Source: Polytrichum commune (Eukaryota > Streptophyta > Polytrichopsida > Polytrichales > Polytrichaceae). From it: a stretch of 64,000 nt of DNA. Every line of letters starts with the position of its first letter. The stretch's first letter is position 1. The notes beneath the pieces were generated by a model. It worked only from the letters and a program-made list of their open reading frames with translations. It had not been told where the DNA came from and searched no databases. A program made the translations under genes and the position numbers. Below are positions 1-64,000 of this stretch, piece by piece. The stretch lies in assembly GCA_950295325.1 (NCBI GenBank), contig OX485804.1, positions 5,952,001 to 6,016,000 of the forward strand. The letters run 5' to 3'.

Positions 1-845
1 ATGCAACTTAATCTAATATATTATGATTAATCCTAATTAAACTCAATTAAATCAGAAAATATGCTTACCAAATTAAATAAGCCTAATTAATCATAAATTA
101 TATTAAATGGAGTTAATTCCATTTAAATCATGACTAATTCCAGTAAGTACATTTTATAATTAATTAGGGTTAATTAATTTGGTACGCATATTTTCTGATT
201 TAATTAGGTTTGAATAGGATTAATTAGGATTAATCAGAAATTATTAGACTAAGTTGCATTCAATCTTACTTAACTAGTTTAAATGCGTATGAAAACTTTG
301 TGATTGTAGAAGGTATTAAGTATATATTAAGTATTATATTGTTATACAATACAATACAATATAATATTTTTTAAAATCATAAATTTTAGTTTCATTTTAG
401 AATGACAAAGTCCCTTTCAATTGTAAGTAACAAAAATTATAACCTCAGTGGTAATGAGGATTTTGTAATATTTTTGACTTCCAAGTTAATTACATGCTTT
501 ATTGACGGTTTCACTTTGAAAATGAAATCTAGTCAATTGCTAATTTATTCAATAGAAGTGAACATATATATTGGATTTGAGACCTTGAAAATGAAATCTA
601 GTCAATTGCTAATTTATTCAATAGAAGTGAACATATATATTGGATTTGAGACCTTGAAAATGAAGTGCACTCAATATGGGATTTGTGGACAAGTAGTCTT
701 CAAAAATGCAAGTACACTAGTTTTTTGGAAATCGGGCGGACGGGCAGCAGTTTTCGGGCGGGTGCAGAAAAAATGTCGGGAGCTGCCCCCTGACAGAATA
801 TTCCCCCCCCCCCGAAAAGTTCGTGGGGGGTACTTAACGTCCTCC
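1..845. mobile_element. Giant foldback element, copy 1 (left arm cut by window edge)
   Basis: The right arm (about 255-845) matches the arms of the complete copies at 7,183 and 43,068. It shares the block GAAGTGCACTCAATATGGGA, a GC-rich CGGGCGG stretch and the end GGGGGGTACTTAACGTCC. Positions 1-258 are an AT-rich inverted repeat centred near 118, which is the middle of the element, so the left arm lies outside the window. Full length would be about 1.4 kb. No transposase is seen. The 168-residue frame at 402-908 is repeat DNA read in frame. The superfamily is probably Mutator-like (see copy 2). Confidence 0.75.
516..653. repeat. 69-bp tandem duplication inside foldback copy 1
   Basis: Two nearly identical 69-bp units begin TTGAAAATGAAATCTAG at 516 and 585. 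The unit occurs once in the other foldback copies, so the duplication is private to this one. Because 69 is divisible by three, it appears as a repeated 23-residue block in a chance reading frame. Confidence 0.9.
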
Positions 846-1446
846 ACCCGAATGCGAGCTGAATTTAAAGTTCCATGTTGCAAGGGTCACGAGAGTCGAA
901 ATGATTAAGCCTACAAACCTTAGTGGGCCCGCATTATAAGCGAATTAGTGAAAGGTAATGAAAACTTGATTTCGAGCAAGGTCGAGTCATTGATATCTAG
1001 AAACCCGCCTTTCAAAAGTTGTTATAGTTAGTTAGCGTGATTGTGCACGACAATTTTTCAGCCGTTATGTAAATGGCATGTGTCTCCCATATGAAGATTA
1101 CAATCACGAAAGATGTTGGAACAACACAACTATATTCGTTCATTTGAGACTTTCTCTTGTCTCAAATTAATATATGGACCACAACAACATGGTCTAATGT
1201 TTGGGTCATCCTACCTAAACCATCTTGATATAAGTTTTTAATTGGGTTCTTGATATGAACACCCGCTTCAAAGTATTTGCATCTTACAACATTCTCCAAT
1301 ATCTGTGTGATTTTGTCCATGTTCTTATATTTTTAACTGCCTCAAAATGCCGAAAAAAACCCCAAATTAACGAATATAGTGATACATGTAGTTTTGGTGC
1401 AATAACTTACGAGTTTGTATCGTTATGATTACGGCAACGATACGTA
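846..1446. other. Unassigned spacer
   Basis: AT-rich sequence between foldback copy 1 and the broken ORF cluster. I see no open frame of note, repeat relative or RNA gene in it. Confidence 0.5.
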
Positions 1447-1797
1447 GTGAAGAATGCTTTGCGGTGGTTACAAATGGAAGATAACATTGCAAACTACAAA
1501 AAGATAAAGGATTTTTTGCAGATCAATGTTTCAAGGTTTGGTGAGCATGACACATTGGTGACATTGGGGCTATTGGGCACCAAAAACTTTATTAGCCATT
1601 GGGCTTCACCACTATACGTTTATGCTTTTGCATTGAAAAAATATGGCGAAGAGATACCAGGAGCTATAAGAGCTCATCATCGCAATATTGTCAATGGCGG
1701 TAGAGGGTTTATGGGAAAAGTTAAATTAATCGAGAACATCACCTATAACTTGAAGGGTTGGTTGTGGGAGACAAAGGTGAAGAAGCAGGTAAAATGA
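1447..1797 (+). pseudogene. Unrecognised open frame, 116 codons, possibly the 5' part of a decayed element gene
   Basis: The frame encodes a plausible globular sequence including RFGEHDTLVTLGLLGTKNF, HWASPLYVYAFALKKYGEEI and IPGAIRAHHR, with no low-complexity bias. It begins at GTG, not ATG, so the true start is not visible. The next 420 bp on the same strand is broken by stops in all frames, before another coding-like stretch resumes at about 2,220. I do not recognise the family. Its position upstream of the acidic ORF on the same strand suggests both belonged to one gene or transposon. Confidence 0.4.
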
Positions 1798-2218
1798 TCT
1801 GAAGAACAATGAGAAATTCATATCATGCATCGAGGGGTTTGTTTACATGTGAAGGTGGTCAGTTGGGAAAATCAACATTATGGGTGGTAGACTGTCAATG
1901 AGAAAGTACAGCAGGAGAGGACAAAGTATGGTAAAAAAAATTATAATGAGGCAATTCAGTTACTTGATAAGTGGATGAGTGGTTATCCTCGATGAAATGT
2001 GGTGTTTTTTTATAGAGGATTTAGAAGAAAGCCATCAAATCATTCGTTATGGGACATGAGCATTTACACCAAAGACAACGACAAAGAATGACAACTTATT
2101 ATTTGGAAGGCAAGAAGTTGTATTCATGTATGCAATAGGAGATGTGATCATAATGATGGTATGTCCTGAAAATTCCAACCCCATCGATAATGTTTGTCGT
2201 ACGAACATGCCTCTATCC

Positions 2219-3287
2219 TAAGTTTTTTATGATCATGAGTCAAAATATGCAGCAACAAAGGGAGATGCAAAGAGAATAACACCAGAAGAAATATCAAGGT
2301 TGGGTAATTGTTATTTGCCCAAAGATTGGGCATTAATGTTGGTAGGACTCTGTTCAACTATTCCAGCCATTATTGAAAAGGGTTTCAAGGGGACTCAAAT
2401 TTTAGCATTTGATGATAACATTGAGAGGAGCATGAGGCTGTCAGAGTGGGTTAGACAATATGACGGGGTTGTATTTCAATTCCCATTACAAGAATTTGAT
2501 CGTTATGAATCAGAAAGTGATATGGTGCAAGGGGAAAGGTCACGAAGCGCATATTGACACAGAGATGGACGAAGACAATGATGAGGATGACGACGACGAC
2601 GAAAACGATGATGATGATGAATCCGAGATGGACAATAATGACGACGAAGATAATACAATATCTTTGTTGGAACCAGACGTTGTAGCTCCAAATGAGACAT
2701 GAACAAAAAGAAAGAGGAAAAATCCGGTACTTATGAATGTAGTGGGATTGAAGAGTTTTGCGGTTGAAAACACACAACCATTACGACGTTCTTCTAGACC
2801 ACCCAAAGCAACTGAAAAAGTTATTGGGCATGATAAAGGAAAAGCAGTGGCATTAAGTACATTTTTCAAGAAAAAGCGTTCGAGTACATCGAGGAGACCA
2901 TCAACAATAACTATGATTTCATGGGGGAAACCTACGACGGTAATCATGACCGGGATTCCAAGCAGCTCACTTGATCATAGTGTTGCAATTACTGAGACAC
3001 TGATGAATCGAGTTGAGTTTAAGGTTGGTGATCGTGTGAATTTACTTGATATCCACGACGACGTTATAGTGGCAATTGCCAAAATCATATCGATTTCAGG
3101 ATCCGGACAATTGCACAACAAAATGCAACTAGAGGAATTTTACAAAGTCGTTGTAAAGGAGGTTGTTGTTGGAGAATCTCCTCTTATGATACCCAACAAA
3201 GACGATGATCCAGAACAATTGTATGTTCGAGATGTTGAAGGTATGATGACTGCGTGGCGACACAATCGTATCGCCTGTATGATATAG
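2219..3287 (+). pseudogene. Broken ORF: unknown globular part, acidic tract, basic linker, possible DUF8039-like C-terminus
   Basis: The order is as follows. A frame open from about 2,220 to 2,510 includes ITPEEISRLGNCYLPKDWAL and FDDNIERSMRLSEW. A frame change near 2,500 leads into a strongly acidic D/E tract (about 2,565-2,660). One in-frame TGA stands at 2,700-2,702. The same frame then runs on through TKRKRKNP, a basic RRSS...KKKRSSTSRR linker and a final domain (about 3,000-3,287) with VEFKVGDRVNLLD and QLHNKMQLEEFYKVVVKEVV, ending in a stop. The final domain resembles the plant DUF8039 domain found with Ptta/En/Spm-type ORFs. I infer this from pattern only. One frameshift and one stop make it a likely pseudogene, though a short intron could remove either. 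Confidence 0.45.
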
Positions 3288-4464
3288 ATATAAGCGATTA
3301 GTACTAGTTTTTGCAGGCTTGTTTATCAAGTGTGGTTTTGATGATTTTTACTATTTGAATATAATATTATATATGTTTTAAATTTTTTCTTAATATACTC
3401 ATGTCGATATTGTATATATTTATTTCGGTACGGTTGAATAGATAAACTATGATAAAATAACCGTTCATAAAATAACATAAAAACAATGTGCAAACTTGAA
3501 TTTTTTTTAAAGGCTATGCATCCCTTATAAATAAATTTCAATATACAAATCCTTACTTACATTATCATCATATTTGAATTAAATTGACAAGCAAAAACCG
3601 CACTTGGCCATGAGCGGTTTTCTTGAATACTGTGTTTAAGGTAGAAGCACCTATCTCAAACATTATGAGCACTACAATTTCTTACTTATCCTGAGCAAGT
3701 CGTCTATAACGTAATTTGGATTAGCAATTAGTTTATGAGCACAACGACATTTGGGATTGCATGAATTAGAGCATATCTCTATGTAGAATTGCGCACAACT
3801 ACAAACCACGTTTAGCTCTTCCTAGTCATACAAACCTTGTTTGGCTCTTCCTAGACATATAATCCTTGTTTAGCTCAAGGTGGACAATGTTGATTGTTGG
3901 CATTTTCTCTCCTTCAACCAATGAGTTTGTGTTTTTAATCCTTAGAATGATACAATTAGTGTTCATGTTGAAGTACGTATTTATTCACTTTGGGAGAATA
4001 GTAGGTGCCGGAGTCGGGGTCACTAACAAAGCTGGGCACTTCTAATGTACAATTGTGTTGAAAGTCCTCCATAGAGACATCACACGACAAATTTTGGTGC
4101 CTCTTTGAAGGATTTTTTCTATCTAAAACTTTTTGAAGGGTTTTGTGTTAGGGGCTATTCATACGAAATTGGGGAGAAACTATGGTGAAACCCTCTTGAC
4201 CAACTCATATAAATATCAACAATGTGCTTACCTCTCATAGTTTAACCCCTAAAGGACCGCGGTTGTATATATTCAATAGCAAATCATTCTCAAATGAATC
4301 TATTTTTGGCCATAAAATAATGCCTTGCAAGATCGACCCCCCCTAATGTTTATAAATCACTAATTGGCTTTGAAACAAAGTACGTGGACAAAACTAAAAT
4401 TGTTCTTAACGTCAAATATGGCCTTATGGTGCTTTATGGGTTAAAGGAACACTCTAAGACACGC
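3288..4464. other. Unassigned spacer
   Basis: AT-rich DNA without a convincing coding region. It contains short direct repeats of GTTTRGCTCTTCCTAG type around 3,805-3,880, but no transposon ends I can define. Confidence 0.4.
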
Positions 4465-4665
4465 ATGTGTTATCCGGTTACTTTTTCTTGATCAGACACC
4501 TATATTTGATTGGTGTGTGGTTAGATGAAACTCAAAAAAAAACACCATAAAGACGTGTGTCTAAAAGACATTGGCTACGTCTTTCACCAATACTAACTTC
4601 TCCACACTCAATTGGAAAAAGACCTATATATTCAAGTAAAGACTCAACAAACATGCACTTCCAGT
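4465..4665. repeat. Fragment of a GTGGGTRTTATTTGGTT inverted-repeat element
   Basis: The stretch CTATATTTGATTGGTGTGTG near 4,500 and a CCACACTCAA block near 4,605 match the fuller element at 15,260-15,627 and its inverted relative at 55,111-55,470. Weaker relatives lie near 28,400, 38,200 and 62,740. The ends are too decayed here to define. Confidence 0.5.
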
Positions 4666-5110
4666 AATCCTTTTATTTATTTTTCCAATTATTTAATTTC
4701 AACTGCATTTGTTTGTGATAGTTACAACTGAAAGTAACAAATATGAACCCTAGACACATCTGCATGTTATTTTTGGGTGCTACAGAGACTTGGTCCTCAA
4801 CCCGAGGTTTAGGGTTTGGCACCATTTAGAACACCTAAAAATGTCTACCTAATTTTGGAGCATTTGACTAATCGCTGAAAAGAGGACATGCGAAATATGC
4901 ATTATCAAACATTGTGAACAAACCTTTTTGACTATTTAAACTCCGGTTTTTAGAGATTTGAATCAAAAGGCTTCGAAGTTCAAATTGGTTTTTGAGATCG
5001 CGACGAACGCGGGTACCAAATCCTCTTCAACTTTCGGTGTTCGGGATGGGGTGGACATGGTTTCGAGCACGCACCCAAATAAAGGTAGCCCCTCGTCCAA
5101 TTGTCTCTTT

Positions 5111-5812
5111 CCATATGTTGGATGCATAGAGTCATTCATAAAGTCTTCGCATCAAATTCCGGCTAAGTCATTCGTTGAGTTGGCTAAATTGTGAGTTTGA
5201 GAGCTTATGCATAAAGTCACCCAAGTTGTCTTCATGCTCAATTCACCATGATATCTCAAAGACTGGAGTTCTAGTTTGTGATACTAGAAGGGGGGACCAA
5301 ACTAGCCTTGCACGAACCCATCCATGATTCATAATTATCTATTTCCATATGTTGGATGCATAGAGTCATTCATAAAGTCTTCGCATCAAATTCCGGCTAA
5401 GTCATTCGTTGAGTTGGCTAAATTGTGAGTTTGAGAGCTTATGCATAAAGTCACCCAAGTTGTCTTCATGCTCAATTCACCATGATATCTCAAAGACTGG
5501 AGTTCTAGTTTGTGATACTAGAAGGGGGGACCAAACTAGCCTTGCACGAACCCATCCATGATTCATAATTATCTATTTCCATATGTTGGATGCATAGAAT
5601 CATTCATAAAGTTTTCGCATCAAATTCCGGCTAAGTCGTTCGTTGAGTTGGCTAAATTGTGAGTTTGAGAGCTTATGCATAAAGTCACCCAAGTTGTCTT
5701 CATGCTCAATTCACCATGATATCTTGAAGAATGGAGTTCTAGTTTGTGATACTAGATGGGGGACCAAACTAGCCTTGCACAAACCCATCCAGGATTCATG
5801 ATGGTGGGCCCC
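5111..5812. repeat. 234-bp tandem repeat, three copies
   Basis: Units start CCATATGTTGGATGCATAGA at 5,111, 5,345 and 5,579, exactly 234 bp apart. They are almost identical except for a few substitutions in the third. Each contains the CTAGTTTGTGATACTAG palindrome and ACCAAACTAGCCTTGCAC. The latter block also resembles the termini of the adjacent foldback element at 6,027, so the array probably amplified part of a related element. Confidence 0.93.
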
Positions 5813-5985
5813 ATGGGCATAGACTACATTAGATCTAAGAGTTCTCTCATAATGTTGCGATGGCATGAGGAGGGTTCAAAGAGCTTCACCCAACAAGCCC
5901 TCAATAGGAAATCAGCTCAAAGAAGAATCAAACCCACGGTTTCTTCCCACTTTGAGGAACTCTATGGAGAACTCTACTAGATCTA
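5730..5985. repeat. Diverged arm related to the 6.0-6.6 kb foldback element
   Basis: After the third 234-bp unit the sequence runs through CATCCAGGATTCATGATGGT, GGGCCCCATGGGCATAGAC and AGCTTCACCCAACAAGCC. These correspond in order to blocks in the left arm of the next element (6,040-6,300). It is an older partial copy. The 74-residue frame here is not a gene. Confidence 0.55.
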
Positions 5986-6026
5986 TTTGTTAGTAGAGTA
6001 GATGAAACCATGGGTTTAGGCCATTT

Positions 6027-6636
6027 AAAAAAACCCAGTTCTCTAGCTTGCCCTACTAGGATGGGTTGCACCAAGCAAGCCTTCCTAGACAAATCCAAGA
6101 TTTAGGATAACGGGTCCCACATGCATACCTTAGTTTAGATCCTAAAATTCGCTCAAAGTTTGGAAAGTAGAAAGAGGAGGTCCCAAAAGCTTCACCCAAC
6201 TTTCACAATAGGTTTATATACACATCACCCTAACAAGCTCTTAATAGAAAGTTTTTATCAAAGAAGGATCAAACCCACAATTTCGTCCCTCTTTGGGGCA
6301 CTACACTAATAAAAACTCTAATGGCCTAGATTTTATCCATCTATAATTGAATTATTTGTAAAGTCTCTCAAAGAGGGTTGAAAATGTGGGTTGATCATTC
6401 TTTGAGAAAACTTTCTATTACGAGCTTGTTAGCTTGTTGTACATTGGAGCTTATTTTGAAAGTTTGGTGAAACTTTTGGGACCTCCTTGTTCCACCTCTC
6501 AAGCTTTGACAAAACTTTAGGATAAAAAATGAGGTATACGCATGGGACTCCATGACCTAAATATCATATTGGCCTATGCAAGGCTAGCTTGGCCCACTCA
6601 TCCTAGTAGGACGAGCTAAAATACCAGTTTTTTATA
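6027..6636. mobile_element. Foldback MITE with about 270-bp arms
   Basis: The left arm, starting AAAAAACCCAGTTCTCTAGC, is inverted at the right end, which finishes ...AGCTAAAATACCAGTTTTTTAT. Both carry CCTACTAGGATG near the tip and CTTCACCCAACTTTCA-type blocks further in. The centre is near 6,335. There is no coding capacity. A partial relative lies at about 31,990-32,270 in the last intron of the glutamine synthetase gene. Confidence 0.75.
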
Positions 6637-6648
6637 TCCCGCCATCAC

Positions 6649-6968
6649 TACACTAAATAGGATATTTAGTGTTTGATACACCAAATACAAATGCATACAC
6701 CAAATATCAATAACCCTAGCTATGAAAGCAAGTAGCATTAAATGTAAACTCAAACATTAAATATCAACTATGGCAATATGTAGAAGTTACATGTTTGAAT
6801 TTAGTGTTAGTAAGGATATCAAAGGAAAAATAAAAATAAAAAATTCAACATATTTTTTAGCATATTTTCTAACACTAATTGTCAAAAAATTGAAAATTAA
6901 CATTGAGCAGGGTAGGCTGGTAACAACTTTACTTATAATCAAACACTAAATATCCAATTTAGTGTAGT
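6649..6968. mobile_element. MITE, CTACACTAAAT family, copy E1
   Basis: Terminal inverted repeats are CTACACTAAATAGGATATTT on the left and ...ATCCAATTTAGTGTAG on the right, followed by inner GTGTTTGAT/ATCAAACAC repeats. About 320 bp, non-coding. Close relatives are at 42,247 and 46,632, and longer relatives sharing only the tips are at 45,806, 16,124 and 59,017. The left tip reads CACTACACTAAAT, so a CACTA-type origin is possible. Confidence 0.85.
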
Positions 6969-7139
6969 TGTGTGTGATAGTTTAAGCATTAAGAAAACTT
7001 GGGTGACTTTGTGTTAATTATGATAAACGCCTTGGGACTAAACCTTTATGGTTTCATCTCCTCTACTTTACGACTAACTCTAATATTGTGCTCCCTAATG
7101 ATTGGTTGTTGCAATTACTTTAAACTATATCATTTATGT

Positions 7140-8200
7140 AAGCCAATGAATGGGGAGGACCGACTCCTATGTACAATTAAACGGGGGACAGTAAAGTTCC
7201 CCCCACGAACTTATAGGGGAGGTATATTCGGGTAGGGGCAGCCGCCTGGCCATAAATTCCAAAATTTTTGGACCTGACCAAAAATTGCTGCTCGCCCGCC
7301 CGCCTTCAAAAAAACCATTGCCCTTGCATTCTTGAAGACCACTTATCCACAAATCCCATATTGAGTGCACTTCACCTTCAAGGTCCAAAATCCAATATAT
7401 ATGTTCACTTTCACTGAGTAAATCAACAATTGATTAGGATTTCAATTTCAAAATGAAACCGCCAATAAACATACTTTGTGATTAGACTTAAATACATTCA
7501 GTCACACTTAATTAGTTTAAATTCATATGAAACTTTGTGAAAGTAGAATGTATTAACTCAACTATAATATTGAACATACTAAAAACAAAACAACAAATTT
7601 TAGTTCCATTTTAAGAATGACAGAGACCCTTTCAATGGCAAGTCACAAAAATCATAACCTTGGTGCTAATGAGGGTTTTATAATATTTTTGACTTCCAAG
7701 TTATTTACATGCTTTATTGGCGGTTTCATTTTGAAAATGAAATTTCAATCAATTACTTATTTACTCAATGAAAGTGAACATATATATTGGATTTTGGACC
7801 TTGAAGGTGAAGTGCACTCAATATGGGATTTGTGGATAAGTGGTCTTCAAGAATGCAAGGGCAATGGTTTTTTTGAAGTCGGGCGGGCGTGCAACAATTT
7901 TTGGTCAGGTCCATAAAATCTGGAAATTATAGCCGGGCGGCTGCCCCTGCCCGAATCTACATCCCCTATAAGTATGTGGGGGGAACTTTAACGTCCCCCC
8001 AATTGAATTGGTTGAGTTTGAGAAAAAACCGGGTTGAAGTTCAAGACTTCATGAAAATTACCGATCATTTTAGACGAATCTATACAATGTACCTCAAATA
8101 AATAAGGAAAACCGAAAGATAACAACACGTAACCAATTGGAATTGCAAACACTAGGATATCGCCCAATTGTGTCCAAAAATCTCCTCGGGCACTGACGCA
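7140..8200. repeat. Dispersed repeat P1 (interrupted by foldback copy 2)
   Basis: The left piece (AATGAATGGGGAGGACCGAC) and the right piece (GGTTGAGTTTGAGAAA, then CCAATTGGAATTGCAAACAC and ATTGTGTCCAAAAATCTCC) together form one copy of a family. Other copies are at 15,820-16,015, 37,708-37,945 and 54,655-54,850, with a reversed part at 52,480-52,625. The shared signature is ACATGTAACCGGTTGGACTT followed by GATCTCAACCAATTATGCCC. Confidence 0.75.
7183..7999. mobile_element. Giant foldback element, copy 2, with 9-bp target duplication
   Basis: The left tip is GGGGGACAGTAAAGTTCC and the right tip is GGAACTTTAACGTCCCCC. Arms of about 300 bp are inverted through the GC-rich CGGGCGG blocks and the GTGCACTTCACCTTCAAGG block. 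Flanking 9-mers are CAATTAAAC (left) and CAATTGAAT (right), a diverged target duplication of the size expected for Mutator-like elements. It lies inside another dispersed repeat (7,140-8,200) whose uninterrupted relative is at 37,708. No open frame encodes a recognisable protein. Confidence 0.85.
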
Positions 8201-8212
8201 ACTGATACTTTT

Positions 8213-8613
8213 GGGTTGGTTCACAATGGGGTCCCAAGTCCTAAGTCCCAAGTCACTAGAGGTCAATCCATGCAATCTCAACCGTTGAGAGCATGGTAGT
8301 TGGGACTTACCACTTCACATGGGGTCCCAAGTCCTAAATCCCAAGTATGACATGGATGTTTACATGGCAATACTTTTTGAAGGTGAGGCTTGGGACATGT
8401 TGAGGGTTGGATCGAGCAAAAAGCTAGACCCAACTCAACACAAGTCCTGCAAAAAATTGTACATAAAATAATCAAAAACTGACTTTAATAATACTTAAAC
8501 ATATTTTAATGATTTCTTGAGGCTCAGAAGTTAGATCTTTGCTTGGATGTTGGGACTTGCTAACATGAGTGGGACTTGGGACTTGGGTCTTGGGACCCCA
8601 TATGAACCGGTCC
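8213..8613. mobile_element. PIF/Harbinger-like MITE, CCCAAGTCC family, copy C1
   Basis: Ends are GGGTTGGTTCACAATGGGGT and the inverted CCCCATATGAACCGGTCC, flanked by TTT on both sides. The interior carries repeated TCCCAAGTCCTAAGTCCCAA motifs. A better preserved copy with clear TAA duplications is at 57,585-57,989. Non-coding. Confidence 0.8.
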
Positions 8614-9344
8614 TTTAGCCTCTCAACTTTTCAATGAAGAATATCCATGTCCATCTTAAATTTAGAAGGCAAACTCTCATGATCCTTCTTCACACTAAGT
8701 TTGTCCTTCTTGGGCCTTTACTCGATTGGGCACTTACATGCATGTCCCCTATTTTGCTTCGGGTACAAAGTTGAATGCTTTGCTCACCCTCGCTTTTGCC
8801 CCATTATTATTCACAATTCAATAAGTGTGATGGACATGGGTGAGTCACAACCTCCTTCAATGAGGCTTTTAGTTTGCTCGCCCTCACCCTCTCTCAAAAC
8901 AAATGTGTTTTTTCTCTCAATTTTCAACAATCGTTAGAGTGATGAAGCTACATTTGGATGATAGTACATATTCATCCAAATGTGGACATGCTCATCCACT
9001 TTTTATGACTTTTTTGAAATGTTCATGTGATTTCATCCATGATAAAAGGACACAATATTTGTAAGTTTATTTCTTGAGGTAAGAGTAATCTAGTGATTTG
9101 TTCACTTAGACAAATAGGGATGCTCTTTACTCTTGAGTCTTCTACTCTTGCCTTGAGGTGAGCGAAGAATTATTATTTCTCTTCACTTGTTGCATCATGT
9201 ACATACACTTGACGCCCGTATATGATACCAGCGTGAATGTGAGCCTGTTGTCCAAATGCTTAACACGGCGGGCCGTGTTGTAGCATGAGGATTTATGCCT
9301 CTATGGGAGGTGGGCTCAATTGGTTTGATTTTAGTCCCTTTTGT
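8614..9344. other. Unassigned spacer
   Basis: No convincing gene or repeat relative. A 78-codon frame at 8,701-8,937 has no recognisable domain. Confidence 0.4.
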
Positions 9345-9785
9345 TTAGGGAGGTGTGAAAGTAGCTTGTTTATTTTCAAGTTTCCTTTTGTCGAGGACAA
9401 GGTAAGTAAGATATTTAATGGCATTTTGGTGTATATCTTTCATGAGTGTTTTAATGTTGGACTTTGGAATTTTAAGGTTGGTTGATTTGTTAATGGATTG
9501 TTCATGTATAGCGCCTCTTACGCCCGCTGTGATAATGATGAGGGGGTTCGTTTTCCATCCTTTGTTTTGTATGCTACTAATTAATGGGTCATATTTGGCG
9601 TGTTTGAGCGTGAGGGCTTGTTCGGGGAATTTGTCATGGCAGTATGTGAATTCAATGAATTGTATTGTGTGTGTAGGTGCCGGTAGTAAAGGTGTTGGTG
9701 TGTGGTTTGGGGCTCCTAGTACACTTAGTATATCTTGGCTTGGCATTGGCAATTTGTTTGTGGACATGTACATTTTATGAGTCAT
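9345..9785 (-). pseudogene. LINE-like retroelement ORF, C-terminal remnant
   Basis: An uninterrupted 146-codon frame on the minus strand contains, in order, FIEFTYCHDKFPEQAL, LKHAKYDPLISSIQNKGW, PLIIITAGVRGAIHEQSI and a terminal AIKYLTYLVLDKRKLENKQ. This order (a TYCxD block, a KYxPL...GW block, an ITAGVRG block and a final KRKLENxQ) is the C-terminal pattern I associate with some non-LTR retrotransposon proteins. I recall this without a search. The upstream reverse transcriptase is not visible, so this looks like a 5'-truncated copy. The overlapping plus-strand frame (9,418-9,780) is judged a shadow because it lacks such structure. Confidence 0.5.
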
Positions 9786-11355
9786 TATGGGACGGTTTTT
9801 CCTTGGTTCATGTTGTTGAGGTTGCCTGCATCATATACAATATGGTGAATTGAGTGGAACATAAAGAGCGATCTCATTCTTGACCCACCCTCACAATATT
9901 AACACTACAACACAAAGGGGTTTTCATAAGTGTTTCATTGGAATCCATATATATATATTTTTAAGTGGGGATGGATATTGGAGAGTTATGTAGGCGGGTG
10001 GACAAAGGAGGAGTTAGGGTTAGGGATGCGACATGACGATCGTCAACTATTAGATGTCGTTGCCCCACCATCCACAATGGAAAATTGATGAAACTCATGC
10101 TTGAGATTTTAGGATAGGACCAAACTTTTATGGCCATGTGTGTGTCCAAGTGGTCACATTTTGGTGACAAACAACAAATGTGTGAATGCGTGATGACACC
10201 ATGTAGAAATCATTGAGCTCCACTTGACCTCCGTTTTGTTATTTCTTATTACAAACCCACATTGTAATCATGACATTAAAAAAAAATCATTTCATTGCAA
10301 TTGTGGGGTCTTTTCTTCCACCTAGTTAAATTTGGGTTCCCTCATAGTAACACTTGAACCATTGGTTATTACCATTGAAATATAAGAAGTATAGCTACTT
10401 GAACAATTCCAAGGAGGAAGGGGGAGAAGGTGTTGAACCAAATAATGAGCACTACTTATACAAATGCATTGTCCGAGAAAATTGACTATCATGATGATGT
10501 GCAATATATTACAAATAAATAAGTACATTCGGCACAAATTCGTTCAAAATTTGAGCAAAGTGACATGTGTCGTGGTTCTATTAGCCGGAACATGTATAAT
10601 CTCCCACACCCATCCCACGCGTTACCTCCAAAAAATAGCATTTCAACACCAAAGCGGTGAACTTGCTTATCACCAATGGCAATTCAATCCACATGAAACT
10701 AATATAAAGATGATGATGATCAGATAGAAACTCTGGTCCCTTTTTAGCAAGGGGCCGGCGTGAATAAAGTGTCCGTTCGTAATGTCAATGACCCGATGCC
10801 CACCGGACAAGGGGACATTGGGGCAATACTGCTCTCCCCTTTCGAGGATGGGCACTATAGTGACACACTATACTAGTTCCTAGCTAGCCACTAGTGCCTT
10901 GAAGATACCGGACATGGTATCCCCCCAAAGGGCTTTGAGGTACCCATACAACAAGGTCCAAGGACCCCCCACCATAGTTGGGTGGACTAAGGTGGTGAAC
11001 TAATATAAACAACATATTGTGCCACCAAATCGATGCTAGAGTTCATGAACCGGGACATGCATGCATACACTTGTATTGATTATGAGAACGTCCAACACCT
11101 TAACATCAAATCTCCGTGTTGGTTTTAGATAATCTAACTTTACATACAAAAACTTCGAACCCTTATAACTTTTGCATCCAAGATTCATAATAGGCATACT
11201 TGGGTGCGTTGGGATCCCCTTCCGATTGATGTCGAGAGAAACAACTTAAAACTTTATTAATCTAAGCTCAAAGAGGATACAATTCCATGCTTAATGTGAC
11301 GGAGTTTGGTTCATTGATAACACGATCTACTACGTTTGGTATGTGCAATCTCCCA
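9786..11355. other. Unassigned spacer
   Basis: AT-rich sequence with small chance frames only. There is no transposon terminus or RNA gene that I can support. Confidence 0.4.
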
Positions 11356-11862
11356 AGGGGGACTTCACACACGAGCCAAGAGCCGTGACCATGAGATTGT
11401 GAGAGCCCAAAAGAAAGTGTCCAAAGGCCATTCCAAGACACCTCCAAAATCATGTGGTGTGGTCACGGAGCCTCAAGTGTAGTGTGAAGCCATGTGTGAC
11501 CGGGCCATCAACCAAATGCAATTTCAATGAATTTCTATTCACGTGGGTCCTCACACAATGATAAAATAGAATAAACCAACGGTTGTGAGCATTTGGAGTG
11601 TCACGGTCTCCCAGGTTTGTGTGTTAGGCCTACCTCCAAGAGGTGGTTTTTTAAAATAGACCAAATGACCATGAAACATGATTTGTTCAATGCCATGTAG
11701 GAATCCATGGAGACCTTACATCTATCTCGCATTCACTTGTATACTCCGTTGGTCCCTCAATAGTAGTGTGAAGCGAACGTAGACGGGCTCCGCCTTGTCC
11801 ACCAATGAGAGTGCTTGAAGTGTAATGGTCACGGGCTCTCAGTCTCGTGTGTGAAGTGGCCC
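11356..11862 (-). mobile_element. PIF/Harbinger-like MITE, GGGCCACTTCACAC family, copy B1
   Basis: About 507 bp ending in inverted GGGGGACTTCACACACGAG and GTCTCGTGTGTGAAGTGGCCC. It joins copy B2 head to tail through a single shared TTA at 11,863-11,865. Internal landmarks are ATGGTCACGGGCTCTCA and AGTGTCCAAAGGCC. Non-coding. The minus label follows the orientation opposite to the copies at 12,653, 20,595 and 60,063. Confidence 0.9.
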
Positions 11863-11865
11863 TTA

Positions 11866-12371
11866 GGGCCACTTCACACACGAACCAAGAACCGTGACCA
11901 TGAAATTGTGAGAGCCCAAAAGAAAGTGTCCAGAGGCCGTCCCAACACACCTTCAAAATCATGTATTATGGTCACGGACCCTCAAGTGTAGTGTGAAGTC
12001 ATATGTGACCGGGCCCTAAACCAAATGCTATTTCAATGAATTTTTATTCATGCGGGTCCTTACACATGATAAAATAGACTAAGTCAACGGTTATGAATGT
12101 TTGAAGTGCCATGGTCTCCCGGTTTTGTGTTAGGCCTGCCTCCAAGAAGTGGTGTTTGAAATTAGTCCAAGTGACCGTGAAACACGATCCATTCGATGCC
12201 GTGTAGGAATCCATGTAGACTTTACATCCATCTTGCATTCACTCATATACTCCGTTGGTCCCTCAAGCGTAGTGTGAGGTAGCGAACGTGGACGGGCTCC
12301 GCCTTTTCCACCAATGAGAGTGCTTGAAGCGTAATGGTCACGGGCTCTCAGTCTCGTGTGTGAAGTGGCCC
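11866..12371 (-). mobile_element. PIF/Harbinger-like MITE, copy B2
   Basis: GGGCCACTTCACACACGAAC on the left and TCTCGTGTGTGAAGTGGCCC on the right, flanked by TTA (11,863) and TAA (12,372). It is in tandem with B1 and has the same internal order. The several 60-90 codon frames inside B1 and B2 are element sequence, not genes. Confidence 0.92.
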
Positions 12372-12652
12372 TAATTCTTCTTAATTTCTGTACTGGAGCA
12401 GTACAGATATGAATATCTGGAAAGATGTGTAGCGCATGCTTTGGCTACTCTGTAACCCTATGAATTTTCTGGCCAAAAGGAAGAAGAGACTTCAATTCCA
12501 TCTCAATTGAGTAAGGACCGAGAGCGATATCACGTCCGTGCTAACTTAAGTTAAGTGCTGGCAATTTGCGGTGTTGGGTTGTGTCGATAGCCACCGAATT
12601 ATAAATAATCGCTCATAATTGTATATTTCAAGTGCAAGTAGTACACTAATAA

Positions 12653-13159
12653 GGGCCACTTCACACACGAGACTGAGAGCCCGTGACCATTACGCTTCAA
12701 GCACTCTCATTGGTGGGCAAGGCGGAGCCGGTCCAAGTTCGCTACTTCACACTACGCTTGAGGGACCAACGGAGTATATGAGTGAATGCAAGATGGGTGT
12801 AAAGTCTACATGGATTCCTACATGGCATCGAATGGATCATATTTCATGGTCACTTGGATTCTTTTCAAAAACCATCTCTTGGAGGTAGGCCTTACACAAA
12901 ACCGGGAGGCTATGGCACTCCGAATGTTCTCAACCGTTGATTTTATTCTATTCTATCGTGTGTGAGGACCTGCATGAATAGAAATTCCTTGAAATAGTAT
13001 TTGGTTGAGGGTCCAGTCACATATGACTTCACACTACACTTGAGGGTTCGTGACCACACCACATGATTTTGGAGGTGTGTTGGGACGGCCTTTGGACACT
13101 TTCTTTAGGGCTCTCACAATTTCATGGTCACGGCTCTTGGGTCGTGTGTGAAGAGGCCC
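12653..13159 (+). mobile_element. PIF/Harbinger-like MITE, copy B3
   Basis: A plus-orientation copy bounded by perfect TAA duplications (12,650-12,652 and 13,160-13,162), with tips GGGCCACTTCACACACGAGA and TCGTGTGTGAAGAGGCCC. Together with B1 and B2 in the opposite orientation, it makes a large inverted arrangement across 11.4-13.2 kb. Confidence 0.93.
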
Positions 13160-13167
13160 TAATCGTA

Positions 13168-13345
13168 AACCCCATGTGTGTAGTGTCACCAACACTCATT
13201 TTAAACCTAACGGTATTTGTCATTCCTTGTGATTTTTGTGGACATTATAGGTTCACACTGTTGCAAGTATTATTACTTACTAAGTTATCTTTCATCCAGA
13301 TTTTAGTCATCCATGACAATGCTTTATTACATACATGTTAAGGTT
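13168..13345 (-). repeat. Fragment of the CTACACTAAAT-tip MITE (reverse relative of 16,124-16,503)
   Basis: GTGTAGTGTCACCAACACTC, then ATTTGTCATTCCTTGTGATT and CATCCATGACAATGCTTTAT, match the reverse complement of about 16,260-16,440. The other end is missing. Confidence 0.7.
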
Positions 13346-13818
13346 TAGATTATATCCAAAGTGGATGAACTAAAAGTAAATTGGGATGACATATTTGTGG
13401 ACTTGTTCATAAGAGGTTCTTGCATGGTATATAGACTCAAATGTTATCGGCAACAAAAACATCATCAAATACTTATACCCTACCGGTATCAAAAGATACG
13501 AATTCCTCGTTATAGATTCCCAAACAACAAGATGAGAATAAATAAATGAATACTAGACCTACATTGGTTCTCGCCCTTTAGGAGCAATGAAATACCCCCT
13601 AAGGTAGATGGTGCTAAATTATTCTACTTTAAGGGATGAGCATTTGTGTTAGTGATCTAATTTGAAATGTTAAGTGATTCTCATCAACAATTGTCAGGGG
13701 ATTCCAATGCACCGAAGCATGTCTTATTTGAATTTTGTAAGCAAAGTCATCAAGGTCCAAAGTTTTATTGGTGGATGATCCACAATCAACATGGGAACAC
13801 GACGTTTAGGTGGTGGAC

Positions 13819-14663
13819 TGTAATGTAACTAGAATTATTAAGGAATATTCTAACTACATGTGCCAGTGTGTAAGCAGAGAAAGATGAGAGCTAGACAACT
13901 CTCAGTTGAGGATGAATGGAAAGGAGTAAGACAACTCCAGATTGACAACATGTGTACTGGAGTTAGACAGCTCCGCATTTAGTGCATTAGAACTAGACCA
14001 TTCCAATTGAGAACATGTGCACGTGAGTTAGACAACTCTCGATGAGGTGCACAGGAGTTAGACCACTCCATATTTGGAAAGATGAATGTTATTTATTGGA
14101 GTTAGACAACTCTCGATGAGGTGCACAGGAGTTAGACCACTCCATATTTGGAAAGATGAATGTTATTTATTGGAGTTAGACAACTCTCAATGAATAGATA
14201 AAGCTAGTTGGAATTAGACAGTTCCAACTGGAATAAATGATGGATGTAATTAGTTGGAATTAGACAGTTCCAACTAGAAAGAAGAATGGATGAATCCAAT
14301 TGGAATTAGACAGTTCCAATTGGAAGAATGGAATTGAGATAAGAGATGAAAGAAGGTTCTAGAAGAACCAAAGATAGAAGATTCATAGGAGAACTATGAG
14401 ATAGAACTATGAATAGAATACTTTTACTATATGTAAATATAGAAAGTAAAAGTAGTGCTTCGGCATAAGAGGAAGCTCGGGGGAGGAGAGAGGATCCTTT
14501 TTGTCTCTCTCCTATGGTCGGGTGGTAGAGCTTCTTTGATCAAACTATATTTGGTTGCGGTTTGTAATTAGAGGAAGAAATAAAATTGGTGTTTGTTTCA
14601 ATTCTTTACTTTGAGATTTTGTTGTCAAGAAACAAATTGCCAACTGGTGAGAGGTTCGTAACA
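13819..14663 (+). mobile_element. Possible solo LTR
   Basis: About 845 bp starting TGTAATGTAACTAGAATT and ending GAGAGGTTCGTAACA, so it has TG...CA ends. It contains a TATA-like stretch near 14,425, then a CT/GA-rich and T-rich 3' part that looks like an LTR R/U5. I see no internal retrotransposon genes, primer-binding site or matching second LTR in the window, and the flanking 5-mers (TGGAC and AGACA) do not form a clean duplication. The LTR identity is therefore an inference. Confidence 0.4.
13886..14318. repeat. Array of about 12 small palindromes with a constant TTAGAC core
   Basis: Units such as GGAGTTAGACAACTCC, GGAGTTAGACCACTCC and TTGGAATTAGACAGTTCCAA recur every 30-45 bp. The core stays TTAGAC/CTAGAC while the two flanking arms change together (GAGTT/AACTC, GGAATT/AGTTCC), so each can form a short hairpin. 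One 75-bp block (14,025-14,175) is duplicated in tandem. The array sits in the possible LTR and continues as weaker hairpins such as GGTTCTAGAAGAACC at about 14,354. Confidence 0.8.
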
Positions 14664-15259
14664 AGACATTCTCATAGTCGATACGTACTTGTTGTGCAAG
14701 AATCCGTGATATTAGTTATGGGTGGGGTGTTAATTATAGCATGATTTACTTACCTTTAATGTCACACATGGCACGGGGAAACTGCGTGGTGTTTTCTCAA
14801 CCAATATCAAACTGGTCTATAAGTGAATGCATGGTATCAATAATAGTATCAAAGAGCCCTACTTGCGAGTATTACAATTGTAGTACCAATTAAACATTGT
14901 TAGTTAGCGGGGATCTAAAGGCAACAAAATATTTGTACATCCAAATTATTATTTGTACCAATACCATTTCAAGCTTTATGCAACTAGTTATACGATTCAT
15001 ATACAACTTATAATACTACATTGATTCTATCCATGTATGAAGGTTTTTGCATGATATATAAACTTGAATGGTATTGATAACCTATAATAGGTCGTCACAT
15101 ACATGTACTCTATTCGTACCAACAAATGGGAACTCCTCATTATAGACATTGCTCGAACGGTATCTAGAAAAGACAATATTAGTCCAACATTGGTTTCAAC
15201 ATGCAACAAGTCTCACTGAGCATTAACGGTTCCTAAGATATGCGATCGAAGTTGATTAC
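14664..15259. repeat. Diverged dispersed repeat, TACCAATACC-type
   Basis: Blocks such as GTACCAATACCATTTC, TTTTTGCATGATATATAAAC and GGGAACTCCTCATTATAGA also occur around 13,360-13,540 and, more weakly, 19,650-20,110. No ends can be set and no gene is visible. Confidence 0.4.
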
Positions 15260-15627
15260 GGTTGTGGGTATTATTTGGTTGTTTTTCTTAACTGGACAAC
15301 TATATTTGATTGGTGTGTGCTTAAGTTAAGATCAAGGAATGTGCATGGCCATAAAAGACGCATATTTCAAAGAGAATGGACTACATATTCGAATTTATTA
15401 ATTACTCCACACTCAACAATGGATAAATTTGGGAGGACTTATGTATTGTAGAAAGAAAAGAACAGCAAACATGCACTTTCAATACTCGTAATTAAATCAT
15501 GCAAAATATGATTTTTAATTATGCTTCATCATAGATCTGCTAGTGCAACACAAGTTTTGTCGTGTGGATCTAATTTGTAGAAGTTGGAGAACATGAAAAA
15601 ACGAACCGAAAAACACCCACATAACCT
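15260..15627 (+). mobile_element. Inverted-repeat MITE, GTGGGTRTTATTTGGTT family, copy M2
   Basis: The left end GGTTGTGGGTATTATTTGGT is inverted at the right as CCGAAAAACACCCACATAACC. The interior has CTTAACTGGACAACTATATT and ATGCTTCATCATAGATCTGC. The reversed relative at 55,111-55,470 has all the same blocks in opposite order, which supports these limits. Confidence 0.75.
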
Positions 15628-15819
15628 CAAACATCTCATTAAGGATCTCCCATTTTGGTGTAGTGTGATGTTGAACTAGCGAGATGTCAAAAGCCACCAA
15701 ACTCCCCCGTCCTCCCCCAAAAAACACTCAAAATTTCTCAATGATCCACACGTCCCAATAAATAGCAAAATAACCAAAGCAATTGGCGGAGACTCCCATA
15801 GTAAAAATTGTCATCAAAT

Positions 15820-16015
15820 GCAATGAACCGGGAGAATTGACCGATAGCTAAAGATGAACCGGTTGAAGTTCAAGACTTAACGTAACGATCATTTTAAGAG
15901 AATCTATGGAATATACCTAAACTTAATTAAGAACAACCTAATGATCACAACATGTAACCGGTTGGACTTGAAAACACTTGGATTTTGACCGATTATGCCC
16001 AAAAATCTCTCCGGA
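15820..16015 (+). repeat. Dispersed repeat P2
   Basis: Contains GATGAACCGGTTGAAGTTCA, ACATGTAACCGGTTGGACTT and GATTATGCCCAAAAATCTC, colinear with P1, P3 and P5. No terminal inverted repeats are evident. Confidence 0.7.
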
Positions 16016-16123
16016 CGTGGAACAAATGCTCGTACATCAAAGCACCCCGAGTCCTAATAATGTTCATATGCTCAAGCCCATATGTAAATTCAATCCGTTT
16101 GTTTCAAGTGGTGTATAACTTTA

Positions 16124-16503
16124 TTACACTAATTATGATATTTAGTGTCATATGGTATTTTAGGTCACTATGGTCACCTTTCGGATGCCACTTCTTATGA
16201 AGAAGTGAACAAATATTGTCACGGGTGATGGATGAGTTCATCCATGGGCCAACACCCTACCTTCTCTTGTAAAGCGACTTCCGATGAAATATTGTCATGG
16301 ATGATTGAAAATTGGATGAAAAATGAATTGGTAAGTGCCAGTAATCGCAACACTGTAATTCTATAATCACTCCAAATAATTACAAGGAATGACAAATAAT
16401 GTTGGGTTAACAATTAGTGTTAGTGACACTACACCGCAGTTTACAATTAGTATTGAGCAAGAAAATTAGAATTGGTGACACTAAATGTCATATTTAGTGT
16501 AGT
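16124..16503 (+). mobile_element. MITE with CTACACTAAAT-like tips, copy E5
   Basis: Left tip TTACACTAATTATGATATTT and right tip GTCATATTTAGTGTAG. The interior has TTAGTGTCATATGGTATTTT and ATGACAAATAATGTTGGG. It matches 59,017-59,424 over its length and the reversed fragment at 13,168. Confidence 0.75.
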
Positions 16504-17150
16504 TCAAAGTGGAAGAAAGAAAATAAAGAGGATGGAAACGATCGGATCTTCATAAACAATATTGAAATAAATGCTTGCATCCAGTTTTCAACTTCTCAAC
16601 TCTTGATGGTGTAAATGTCCCAATATGGGACTCTTAATGTTTAGCAATAGGACCTTGCTTGAAATGAAGTACTTCTTAATAGTTTTCCAGTTCTAGATGT
16701 AGCTGTTGAAATTGTGTATCATCTGCTAAAGGTTAATTATAAGGATGATTTTTTTTTTAAAAACAACTCTTGAATGTTATCTTCTATATCTTACCGGGTG
16801 AGGAGATTTCAAAAGATATTGGAGGGTTTGATTAGTCCAATATCATATTTTTTTGCTTCCACCAAGCTGTGAAAAGAAAGGAAAACCAACGTTGGGCAAT
16901 CCGACGTGAAGTTGAGTCTGTTGGTCCTACCTTGATGAAGAATCCTCTTGGTGCAAGGTGGGGTTTACCTTGTAGTGGGTGAGCTCTTCACCAAGTTGAG
17001 ATGTCTATAATGTAGCCAAATTTTCAAGTTTCTCATTAAAAACAACGAGATTTGTGATCATGCTAAATTTTCGGAGTTTTGACTTTTAAAAATCATTGCA
17101 GGAGGTTTTTTCTTGTTTGTTTTGTTTTTGTTTTGGTGTGCACTGATGTG
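16504..17150. other. Unassigned spacer
   Basis: No gene, repeat relative or RNA gene could be supported here. Confidence 0.4.
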
Positions 17151-17975
17151 GAATCTAGGTGCAACCCTTTGACTCGTGGTAATAATTCACAAATTACCCT
17201 TGGAATGTTATTTTATACTACATCTTAGGAAATGCTTTGCTTTCCAAATCTCGAAGTAAGGGTTATGCATTGATTCACCTCAATCATAGAAGAGGCCTTT
17301 AACCATTTGCCATCCACATATGGTGACACACATGATCACAACTTCCCTTTTGTGGTGATTCGTAAAGAACCCTTGGAAATGTTGATGTTTTGTAGCACAT
17401 CTTACGCGTTGTATTACAACCCCTCGGGCCTTTGAACTTAAGGTTAAGGGTTTAGGGTTCAAGCACCTCAATCATAAAGGAGGCCCGTGAGCATTTGCCA
17501 TCCACACATGCATGCACATGGAAGTAAGTTAGTCGGAAGATCACATCTTCCCTTTTGTGACGATTCTCAAGAACCCTTGAAGCATCGTTATAAAAGGCAC
17601 ATCTTAGAAAAGCGTTTTAAGGATTAGGCCTTTGAGGGTTAACGGTAACCTCGCCTCAATCTTATAAGAAAGAGTACGTTATTGCCATCCACATGTTGTG
17701 ATAATTATCATCAAGAAACCCTTGGAAACTTATGTCATTCTATACCACGTCTTAGAAAACATTTTCACCCCTCAAGCCTTTGACTCGAGGTTAAAGGTTA
17801 CCTCACTACAATAAGAAAAGAGGCCCATGAGAAATTTACCATCATCACTTGTTGGTCTCAATGTCACACTTCTTCTCTTGTGAAAATTCTCAAGAAACTT
17901 GTGGGAGTCTTCTCTTAGAGCACATCTTGAGATTATTTCACCCTTTGGGACTTTTAACTTAGAGTTACATATTAA

Positions 17976-18288
17976 GGTAGAGGGGCCCTTTCCCGCTCGG
18001 GTACTTAAAATCGCTCACTAGACCTATCCAAACAAGAGGTACATTATAGCTTCCAACCTCAAATTTCTATGTAATCATGGTGTACATTTTTTGGGGTGAG
18101 TGGTTTTGGGTACCCCTATGAGTTCTCCTTCCAAAATTCATAACTAATTCAATATTAATCCAAAATTAATTATTCCAATTGGTCCAATTTCCAATGTACT
18201 TTGCACATCTTCCAAGATTGATTCCCCCTTAATAACTCCCCAATGAACATGCCAATCTAAAATTCGAGCGGGAAAGGGCCCCTCTACC
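17976..18288 (+). mobile_element. MITE with TTAA flanks, GGTAGAGGGG family, copy H1
   Basis: Tips GGTAGAGGGGCCCTTTCCCG and CGGGAAAGGGCCCCTCTACC are near-perfect inverted repeats, flanked by TTAA on both sides (17,972-17,975 and 18,289-18,292). It interrupts the tandem array. A reversed copy is at 47,592-47,902. TTAA suggests a piggyBac-like target, but a 3-bp TTA/TAA duplication cannot be excluded. Confidence 0.88.
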
Positions 18289-18564
18289 TTAAGTCACCTC
18301 AATTGTTGAAGAGGCCCACGAGCACGTGCAAATCACACAAGGTCTCAATCACAACTTCTCTTTTGTGACGATCGTTCTCAAGAAACCCTTGGAAATGTTA
18401 CTTTATAGAACCTACTAGACAATGACTTATTCCTCAAGCTTGTAATTAAGGGCCAAGGATCAACTCACCTCAATCATAGAAGAGAACATTGGGCATCTAC
18501 CATCCACATGTGATCACAACAACTTCTCTTTTGTGACGAATCTCAATAAAGCCTTTGGAAATGC

Positions 18565-18985
18565 TTTATTGGCTCCGTCTGTAGGACAGAGACTATGCAT
18601 CAACTTCTTTGTTTCAAGAGCAAATTTCCTAACCACTTTGCGTTCACACTTGGACGTTACTTGTTCTTGTTATTTTTGGTCCACTTTATTTAATGTGCAT
18701 GTTAACTATAGTTTACATATATATATGATTGCTCCCTAAAATGTATTGAAAGAAATCTAGTTAACTATAGTTATTTCGGTAGTTCTTGATTATTTATTTT
18801 AGAAATTTCGGGTGATAAATGAGTAGCATCAATCCTTGACTTGCATTTGAGAAGAAGGTGCACAAAATCCAAGAAAGGTTTGGTATAGTAAATAGCCATG
18901 GAATGGCATGAGCAAAGTGGACAACTATAATTGTAGTCTTTCATAGTAAAGGACAAAGCCTCACGGTTCTACTGTTTTCTTGTTT
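18565..18985 (+). mobile_element. Dispersed 420-bp element, copy J1
   Basis: Nearly identical over its whole length to 50,273-50,700. It begins TTTATTGGCTCCGTCTGTAG and ends near GCCTCACGGTTCTACTGTTT. Inside the ends, GGCTCCGTC and the inverted GACAAAGCC form short imperfect terminal repeats. It interrupts the tandem array. The 68-codon and 61-codon frames inside are repeat sequence. Confidence 0.85.
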
Positions 18986-19157
18986 GATAGGACATCTTAG
19001 AAAGTGTTTTACCCCTCACACCTCGAATTTAGGATAAAAGGTTAACTCACCTCAATTATGGGAGAGGCATAGATTCCGTTTCCCAATACTTGCCATGGGG
19101 TGTGCGGAAACAATTTGCCCCCATAGTTTTATTGCTCATTCATACTACATTAACGTC

Positions 19158-19436
19158 ACCCAACTACATTGCTTTGTCTAATTAGCGTGGGCCACACTAA
19201 TTTCCAATTATCCACATTTTTTTTATAATTTGAAGTGGCTCATTGTAATTTATAGTGTGAAAAATTGGTGAGGGTTATTTCGTCTACGTAGTTGGATGAA
19301 ATTTCAAGGCAAGGCAAGTACTATATATTTATTAATGTTAACTGAGGCAAGTGCTATAAAATTGATGTGGGACATAATAACTTCCAACTCACGTGATTTT
19401 TTCATCCACACTAATTATACAAAACAATGTAGTTCA
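19158..19436. mobile_element. MITE, CTACATTGYTTTGTCTAATTAG family
   Basis: Left AACTACATTGCTTTGTCTAA and right inverted ATTATACAAAACAATGTAGTT. The same ends bound the outer element at 42,122-42,669. Non-coding. Confidence 0.75.
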
Positions 19437-20594
19437 AAGTCTTTGACCTTGATATAGGTGTTAATTGAGCTAGAAATAATAGCGATGGGGCTTGGCATAA
19501 GAATCAACGTTTTCACCCTCCTTAGTAAGTGTTGTGAATGTGTCCCCAATAAATATTTGAGGGATTTGTGCTATCCAACACCTACGTACCAATTGGGGCT
19601 AGTAAAAACAAGCCCCCTCTTATAGGGTTTACTTTTTTGTGTTGGTTTGGGTTTATTTATTATTTATTATTTTGAAATAGTTATTTTTGGTATACCATTC
19701 GGGTATCTATAATGAAGATTCCATTATATTCAATACCATTAGGGTATGGGTATTTGACAATATTTGTGCTTTTGATACCACTTGGGTCTGTACACCATGC
19801 AAGAACCTTGGTACCTAGGCACAACTGCCCTAGAATCAAAATGGTTTAGGATGGAATTGATCCAGAAATGAACTCAAGCATACAAATGTTCTTTCACCTT
19901 GACATACCCATCCAAACGTCAACATTTCACTCGAATCACAATTTTGATACCCACATGTAGGTTTCTTTGATACCATTATTGGTGCTCATTATCAATACCA
20001 TGCATTCGAATGTATATTTGTACAAACATTGGCTATTACAAATTCATCCTAATTCAACTTCGATGGAATAACTTGAGATACCCGACCTTGATTTAGGTGT
20101 TAATCTGTCTAAACTTAATCACACCGGGGTCTACATACCAATACATTTGTAATGGTATTTAGTGTCATGTACTACTTAGAGTTACGCAATGCTATAAGTA
20201 TTTGTTAAGAATGTGGGGGTTTTTCTTTAATCAAGTAAAGTCATTTATGTTGTATAACGTCCACATAACTTACTTAGAATATGTTGGTAAAAAGTTAACT
20301 CTTCTTAACATTATGAAGCAACTAGACAATGGTGTTTTTCTTAAAGATAGAGGTTGCAATGAAAAATAAATTGATCGCATAGCTGCTTGTCTAAAACTCC
20401 ATAATACACAACTTGAGTGCTCCCCAAAAACGTGCAATCCCAAAATCAAACAAGAATTGTTCTCATTTAATACATGGTCCCACGGAACGCAACCAAGGAG
20501 CTGAGTAGTGTTATGTATAGTAAAAAGCATTATGGAATTCCACATGACACTAAAAACACAATGTTGTGGGTGTTTGTGAGTTGTGTTTAACTTA
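19437..20594. repeat. Mixed repeat debris
   Basis: Contains TACCATTCGGGTATCTATAA/TACCATTAGGGTATGGGTAT direct repeats (19,690-19,770). A block at 20,330-20,540 is related to 48,980-49,170 and 49,610-49,745 (GGTTGCAAT... then AGGAGCTGAGTAGTGTTATG). No gene. Confidence 0.5.
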
Positions 20595-21093
20595 GGGCCA
20601 CTTCACACACGAGACTGAGAGCCCACGACCATTACACTTCAAGCACTCTCATTGGTGGAAAAGGCAAAGCCAGTCCAAGTTTGCTTCACACTATGCTTGA
20701 GGGACCAACGGAGTATATGAATGCAAGATGAATGTAAAGTCCACATGAATTCCTACATGGCATCGAACGGATCATGTTTCATGGTCACTTGGACTATTTT
20801 CAAAAACCACCTCTTGGAGGTAGGCCTAACACTAAACCGGGAGACAATGGCACTCCGAAAGCTCATGACCGTTGATTTATTCTATTGTATCATGCGTGAA
20901 GACCCACATTATTAGAAACTCATTGAAGTAGCATTTGGTTGAGGGTCCGGTCACATATAACTTCACAGTACACTTGAGGGTCCGTGACCACACCACATGA
21001 TTTTGGAGGTGTGTTGGGACGGCCTTTGGACACTTTCTTTTGGGATTTCACAATCTCATGGTCACGGCTCTTGGCTCGTGCGTGAAGTGGCCC
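20595..21093 (+). mobile_element. PIF/Harbinger-like MITE, copy B4
   Basis: Flanked by TTA on both sides (20,592-20,594 and 21,094-21,096). Tips GGGCCACTTCACACACGAGA and GCTCGTGCGTGAAGTGGCCC. Same internal order as B3. Confidence 0.93.
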
Positions 21094-21776
21094 TTACCCG
21101 TCTATGAGTGTCTGCCATCCACATGTGATCTCGACATCACAAGTTCACTTTGTGTAAGGAACTATTCTTTGTCGTGAAATGTTAAATTGTAACAAGTCTT
21201 AGAAAAGAATTTAACACCTCTGAAGTCCTTTTAATTTCTAGGGCTTGGTAAGGTCAACTCACCTTCAATTATAGAAGAGCTTGCACATGCTATATCGACA
21301 CGTGGACAAAATTATATCTACAAATCGTGGAATCTTAGAGTCTACAATTTCTTGAAGAATCCATTAGATTTGCAGTCTCATACTCTCCACTAAATTAACC
21401 CATGTTTTTGGGCTCCAGATTCCAGGAATACGTATAATCCCGCCACCTTGAAGGGCCACCTTCAAGGAGGAAAAGCTTTCTCCAGGGGCATTTTATATTA
21501 GGGCCCATTTTCAAACCCTAGGCATCAACCAATCAGAGTGGTTGGATTGTCCAAATGGGCCCTAATATGGGCCCAAGGACTTTATATTGAGAGTCGGCCC
21601 ACTTGTCCTAAAGCTTGCGTGGCGGGTGACATGGCGGCTTTTCGGAGGGAAAGAACTGGGCCGAAGCCAAAAGATTGGGTCGAGGGTTTATGGAGACCCA
21701 CTTCGCACCTACGGCCCACTTCACCCAACTTCCGTGGCTGTGGTTTCTTCCGTGTGTAGTTTCTTCGCTGATTGCC

Positions 21777-23643
21777 ATGGAGGGCACAAGGTGTGAAAAT
21801 GCCCCAACGCAAGAGAGTTCTCAACAAAGCCAGAAGAGAATTGAGAGAGAGGACGATGAGGATGTCAGGGTACTTCAGGAACCTGTTAAGCAGAAAACAG
21901 CATCGAAGAGATCAAAAGGAAAGATGTTGAAGACGGAGGACGAGGACGAGGACGAGGAAGACAGAGGGGCAAGGTGGAAGGATGACGAGATCGAAATTCT
22001 AATTGCATTGCGTGGAGAAATGCACGATGATTTCAAGAAAAACAGCAAAAAACAAGGTAGGATACTCACCTGTAATGTTGGGGTTTCTTCCTTTCCTTTC
22101 CTTTCCTGCTGGAGGAATGAAGAGAACTGCTTTGAAATCCACATCGTCTTCTGCTTTGAAATGAGTCCAACCCAAAGGTTCTTCACCAAAAGCCTGTGGC
22201 TCAAAGAGAAGCCAAGTTGAGAATGAATTTCAGAAAACCGTCCTTGATGATCTAGTGTTCTATGCAATCTCGCATAAACTTCAACCAAGTTACGTAGATG
22301 GGGCATATGAATTTTCTTTTCTCAAGCGAGTCCATAAAGAATTTTCTGAGAAATATACAACACAGTCAGTTTTTCAGTTACTTCTGATCTTATCCCAGTG
22401 CATTTCGACCTTGAATGAGCAAATACCAACCTCTCAATGTACTTGAAACCCACAAAAAAGTCACAAACCTTTGTGGGAGATTGATAAAAACTTTTATACT
22501 CCTCCGCTGTCACTTCTTTGGTATCTTTAAGCCAAACAGCCTTCGCATCATTCACAAGCTCCCATGCCCATTCTGTATGTTTGATCCTCTTAGGTTTTTC
22601 TTCTGCAAACAACTCAAATTCAGATGTGACAAGTTTTGTAATGTTCGTTACATAAACTCTTAAAAAAATGAGATTTGTTTCTCAGCTTTATGTTGGCATA
22701 CGTTTCACACTGAGGATTCCTACTGTGCACAAGCTATGTATTGTCTGATTGATGAACATTCAATCTCCCGGAAAGCTCTGAAAACGCCCCAAAGGTGAAC
22801 TTCTAGTCAATAATTTGAAATCCTAGTGAACATAAAGGTGAACTTGTAGCGCCATAGGATATAATTCGAGAATGTCAAATTTCTAGATGTGTTACTTTAA
22901 GTTGGATATGGCAGATATAATAACACAACAAGCATATGAAGTGCGTGCATATGCTTATACGATATCCTCTGGTTCTGGGGGGGGAAAATGATTCTGACCC
23001 TCTCGTAAATGTTCTTCAACTTTTCCCTTTTTCAAGTCCACTTGCTAAGTTTCCGATGCCTACTTGACATGGCAGATTTGTTTGTTTACATAAATACTAT
23101 TTCTTTAACAATTAGAAATACATACGTTAGTCACTGTTCTGTCAGCTTGTAGTACATGAAATCTATCTTGAGTTCAATTACACATGCATCTCACATAAAA
23201 AGTTTCTTTGACTCGGACAGACCAACTAAGATGTGAAGTTTGTTACGAGATATGGTTCATTACTTTATATAATCCAGTCAAACAACTACCTGGGGGACAT
23301 AGATTAAATAACAAGAAGCCGTGGTTCTCACTTGCCTGCACATTTTCTGAAACATCCTCTTTCCAAATGTTGCCATCGTCTCCCTCAGATGGTTTCTCAA
23401 TTTCCGCAATTGCTTGTTGCAGGGGTTGACATGTGGCACAAGCTCCATGCTCGTCTTCTCTCCCAAATTCCTACTTTGAAAAAATCGCCTGTGGCAGTAA
23501 AGAAGAAGTTTAACAACTTGTTCAAGGCCTATAAGGAAAACAAACTAGCAAACAATGTATCTGGTGAAAGTCGCCACGAGTGCAAGTATTACGACCAATT
23601 TGAGTCTTGTTTTCCCGAACAGGATCTGTTCAGAAACATGTGA
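21777..23643 (+). CDS. Trihelix (GT-type) DNA-binding protein, two exons
   Basis: Exon 1 is 21,777-22,056 and exon 2 is 23,423-23,643. The intron begins GTAGGA and ends TTGTTGCAG, and a glycine codon is split across the junction. The ATG sits in a GCCATGG context. The product is about 166 residues. Residues 1-70 are hydrophilic and charged, with a basic KQKTASKRSKGKM stretch (possible nuclear signal) and an acidic EDEDEDEEDR run. The trihelix then starts RWKDDEIEILIALRGEM, continues across the junction as KKQGVDMWHKLHARLL and VKKKFNNLFKAYKENK, and ends with the fourth-helix-like CKYYDQFESCF. Regularly spaced Trp, Trp and Phe match the GT-factor domain. Expected role: nuclear promoter binding. 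The C-terminus is short for the family. A donor-like GTGAGC overlaps the last codons, and an open stretch with LPVEDFVEDFAINLG follows in another frame, so a further exon is possible. Confidence 0.8.
22070..22602 (-). pseudogene. HSP90/GRP94-like gene fragment, two exons, antisense in the trihelix intron
   Basis: The first exon (22,602 down to 22,469) follows an acceptor TTTGCAG and encodes TEWAWELVNDAKAVWLK and KEVTAEEYKSFYQSPTK. It ends in a GTTTGT donor. The second exon (22,193 down to 22,070) follows GAGCCACAG and reads AFGEEPLGWTHFKAEDDVDF then FKAVLFIPPAG, ending in a GTGAGT donor. Joined in phase, these match the start of the HSP90 middle domain, closest in wording to endoplasmin (GRP94). 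About 85 residues of a protein normally over 700 are present, with neither ATPase domain nor C-terminus. After PPAG the match stops. No stop codons interrupt it, so capture was recent or it is under some constraint. It is most likely a transduplicated gene fragment. Confidence 0.75.
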
Positions 23644-23979
23644 GCACTTCTGCTAATGATTTGGACTTGCCTGTGGAAGACTTTGTGGAAGACTTTGCTA
23701 TCAATTTGGGCTTAGATCCTCTGGGGAATGTAAAAGTAGTTGCATCACAAAGGTGTGGTATGATTTTGAGGTTTTTGAGGAGCTGTTTTTTTTCTTCTTC
23801 CCCCTAGCATTTTGGGTTAGATTCATTTGTAGTTGAATGTAGGTGTACAATAGAAGAAAGGTTTCTCAGAACAAATCTGCAAGCCTGTCTTGCTTGCAAC
23901 TCTAGAAACTCTCATAACATTCTACAGATCTGGAGGTGAGGATTTTGGAGAGCAGAGGGGTTTTGGAAGGTGTGGGAGC

Positions 23980-26900
23980 ATGATGGAAGCGGATTCATTG
24001 GAGACGTTTGCGGACGAGAAGGGAATTGCCTTTTTTCTTGTAAGCCACAAATTTTATTTTTCTTCTCGTTCTTTCCAATGAAGTTTGTGGCATGCATGTT
24101 TTTGGATGCTTCTTCAATTCCTTATTGCATACGCGGGGTGTGAGGAGGAATTTCTTGATGAAGTGGGGTCTTTTCGATTCTAGAGAGAGGATGGTTGTAA
24201 TGACCCATAGCCATATTCCTCGCTTGTGATTGAAAAGATGCAAAATGAGATGAAACCTCGATTTCTTGCTCAGCTCGATTCCACCTCACATCAATTATGT
24301 ATGTATGTTAACCCGATACAAGGAGCCTAACTTTGGGTTGTAGCTAGTTGCACTTAGATTGTTGAGCAAAATCATGTCGGGTAGCATACTCAATTGTAGT
24401 GCACTTATTTATGCTGGTCTAAACAACACTTATGAGAAAATAAACCCAAAAATGAGATGACAGTTTGATGTTCTTGCTTAGTTCGATCCTGAGTCCTCAC
24501 ATCAATTATGTATGTATGTTGGTCAATATGAGGAGCCTAACTTTGGGTTATATATAGTTGCTTTCAAATTGTCGAGCAGTAAGTGTTGGTTATCATACTC
24601 AAGTGTAGTGTACTTATTAATGTTTGGTTTGAACAACAATTGTGAGTGAAATTCTCAACCATGTCTGATGAACATGCTTGATAAACATGCTTCTTTAATT
24701 AATTGTTATGTAGTTTCCATTGGGAATAGATTATGCTCTCCACTTGAAGTTTCTTACCGTGAACCACACATTCCAAAAATAGAATATGGTCCAATAGAAT
24801 GTTCACAGAGTTCTTCAATGATGTGACGAAATCTCTTCCTGTTGTGATAATTGGGACGACAGCAAGTTTTGTAACTTGGTAGTCAGCAGGTTATTGAAAA
24901 TTGGTTTTCTTTCTGTGCACTTTCACTTCTTGCAGATTATCTTGAATGCTCCAATAATTTGCGTTTGGCATTTCAGAGGTTATCTGAATGTACCTATGGG
25001 TGAGTGCAGATAAGTTATGTGGATCTGTTGGGCGTTTTGCGCTCCAAACTGGTGCCCTGTGCGGCAATAGGGAAAATGCAAAAACTTGGAGCGGGGTTTG
25101 CAGGCTATGCCGCACACTTCCGGATGACTGCTGCGGATCCGGATGTGGTTTGGTTCAATTTACCATACTTTTTATTAACCTTTTGAGTGAATTTCCAACA
25201 GACCAATTTTTTTGTCTCCTTCTCCTGCTAATTGGATGCCAGAGGGTTGTAAGTTTTATCAATCTTGAAATAAGTGGCTATGCTCTCAAGTCAATGCGCC
25301 TGGATTTGTGAATATGTGATCCACTGTAACATGTAACCTTCCATGTGAATGGGACTAGGTTAACCAAACTGAACTTCCACTCTTTAAGAGAGATCTTACT
25401 CTCAAGACTCCTCTAGAAATACCTAATTGTTACATTGGTTTAAACAAACTCTACAATGTTCCATGTAAAGTTCCATGTGAATGGGACTAACTTAACTAAA
25501 ATTAACTAGAACTCCATATAAGGAATTAAAATGCCAACTAAATACAGTTGTGAGGACCTTATGATTAAGTTAGTCCCATTTACATGTTACATGGAACTAT
25601 TGCAGATGGCAATACCGGATCCCAAGAGTGTCATTCAACTGCCATGGAGAAAGGATGTGGCATGGGTCGCCAGTGATCTTTACATGAATGGATCCCTCCT
25701 GGAACAATCACCTCGGCAAATTCTCAAAAATCAGGTATATTCTTCTTCAATTGCTTTTGCTATTTGCACACCATTGCAAGTTGCAGACGACCTTGTACTA
25801 CATGTCATCTATCATTGTTTTGCAAGAGTCCCATATATTGAAACCACTTTCACATCAAGTGCATGTACCATGTGTATGTAGTTTGGGTCCTAGATCTTCT
25901 GCTCTTTCAGGTGTCAATGTTGTTTTTCTAAGAGACGACACCAACCGTAGGCCTGAAATTTCATGTCTACATGTCATTTCACCTACTTATTCCATCTTAG
26001 ACTTAGGTTCCTTTGTAAACCTGAGATGGATTTATACATCTAAGCTATGGGAAAAAATTGTTTTCTACCTCACTTTTGAGTGAGATGGTTTTGATCAGAT
26101 CAAGAGATTCGCCGAAACAGGACACATTATGAAGACTGGTGTGGAGTGCGAGTTTTTTCTTCTCGAAAACGGCGCGGGTATCAAAATTGCTGATAGCAAA
26201 GATGCTGCTGGAAAGCCATGCTATGATCAGGTATGTTGTAATTACAGTTTGCCTTGTTTAATGTGCTTCTTTGAAACCATGATACATGGGTACTTAATAT
26301 TCATGGAGTTTACAGTTTTACATATGAGATACAAGCTGAAAGTAGAACTTGTTAGACTACATACACTACTGCAAAATGTGGGTTCCTTAAGTGCAATTCC
26401 CTTTAATGGAACATGTCCTATGTGACTTCCAAAGACCATTTCAATGTTTTGTCATTGAAACTCCACTTTAAATACACATGGGCCACTATCCATTCTGTGG
26501 GTGTGCTTAAGAATCCCACATACTTTAGTAGCGAGACTTCTAGAAGGGACTTGGCCTTGTAATGACAGATTAAACTGTAGTAAAACTATATCAAATAGGT
26601 CATCATTAATTTGGCCCAGGGTTGATAGAGGCACTCCCTTTTTAGTAGTAGTAGTAGTAAAGCTGCAAATGAATGACAGGCATCCATTCTGAATGGGTTT
26701 TGTTCCAGGGTGCACTTATGCGGCACTACAAGGTTATATCGGAGCTTCTTGACCATATGCAGACACTTGGGTGGAATCCATACCAAGCTGATCATGAGGT
26801 AAATCACTTGAGTTTAGCACAAAAATACAAACTGTCGATGTATATCACATTTGAAGTGTTTAAAGCACATCACTCACTTAGGCGCTAGGTACACTGGAAA

Positions 26901-29900
26901 GAAAGAGGAAGACGACTCTGATGTTGCCAACGATGTGAATTAAGGGTTGCTTCATTCTTGAGTTTGTCTAAGTCTATTTGTTATCCCGAAACGGGCAATA
27001 CGAGAATTAGAGGGCCCCCAACGACTAATGCCTCCTTTTGAAGTTGAACACCTTGAACGGGTGCGGAGAAGTTGGCCAACACCTATTTTTCCCAAGGGCT
27101 CCCCCTAGGTTTTCAAAATGATTGATTGGTTTGAAATATTTGGTTCACTTGGATACCCCCACTATGATAGGCACTCTGATTATGGGACATGTGGAATAAT
27201 GTGCTTACTCTAGGTAGCCCTATAGTGTGATCCACAATGTATATCATCATATATGAAAATAGTGTGCAACCCTAATCACAATTAATGTCATGGCCTCTCT
27301 GATACATCAATATCCTTCCCCTAGGTTGGAGGTCTCTCAAATGCACACTATTTCCAATCCAATAGAAAAACTATAACCTATAACATGGACCTCTGATGTC
27401 AATACTGAGAGTAGTTTACACCTACAATGTTATCCCCAATGTTTTTGATTAGTAAATAAGCTTAACAGTGCGGCCCATGGTATTAACCATAATCAATGTA
27501 GTTAGAAACAATGTTTGAATATGGTCAATGCATATGCATGGATTGTGAAATATTAGAGCCACTAATAAATTAACAAGAGCCCTACTCTCTATGAGATGCT
27601 CTCCATAGGACAAGACTTGCTTCAATTGTTTAGATGGTCTGATTTTTTTCCATGAAGTTACATAAATATCCTGTCAAGTGTATATTCACCTTCAATTTAC
27701 CGTCAAACCTTGCTTAGTCTGTTGCTCTACATGGCAGGATGCAAATGGGCAATTTGAGTTGAACTGGGAGTATGATGACTGCTTGGCAACGGCTGATAAA
27801 CATACATTCTTCAAGTTCATGGCAAAGTCTATTGCAGAGAAGCATGGTAATACCCATTTCTATTCGTTATGGGTTATGGTCTTATATCCATAACCCATAA
27901 GATCCTAATTCCTAAATCCTGGGATGTAATTTATGCATAGTTAACAATGGAAGAATATGTCTACTTGAAATTTCTTTAGATGTTTGTTGCGATATTGATT
28001 TAAGTAGTGTGATACCAAGGCCTTGCAGGAGTGTGCTGAGCACAACCTAGTCATGTGTAGTGGTTGAGGTGGAAAAACGTGGCTCTCATGGGTGCAGGAT
28101 ATAGAGCAACATTTATGCCCAAACCTTTTGTCAACAAAACAGGGAATGGCGCACACTGCCATGTGTCTGTATGGAATGATTCTTCACAAAATAATCTTTT
28201 CGAGGATTCTGCTGGAGAATTGGTAGACTTCTGTCAGCTTTACCGATTACTTTGATTTTATGCAAATGGCATTGGTGCAGCAAAGATTAAATACACTTGA
28301 TGATTCAAGCAACTCTAAATGTTTGCAGAAGTTAGAATATTCATATTTTGTCACCCTTTAGCAAGCTGCTTTATCGTCTATCGATTAAGGTAGACATGCC
28401 TAATTTGGTCACTCTTCTTAAAAGGACACTTGTATTTGAATAGTATGTGATTAGATGTGGCTCCAAGATTGGACATCAAAAGACATGTGTTTAACATAGA
28501 TTGGACTACGTGCTCAAAATATGATAACCAATTCTAGGTTTAATAGTTGGGAGGACCTATATGACCACTTAATGAGCATGAGAATCTTCATCATGCTAAT
28601 GAATGAGATATTCTAATGTGCTCCAAAAAATATGAGGAAAGTGGCTACGGCCTAGACTTGGATTTGCTAACCATCTTGTTCGAATAGCGTGATTCATATT
28701 CTAGGAGAAGTGGGCTGGTCGGATAAAGTAAGCATTTAAGACCTATCTACCTTAATCTAAGTTCCTCATCATCCTTAATATTGATCAATAGTTTACATTC
28801 CAGAGTCATAAAGTCTCACTTCAAACTTTGCATATTGTAGAACAAAACTAGACTTGCTACTTGTTACCTAACAAGGTTACAGTTGTGTGCCAAGCAAGAT
28901 CCAAAATGTCTACTGTAGAGGGCTCTATTCAATCTTTACTAGTGCAAGAATGTAGTTCCACGTAGGATTCAAGTGGGTTTCCATCAATGTAGGAATGACA
29001 CATGGCATTTAAACGGTTATTCAATTACATTTTGCTGGAGTAGAGAGCCTTCCACAGTATGTTATGCACTTTCTTTGTCAAGTTTTCAAAACAAGTCGTA
29101 CGTGGAAGAGTGAGGCTTACTTGATCAGTGTCCTCCATCTAATTTAATGTACACATATTTGGTGGATGTTCTTAGTGGGTCAAGTGAATTGTCTCAAGTT
29201 TTTCCTCACCAGGATAGAGGGCTGGATTCCAGGGTCTTTCAAGCTTGGCATATAATTTCTTGGCAGGGGTTTTGGAGAGTGCACAGGTATGAGAACCTCA
29301 TACTAATTATTACGATACAAGAAATTTTCACAATTTTTTTGATACATGATTCCTTGTATTAAATTGAATAACATATCTCCTATGAAATTTAGTCACATCA
29401 AGAATGTATCAATGGATTCACCCATAGAATTGAGTTAACCAAAGAGTCCAAATTTTGAAAACATGTCCAATTTTACTCGAATAAGAATTATTTCCACAAA
29501 CAGGTCGACTTTGAAGCTTTACCTTGATCTTCGTCAAATGTCAAGCCTTCTCATTAATTTGTTGAAACATGCAGGCAATGGTGGCGCTTTTGAATCCAAC
29601 CGTGAACAGCTATAAGCGGATTGATGGACAATCAACTACATCAGGATCATCTTGGGCTCCTTGTACAATTTCCTACACTGGCAACAATCGCACACATTTG
29701 TTGCGGTGTGTAAGCTCCTTACACCTGCCAATACATTAAAGAAACCATTTAGCTTCCTACTTTTATGTATAACTCATTTTGATGTGTCAATTCTGAATCC
29801 ACCATTGATTTTGTACAAAATATATATGTTGATGGGAGGTGACAATATAGTGATAAACTTTCTCAGAGGTTGTCTTCCTTTCAAGGAATAATATTTGCAG

Positions 29901-32425
29901 GTTAGATGATCTAGAGACATGGTGTATAACTTTGTGATGAATGTTTTTAAAGTTACTAAGGCGATGACTCACCAACCAATGGTTGCCATTTAGATAATTT
30001 TTTTTGAGAATAGAATTCAAGAAAGGTCCCAGTAGGTATCTTTGTGTTCTTCGTAATTTTGTCTTACTAATGGTAATGATCCCGTTTCAAACAAAGAGGC
30101 GCTCATAAAAAGTTTTTGTGGCTGGAAATGAGCTAACACCTCCTTTTGTTGATCCTGTACATCATATTTATTGTAAATCGTCATTTTTCCAATTGCTTTA
30201 TTATTTCAACTCAAAGTGCGTAGGTATCCTTACTACAATCTTGGAAGTCTGGACCATGGTTTTATTACTTGAAGTTTGATTAGTCCATATTGAGCATCAA
30301 ATTTTTTTTGAAAACAAATGAACATAGTTAATTTACATAATTGATCTAAAAATTACTATCAACAACTTTGTTACCAGATACAATGACTTTTGAGATTTAG
30401 AAAGCTTAGTTTTTATTGATCTAATTGAAGAGCAATTCACTCTAAGAAATTAAGGGTTAATCTTCTCTTTGTTATTATGCTAATGTGCATTCCCAGAATA
30501 CCAGAAGCAGGGCGATTTGAGTTGCGGCTTGCAGATGGAGCTGTAAATCCATACCTCCTACAAGCAACAATACTTGGCAAGCATCTCCTTGCTAATCTTC
30601 TGTTTGCCTTTTTATACATACTGAGCATGTAGGCATTTCGGAGCTAACATAAATTTCATCCATTCATTCAATTTTCATGTAAATTACCATAGGCTACTCT
30701 ACAGTTTTTCATTCAAGCATAAAAATATATCATATATATTGCCGATTATAATTCATCATGTTGAATTTGAGTTTCTCAATAATTTGTTAGTGACAAATTT
30801 ACCAATCAGAATGAAGTTTGATACCAACCAAAAAAAAACTTCGTAAGAATAGGATCTTATGATATGTGGTCTTAGAATCAACTTGCAAGAATTTCGTCAC
30901 AAATATGTAGGATTTTGCTTTCAGTATTTAGATTTTCCTTTATTTTCCTCTATTGGTGACAAATAGCATAGTACCCCAATGTAGTACCTAACTAGCAAGG
31001 GGTGGATGTGCTTCATTAGCAAGTGGGCTCCACGGCATTGAGAAAAAATTAAAACCACCGCCACGTTGTGATTGGAACGGACACCTACCCCCTCCAAAAG
31101 GATTTTCTGTAAGTGCCAACTCCCTCAAATTTCATGCATCACAAACCTCCAAATCCATTTTTCCAACACTAAGTTCACAATGATTTAATCATTCAAACTA
31201 AAACTATGAAACAATGCCTCCCAAACATAGGGTTGGGATTGTAGTTTTTGGTCTCTTTGTTTTATAGTTGCAAAGTTTAAAAGGTCAGAGTATAAGTAGA
31301 ATCAATGTTGACTAAACTAATAGCTATATGTTGGGTCAAACCATAAACTAGGGTATCCTTCAAAACACTGGTTCAACATCAAATGATGGTTATTTGCATT
31401 TTGAGATGTGCATGTGATTGTATTGCTTCTTGAAAAACATTGATACTCTCACTTAGAGATTGAATAGTTGTCTTTTGTCTTTGCTTTTGATTTCAAGGAA
31501 CTACCCTCGCTGCCATCAAACCTGTTGGAAGCATTGCAAAACCTTTCCACATCAAACGTTTTCAAAAAGGTTTGCAAACTTTACCACTTGTAGCGTTAAT
31601 TGTTTCAATGTGTTTAGGTTCTTGTTGCATCCATTTAAACATGTGCATCATCACTTGTTGAGTATACTAAATAATTTGGGTGTCGAATCACTTAATCCTC
31701 ATGGCTGGAGGGCAATGCGTTTTGTGAGATGCATTATGCTTTAGCATTTCCAAGGGTTCCTTGAAATATATATAACAAAAGAGAAGTTGTGAAGCACCTT
31801 CTCAAGATCACATCCATACGATTAGAGGTTTAAAATAGAAGTTTTGGTCCCCTATAATGAATAGAATTGAAAGCTTTGAAAGCTCATCATAATCACAAAT
31901 CCCATTGATTATGATGAGAAACTTGATAGGATTGGTTGGAATTATAAATACTATAGGCCAATATACTTGCATAGGCCAATTTGGGATTCACCTATCCTAG
32001 TATGACAATACTAAATTTCTAGCTTGTCATACTAGGATAGGTGTTACTATACTTGCATAGGCCAATTTGGGATTCAAGGTGGCAGGCCCCATGGACAAAC
32101 CCTCTTTCAAATCTTAGAATGTTTTCAATTTTTTGGGATGACAAGTGGAAGTCCAAGGAGATTCACCCAACCTTCAAGTAGGCTCCAACACAAGACAAGC
32201 TCACAAGTTCTTAATTAAAATAAATAAATAAAATCATAATTTTTCAAACCCACGATTTCATCCCTCGTTGAGAAACTTTACACATGACTATTGCGTTGTG
32301 CCATGTGAATGCAGGCATTTGGTGAGGAGTTTATTGAGTGCTACTTGGACGTACAAAGGCAACAATGGCGCTCATACGCCAGTCATCTCTCACAATGGGA
32401 ACTCGATACCACTTTGGATTGTTGA
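23980..32425 (+). CDS. glnT: Type III (GlnT-family) glutamine synthetase, 13 exons, complete
   Basis: Exons: 23980-24039, 25010-25144, 25606-25734, 26099-26230, 26709-26798, 27738-27846, 28098-28222, 29233-29286, 29575-29705, 30497-30576, 31020-31108, 31498-31569, 32315-32425. Spliced length is 438 residues, the size of bacterial GlnT. All phases join and no stop interrupts. Expected reaction: ATP-dependent glutamate plus ammonia to glutamine. Visible motifs: metal-binding VECEFF (E124, E126), ADHE (E182) and GQFELNW (E189), HCHVS (H238/H240), NPTVNSYKRI (285-294), NNRTH (R317), RFELRLAD (E330, R332), and a C-terminal ELDTTLDC. The start MMEADSLETF joins KGIAFFL to ISYVDLLG, as in the family's N-terminus. 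There is no obvious transit peptide, so it is probably cytosolic. Intron 10 uses a GC donor. Exon 11 is the most diverged. It is unlike plant GS1/GS2. Confidence 0.9.
24244..24650. repeat. 207-bp tandem duplication in glutamine synthetase intron 1
   Basis: Two units start AATGAGATGA at 24,244 and 24,451. Both contain ATCAATTATGTATGTATGTT, GGAGCCTAACTTTGGGTT and a GTAGTGYACTTATT block. They are about 80 percent alike by eye. Non-coding. Confidence 0.85.
25325..25600. mobile_element. Small inverted-repeat element in intron 2
   Basis: TAACATGTAACCTTCCATGT and the nearby TTCCATGTGAATGGGACTAA are inverted at AGTTAGTCCCATTTACATGT and TTACATGGAAC just upstream of exon 3. The element ends a few bases from the acceptor TTGCAG, so it supplies part of the sequence next to the splice site. 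Confidence 0.6.
31990..32270. repeat. Partial relative of the 6.0 kb foldback element in the last intron
   Basis: CTTGTCATACTAGGATAGG, a GGCCCCATGGACAAACC-like block and AGATTCACCCAACCTTCAAG parallel the left arm of 6,027-6,636. A short direct repeat (TACTTGCATAGGCCAATTTG) occurs at 31,965 and 32,049. Confidence 0.55.
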
Positions 32426-35400
32426 GTTTTTGGTATACGTATATTTGTGAAGTCGTTAGCTAGCTTGTTGTCAATAGAAAATCCCAACTTTGAAATTTGA
32501 TGTCAACATGTAGCATATTATTTCTATTAAGATGAAGAGTATGTTTCGGTCCTTGTATCCTACAATACCTTCTTGCTTGTACCTTGGGTTTCAGATCTTA
32601 GGACCTATGAAAATACCACGTGAAAATTATAGCTGGGCATGAAAATGATGAACCAGGAAGCAGTCATGAAGGTTATATGTGGAATAGGTGAATAGCTTTG
32701 ACCTCAATGTGTCATTTGTAAGGTGAGAGTGCCACATGTCACGTAACTATTGATTGAAACCCACGATGAGGTTGATGTGGCACAAAAATAATTTACGATT
32801 TAATGCAAAGTGTTGAACCAAGCATGGTATGGTAGGCACAATGTTATGGTCCATGGATGGAGAGAGAGAGAGCTTTTGTTTCATGGGTTGAATATCCTTT
32901 TTTTAAAACCATATCTTTCCAACTTCTTCATAGTGAAACAAGTGAGGGTGGATGGGATCGTTCTCTAGACACACATCAACACAGTTATCATGACCTGACT
33001 TGTCTAAATCTCTTTTGTTTGTAATCTCTATGTGTAAAGGTAAGGAAGAGGAAATGCAAGTTTGATTTGTATGCAAGTGCTATGCAGATGCAATGGTTGT
33101 GTAAATCTAAGAAATTTGCAAGCATTATGTAGGTTAAGTTCATGGAAGTATGACCCCATTGCATTTTACATGATTGGCTTTTGTATATTCAAATTTGTTT
33201 CTCTGCAAGTTGTTGAAGATGCTATAAGTTTTTACGAATTTGTTAGCACCCTTGCTTACAAACCTTATTAATATGCTAAACTTGTAGAGGTATGATTTGT
33301 TGGTACCATATTATGTGTAGGCCTATCTTGTGAATATATTGATTTGCTTTGTTTTGTTTTTTTCCAACTGATGAGATTTGACTTTGTGCATATATGGTTT
33401 GCTTCTAGATTACACATGCAGACTTAGCATATTGGTAATATGACCCGCTTGCAAAACAATGAACAATATGTTGCAAGATACGAAGAATTATGTTGAGAGA
33501 AATCAAATTAATAGTATCAAATTACATTTGTTTGTGAATTGCTTTGCAAGCATGTAGAGATGGCAATGGTTTTATAACACAAGAGTAACCAACAATGACA
33601 TGTTTGAGTTGAGCTTCTCATACCTTGTATTTGTGCAAATGAGCCACATGTTTCAACTAAATGAAAACATTACGTCCTTTCTGTCATTATGAAGGTGCAT
33701 ACTAGGGTAAGTTCGGCCTAGTAACAATTATACACATACCATAAAGTATGAAATCAAAGCAATGAACTATTGTATGTATTCAAAGTGTGAAGGGCTTGCC
33801 TCAGTGGCACCCATAAGACCTAACATCATTGCAATGAGGTTATTTTTTGCATGCAAGGTGAATATTAACAGCACCTAGTTGTCATCCATGTCACCCACTC
33901 ACATCATATTGTAAATCTATTGTCATATTTTAAGTCCCATTCAAAGTTCATTACAAGAAAACACTCTTGAGCATTCAAACTCGTTCATTAGCCATGTTGA
34001 GCTCTCTGAAGTTAAGTAATTATCATGTTAATTCACCCTAAGTGCTCCCACACTTAACATATATCTACCTCCTCAGTAAGTATAAACAATGTGAGCAATG
34101 TTTCTTACTCATGTGAAGAGTAGAAAAAACCTTGCTCCATTAGGGTTCAAAGCTTATATTAGAATACCTAGGTAAGGTATATTCCTAGAAACCCAAATAT
34201 GTTAACCCTAGTTTACTAGTGTGGTTACGCTTGTAACCATGGTAAAACACCATGATTTTTCAATGACTTATGCTATGGTAGATCAATTTTTTACGATAAT
34301 GTTTGGATGTGTGTAATAGTAGCCATTTATCTTTAATGTAGAGAGAGAGAGGGAGATTCTTGGGTTTTGTGGGTTCCCCCACTATTCCCAGGTAGAGGTG
34401 TGCTTAGCTAAGTAAACCACATCACTATAGAATTTCTTTTATTTAGTATAGGCTTTACTATTTTGAACTTTTGTCACTTATGATCAACAACTTCACCATT
34501 AGTGTCACCTCATGACACTTGGTGTTGAAGTGCGCTTACTAAAATCTTGGCATGCGTATGTCCAATAATGCTATGAGGTGTATACCTACATTACAAAATG
34601 GTCTACAAGTTGATTAAAGTGTACACAAATGACACTTGACATTACTATGCTCAATAATATCTTCCTCTTATATATTAAAATCGCAAAAACATCATCTCAT
34701 GTATCCCAATGTGGTGCACTAAATGTCATAATGTAAATAATTTTTCAATTGAAAAAATTACCTATGTTGTCAAATAGTGTCGTTTTGGCAAATAGAGGCC
34801 ATGACACTTTGAGACCTCTAGGCATCTAGCTTAGGCCCTTCGCAAATATTGTACGTGATAGTAAATACCATAAACGGTGTCGTGCACTTTCATTATGGGA
34901 ATTGCAAGGTCATATCACTTGTTCTCTACCATTACATGGTTTTGAAATCTATGAATATGAATTGAAAATCTTCCATCACTGTAGATCTTAAAATCATGTA
35001 TTGAAAGAGAACTAGTGAGAAGATCATGTGATCCCTATAGTGTTCACACTATAATTATGGTTTGAATCTTCATACATAATCTTCAAGGTACCTAGTCTCA
35101 TTCTTATCATTGTTGGATTGATTTCAAGTTGCCCCACACACACACACATTTCTCAGTTGCCCTATTACTAGAAGAAAACTTGTCTATTACAACCATCCAT
35201 TCCAACTTGTCCATCTCCCTAGGGAGTGCACTATTCAAGTACTGTATTTATACACGTGGGTGCACAAAAGGGGTATTATTTAAAACAAGCATGTACAAAA
35301 TGTACGTACAAGAGACATATTGCTATTAAGCAAGAAGTAGATATACATGAGGCTATAGAAAAATATATGTAAAGTACGCATTTACGCGTTTATGCGTTCA

Positions 35401-35740
35401 AGTCAGACCTGGACCAAGAATCATGTGTTTTTTCATCCACTAAGTAACGACTTTATAACTAAAAATCCATGATTTGATATTATACATATAATAGGGCCAT
35501 ATTTTTGCATTTCCAAACATTTGTACACATGTTATATACAATTTCTGTATTTGTTTTTGGACCCTTGTGTACGTATGGAAATGTATTTTGAAGCAATGAG
35601 ATTTGTAAGTACATTGCTTGATTTTAGCAAAAATAAAATGTATACAGGGGTATTTTAATAAGGGGCATGCACGCACGTGATGCTTGGTTTTAATGAATAG
35701 TGCACTCCCTGAGTCCATCTCAACTCATGATGAGAAAATG
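32426..35740. other. Unassigned stretch downstream of the glutamine synthetase gene
   Basis: AT-rich DNA with microsatellite-scale GA runs (32,860; 34,342) and CA runs (35,135). A block at 34,430-34,880 recurs, diverged, at 58,225-58,680 (shared GACACTTGGTGTTGAAGTGC-like and TGTCCAATAATGCTATGAGG-like stretches). No gene could be supported. Confidence 0.45.
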
Positions 35741-35757
35741 GACAGATTAATCATGAT

Positions 35758-35827
35758 GATTGTCAATTAAAGATTTTTGGTTGTCAATTGTTCGGAAACC
35801 GCAACCAAAAACCTCCAATTGACAATC
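35758..35827 (-). ncRNA. Candidate RNA hairpin, 26-bp stem
   Basis: Arms 35,758-35,783 and 35,802-35,827 are inverted repeats with an 18-nt loop. They pair at 23 of 26 positions as plus-strand DNA. Read from the minus strand, the three mismatches all become G-U pairs, so the stem is continuous. Pairing extends about 2 bp further. The size and shape resemble a small miRNA-type or MITE-derived precursor. Nothing shows that it is transcribed. Confidence 0.35.
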
Positions 35828-35830
35828 ATA

Positions 35831-36261
35831 GGTTTTTTGTAAATAAATAAAAGTTATTCATTGTCTTGCCATAAACAAGTCACAATAAATAGTTATTGTG
35901 GACAAGTTTTCTTCTAATGATGTACACATGGTGCCATGATCTAACAAATGGACAAATTTATAATAATCAAAATCACATGCCTCTTGAGCCGTTATCATGG
36001 ACCATGGACCACCGGAAGACCACATAACTCAATCTAAAATACATGGAACTAGAGTAATAGTAGTACTACTAGAACATATATACATATTAGTATTCAATTG
36101 CCAATCCTCCGCCCAAAAATTTGCCCAACTCGGGGAAACTCCATGGATCACATTGTCAACTCACCTACCATTACATACATCTCCTATACCCATTACTTCT
36201 ATCATGTTCTTTGATGTGCATATTGTCTGTCTATGTTATTTGAGTAGACATAATATGATTA
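35831..36261. other. Unassigned spacer
   Basis: No feature beyond a 94-codon frame (35,997-36,281) with no recognisable domain that runs into the Stowaway element. Confidence 0.4.
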
Positions 36262-36515
36262 CTTCCTCCGTCCCAAAATGATTGTCCTAAGTTTGTTCCT
36301 AGCTTTGGTGAGATTAAGGCCCACTGTTCATTGATCGAGTAGTTGTCAATATGACTCTTAAAGTACAAAACAACAACTACTCCGAAATGCCCCCCCAAAG
36401 TTGCGGTGTCTAAAGACTTCTTGATGATGAAAGTTTGGCACGAAAATATTTGACTTTGAACCTCAAATATCTAATTGTGCAGATGAACCGGACAATCATT
36501 TTGGGACGGAGGGAG
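36262..36515. mobile_element. Stowaway MITE (Tc1/mariner type)
   Basis: The left tip CTTCCTCCGTCCCAAAATGA and right tip TCATTTTGGGACGGAGGGAG are inverted repeats of the classic Stowaway form, flanked by the TA target duplication (36,260-36,261 and 36,516-36,517). It is 254 bp and non-coding. This is the clearest single-family identification in the window. Confidence 0.96.
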
Positions 36516-36517
36516 TA

Positions 36518-37707
36518 TTAAACATCATAGCAATGCATATCTCGAATTGTCAACCAATGATAGTAATTATAGGTGGAAAAGTGCAAGTTTCTTTCGCAAG
36601 ATGGTTTTACAATCTACAAAGTGGGTAAACTATATTCCCATGTTCATACATTGTTAACGATCCATTGAAGAACCGGTGGTTGAGAAAGTTCAATATTTAC
36701 TCTATAAAATACTCTCAACCCCCCGCCCCCAATTTTGGATTTGCAAGTGTACCAACTTTTCTATATCTTGAGGCTCATATTAAGAATGTACACCTACTAA
36801 TGTGGCCCCCTATAATATGGTATAGCGGGTTTATTGTCTTTTTTATTAATTCTAAAGTATGTCAATCTAAAACCAAACTAACCAAAATCTGATTGAGCTA
36901 ACATTTTTATCATTCAACAATTGATTTGTAATATATTATTATTATTTCACAAGCCACCCTAATTTTCAACTCACACATAAAACACAATAGACGACACTAT
37001 TTTCTACCCATGCTAACTGAGTCCACAGTTATACTAGGTGTTATAGATGTATTATTGCACTGAATTGTTTGAAGTTGTTTAATATTATGGTTATGTATCA
37101 GAAGAACAAATAATAACTTACTTGATAAAAGAGGCTCATGTTCCAAGTAAAACGTTGCAACCCCCTAGAACTCCACACAGTAACCCACGCAATTTACCCT
37201 CATCAAAGTGGTTATATATCCACGAGATGGTTTTTACAGACTATGAAGATGGTAGGTTCAAGCTCTACCCGAGGAGAACAGAAACCAGAAATTGGGACAA
37301 CATAGAAACCTTTAAATCTCTCAGATCGCAATCGATGACTGAGATCTTCCTAGCCCACAACCACAAGGGGTACGTTCACAATGCCTAAGTGATGCGGCTA
37401 GCCCAGGGCCATCGTTTACCCCCCCCCCCCCCCCCCCCGTTTTTAGATTCAAAGATGCACCAACTTTCCACTATCTTTTTGGAGTCTCTTGTTCACAAAG
37501 TACACATCCCATCCATTTCAATTATAAACTATATTTTATTATTTTATTTCCCTTTCTTTATTTTTCCCGTACCCAAAGAGCCCGACAAAAGCTGCAAGTG
37601 CTTGCGGAAGTCAAGCAAAATAGGCCAAAGTTTCCTAAACCCTAAAAGTACGTCGGTTTGCAAGTAAGTTAGGCGGACGTCGGACACCTAAAATTAGGGT
37701 TGATAGG
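36518..37707. other. Unassigned spacer with poly-C tract
   Basis: Contains an 18-base C run at about 37,421. The 88-codon and 92-codon frames here (37,122-37,388 and 37,389-37,667) flank or include the C run and have no recognisable domain, so I do not call them genes. Confidence 0.4.
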
Positions 37708-37945
37708 TCCAATGAACGGGGAGAACCGACCACTAGTTACGGATGAACTAGTTGAGTTTGAGAAATGACCGCTTGAAGTTCATCAATACTTTTAGGAAAA
37801 TCACCAACTGTTTTAGATGAATTTAAGAGAATTTATCTCAAATTAATTAAAAGACAATTTGAAAGATGTCAACATGTAACCAGTTGGACTTGGAAACACT
37901 AAGATCTCAACCAATTATGCCCAAAAAAAATTCCCATGACATTGG
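37708..37945 (+). repeat. Dispersed repeat P3 (uninterrupted)
   Basis: AATGAACGGGGAGAACCGAC, GAACTAGTTGAGTTTGAGAA, ACATGTAACCAGTTGGACTT and CAACCAATTATGCCCAAAAA. This copy has the site where foldback copy 2 inserted in P1, still empty. Confidence 0.75.
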
Positions 37946-38477
37946 ATGGGTCTTGAATGGTGAATTCTTCTCTAACCAGCCTGCTCCTCCTAGATATGAA
38001 ACATGTGATTAGTACGAGATGGTTAGGAATTCCAAATCGAGGCCATAACCGTTGTCCTCAAAATTGTATGAGTTCATAGGAATGTCTTATCCTTTATCGA
38101 AGTGACGATTCTCGTGCTCATTAAATGGTCATATACCCCCTCCCCCCTCTCTCCCGGCCCCCAATTTATGTTGACTATGGAGTCTAGATTGGTTATCATA
38201 TTCTAAGCATGTAGTCCAACCTCATTTGAGCATATGTCTTTTTGGTATCTATTCTTGGAGCCACACCAAATCATTTACCACTTAGATATAGATGTTCTAA
38301 TAAGAAAAGTAACCAATTGAGGGATGTCTACCTTAAAGACGTTACTAGGTGAACTTCAGCTCCCTACACACTCGTTGAGGGTGTTGAGAACTTTTTTCAA
38401 CTTCCAATTTGAAAGGTTGAAATCTTGGTGGGCTTACAATGTTGAGATGGCGCTTTGATGGATTTCATGTGGGATGA

Positions 38478-38914
38478 CTACTGTGGCTCTCTAGCAACTT
38501 GGGCACCTTTTTGGCTAATAATAATTAAAATGCAAAAGTAAGTTAGGCAGCCCAAAAATTCATATTATGATATTGGGCAAATTCAAAAAGTCATTACAAA
38601 GAAGTTAGACATTCATTCCCAATTGCTTGTGTCATTCCCATTTTTATGGTCTGTGACCGCATGACTTGTGGAGCAAATTCATGCTTGTATTGTTTCTAGA
38701 CTGTGGGTGAGATTGATGTTGCGTGAAGACAATGTTGAAATTATTTGATGATATTTTGTTGGATTCCAGTGAATGTCACTTGCATTATAATGATTTTAGG
38801 CATTCTTTAAATGCTATTTCTTTTTTTTGGACACTCAACAAACTTAATTTCCCATAAATTTAGGCACCTTTAAAATTAATTATTTTTCGTCCAAGTTGCT
38901 AGAAAAGGCTACGG
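38478..38914 (+). mobile_element. MITE, CTCTCTAGCAACTTGGGC family, copy L1
   Basis: The left end CTGTGGCTCTCTAGCAACTT is inverted at the right as CCAAGTTGCTAGAAAAGGCT. The interior includes GTAAGTTAGGCAGCCC and GAATGTCACTTGCATTATAA. A reversed copy is at 41,504-41,999. Confidence 0.75.
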
Positions 38915-39269
38915 AATGACAAGCTCTCAGTTGAAATCCTAAGCTACCTCGTTAAGGTCACTTGGGAAAGTTCAAAATTCAAGCTCGAATATTGAGAGCT
39001 TGAAGAAAGGAGCTTTTCCCATTGGTACAATACAAAAAAAAGATTTTGTATTTGTACTTGTTTAGACATGCTCACTTTACACTCGAGCTTTCAACTTTAA
39101 AAGCTTTTGTAAGCTCCAAGTCAATGGGATTTCCAACATTCTTTGGGTTGTCCGGCATTCTCCTTTATTTTGTAGCTATAACTCCCCCTAAGAAATTCAT
39201 TTTGAGCATGGACACTTTACACTTGCTCAAAGTACCGACCATTCATAGTTACACACCCCTATATCTTTT

Positions 39270-39430
39270 GACTATTAGTGTCATTTTTTACCAAGAAAAG
39301 ATGTCAATACTCTATAATGTCCAAACAACCAATTCGACCTTTGTTGGTAGAAGATGAGATGTACAATAAACAATTATAGCATCACGTAACTCTGAATAGT
39401 AGGTTAGATTAGATATCATATTTAGTGTAG
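39270..39430. repeat. Partial MITE, TTAGTGTCATTTTTTACCAA family, with CTACACTAAAT-like tip
   Basis: TTAGTGTCATTTTTTACCAA and AATTATAGCATCACGTAACT are family F landmarks. It is followed at 39,410-39,430 by a lone ATATCATATTTAGTGTAG tip of the E family. Confidence 0.5.
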
Positions 39431-39581
39431 CTAGTTCAACTTGAAAACTTCAACTTCGTAACCGTTGGATCTTTCCAAAAATTCTTAGAGCAAGGAGACT
39501 TCTCTTCTCGGACCTTCATAATGACGTTGATTTTCACATACTACAAGTGTGACCATAAACTACATTGAGCCCATCTCTTCC

Positions 39582-40009
39582 CCCCCCCCCCCCCCCCCCC
39601 CCAAGTGTTCAAGATTGAAGCCCTCATTTGAGTTTCATTTTGAAGGGCTCTCAAATTTCAGCCCTTCAATTTCAATTGAAGGGCTGGTTCAAATCCAAGA
39701 TGTCAATCCAAGATTACAGAAATGAAATACAAAGCTCACATTACACTTGTGCATGAACTATATGGTACATGTTTCCAGTCCAATGTGAAGAATTAAGAAT
39801 CAACCATCTACCTCCACTTCTTGTAGTGACAATGCCCTGCGCTTGTTGATTCTTGTGGCGGGCAGATTGTATTGCGGACTTCAAGTGACGTCTTCATTTT
39901 CAATTTGGGGTTGCGTTTTGAAGGGCTATTTTGAGAGAGGCATATTTTGAAGGGCCAAATCGCATTTGAAAAGCATTGAAGACTTCAATCTTGAACACTA
40001 CCCCCCCCC
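39582..40009. mobile_element. Inverted-repeat MITE G1 inside a poly-C tract
   Basis: The element (39,605-39,998) starts GTGTTCAAGATTGAAGCCCT and ends CTTCAATCTTGAACACTA. It is immediately flanked by a C run on the left (39,582-39,602) and another on the right (40,000-40,009). The flanks probably represent one C run split or duplicated at insertion. The interior has TTTTGAAGGGCT repeats. The same element occurs in amplified form at 52,578-53,757. Confidence 0.8.
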
Positions 40010-40699
40010 CCTTCCCCAAATTCAAAAGTGATGCAAAAATTCCAAATTCATTAAATGCACCCTAGAATGTACCCTTGAGCAATAAAGGGTTAAAGTTCAC
40101 ATGAGGATAAGCCGGAAGCGAATCCCATATGTTACGCATGTTACCCAAAAATCCCATGCAATACACAATTTCCTTGGGCCCCTTGCTCATGACATGGCGA
40201 CGTCCCATTGGCCGGGCTAACAATAGGCTTGTTCCGACTCATCAAGCAGCTCCGAAAGTATGTATGCTAAGAAGCCGCCCGAATTGCCTGCCCTAGAAAT
40301 GTTTTGTCGTACCCGACCCCAGAAAACATGCCCAGGATCACACCCGCCTTCGAGTTTTGCTAACTTCAATGTTTTTAAGTCAACTTTTTTTTTTTCCCAC
40401 CCCATGCCCTAGGCTGCCCGAGGTCCAACCTCGAAGCCTTTTCGCCTACTTACAGTCTGCCCTCCATATCTGTTACCTTTTATAAGTGTTAAAACTCCAA
40501 AACATGTATTAACAATTTTTTTTTGCTCCCTACTTAGGGAGACTTGTGAAGACACTAAGTGTTAAGTGTTACATGAATGTCTACTCCCCTCTTTGAATAT
40601 TTTCTTTTTGTATATGTTAACTGATTGTTATATTATATAGTACCATACAATATAATATACATATTATCTTTTGGGTCAGTTACATTGTTTATGAAATTT
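40010..40699. other. Unassigned spacer with a GC-rich patch
   Basis: The patch at 40,250-40,345 has CCGCCCGAATTGCCTGCCC and resembles decayed foldback-element arms. No gene. Confidence 0.4.
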
Positions 40700-40893
40700 T
40701 GTGTTGCTTACTATTTGGAGTTATGTTGTGCTATAAGTGTTTTTTTAACTATAGATGTCATTTTTTACTAAGAGAGGTCAAAGTAGTGGACGTTTATAGA
40801 ACATTAACGTCTTTTCTTGGTAAACATTTGCCTCAACAAAATATGTTATAGCAATGCGTAACTACAAACTGTAAGTGACAGTAAATACCGTAA
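40700..40893. mobile_element. MITE, family F, copy F1
   Basis: TGCTTACTATTTGGAGTTAT at the left and GTAACTACAAACTGTAAGTG at the right are inverted relatives. The centre has ATGTCATTTTTTACTAAGAG. Related to 61,262-61,434 and 62,304-62,513. Confidence 0.65.
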
Positions 40894-41503
40894 CAATCTC
40901 ATATAATAAAAGAATTACCATGAATTTATAGGTTGATAACTGCCAGGAACTATAAAATTGCCTTGTCGAGATGAAGAATCTATTAGTGTTTTACAATTGA
41001 TATTTTGTGACATTGGCCAACCAAAAATAAAGGCATGTCCAAGATGACATATGTTTTACATAGGTGGCCACAACTGACCACGCGTGTCATGCGTGACCAC
41101 TTATGTCCTTCTAATTTCAAAAACAATGTCCTAAAGACCCATGCTTCCTACTAGCGTAAGGGCTCTTTACACTACCTTACTACAAGGGAAGGTTTGGCAA
41201 AAATTAAACATTTTGGCTATTTCCTAATAGCTTTATTTTGGCAATAAATAACTCCTAAGTTTTCAAAAAAATTAGCAAAAAAAAAGTGCTAGAATTTTAA
41301 ACACATTGATGTATCCCAAAATTTAAGTAAATATGTTTCTTTTTTCTTTTTTCTTTTTGTCTTCTCCCGTATTGGATTCTCCTCTACCAAAATCCTCAAA
41401 AATTAAAAATTAAAACTTAGGTGTAGGTGCATTGCCAAAGGCAACCTCGCCCTTGGGTGAGGATCCACTTTAAGAAAATGGCTTTCCAAAGATTCTTGGC
41501 ACA
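40894..41503. other. Unassigned spacer
   Basis: AT-rich with T/C-rich microsatellite-like stretches near 41,335. No gene. Confidence 0.4.
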
Positions 41504-41999
41504 TATCGTAGCTCTCTAGCAGCTTGGGCTGTAAATAATTGATTTTAAAGGTGCTTGAAGTTCTTGGAATTCAATTTCTTAGAGTGTCCAAAATATAAAA
41601 GTAAATAACATTCGAAGAGTGCCTAAAATGAGAATAATGCAAGTGATATTCACTGGACACCATAGTAGCATAGTCTCTCACAAAAATCATTTTGGATAAT
41701 TCTCACACTAAACAAAATATGTTGCCAAGCAAAACCATGACATACAAGTAGAAGACAAACTTTAGGGTAAGGAATGTTGGTTAAGGGAAGTGTTTAGGTT
41801 AATTGAAGCCGCCATAGATGAAAATTAGGAATAGCATCCATGAATTATAGAAATGACTTGGATGAATGTCTAATTTATTTTAGATCAAATTTTTATTTGC
41901 CCAATTTTAGAATATTATTTTATGGGTTGCCTAGTTACTTTCGTACTTTAATTAATTATTAGGCAGAAAGATGCCCAAGTTGCTAGAGAGTCAGGGTAG
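41504..41999 (-). mobile_element. MITE, copy L2 (reversed relative of L1)
   Basis: TCGTAGCTCTCTAGCAGCTT at the left and GCCCAAGTTGCTAGAGAGTC at the right. The interior AAGTGATATTCACTGGACAC is the reverse of the L1 GAATGTCACTTGCATT block. With L1 it forms a 2.6-kb separated inverted pair. Confidence 0.75.
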
Positions 42000-42121
42000 T
42001 AAATTGATTTGGCCATGTTGTGTTATGACATGATTTGGTTAAGAGATGCCCAGTTCTAGGAATCCTTGATTAGGCGATCTCATGGGTTTATTTGGGCTTT
42101 GGCATGTGTATGACTCACCAA

Positions 42122-42669
42122 CTACATTGTTTTGTCTAATTAGTGTGGGTTATCATTTGGAGTTATGCATTGCTATAACTTTATACTAACATTTTCATTT
42201 TTTACAAACTAAGTTATATCGTATTCTTTGGTTTGAGAAATATTAACTACACTAAATATGATATTCAATGTTTGATACACTAAATACGAACGCATACACT
42301 AAATATCAATAACCCTATGAAAGTAAGGAACATAAACTGTAAACTCAAACACTAAATATCAACTATGGTAATATGTGGAAGTTACATGTTTGAATTTAGT
42401 GTGTAGTAAGGATATGAAAAAAAAGGAGATAATAACGGAGGTGGCAGTAGGGAAGGTAGCGGCACATTTATGTCTAACACTAATTATCAAAGAATTGAAA
42501 ATTAGTGTTGAGCATGATAGGGTGGTAACAACACTAAACATAATCAAACACTAAATAACATATTTTGTGTACTTAAGTATTTGAGAAAAAAAATGATACT
42601 TGCGATAAAAAGTTATAGCAACAAATAACTCCAAATGGTAACCCATACTAATGCGACAAAATGGTGTAG
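42122..42669. mobile_element. Outer MITE, CTACATTGTTTTGTCTAATTAG family, host of a nested MITE
   Basis: Left CTACATTGTTTTGTCTAATT continuing GGAGTTATGCATTGCTATAA; right GTTATAGCAACAAATAACTC continuing AATGCGACAAAATGGTGTAG. The two halves are inverted over about 60 bp and are separated by element E2. A smaller relative is at 19,158-19,436. Confidence 0.85.
42247..42572 (+). mobile_element. MITE, CTACACTAAAT family, copy E2 (nested)
   Basis: Left tip CTACACTAAATATGATATTC and right ACACTAAATAACATATTTTG. It is colinear with E1 and in reverse with E3. It sits within the outer element and therefore inserted later. Confidence 0.87.
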
Positions 42670-43067
42670 TTATTTAGGTCTTATGTTTTGAAGTTTGAAG
42701 TCTAGAAATATGTAGGTGGAAGGTCATAAGAGGGGAATGATTGCCTAATTCTAAAAATATTTATTTGTATGTGTGCCAAAATAATGAGAAATTACCACCC
42801 AAGTGCCAAACCTCCTTGGCACACACTTGTATTGATTATCCGGTTTCCTAGTGCCGGACCGGCCCTTGAAGTACAACAAAGCTTTAGGGCCCTTGACTCA
42901 TAATATACAACTTTTGTGATTGGTCAAGAAGTTGGAGACAACCTAAGTTTACCTTACACTACACCATTCATGATACTTAATGTCACTTATTATTTAAAGT
43001 TACGCATCGCTATAGCATTCTATTGTTAGTTTAAATTTCTACTAAGTAAAGGTTCTAATGTTCTACA
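42670..43067. repeat. Spacer ending in a half copy of family F
   Basis: The last 100 bp before the foldback element (TGTCACTTATTATTTAAAGT, then GTTACGCATCGCTATAGCAT and TCTAATGTTCTA) match the reverse of F1. The other half is not found beyond the foldback element, so the locus was also rearranged or deleted. Confidence 0.6.
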
Positions 43068-44196
43068 GGGCAGACATTAAGTCCCCCCATACGAACTATG
43101 GGGGGTGTCAGATCCGGGCGGGGGCAGCCTCCTTGGAAATTTCTGAACCCGACCGAAAATTGCTGCCCGCCCCGCCCAACTTCGAAAAAAAATATTGCTC
43201 TTGCATTCTTGAAGGCCGCTTGACTACAAATCCCATATTGAGTGCACTTCACCTTCAAGGTCTAAAATCCAATATATATATGTGCACTTCCCACTAGTAA
43301 ATAACAATTCATTGGGATATCATTCCGGAAGTGCAACCATCAATGAAGCATGTAATTAACTTGGAGGTCAAATAAATGTACAAAATCCTCATTAACATTG
43401 AGGTTATAATTTTTATGACTTACCATTTGAAATTGTCTTTGTCATTCTAAAGTGAAACCTAAATTTAGTGTGTTGATTTAGTATGTATATTTTACAATTA
43501 ATATAGTAATGCCATCTACTTTCACAAGTATTCATACACACTCAAATCAATTAATGTAATTATTGGAATTAATTAATTAATTCATAATTACGTGTGATTT
43601 AATGTAATTATTTGAAAGTGTCTTACTTAATTTGGTAAGCATACTTTCTGATTTATTTGGGCTTAATTAGAATTAATCAGAATTAATTACACTTAATTAC
43701 ATTAAATTACACTTAATTGGTTTGAATGTGTATAAATACTTGTGAAAGTAGATGGCATTACTAAATTAATTGTAAAATATACATACTAAATCAGCACACT
43801 AAATTTAGGTTTCACTTTAGAATGACAAAGACAATTTCAAATGGTAAGTCATAAAAATTATAACCTCAATGTTAATGAGGATTTTGTAATTTTATTTGAC
43901 CTCCAAGTTAATTACATGCTTCATTGATGGTTTCATTTCCGGAATGATATCCCAGTGAATTGTTATTTACTAGTGGGAAGTGCACATATATATTGGATTT
44001 TAGACCTTGAAGGTGAAGTGCACTCAATATGGGATTTGTAGTCAAGCGGCCTTCAAGAATGCAAAAGCAATATTTTTTTCGAAGTTGGGCGGGGCGGGCA
44101 GCAGTTTTCGGTCAGGTTCAGAAATTTCCGAGGAGGTTGCCCCCGCCCGGATCTGACACCCCCCACAGTTCGTATGGGGGGACTTAATGTCTGCCC
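43068..44196. mobile_element. Giant foldback element, copy 3 (best preserved arms)
   Basis: GGGCAGACATTAAGTCCCCC at the left and GGGGGGACTTAATGTCTGCCC (last 21 bases, inverted) at the right. The arms are nearly perfect inverted copies for over 400 bp. They pass from a GC-rich outer part (TCCGGGCGGGGGCAGCC) into an AT-rich centre rich in AATTA motifs. Flanking 9-mers match only 5 of 9, so no clean duplication is seen. There is no transposase. Confidence 0.92.
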
Positions 44197-44528
44197 TCCT
44201 CTATCCAGTTGCCCAACTTCCAAGCTTCTTGCATTTAGCCCTCTCTCTCTCCTCTCTCTCGCTATATATTATTTTATTTTGGGTGAAATGATGGTTTTTG
44301 GAGCCCCGGGGTAGATCACATCTTCATTTGGTTGGGCCCCGCCCCTCCCACGCCTCCTTCACTGTCCAATCTACCTGCCCGCACTTGTGTGGGGATTCTT
44401 CCCCGTTGGGAACCAATATGACAGAAGTAGTGAAGGATGAGTTTGGTTTTCCCATGATGACATCAAGCATTGTGTGTGTGCCTATAGTACCCAACATATG
44501 ACCGATAAAGAGAGGAATCAATAAAGAA

Positions 44529-45056
44529 GGTATTGGTGCTAGAGTACGTCACCTTCCAATTGCAGCCAAGGGAGGAATTTTCGTCTCATTGACAACACTT
44601 AGCAATTGGGACACTTCCCATCTCTCGGTTACATTTTTGTGTGCCACTAAACCATGGCGCCCACCCAGCTTCCAAATCTTTAAAGTTAATCTAACAACAC
44701 CAATAGCAGACCACAAAAGCAAATGGGAGAGTGACAAACTTATGGACGGATACTACGTTGTTGGAGTCATTGCCATTATGTGTTCATGATTTGGAATGAT
44801 AATCAACATCGTCTCCAAGGAGGATAACTCTTGCTACATCACAATTGGTGGCATCCCATAATGCACATGCCTAGATTTTCATCAAATTGTCTTCCATGAC
44901 TTTAAGAAATGAAAATGGGTATATTGCAAACACATGAACTATGAGTAGATATTTCTAGCCAAGGTGAATTACGACAACGACAAGTTCATCCATGCTCCAT
45001 ACTACAACGTGGTCATGCGACTACTTGAGCTTGTCGGTGTTATTGAATACAAGTAG
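44529..45056 (+). pseudogene. SWIM zinc-finger protein pseudogene, C-terminal part
   Basis: One continuous frame with four in-frame stops. It reads AKGGIFVSLTTLSNWDTSHL, KSKWESDKLMDGYYVVG, then CTCLDF, then KWVYCKHMNY, then VNYDNDKFIHAPYYNVVMRL and a final ELVGVIEYK stop. CxC...CKH is the SWIM zinc-finger signature, which is known from MULE transposases, FAR1-like factors and other plant proteins. The intact relatives I recall end in a similar FIHAP...VMRLLELAG tail. Stops at 44,787, 44,859, about 44,904 and 44,937 show that it is dead. The neighbouring foldback element is Mutator-like by duplication length, but I cannot show the two were ever one element. Confidence 0.65.
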
Positions 45057-45471
45057 TGATGTTAATAAAGTGTTCATCATAATGTTTCAAAATGTCAATT
45101 GATGACATTAATCATTTCTAATCTACTTTCGTTGCATGCAACAATGTTTTGGATTATTACAATAAAAATCAACAATTGACTAAATACTTTCTAGTAGTCC
45201 ATGGTAATAGGCCCCGTTATAATCTCAAATTTTAATATTTTAATATTATACAATTGAATAAAAGTAACAAATATCATACCAAATTTAGGTTTTTCTTAAT
45301 ATTCATGAAATTCACTTTATTTGACTTTATTGCTCACATGTTACTGCTCACCGCTCATCACTCATGTCTTAGCTTCCCTCATTAGTGGGCCACAATAATA
45401 GACATCAAATAGTTGGGATGCTTGCAAATGATTTGCACTATATTGTATTTGAATATCTACCTACCAAAAAA

Positions 45472-45502
<31 letters not shown>

Positions 45503-45805
45503 CACACACACACATTTTGACTACTTTTCATAACATAATGGAAACCTATAGGTGGGAGGTTTACCCCAAGATCTATAACCAAATAAAGATTCATCTACTC
45601 AAAGAAAAATAAAATGATGTGGGTTGCAAGGTTGCATGCTTACCTAATGCATGGTTGGGGCAAAACAACCTGTACACTGGTTCCTTGGAGGCAAGGGTTT
45701 AGGCATCCAACAAAGAACGAGTGTATGGGTTGGTTTGCCCAAATCCTAATGCATGGGGCCAAGGTATGTTGGCTCAGTCCACCTCTCATTGACCTAACAA
45801 ACCCA
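45057..45805. other. Spacer with microsatellite
   Basis: An A run (45,466-45,488) is followed by (CA)n (45,489-45,514). A block at 45,640-45,760 (CCTGTACACTGGTTCCTTGG, GCAAGGGTTTAGGCATC) recurs at 60,560-60,650. No gene. Confidence 0.6.
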
Positions 45806-46214
45806 CTACACTAAATAGGTAGATTAGTGTTAAATGAAGATTAGTGTTAGAGCCAATAGTTACCCAAAACACTAAATGTCACTTGAAAGTACAATTAGTG
45901 TTACAATTTCCTTGTCTTTATTTTGCATTGTCAAAGTTGAGTTCCATTAAGTTTAAATTTTGTAATATCAAATTCCTAGCATATTACATTTTCTATGAGG
46001 CTCACATATTCTACCTCCAATTCTTCATTTGAAGATCTACAAAAAATGTCATCTAACACTAAATGCGCTTTTGTAAATATTCAAAGTTACTAATTGGTAC
46101 AAATAGTGTTAGAGTTGACATTTAGTGTTCTAACACTATATATGAAGACAATTGACATTTAGCGTTTTTGTCGACTATTAGTGTTTCCAACACTAATCTA
46201 CCTATTTAGTGTAG
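45806..46214. mobile_element. MITE, CTACACTAAATAGGTAGATTAG family, copy E4
   Basis: Left CTACACTAAATAGGTAGATT and right AATCTACCTATTTAGTGTAG are a perfect inverted pair. The interior repeats TTAGTGTTA and ACACTAAATG motifs. It shares tips with E1-E3 but not their interior. Confidence 0.88.
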
Positions 46215-46631
46215 CTACCCCTTGAATACTTGCTACCTAGTTCTCAAGCTATGGAGTAGCCTTCCCCATTTGGAAAAGGGAGCATGCCCCATAAGCCTGT
46301 GTAACGTTATGCAATGGAGTTGTTCATTTGTTTCAAAAAGAAAGAAAGAAAAGAAGTCAACTTGAGTTATTAGAGCCTTGGAATCATAGGAAGCAAACGA
46401 ATTATACATATGGTAGCAAAACAAAATACATGGATGACCACTGCATGTGCACAAGACTAGGAGTAGAATGATATTTGCGTGGACCCAAAATTGGCTAATT
46501 GTTAAAGTGGTGGCCTGAAGCTGGATTCAATGATATGTTGTTGCAATCACACTACTTGGCATCACTTTTGTGTGCATTCTTATGCACAGTAGGATATCTT
46601 GATGCTCAGTTTAGGGGACTCGTCCATACAA
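46215..46631. other. Unassigned spacer
   Basis: No gene or repeat relative supported. Confidence 0.4.
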
Positions 46632-46955
46632 GTACACTAAATATGACATTTAGTGTTTGAGTATATTTAATGTTGTTACCACCCTACCCTGCTCAACACT
46701 AACTTTCAAATCCTTGACAATCAGTGGTAGAAGATACGCTAGAAGATACGTTGGAATCCTCCTTTTATCATTGTTACTTTATTTTCATATCCATACTAAC
46801 ACTAAATACAAACATATAACTTCCACATATTACCATAATTGATATTTAGTGTTTGAATTTACATTGAATGTTACTTACTTTCATAGGGTTATTAGCATTT
46901 AGTGTATGCGTTCCTATTTCGTGTATCAAACACTAAATATCATATTTAGTGTAGC
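46632..46955 (-). mobile_element. MITE, CTACACTAAAT family, copy E3
   Basis: Left GTACACTAAATATGACATTT and right AATATCATATTTAGTGTAG. The interior is the reverse of E1 and E2 (CCCTGCTCAACACTAAC). Confidence 0.87.
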
Positions 46956-47587
46956 GAGTTTGACTTACTTGCCTCTTTGGGGAAAATCTAAACAATTATT
47001 TACAAGAATTCACCGTTTTCCGATTCTCTACCTTAATGTTTCATCAATGAAAATTTTGAGCCTCTGGTTGTGGATTGAGCCTGACACTAAGATAGATGAA
47101 TGGACAGGTGTTCAGCGAGATTTGGGGTTGCATGGTTTTCGGGTGTGAATCTTATTCATTGTGCGTACACATAAATTTATTTACTTAGTTAATGCAATTA
47201 ACACATGCAACCTGGCATCATTAAGAGATCACTCATCCGAAGTTACAGCAGCTGTCAGTAAATTTGCTGCTTTCATGGCAACTCTGTTATTTACTATGAC
47301 CCTAAATTTACATTAAAATCTACTAAGCACCATGATTTTTCTAAGAAGTACTAGGTACTAAAACTATATGAAACAGCACCTAGTGGGTCCTGTACAGTAT
47401 ACTGTGTAATAATCTTCCACTTAAGTACGCATCCCGGTTAAGTGCGCAAATTTTTTTGACAAAAATTAGGGTTTGTATGTTATTGTTTGAACATGTCATG
47501 TAGAGTTATTTGCTGCGAATGCATCAATTTTCCATGTTTGACATTCAATGTCAATTTGTAAACGTCTCAAACGATCGTTGCAGTTAA
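46956..47587. other. Unassigned spacer
   Basis: Chance frames only (for example 46,906-47,148, which overlaps E3). No feature supported. Confidence 0.4.
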
Positions 47588-47591
47588 TTAA

Positions 47592-47902
47592 GGAAGAGGG
47601 GCACATTCCCGCTCGAATTTCAGATTGGCATGTTCATTGGGGAGTTATTAAGGGGGAATCAATCTTGGAAGATGTGCAAAGTACATTGGAAATTGGACCA
47701 ATTGGAATAATTAATTTTGGATTAATATTGAATTAGTTATGAATTTTAGAAGGAGAACTCATAGGGGTACCCAAAACCACTCACCCCAAAAATATACACC
47801 ATGATTACATAGAAATTTGAGGTATGAAGCTATAATGTACCTCTTGTTTGGATAGGTCTAGTGAGCGGTTTAAGGACCCGAGCGGGAATGTGCCCCTCTA
47901 CC
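47592..47902 (-). mobile_element. MITE, GGTAGAGGGG family, copy H2
   Basis: Reversed copy of H1: left GGAAGAGGGGCACATTCCCG, right CGGGAATGTGCCCCTCTACC, flanked by TTAA and TTAT. The TGTGCCC/GGGCACA variation within the tips is compensated on both ends, so each copy keeps its own self-complementary tips. Confidence 0.88.
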
Positions 47903-50272
47903 TTATACATCTATCCAACTTTCGTTTGAACATCGGAGCAAAGCAGTTGGTCGTCGATGTCGAGGGCAGTGTTGTATAGAGCTTCAAAGCCTTTGGAAGT
48001 CAGTAGCACTTTCAGATTCAGCAAGTGTCTCGATAGGTTGGATTCCGTCATCGATAGGCAGTTCTTCTTCTAAGGTTGTCGAAGCTTGTCCATCAACATC
48101 AAGCCTCATTGGGAAGGGGATCGAACAAATCCAACAGCTTTGTGAGTACCCTAACTTGTATTTTTCAGGGTTAAGCTAGATGGGTATTAAACGATTATTT
48201 TTTCCAACTAGCCCAATAGGGAACACTGGCGATATGAGTAAAGTACACACCTACCAACTAAGAGCGCACCAATGGCTTTGGTTCAAAGTACTTACTTAAG
48301 TGGGAGATTAGTGTAGCATGAAATTCTTCCATTCTCTTTATTATTTATGGAACTACACTGCAAATAATTACCTTACGTGAGAGTCATGCCTCGTGTTGTA
48401 GTACCACACGCATGGTTTCCTCCAATTAACTAACATGATGAGATAAGGTGGTCAAGATCGGGGTGCTAGCTAGGTTTCGGGTTTTTCCTTCCTTCTAACA
48501 AAACGGCTTTGGTTTCTATATATTTTATGCCAAATTACCATAATTTCGGTAGAATAATGCATGCACACTCACATAAAATTTCATGTCCTTGTTTGATTCA
48601 ATCTTCAACATCATTCAACCTTGAAATGCGGTTATGTTGATTTTAAGAAGTTGATTATGTCTCGCACATATTATTCAAATCCACTACTTGTATAATGGAG
48701 TCTCCCTTATTTGAGCATCAAAATATTTGACTTTGCATACGAATGCACACAAAACGGTTAATTTAATGACACCCAAAAGTGATCACAAGTGGTGTGAAAC
48801 AATACTTATCTGGCCAATCACTACAACCATCTTATCATTACAACCATCACTTTTATGATTAGACATTTAGGATCCACATTGGAATTATTCTACTCTAATC
48901 TAGTGCACTAGTAGCAATCATTCACCACATTCATTTTTCTACCTTAAATAGTTAGATGATGGTCTTTTTTTTTCTAAAGAAATAGGTTGCAATAATAATA
49001 CAAATAATTATTGGATTTATAGTTGCTTGTCGAAAACCCCACAGTACACAGTTTGTGCGCCCTAAACAAGGAATCCGAGAATAAAAGGAGACATTCTCTT
49101 GCCCGGTACCTAGTCCCACATAACAAAACCAAGGAGTTGAGTAATGTTATGAACCGATGCCAATGAATTGAAACCATGGAAACCACCTCGAAGTCAATGT
49201 TCAACAATATTATTACTTCACTCCAATGGTTGAAAATCTTCTTCAAAAAGGGAATTGAAACTCTTTTGACTTTAGTCATAAAGTACAAAGACTTACACTT
49301 AGGCGGGCAACGGGTTACCTCGTTGTGGGATTGTAACATGGCAAATGTTATAAAAAATAAGTTTAGGATGAGATCTCTCTACATAAGATTGCTAAACCTC
49401 ATGCTCCTTCACCCTTTATGAAATAAAAAGATGCAATGTGCCATGGGGACCTCATCACAACATTAATAATTAACCTTTCGCTTTTATTAAGAATCATAAC
49501 ACGCTTATTCCCAACCATTGAGCGAACAATTCTCATGCCTAGCATGAGGAAGCATGAGGCTTAGCAATTTTACGTACACTTTATTTTTATAACTAAGTCT
49601 TCAAATTTTACATAACAGTCTTCTATAGGACTGAAAATATTCCACACATTCAATCTAAACGTGAAGAATAGTTTGCGGAACGCTGCCAGTCCCACAGAAC
49701 ATTGTTACGGATCTGAGTAATATTTTGTGTACACTTAATACCAAAAACGTCATGATTAAAGTACTATACTAATGCTCCAATCCTTTCATTACACGAAACG
49801 TATGTTATCCTTAATTGGGAACTTTTGCTAGGATGATCGGTGCAAACATAGGTGTATTTTTCCTCGAGGGAGAATGTTTTTGTCTTAATAAATTTGGACT
49901 TTGGAGGAGCCGGAGGAGGAGGGTCACCTCGAAGTACGAGGATGAACACATGGGGTAACCTCTCATTGTGGGATTGCAACAAGCCATTATCTCATGCAAT
50001 ATATCTATCTATCATAGAACACACCAATAATAGGCTCGGGATACGGTCATTAAAATTGAAGCCCCCACCCGCCCCAGAAAATAGCTGCCCGAGAGGGCGC
50101 CTGCCCCTCTATTTGCGCCCGCCATAGAACTCCCTTGGGAACTCTAGGAACCCTATGGGAACTTTGAAAATCTCACGTAGATGCTCTCATATAATCATAT
50201 GAACAATCAACCCCTTCATCTTGCAAACATTGATTTTTCATATGTTGAAATTTCATCCGTTAGATTTTTATT
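47903..50272. repeat. Spacer with a diverged inverted-repeat family
   Basis: Two related blocks at 48,980-49,170 and 49,610-49,745 (each with CCCACA...GAGTAATGTTATG or GAGTAATATTTTG) also match 20,330-20,540. GCTAAACCTCATGCTCCTTC (49,389) is inverted at AAGCATGAGGCTTAGCAATT (49,552). GGGTTACCTCGTTGTGGGAT (49,310) is echoed at 49,954. These look like old foldback elements whose ends I cannot set. No gene. Confidence 0.5.
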
Positions 50273-50405
50273 TTTATTGGCTTTGTCTGTAGGACAGAGA
50301 CTGTGCATCAACTTCTTCGTTTCAAGAGCAAATTTCCTAACCACTTTGCGTTCACACTTGGACGTTACTTGTTCTTGTTATTTTTGGTCCACCTTATTTA
50401 ATGTG

Positions 50406-50442
<37 letters not shown>

Positions 50443-50700
50443 ATTGCTCCCTAAAATGTATTGAAAGAAATCTAGTTAACTATAGTTATTTTGGCAGTTC
50501 TTGATTATTCATTTAAAAAATTTCGAGTGATAAATGAGTAGCTTCAATCCTTGACCCGCATTTGAGAAGAAGGTGCCCAAAATCCAAGAAAGGTTTGGTA
50601 TAGTGAATAACCATGGATTGGCATGAGCAAAGTGGACAACTACAATTATAGTCTTTCATAGTAAAGGACAGAGCCTCACGGTTTTACCGTTTTCTTGTTT
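50273..50700 (+). mobile_element. Dispersed 420-bp element, copy J2, with (CT)n expansion
   Basis: Colinear with J1. The part corresponding to J1's TGCATGTTAACTATAGTTTA is replaced here by a (CT)n microsatellite (50,409-50,441). The 107-codon frame at 50,181-50,504 comes from repeat sequence. Confidence 0.85.
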
Positions 50701-50920
50701 ATTTTTATTTTATTTTTCAGACTGCCCGAGTTGTTTTGTAAACTGTAACATGGGGTGTTGCGAATGTATGGCCTGGATGTGGTCTACCCATGAAACCACA
50801 CCCTCCATTCAAAACGCCTCAGTGACATGGCACCCCCCCTTGCCCAAGCCTGAAATTCAAACACTTTCAAAAAGAAAGAAAGAAAGAAAGAAAGAAAGAG
50901 AGGCGATTTATGCATACTAC

Positions 50921-51267
50921 GGGCCACTTCACACATGAACCAAGTGTTGTGACCATGTATTTGTGGGGGTCCTTGACTCTCATCCAAAGGCTGTACCAAC
51001 TATTTAACGAACATGGTCAATTGGAATTTGCGCCAGGCCTACCTCTTGGAGATGGGTCTGATGCAGATTTTGGCAAACCATGAAACATTATTCATTATTT
51101 GTCGTGTAAGAATCCGTGCACACTCTTCATCCATGATAAGTTATGTGGGTACTTAGGCCTTCACCTTCTGGTGTGAAGTGCACTCAGATGGTCTCGGCCA
51201 TTATGACCAATGATAGGTTTTAGAATGCAATGGTCACATGCCTTCACTCTCATGTGTGAATTGGACC
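50921..51267 (-). mobile_element. Shortened relative of the GGGCCACTTCACAC MITE, copy B6
   Basis: Left GGGCCACTTCACACATGAAC and right TCTCATGTGTGAATTGGACC. At 347 bp it is about 160 bp shorter than B1-B5 and more diverged. No clean TAA duplication. Confidence 0.7.
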
Positions 51268-52577
51268 TTCAATCCCTAGGTCCCGCCACCCTTAAAGAAA
51301 ATTTGATCCAAGAATTAGCATCATAAACTCAGATTAGTCTACACTACCATGTGCAATTAGGTTGTTGCATGTTGAGATATTGGCCTTCCACAATATTGAA
51401 TATGTTAATTTATCAGAATAATAAAATATGATATTTTTTTCCCCTTGTTTCAACTATGGTTGCTATACGGATGAATTAAGAAAAGCTTATACTAACATGT
51501 GATTTGATTTTGACCCAAGGTAATTTGCATGGATAAAAAGGCAACCTATTTGCAAAGGCACCCTATTTGCACATGTCAATGTAGGGAGATTAAATTGGGA
51601 TGGTTCGGCCATGAATCTACATGGAATAGATTCTCACTAAATCCCATATGATGCTTGTCACAACTCCTAGCCCCCACAATGCAATCCAAATGATACATTA
51701 AATCTCATTTTTAGATGCAAGGTTTGTAGTGTCCATGTAGTCTACTAAAAAATAGACATGTGATATGGTCCAGTTCTGGGGTTGTAGAACACACTAAACC
51801 CACCGCATCCCGTTCCATAACATTATCCAGCCGAGTATGGAGGGTGGGTGGGTTCAAGAATCTATCAAGTAAAACTTAAAACTATCCCATGGTTATTCTC
51901 TTCGCTTAACAAATTTAGCCTGATAAACTCGGGTGGAGCATTGTCATTGATATATTATTAGAATGAATTGTTTGATAGCAACTGAATAATGTTATGTCTG
52001 TTTCATTAATTGGTCAAAAAATTTATTAGAAAGCTCGATGAATAATGAATATTGTGCACATGCATGATTTCAATTCGTGCTAGATTGCCATTTCAAGCCC
52101 GAAGGTTAGGGGTGTGTTTCCCGAACAAATACCGAGATTATATCACACTTGATTTGCGCTATTGCATCCGTAGTAAGCATAACTTCTTTTAAAGAAGAGT
52201 TCAAGATTAAAAAGAATCATGTGTGTTCAACAACGGTTAGAAATGTTTCATGTGTATTTGAGTCTAGGTCATTTATATGAGCTCAAATTTTATGTATACT
52301 TCATTTCACATATGCATCTTCCAATTCACATAACGCATGTGATGACTCACGGGCTAGTTTTAGCCAAAAGCTAATGCTACTTTTGATACCATTAGTAAAT
52401 ACGAAGTACTAATCTAAACCCATTGGACCGTTAACAATCAACTTTGTTTGTCCATAATAAATAAATAAAAATGGCATTGTTTGATACAACGGCCGGGGAG
52501 ATTATTGGGCACAATTGGTCAAGATCCTAGTGCTTCCAACAATTACATGTTGACGTTCTTGAGATTCTTTTAAAAGT
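51268..52577. other. Unassigned spacer, with part of repeat P near its end
   Basis: A reversed fragment of repeat P lies at 52,480-52,560 (GAGATTATTGGGCACAATTG, CAACAATTACATGTTGACG). Otherwise nothing was recognised. Confidence 0.45.
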
Positions 52578-53757
52578 TATCAGCAATTTTTCCGAGGTCT
52601 TGAATCTCAACTAGTTTGCCCATTGTTCAAGATTGAAGTCCTCATACGACCTTCATTTTGAAGGGCTATCAAATTTTAGCCCTCTGGTTGAAGTGCTGGT
52701 TCAAATCCAAGACGTCAATCCAAGAACGTAGAAATGAGATACAAAACTCATATTAAACTTGTGCATGAATTATATGGTACATATTTCTAGTACAATGTGA
52801 AGAATTAAGAATCAACCATCTAACTCCACTTCTTGTAGTGACAATGCCCTACGCTTGTTGGTTCTTGTGACGGGCATATTCTATTGAGGACTTCAAGTGA
52901 CGTCTTCATTTTCAATTTGGGGTTGCATTTTGAAGGGTTGTTTTGAGAATTATCAGCAATTTTTCTGAGGTTTTGAATCTCAACTAGTTTGCCCATTGTT
53001 CAAGATTGAAGCCCTCATATGAGCTTCATTTTGAAGGGCTATCACATTTCAACCCTCTAGTTGAAGTGCTGGTTCAAATCCAAGACGTCAATCCAAGAAC
53101 GTAGAAATGAGATACAAAACTCATATCAAACTTGTGCATGAATCATATGGTACATAATTCTAGTACAATGTGAAGAATTAAGAATCAACCATCTAACTCC
53201 ACTTCTTGTAGTGACAATGCCCGACGCTTGTTGGTTCTTGGGATAGGCATATTATATCGAGGACTTCAAGTGACGTCTTCATTTTCAATTTGGGGTTGCG
53301 TTTTGAAGGGTTGTTTTGAGAATTATCAGCAATTTTTCCGAGGTCTTGAATCTCAACTAGTTTGCCCATTGTTCAAGATTGGAGTCCTCATACGAGCTTC
53401 ATTTTGAAGGGCTATCAAATTTCAGCCCTCCAGTTGAAGTGCTGGTTCAAATCCAAGACGTCAATCCAAGAACGTAGAAATGAGATACAAAACTCATATC
53501 AAACTTGTGCATGAATCATATGGTACATAATTCTAGTACAATGTGAAGAATTAAGAATCAACCATCTAACTCCACTTCTTGTAGTGACAGTGCCCTACGC
53601 TTGTTGGTTCTTGTGACGGGCATATTCTATTGAGGACTTCAAGTGACGTCTTCATTTTCAATTTGGGGTTGCGTTGTGAAGGGTTGTTTTGAGAGAGGTA
53701 TATTTTGAAGGGCCAAATCGCATTTGAAGGGCATTGAAGGCTTCAATCTCGAGCACT
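52578..53757. repeat. 373-bp tandem array, three units, amplifying MITE G together with its flank
   Basis: Units begin TATCAGCAATTTTTC at 52,578, 52,951 and 53,324, exactly 373 bp apart. Each unit is about 47 bp of non-element flank plus most of MITE G (starting GTTCAAGATTG). Only the last unit continues to the proper right end (CTTCAATCTC GAGCAC at 53,757). So the amplification happened after insertion, at a junction between the flank and a point inside the element. Confidence 0.9.
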
Positions 53758-54080
53758 GGGTTCGACTGTAACTAGCGGTCCATTGGCTTGAAATGAAATT
53801 TGGCAGTGATGATAAGAGAGAATGTTCCAACGACTTCAAGTGCATTCGGTCCCTGTCAGAATTTACTGACCCAAAAGTGTGATGGCCAAACACTATAGCC
53901 GCCTCGATGGCCAAAATAGGGTTTTAACTTATGCTATAATGTCCACCATAGTAGTACCGCAAGTATAATAAGGTACATGTTTTATTACAAGCTAGCTAGG
54001 AGACAAACTTGGCTTCTTTATAGAAAGCAAAAAAAAATCCACATGAGGCCCATCATAATCCGGTGCCAACAATGAAATAA
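53758..54080. other. Unassigned spacer
   Basis: No feature beyond chance frames. Confidence 0.4.
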
Positions 54081-54602
54081 GGGTTGCTTCACACTATAGC
54101 CGTCCAAGTCGAGAGGCCGTGGGATTGAATGGCCAAACTTTGTTGAGAGTGTAAAGAAATGGGCTGAAAATACATAGCCAATAAGATATAGGAATCGGAG
54201 CTTTCAGCTGGGCATAGTGTGAAGCTTCCAAAGGCCAAAGTCCAAGCTCCAAGCCTTTGGCCATGAACTCCCACGGCCTCTTGACTTGGATGGCCATAGT
54301 GTGAAGCTTCCAAAAGCTGAGCCCAAAGTCCAAAGATCTTGTCGACGATTGATTTTTTTAATGGAAAAAATTGACGTCCTCTCGACCATAATTTGGGTTT
54401 CCATTCCTGTCAGACCCAAACTTCCTTCGAGAGTCTGTCGTCTTGGTTAAAAAGTATTGCCGTGTAGGCATTTTGGAGGGCGACAGCCTTCGGACTTTGG
54501 CCTCTAGTGTGAAGGGTCGAGAGGCTGAATTCTTGGTTCCTTGTGATCTGATTGGTGGAAATCGATGGCCTCTCGACCTTTGGCCATAGTGTGAAGTGGC
54601 CC
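54081..54602. mobile_element. PIF/Harbinger-like MITE K with internal repeats of its own end
   Basis: Left GGGTTGCTTCACACTATAGC and right GCCATAGTGTGAAGTGGCCC, flanked by TAA on both sides (54,078-54,080 and 54,603-54,605). The motif CATAGTGTGAAGCTTCCAAA occurs twice inside (about 54,217 and 54,294) and TAGTGTGAAGGGTCGAGAGG once. The element therefore carries extra copies of its terminal sequence. The four minus-strand frames of 71-92 codons here are element sequence. Confidence 0.88.
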
Positions 54603-54654
54603 TAAGAGACATGAAACAATTAACAAGGAGAAGCAATTGCTACCGTAGTTACAT

Positions 54655-54850
54655 ATGAACCGGTTGAGTTAGAGAAATAACCGGTTGAAGTTCTTCAAGA
54701 CTTCAATAACATTATTGATGGTTTTGGAGGAGTTTTGAGAACATACCTCAAATTAATGAAGTAAAACCCGACAAATGTCAACATGTAACTAATTGGACTT
54801 GGAAAACACTAGGATCTCAATCAATTATCCCCAAAAACCTCCCTGGCATG
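54655..54850 (+). repeat. Dispersed repeat P5
   Basis: GAACCGGTTGAGTTAGAGAA, ACATGTAACTAATTGGACTT and ATCTCAATCAATTATCCCCA, colinear with P1-P3. Confidence 0.7.
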
Positions 54851-55110
54851 AAAGACACCTTCCTTGGAGGGGAGGTGGACTAATTTACGATAAAACTAGT
54901 TGCTAATGTATTTAGTGACTAATTCCACACCCTAAATGTAGTACACCGTATACATTTAGGGTGTGATGGTTCCTTCCCCTAAATGTGTCACAATGCTACG
55001 TAAAGGGCAAGAGACAAGAGACCACCCACCAAGGACAACCCCAAAACCACCAAGCAACTAGTCACACCCTAAGGATTAGGACTTTAATGGTTCCAACTAA
55101 TCGTAAGGCA
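54851..55110. other. Unassigned spacer
   Basis: No feature supported. Confidence 0.4.
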
Positions 55111-55470
55111 TGTGGGTGTGACTAGGTTCTTTTTTCATGTTCTCCAACTTCTACCAATTAGATTTTACACATTGAGACTTATATTGCATTAGCAAACCTA
55201 CGATGAAGCATCGTCAAAAATCATATTGACAATCAAACCTCCCTTCATTTAGTTATGCTTATCGGAAGTTCATGTTTGTAGACTTCTTAACTGGACACAT
55301 AGGTCCTCCCACTTGTGTTTACCATTGAGTGTGGAGTACGCAGTTGATTGAAACATGGAGACATGATCCAATTTCTTTCAAGAATGTGTCTTTGTTATGT
55401 TGACCTAATTAGTTACCACACCAATCAAAATATAAGTGTACATTAAGAAAAATAACCAAATAACACTTGC
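55111..55470 (-). mobile_element. Inverted-repeat MITE, copy M5 (reversed relative of M2)
   Basis: TGTGGGTGTGACTAGGTTCT at the left and AAAATAACCAAATAACACTT at the right. The interior CATGTTCTCCAACTTCTACC and CTTAACTGGACACATAGGTC are the reverse-order blocks of M2. Confidence 0.72.
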
Positions 55471-55489
55471 ATACCTTAGGATCATTGCA

Positions 55490-56230
55490 TTGATTAAGGG
55501 CCCCTCTTACATGCCATCAACGATCGAAGGCCTCCACAAGCCCCTCTTTTGCGATCAGCCAAATCTTGATGTATTCGAGAACACTCGCCCAAGCTCTCTC
55601 ATCCTAGACATGGTACTCTACCTTGTTAGCTTAATATGCCAAGGACTTTGGCTTAAAACCATGTCATTATGCTCAATTGAATAGTCCAAAGAGTGATGCC
55701 ATGAAGAAGGTGCAAGATTTCAAACCGATTTTTGAATCTTATTTCAAAATTCCCTCATCAAAAGGGTCGTACTTCTATTGTAGGTTAAGTTCCTCGTTTA
55801 TCCGGGCTCCACTTCATTTCATCATGATATAGTGAGTCCAACTTCACACTCTCTTAGCTTGAATGCAATCCCACATTTCAAAATGCGTGTTGAATGAATT
55901 CACTTGTGTGAGCAAAGCAACAACAACAACAAATACATCAAAATAAATAAAAATGAAATCCACACACATACACACACTCTAAGTGGGGGTAGTGTTTAGA
56001 GAGAGCTTTGTACCAAGGGAACTCTTGAGCATATTAGAGCCAACATGCTCAAATTCATGCCGGTTGACACACTGATGTTCATTTCTCTTTTGTTATCCTT
56101 GTACTTAGAGAGCATGACACGCCATTGATTCACCTCAAGAGCTTGGTGCCAAATAGACCAGATGAAAACACCCTTCTTGCCAAAGATCTTTTGGGATCCC
56201 ACACATTAGACCATCACGAAAGCCATAGTT
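55490..56230 (-). pseudogene. LINE reverse-transcriptase tail (zf-RVT region), decayed copy N2
   Basis: On the minus strand the piece GVFIWSIWHQALEVNQWRVM (about 56,160) matches VAFMWSIRYKVVVVNEWRAC in the copy at 61.5-62.3 kb. Downstream, SWHHSLDYSIEHNDMVLSQS corresponds to that copy's HLDRGITHWTIWIECNDNVF. This order, a WxxW...RARI-like segment, a cysteine region and a 'WTIWIERND'-like segment, is typical of plant non-LTR retrotransposon C-termini. Frameshifts and stops are frequent. The cysteines are not readable in this copy. Confidence 0.6.
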
Positions 56231-56942
56231 ATCGTCAGGAAGCATGCCACACCATTTCCTAATCACAAGGTTGATTTGGCTCAAGGTTTAGTTGATAATT
56301 GAGAACTTGATACTTATCCAGTTAGTGGTTACTAGGCATGCTAATCAACAAGCATATAATGTAAATAACAATTGGTAGATTAACCAAGTTATCTACATAA
56401 TTCGTGACCATGATGACATGGCTCATAAAATGACCATGAAATTTTTAATTGGAATGTGGGTCATTTGTTGTAAGAAAGTAACTTCCATCCTCGGCAAGGA
56501 ATCACTTGTGTGCAAAAATGATAGCACCGCTTACTTAAGGAGTGCTTCGGTACAAGGAACTACTACTAATGAGTGAACAAGGTCAAAACCATATTCACAA
56601 AATGGTTAGACTCATGAATGACTTGAGGAATGTAAGCCCACTCGTAACAATCATGTGGTCTTTGTACCCACACCAAGCCACACTTTCTACCAATTAATGG
56701 TGGAACCGACAATCGCATATTAAAAGTAAGCTTACTCATTGAAAGAGTGTTGGAATGATAACGAGAAAAATGAGAAGATCAATTGAAAATTTTAGGCGAA
56801 AAGCCATAACACTCTTCGATTGGGGGAGGGGGTTAGTGTTGAGTGGGCATGAGTACATGTGCATTTGATGTCCGGGTCCCAAGAGTAGGGTTTGAATGTG
56901 CGCGGTAGCTCAATCTACATGATCGGAGTACTTGTGGGCTAA
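56231..56942. other. Unassigned spacer
   Basis: No feature supported apart from chance frames. Confidence 0.4.
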
Positions 56943-57521
56943 GGCCCGGTTTACACCATGGACCATGAAGTTGGACCATGGAGGATGGTTTTTTTCCATG
57001 GTCCGATTTGATGGTCCAACTTCCATGGTCCGATTCTTTTAAAATCAATTTATAAAGCCTTTGGGCCCATCACTAGGTGTAAACCATATGTGGACTAAGA
57101 GGGATGGTCATGCATCAAAATATGAATGTTTTGATTTCTTTAATGTATACTTCGAAACATAGTTTTTTAATTTTTAATTTTTAATTTAAAAAATCAAGTG
57201 TGATCAATCTCTTGTCTTCGTCTTCTCTTCCCTAAAAATTTTTTATTGAAAATTTTTTATAACATCATTTCTTTGTCATGGGTCCTTGCATTTTTCTATT
57301 AGAGCACCTCTTTTGCCTCTCCCACCCCAAAACCCGTTGGACCATGTTATTGGATGATATAAACCTTAAAAAATATGTCTTTTATGGAGCTCGAACTCCA
57401 TGGTCACTTTGACAAATTTTTCTTGGTGTTAACCAAAGTGGTCCAGTGATGAGTTCAACAACCAATCACTTATTTTACATGGCCTTGGGACAACTTCATG
57501 GTCCATGGTGTAAACAACCCC
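56943..57521. mobile_element. PIF/Harbinger-like MITE, CCATGGACCATGAAGTTGG family, copy D1
   Basis: Left GGCCCGGTTTACACCATGGA and right TCCATGGTGTAAACAACCCC, flanked by TAA (56,940-56,942 and 57,522-57,524). Multiple ATGGTCC/GGACCAT palindromes lie near each end. Non-coding. Confidence 0.9.
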
Positions 57522-57584
57522 TAATATGCACAATCAAGGCATGCTCCCAACTAAAGGCATTCAATCAGAAATAGTCGGTGCTAA

Positions 57585-57989
57585 GGGTTGGTTCACACGG
57601 GGTCCCAAGTCCCAAGTCCTAAGTCCCAAGTCACTTGAGGTCAATTTGTGCAATCTTAGCCGTTGGGAGCATGGACCCTAAAGACTTATCACTTCACAAG
57701 GGGTCTCAAGTCCAAAGTCCCAAGTATGACACGGATGTCTACATGACAACACTTTTTGGAGGTGAGACTTGGGACTAGTGTTGCAAGTTGGGTCGAGCAG
57801 AAAGCGAGACCCAAAGTTGAACACAAATCTTGCAAATATTTTGCATAAAATAATCGAGATCCGACTTTTAATGAGAATTAACCATATTTTTATGATTTCT
57901 CGAGGCTCAAAAGCTGGGACTTTGCCTCCATGTTGGGACTTGTTGATATGAGTGGAACTTGGGACTTGGGACCTCATGTGAACTAGCCC
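57585..57989. mobile_element. PIF/Harbinger-like MITE, copy C2
   Basis: Left GGGTTGGTTCACACGGGGTC and right GACCTCATGTGAACTAGCCC, flanked by TAA (57,582-57,584 and 57,990-57,992). Interior as in C1. The 114-codon minus-strand frame at 57,678-58,022 is element sequence. Confidence 0.9.
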
Positions 57990-57992
57990 TAA

Positions 57993-59016
57993 GATCCAAT
58001 ACACGTAACAATACATCAACATGTGGAGTAATCAATCTCAATAGTGGGCACCCATTGGGGGTGCCAAGCAAGCACTCTCCAAATATGAAGAATGCTATCG
58101 CACATCCGCTCCATAATCCTTCCTAATTTTGAGGATCTTATGCTATCTACAAATCTCGGTTCATGACACCTACCATGTGAGGGGGAGGATTGCGGTATAA
58201 GATACGACCCTCCACTACATTGTTTAGGGTGTTTAGTGTCACCTACGTTTTAGTGTCGCTTACCCTATTATGAGGCCTATGCTACGTCACACTAATGACC
58301 AACAACTTGACTGCTCATGTAACCTTGTGATACTTGGTGTTAGTGTTCTAGCTTGGCACTGGTATGTTCAATAAACATTACAGGGTCTATGCCAAGGTTG
58401 CACAATGGTCAATAAGATGATCATAAGTGTAGACACTTGATATTGGCTGGCTCAGAGATATTTTTCTTTTGCATCCTCAAACGTACAACTATCATCTCAA
58501 TCACTCTAATGTCCTACGCTAAATATCACACCATAAACATGTGTGCACTTCTAAAAGCTGCCTATGTTGACAATCAATAGATGTGACACTACTAGATCTA
58601 TAGATACCTTGTTTAGAGTCCAGACCATTCCCCAATAAAGGTACATGACACTAAGTTGGTGCTCTTCTTAAAGTAATCTTGCATCCTTCTTCAACTGCTA
58701 CTATGAATGCTCAAAGCGTGTTGTTCTATACTTCATGTTGGCTAGGAATGATCGCTTTCAACGGTGACGTACTCAATGGCACCGTTGCACTCACTTATTG
58801 ACAACCTAAGGATGAAAAATAGGTGTCGCCAAAAGAAAGGTGCTACTTTAAAGCACTACTACCTTAAGCCCACTTGCGTTGATCATGGGATTTCATTGTA
58901 CCTTCAACAATTCATAGTTTCTAACAATGGGAGGGAAAAACCGGCACCTATGTAGGAAACTGGTATGACAAAATTATAGTGGACGATGATAACAAGGGTA
59001 ATAGGTGTAGAAGATG
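57993..59016. repeat. Spacer with an old dispersed block
   Basis: 58,225-58,680 is a diverged relative of 34,430-34,880 (TGATACTTGGTGTTAGTGTT, TGACACTACTAGATCTATAG). No gene supported. The 63-codon frame at 58,764-58,955 has no recognisable domain. Confidence 0.45.
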
Positions 59017-59424
59017 TACACTAAATATTGTATGTCATATGTCATAGTGTAGAAGATGTACACTAATGTCATATGGTATTTTATGTTACCATGGTAACTT
59101 TTTCTAATGACACTTCTTAATTATGAGTAAGTTTACAAAAATTGTCATCCCAACTTACTTTTGGTTCATTCATTTTTGGTGTATTTTGCATCCTAGCAAA
59201 TCTGTAATGAAATATTGTCACATGTGATTGAAATTTGGATGAGCATCACTTAATAAGTGACAGTATTTTCAACATTGTAAAATGTGTAATGCATAGATCT
59301 GTGTACAAGGAATGACAAAATGTTAGGTCTACATTAAGTGTTGGTGTCACTACATAGAGGGTTTACAAGTAGTATTGAGCAAGACGAATAAAATTGGTGA
59401 CACTAAATACAATATTTTGTGTAG
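59017..59424 (+). mobile_element. MITE with CTACACTAAAT-like tips, copy E6
   Basis: GTACACTAAATATTGTATGT near the left, with a short internal duplication of its tip (GTGTAGAAGATGTACACTAA at about 59,046), and ACTAAATACAATATTTTGTG at the right. The interior matches E5. Confidence 0.72.
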
Positions 59425-59525
59425 TCAATGGAATGTATTTTCAAAAAAGACAATCAATATCAATTTTGGGATTTGAAATTAGGGTGTGACGAAACTTTGC
59501 CAAATCTATATGAAATGATGACTAA

Positions 59526-60059
59526 GGGGATGTTACACCATGGACCATGAAGTTGTTCCAAGGCCTTGTAAAATTTGTGATTGGTTATTGAACTTGTCTC
59601 AGGACCACTTCAGTTTACACCAAGGAAAAGTTGTCAAAGTGATCAAATTCGAGGTCCTCAAAAGACATAATTTAAGGCTTACATTATCCACTGACATGGT
59701 CCAACGGGTTTTGCGGTGGGAGAGGCAGAAGAGGTGCTCTGGTAGAAAAAAAACAGGGACCCATGACATAGAAATGTTGCTATAATGATTTTTTAATGAT
59801 TTTTTCTATAGTAGAGAAAATGAAGACAATAGAATGGTCAAACTTGAATTTTTTTCCATCGGAAATTTCCTTTTGGGGAATATATTAAAAAAAATAGCAC
59901 ATTCACTTTTGGGTGCATAGTCATTCCTCTTGGTCCACATTTGGTTTACACCTAGTGAGGGGCCCAAAAACTTTGTAAATTGGTTTTTAAAGGTACCGGA
60001 CAATGGAAAAACGCCATCTTCCATGGTCGAACTTCATGGTCCATGGTGTAAACCGGCCC
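59526..60059. mobile_element. PIF/Harbinger-like MITE, copy D2
   Basis: Left GGGGATGTTACACCATGGAC and right GTCCATGGTGTAAACCGGCCC (21 bases at the end, inverted), flanked by TAA (59,523-59,525 and 60,060-60,062). It shares its right TAA with B5. Confidence 0.9.
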
Positions 60060-60062
60060 TAA

Positions 60063-60552
60063 GGGCCACTTCACACATGAGACTGAGAGCCCGTGACCAT
60101 TACACCTCAAGCACTCTCATCGGTGGAAAAGGCGGAGCTGGTCCAAGTTCGCTTCACACTATGCTCGGGGGACCAATGAAGTATGTGAATGCCAGATGGA
60201 TGTAAAGTATACGTGATTTCATACATGGCATCGAATAGATCATGTTTCATGGTCACTTGGATTATTTCCAAAAGCCACCTCTTGGACGTAGGCCTAACAC
60301 AAAACCATGACTTTACAAACACTCAAAACCGTTGATTTATTCTATTTTATCATGTGTAAGGACCCACATGAATAAAAATTCATTAAAATAGCATTTGGTT
60401 GAGGGCCCAATCACGTATGGCTTCACAATACACTTGAGGGTCCGTGACCACACTACATGATTTTGGAGGTGTCTTGGACGGCCTTCGGACACTCTCTTTT
60501 GGGCTCTCAGAATCTCACAGTCATGGCTCTTGAATCGTGTGTGAAGTGATCC
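60063..60552 (+). mobile_element. PIF/Harbinger-like MITE, copy B5
   Basis: Left GGGCCACTTCACACATGAGA and right CGTGTGTGAAGTGATCC, flanked by TAA (60,060-60,062 and 60,553-60,555). It abuts D2 with one TAA between the two different families. Confidence 0.92.
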
Positions 60553-60555
60553 TAA

Positions 60556-61261
60556 AAAAGCTGCGGCGAACCAACCTGTACACTGGTTTCTTGGGGCAAG
60601 GGTTTAGGCATCTAACAAGGAACGAGGGTATGGGTTCGTTTGCCCAAATTTCCTAAGAAGGTGTGCTTGAAACTTGGGAAGGAGGAGTAGGCAAAAGGGG
60701 AGGTAATTAAAAGGTTCTCTTGGGTTTTGAGAAGGCAGGTTTTTTTATTGCATGCAGTGGGGACTCGAAGAATCGGAGCCCATGGAATTGTTTTCCAAGT
60801 GGCATTTAAAAAAATTCCTTGAGGATAGGGGTGGGCTTTGAGAAGGGCCATGGAAGAAAGAAGAGTCACATGGGTAGTGGACTTCTCCCCCTTGACTCTT
60901 AGTGTTGTTTTTAGGCCTTGCCCAAAAGATAACGCATTAATGAGTTAAACACCAAACTCAGGTGTTTTTCTAGTATTTTTCTTCAAATTTTTGTCGTGGG
61001 GGTGCCAAAGCCGAAGAATTGACGTGACATTGGAAAGGTTCAAAGGGTTATGTTCAATGCAAAAAGCATGTTATGTTTTTAATTTAATTTTTGTTTTGAG
61101 ACGGAAGGCCAATAAACCAACGCCATAAATGAATTAAGAACCAGGTGACCCGTTCACTTCGAGGGGAGGCAAAGCCCCTTGAACATGTAACATTGCCACG
61201 TAAAAAGTAACAAAAGATTGACTGCGCTAAGGTCAATCCCCATGCCATCACATCGTTCATA
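60556..61261. other. Unassigned spacer
   Basis: 60,560-60,650 repeats the block at 45,640-45,760. No gene. The 85-codon minus-strand frame (60,612-60,869) has no recognisable domain. Confidence 0.45.
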
Positions 61262-61434
61262 GTGTTTAGTGTCACTTACTACTTGGAGTTCCATTGTGCT
61301 GTAATTTTTTTTTATTATAGATCTCATTTTTTACCAACAAAGGTCAAATTGGTTGTTTGGACAACCAATGAGATCTATAGTAAAAAGTTATAACACAATG
61401 TAACTCCGTGTAGTAAGTGACGCTTCATACCATA
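61262..61434. mobile_element. MITE, family F, copy F2
   Basis: GTGTTTAGTGTCACTTACTA at the left and TAGTAAGTGACGCTTCATAC at the right. The centre has ATCTCATTTTTTACCAACAA and TTGGTTGTTTGGACAACCAA palindromic sequence. About 170 bp, able to fold over nearly its full length. Confidence 0.8.
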
Positions 61435-61479
61435 GATGGTGTAGACGACCAACTGAAATGTCGAGCTACCTACATAAGT

Positions 61480-62290
61480 TGTCGTTTCGAATTCCAGGTG
61501 ATTGTTATGTTATCCCTCCTACAAAGAACAACTCTAGCATCCTACGATTGATTGAAGCCTTGGAGCATGCCTCAACCAAAAAAATGCTAATCTTCACATA
61601 CTTCACAACCTCCTCTCCCAAGTTGTCTTGGTGTACATAATGAGGTCATCCCAAATAAGGTATTCAACCTCGGATTCATGCCATTGTTCTTGGTTGAAAA
61701 CATTGTCATTGCATTCAATCCAAATGGTCCAATGAGTAATGCCACGATCAAGATGCCAAATCTTAATATTTTTGACAAATTTCTTGGGGGTCCTTTGACC
61801 AAAGAAGACATGTTTTCAATGACAATTATCATAATTGCTGGTCTTAACCCCACACAATTTGTGCATGATGAAGGTGGCCCACCACTAGGCATTCCTAACC
61901 TAAATGCAATCCCAAAACTTGTGTTTGACTGATTCACTCGTGTTCGGGAGGCAAAAGATGCATTGCTTGAGGATAAAAGCTGGTGCAATGCAAGCCCTCC
62001 ACTCATTGACCACAACCACCTTATACCTGATGGACCACATGAAGGCTACTTCCTTGCCCCGCCCATAGCAGTTCCCATACATGCGACCTATAGAACTTGT
62101 AGTTCTTGGGAGGTAGCCTTGCCATTTGTCTACTGCTCAAGTTGTCTTGAGAATTTGGTTGATGACGAAGTGCCTATTGAACTTCGTGGTGTAGTTAAGA
62201 AAGTGAAACCCATCCACTCATCTCTAATGATCCAAGTTCCACCTAAGGGTGTCCATTGTGCTACAGAAAAAGGAGAATTCATGTTCTTTT
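61480..62290 (-). pseudogene. LINE reverse-transcriptase tail with zf-RVT finger, decayed copy N1
   Basis: Minus strand, read across frames: VAFMWSIRYKVVVVNEWRAC, then CIFCLPNTSESVKHKFWDC (zf-RVT finger CxxC...H...C, about 61,900-61,990), then a TFIMHKLCGVKTSN segment, KIWHLDRGITHWTIWIECND, NQEQWHESEVEYLIWDDLIM and the end LCRRDNITITWN near 61,500. The zf-RVT finger closes many plant non-LTR retrotransposon polymerases. At least two frame changes and stops show that it is dead. The 5' catalytic part is absent, as expected for a 5'-truncated LINE. N2 ends at a similar point. Confidence 0.75.
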
Positions 62291-62303
62291 TCCCATTGCA
62301 CCG

Positions 62304-62513
62304 TTTATGGTATTTAGTGTGACTGACTATTCGGAGTTACATTGTACTATGAATGTTTTATTTATATGTCTCATTTTTTCCCAACAAAGGTCAAATTGGT
62401 TGTTTGGACAGTATAGAACATTGACATTTTTTACTTGGTAAAAATTTGCACTAACAATAAAATGTTATACAATTGTGTAACTCCAAATAGTAAGTGACAC
62501 TAAATACCATAAT
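62304..62513. mobile_element. MITE, family F, copy F3
   Basis: TATGGTATTTAGTGTGACTG at the left and AGTGACACTAAATACCATA at the right, inverted. The interior has GTCTCATTTTTTCCCAACAA and TGTAACTCCAAATAGTAAGT. It lies just beyond the LINE tail N1, with F2 on its other side. Confidence 0.8.
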
Positions 62514-64000
62514 CGGCGCAATGGTATGGATAGTTTTTTAACCTCATGAAATAAATCAACCATGTGTTCAATGGGATCCTCCCATTCACTAAGGCATTAG
62601 GAGTGGGTGCCCACTGTGAAACACTAAACCGGGAGAAGGCAAAGCACCCTATGAAGTGGCATTAACACCAAACTACTCCATAGTTTAGTCAAGAAAGTCT
62701 CAGTGATTGAGAGACCTATAGTTTAGTCATGAGGTATGTGGGTGTTATTTGGTTAATTTTTCATGTTCTCCAACTTCTGATGAGTAATGTTACACAACAA
62801 GACTTGTGTCACTTTAACAATTTTGTGATGAAGTTTCAACAAAACCCAGATTGAAAATTGGACCTTCTTTGATTTATAACTCTAGAAGGATCACATGTAG
62901 TTAGCATTGGTTTTTGGCCACTTGAGGTAGAATTTAGGTGTCTATATCTATTGGTGCAGTTATTTGACCTAGCTCACGCACAATCGGTGTATTCTTGGCC
63001 AAGGGTTTAGGTCACCTAGCTTGGTGCAACATAAGTGACCTAAACCACCGGACCCTACATAGTGGCGGATAAGGAATTCCTATCATGGTTTTGAATTGAG
63101 CAAGGGTATACCTTCAACTGCTTAGTAATGTTATGTTAGTGTCCCATTGCATAGTCTACGTATTAAACCATGGTGATAGATTTTTAAACACGGCTCTTGC
63201 TTGACATGTGCAAATGGAAATTGTGTATAAAATCTTCTAAAACAAAAGTAAATGAAAATATGGTTATATGGAGCCACAATCTCCTTTTCATACATTGTCC
63301 AAGCTCCTTTCACCTCATTTTCACCCTCCTTACGGCACTTGTCATGTAAGTGTGGGGAGCCATGTGCAAGGATGATTGTACAAGATTGGGAGAAACTAAT
63401 ATTTCTCAACATATTGCAACAACGCTTGGGAGTTGGCCACTAGCTAGAAGTACTTAGGTATATATATATGTATATACACCCTACCGTTCCCAAACGGCCT
63501 ATCTGAAATAGCCTAGTACACTCCCAATATTCATAGATATAGGTAGAGAGGTATAATTGTGCTTCACGGCTTTGTCATGCTCTTTGCATTCATCAAAGCT
63601 CAAACAAAATTCTAGTAGGGACTCGTGATTCATGCCTTTGAAGTCAACCGCTCAAAAGCTCAAAAACTAGGGCGAAAACCAACAACAATTTGCCACATAC
63701 ACCATGACTCAATGATTGGGCATGTTGTTGTTGTTGTTGTTGATAGACCCATTTCCGTCACCCATAAGCAATTTCGCATAAGTGTAGTACAAGTTTGATA
63801 ATGGAGTGATTTTTCATAGGTCAATAAATTGGTATCATAAAAACGATGAAATTGATATCATAATTTAGAAAAAAATCACACAAGTTATTGTCAAAATTTT
63901 TAAATATTGCAAAATTTCAAAGGCAAGATTTCTCTCCCAACCATATTCATAGCCGTAGGTCGACTTATTTCCGATAATCATGAGATGAAAACTTGAGTGC
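62514..64000. other. Unassigned end of window
   Basis: 62,735-62,870 is a partial relative of MITE M (GTGGGTGTTATTTGGTTAAT, CATGTTCTCCAACTTCTGAT). A (TTG)n run is at 63,727-63,741 and a (TA)n run near 63,460. No gene could be supported. Confidence 0.5.

Follow-up and report, generated by a model that had tools for sequence, protein, structure and literature searches.

An intact, intron-rich GlnT-family gene in the bryophyte Polytrichum commune, predicted to encode a ligase that works like GmaS

What would a plant do with a glutamine synthetase relative of the GlnT type, and how did it come by one? The question is raised by a gene at positions 23980-32425 (forward strand) of the window, by which we mean the whole stretch of 64,000 nucleotides that was analysed. 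Thirteen exons join in phase, as the initial annotation had proposed, into a coding sequence of 1320 nt with its stop codon and without an internal stop. Two Met codons adjoin at the start. The previously given length of 438 residues holds from the second Met; spliced translation from the first gives 439 amino acids. The features are as follows; exons come from the spliced model, the residues and substitutions named within them from the alignment, and the intron from splice-site inspection.

23980..24039, +: exon 1, with the start codon and no apparent transit peptide
25010..25147, +: exon 2, with K33 (= RhGmaS K30'), A51 (= RhGmaS A48; Asp50' in GS) and a weak donor
25606..25734, +: exon 3
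26099..26230, +: exon 4, with E125, E127 and Y151
26709..26798, +: exon 5, with Y178, Q179, catalytic D181 and E183
27738..27846, +: exon 6, with catalytic E190, N192, W193 and Y195
28098..28222, +: exon 7, with G235, H239, H241 and S243
29233..29286, +: exon 8, 54 nt
29575..29705, +: exon 9, with R294, W306 (flap position; Glu in GS) and R318
30497..30576, +: exon 10, with R323 (codon split, exon 9/10 junction region), E331 and R333
30577..31019, +: intron 10, the sole GC-AG intron among the twelve
31020..31108, +: exon 11, the most divergent, with G363P, M370G and Y371H
31498..31569, +: exon 12
32315..32425, +: exon 13, with the stop codon

The other introns (11/12) have GT-AG ends. Intron 2 has a weak donor; a possible alternative donor one codon upstream would remove V66. 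The twelve introns measure 251-1010 bases and are AT-rich, as is the remainder of the window (the introns have 36% GC, against 46% in the coding sequence). When the assembly was searched exon by exon, the TIGR03105 model and a bacterial GlnT query each detected 9 of the 13 exons, and this is the only locus in which exons read as GlnT by those searches. Exons 1, 8, 11 and 12 escaped them because they are too short or too divergent; their support comes from phase, splice sites and the alignment of the spliced product. The three substitutions in exon 11 fall in columns invariant in all 107 near bacterial rows.

The bryophyte gene belongs to the GlnT family (TIGR03105). Its product scores 597.8 bits against that model (GlnT, type III glutamate--ammonia ligase; cut-off 469.6) and covers profile positions 2-435 of 435. 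The GSI model TIGR00653 gives 285.1 bits, below its cut-off of 429.15, and the gamma-glutamylputrescine synthetase model NF045547 gives 233.2 bits, where the cut-off of 650 is not reached. On the GSII model NF041605 (GlnII; cut-off 500) the product scores 16.6 bits, and partial GSII peptides of the host score 395 and 422 bits. The Pfam domain PF00120 is found at 315 bits (cut-off 24), and the N-terminal PF03951 stays at 18.5 bits, under its cut-off of 33.4. The best solved relative is RhGmaS (PDB 7cql; 499 bits, E = 8.7e-149). Identity to bacterial proteins reaches 61% among the best 80 of 313 confirmed loci, a biased sample retrieved by patterns drawn from the query. The nearest bacteria in these 80 are Alpha- and Gammaproteobacteria, and all named ones are Pseudomonadota.

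The trees agree with the profiles. In a careful tree (56 of 117 rows kept, after dropping the paralogue rows L120-L123 and rows at least 80% identical to a kept row), the query lies in a 52-row GlnT/GmaS clade, at 100/100, against the four-row group of PDB 9qur. A wider-set tree places it in a 15-row GlnT/GmaS clade, also at 100/100. This clade includes RhGmaS, rhizobial GlnT and Ruegeria GlnT. The outgroups were one archaeal and one partial host row for GSI and one partial host row for FluG. The query groups with bacterial GlnT, outside both, as the initial annotation had expected; GSI and FluG membership is thus ruled out by profiles and tree, and GSII membership by profile alone.

The initial annotation had also credited the product with the full set of glutamine synthetase catalytic motifs. 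All seven motifs that it named (VECEFF, ADHE, GQFELNW, HCHVS, NPTVNSYKRI, NNRTH and RFELRLAD) are present in the product. In its original wording the general claim is not supported, since both residues by which GS handles ammonium are replaced exactly as in GmaS. GS uses an Asp and a Glu for this; GmaS has Ala in place of Asp50' and Trp in place of the flap Glu (PMC7948447). The product has Ala51 (RhGmaS A48) and Trp306 (RhGmaS W300) at these positions; in the same alignment, D and E occupy them in an archaeal GSI (7tdp). The ligand-binding and catalytic residues of RhGmaS, taken as in PMC7948447, are identical in the plant product at 21 of 21 positions. They include catalytic D181, E190 and R318 (RhGmaS D177, E186 and R312), and the methylamine pocket is matched by Y151, Q179, E183, N192 and K33. 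The active site is thus that of a complete GmaS, with both GS ammonium-handling residues absent, and "glutamine synthetase" is therefore only a family label here. Outside these positions the plant protein is changed at 22 of 175 near-invariant columns (107 bacterial rows), among them N180A and M191L, which adjoin catalytic D181 and E190.

At the level of sequence, this residue pattern tells GmaS-type from GSI-type sites, and it leaves the identity of the amine unnamed. We read the product as probably a gamma-glutamyl-alkylamide ligase first and a glutamine synthetase second. The earlier hint of another amine acceptor gains support from the GmaS-type residues at the GS ammonium positions. We file the protein under the GlnT family only, and suggest that it works like GmaS. 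Our main reading is that the intact bryophyte gene encodes a GlnT-family ligase working like GmaS, most likely acquired horizontally from a Pseudomonadota-like donor; we would give this a probability of roughly 0.6.

In the mechanism that we propose, glutamate would be phosphorylated at the expense of ATP. A small primary amine, with methylamine or ethylamine as best guesses, would be deprotonated by D181, and E190 would resolve the tetrahedral intermediate. The product would be a gamma-glutamyl-alkylamide; glutamine would form only poorly, as a second product, when ammonium is high. For RhGmaS, the Km is 27 uM for methylamine, 58 uM for ethylamine and 8.7 mM for ammonium, with similar kcat. 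No transit peptide is apparent, so the enzyme would be expected to work in the cytosol.

A true auxiliary glutamine synthetase, i.e. a cytosolic GlnT that aids GSII in ammonium assimilation, is unlikely in our view, and is the rival to which we give most weight. The family name and the curated annotation favor it, as does the kcat of RhGmaS, which is the same for ammonium at millimolar levels. GlnT-class genes of R. palustris are up under nitrogen-fixing conditions (PMC10100968). Against it stand the Ala and Trp in place of Asp50' and the flap Glu. Moreover, GSII is already encoded in the host by two genes or more. The other glutamine-synthetase-fold loci of the host comprise at least two of GSII type, at least two of nodulin/FluG type and at least one further GSI-like gene, the L082 types being assigned by eye.

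The bacterial counterpart of the GmaS-like reaction is the first step of the N-methylglutamate pathway, and bacterial genes of the family often keep that company. N-methylglutamate-synthase-type genes (glxB/C/D) lie within 2 kb at 58 of the best 80 of the 313 confirmed loci. The other 22 have no glx gene within 2 kb, including all 11 rows of an Acidiferrobacteraceae-rich clade of the quick tree; in at least one of their genomes (G004, with locus L012), a close GlxC is encoded elsewhere. The genes glxB/C/D were found in the 3-9 kb flanks of 10/10 fetched plasmid loci, and glxD at 20/20 loci from a survey of Pseudomonadota genomes; these locus sets share one sequence or more. A SAR11 glnT beside glxBCD was interpreted as a putative GMAS (PMC3160333). 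Company of N-methylglutamate synthase/dehydrogenase genes is a trait of the pathway and not of the enzyme family.

No glxBCD-glnT-type cluster was found around the plant gene. GlxC and SoxB queries found no match in the host assembly, where distant copies could escape them; both matched in 8/8 bacterial genomes used as controls, and the bacterial GlnT query, as a control for the host search, recovered its 9/13 exons. The GlxD query, run without a bacterial control, gave three weak matches (32-37% identity), which we take by eye, from GOGAT motifs, to be exons of glutamate synthase (GOGAT). Plant GOGAT contains a domain related to GlxC, and yet the GlxC query found nothing, so that these searches have little power for distant copies. 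Transfer of the whole pathway was rejected, as none of the three queries had a convincing match in the host. The later steps seem to be absent from the bryophyte, and the role would thus be storage, detoxification or conjugation of amine nitrogen and not the feeding of methylamine oxidation. More tentatively, at somewhat less than even odds, the plant may have captured the first methylamine-pathway enzyme alone, as a dedicated gamma-glutamyl-alkylamide (theanine-type) synthetase that stores or detoxifies amine nitrogen. It would then be a eukaryotic GmaS independent of the tea theanine synthetase.

Transfer from Pseudomonadota-like bacteria is the likely origin; with relatives sampled only among bacteria other than cyanobacteria, we consider it more probable than a retained ancestral gene. 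The twelve introns would have been gained after transfer. A vertically kept gene, e.g. from a mitochondrial or early eukaryotic ancestor, is rather improbable. It would fit the Alpha- and Gammaproteobacteria as nearest bacteria in the best 80 of 313 confirmed loci, the twelve introns, which are compatible with an old gene, and the quick tree, in which the plant row falls outside all 108 near bacterial rows. In the careful tree the row lies inside a mostly alphaproteobacterial half (88/97; the bootstrap had not settled), and in the 15-row clade of the wider-set tree it has no firm placement. Even among bacteria the family has a patchy distribution, with a GlnT-type match at E<=1e-90 in only 47 of 398 Pseudomonadota genomes, which argues against vertical descent. 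So does microbial gene uptake by bryophytes, of which NAS in mosses (PMC12454661) and GSIIB (PMC2978018) are examples.

The plant branch is long: in three trees it measures 0.74-1.16 changes per site, where the tip medians lie at 0.1-0.25. Together with the changed bacterial-invariant columns (three in exon 11), the one GC-AG intron and the one weak donor, this could point to a pseudoenzyme or decaying gene, with recent loss of function or a structural role. We give this little credence, against 1320 nt without stop or frameshift and 21/21 reported active-site residues retained at about 60% overall identity. Bacterial contamination or a chimeric assembly, which the identity of up to 61% to bacterial proteins (best 80 of 313 confirmed loci) might suggest, can be dismissed with near certainty because of the twelve AT-rich introns with splice-site ends and the position inside a 70.3-Mb contig, as had been concluded before from the introns. 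The assembly has seven large contigs and a plastid contig that is bryophyte-like, and it contains GSII genes as well as NAS; it likewise agrees with the plant host assumed at the outset.

Research has used enzymes of the GmaS family as markers for the use of methylamine by bacteria (PMC7948447). Among the literature matches listed, which covered titles and the starts of abstracts, we found no report of GlnT or GmaS in a plant; this is not proof that none is published. An intact, intron-rich bryophyte copy suggests an ability of some land plants to conjugate small amines, environmental or internal, via a bacterial-type enzyme. It adds one more candidate to the microbial genes retained by bryophytes. 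When plant genes are annotated as "glutamine synthetase", that name can mask a ligase for which ammonium is not the primary substrate.

Among known systems, classical GSIII (GlnN) shares only the wording "type III" with the query. That term of the initial annotation is right as the TIGR03105 GlnT label and wrong for the classical type: PDB 3o6x (729 aa), labeled "Glutamine synthetase" and presumably a GSIII, matches at E = 3.3e-5. Plant GSII (GSIIE, GSIIB) and nodulin/FluG GSI have the Pfam catalytic domain in common with the query; they lie at other host loci and are different families by the GSII and GSI scores above. The transferred P. patens genes given in PMC9667741 include one glutamine synthetase, with its best hit in Runella, which we take to be GSIIB. 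GoaS enzymes are distinguished from GmaS in PMC11335346.

A second methylamine-ligase clade is represented by PDB 9qur (Glutamate--methylamine ligase); of 25 positions compared, 9qur shares 24 with the query. The clade is separate, with plasmid copies 36-39% identical to the query among the matches listed (40 of 243), and its members L097 (Acinetobacter), L096 (Acidithiobacillus) and L098 (Paraburkholderia) adjoin glxB/C/D. Rhizobial GlnT (TIGR03105), in contrast, falls in the same clade as the query, and both are above the curated cut-off. The Rhizobium and Sinorhizobium plasmid copies are 54-56% identical to it among the same 40 of 243 matches. Rhizobial glnT has been described as conferring glutamine synthetase activity. 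The bacterial copies of this type stand in a glxBCD-glnT cluster, some near sarcosine-oxidase-like genes, whereas the plant gene has twelve introns.

The closest comparison is with RhGmaS, the gamma-glutamylmethylamide synthetase of Rhodovulum sp. 12E13 (PDB 7cql and five further entries). RhGmaS is bacterial and serves methylamine metabolism; the tried partners of its pathway (GlxC, GlxD, SoxB) lack a convincing match in the host, and the plant protein departs from the bacterial near-invariant columns as given above. The two proteins nevertheless agree in all 21 ligand and catalytic residues and in the Ala and Trp at both GS-specific positions.

The window holds two features of interest here:

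21630-23640 (+): fragments resembling an intron-bearing trihelix/SANT-like gene (family assigned by eye), which end some 340 bases before the following gene's start codon
23980-32425 (+): GlnT/GmaS-like gene

The GlnT/GmaS-like gene is real and intact. Its thirteen exons splice in phase, as the initial annotation had claimed; the joined sequence has 1320 nt and encodes 439 residues, and all seven of the motifs listed there are present in the spliced product. The intron ends are GT-AG in 11 introns and GC-AG in intron 10; nine introns are in phase 0, two in phase 1, and one in phase 2. An exon-wise search with the GlnT profile TIGR03105 detected nine of the 13 exons and left a gap at profile positions 348-396, the place of exons 11 and 12. 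Exon 11 was located through phase, splice sites, and residual similarity. A transit peptide is not apparent from the predicted protein, because stops in the same frame precede the start codon and the N-terminus is close to the start of the alignment with RhGmaS, the gamma-glutamylmethylamide synthetase of Rhodovulum sp. 12E13 (PDB ID: 7cql).

The filing of the gene under GlnT is correct; the claim was confirmed by the TIGR03105 score (597.8 bits; cut-off 469.6) and by the trees. The product falls below the cut-offs of the models for GSI (285.1 vs 429.15 bits), gamma-glutamylputrescine synthetase (233.2 vs 650), and GSII (16.6 vs 500). It scores 315 bits with Pfam PF00120 and is below the cut-off for the N-terminal domain PF03951 (18.5 vs 33.4). 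The closest solved structure is RhGmaS (499 bits), followed by 9qur, a glutamate--methylamine ligase (326 bits). Identity to the plant product is 55-61% in the best 80 of 313 confirmed bacterial loci, among which all named members are Pseudomonadota. Matches at E<=1e-90 were present in 47 of 398 Pseudomonadota genomes (49 matches in total; 53-60% identity in 36 and 37-42% in 13). In a careful tree of 56 rows, the plant row lies within a 52-row group that includes RhGmaS and the GlnT proteins of Rhizobium and Ruegeria, split from the four-row 9qur group at 100/100. The matching 15-row group in a wider set (26 rows), plant row included, also has 100/100. We are unsure of the position of the plant row inside this group, given its long branch and the disagreement among three trees (these two and a quick tree).

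The host is an unexpected one for this family. Exon-wise searches of the host genome with TIGR03105 and a bacterial GlnT found one copy. Horizontal transfer followed by intron gain is favoured, because the family is patchy in Pseudomonadota, a single copy was found here, and bryophytes take up microbial genes. That the gene was instead kept by vertical descent seems less likely, with this genome as the entire eukaryotic sample.

The host assembly comprises 408 Mb in 64 contigs. We infer seven chromosomes, a number that would suit Polytrichaceae, because the first seven contigs are Mb-sized (77.9, 70.3, 59.2, 59.1, 52.9, 44.7, and 42.1 Mb) and the next are 147 kb or less (147, 67, and 47 kb for the next three). 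The 147 kb contig C8 carries rbcL, atpB, accD, trnR-CCG, and other plastid genes (most names by eye), together with a rpoA-like frame (also by eye); its first 6000 bases are N. The host has at least two GSII loci: L084 (G000:C5:48255500-48261000), by our own reading a putative eubacterial-type GSIIB, and L085 (C1:28.86 Mb), a separate plant-type GSII. GSIIB has been described from green algae, a moss, and a liverwort, and not from vascular plants (PMC2978018). A nicotianamine synthase (NAS) match lies at L135 (G000:C4:11912553-11913218), in a single open frame of 395 codons; according to PMC12454661, NAS occurs in many, though not all, mosses as a microbial acquisition. L082 (G000:C2:45361500-45368500) and L083 (C2:43011500-43018000; the one of the two whose product was profiled) were read as nodulin/FluG-type GSI-like genes. 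They are about 2.35 Mb apart and share contig C2 with the GlnT gene.

In bacteria, neighbours were called with plasmid-locus reference proteins (blastp, E<=1e-15, frames of at least 120 aa), over flanks of uneven length that were shorter at some loci. At least one of the N-methylglutamate-synthase-type genes glxB, glxC, and glxD lies within 2 kb at 58 of the best 80 of 313 loci. At least one of them is also in the 3-9 kb flanks of 10/10 plasmid loci, and glxD is near the gene at 20/20 loci taken from the Pseudomonadota-genome search. None was found in the 1-2 kb flanks of the four more distant loci L120-L123. No glx gene was within range at 22 of the 80 loci, among them every one of the 11 rows of an Acidiferrobacteraceae-rich clade in the quick tree; the genome of one of these (L012, in G004) has a close GlxC on a different contig. 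Annotated plasmids carry the glx-glnT cluster, several with sarcosine-oxidase-like subunits, folD, purU, or dimethylamine monooxygenase genes adjacent. L098 is without annotation, and its neighbours were assigned by blastp to reference proteins. The bacterial cluster corresponds to the N-methylglutamate pathway that PMC3160333 proposes for SAR11.

Later steps of this pathway appear to be missing from the host, judged on the partner proteins GlxC, GlxD, and SoxB; distant copies could escape. GlxC and SoxB queries gave no match in the host genome and matches in 8/8 bacterial control genomes. GlxD, a query without a bacterial control, gave three weak matches that read as plant glutamate synthase. 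A bacterial GlnT query 52.7% identical to the plant product recovered nine of the 13 exons, so the exon-wise search is effective at that distance.

All 21 RhGmaS residues named in PMC7948447 as catalytic or as binding ATP, glutamate, Mg, or methylamine are unchanged in the aligned plant protein, and both ends of the flexible loop are identical. Ammonium handling in glutamine synthetase involves Asp50' and a flap Glu, to which Ala48 and Trp300 correspond in RhGmaS (PMC7948447). At these positions the plant protein carries A51 and W306, and an archaeal GSI in the same alignment has D and E. The pair A and W occurs in 19/19 rows of two GlnT/GmaS clades, plant row included. Since the distant rows L120-L123 also carry the flap W (4/4; T at the Asp50' column in three, A in one), this residue is not special to proven methylamine enzymes. 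L120 (G001:C44), L121 (G002:C18), and L122 (G008:C3:450100-455500) represent a second bacterial subfamily that also exceeds the TIGR03105 cut-off; its members have Thr in place of Asp50', and no glx gene lies within 2 kb of them. Of the 175 columns with at least 95% invariance in near bacterial rows (107 rows out of 114 loci, duplicates included), 22 are changed in the plant protein. Three fully invariant columns among those changed fall in exon 11, and two changes, N180A and M191L, are beside catalytic residues.

A second bacterial-like GSI-type gene, L081 (G000:C1:8859500-8867500), has provisional exon borders and a partial product that is closest to PDB 11zs and 5dm3 and below every cut-off of the NCBIfam profiles. 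Its flap position is Trp, not Glu, and thus ammonium may not be the substrate of this product either.

The chemistry of the GlnT gene product likely differs from its 'glutamine synthetase' label, as its residues suggest. By homology with RhGmaS, ATP would bind and the loop would close; glutamate would then be phosphorylated with R318 and Mg. The amine, deprotonated by D181, would attack the gamma-glutamyl phosphate, and E190 would accept the last proton. We infer the substrate, expression, and physiological role of the plant enzyme. For RhGmaS, the published kcat is similar with all three substrates, and the Km is 27 uM with methylamine, 58 uM with ethylamine, and 8.7 mM with ammonium. If the plant enzyme is like RhGmaS, it would conjugate small amines and make glutamine only at high ammonium.
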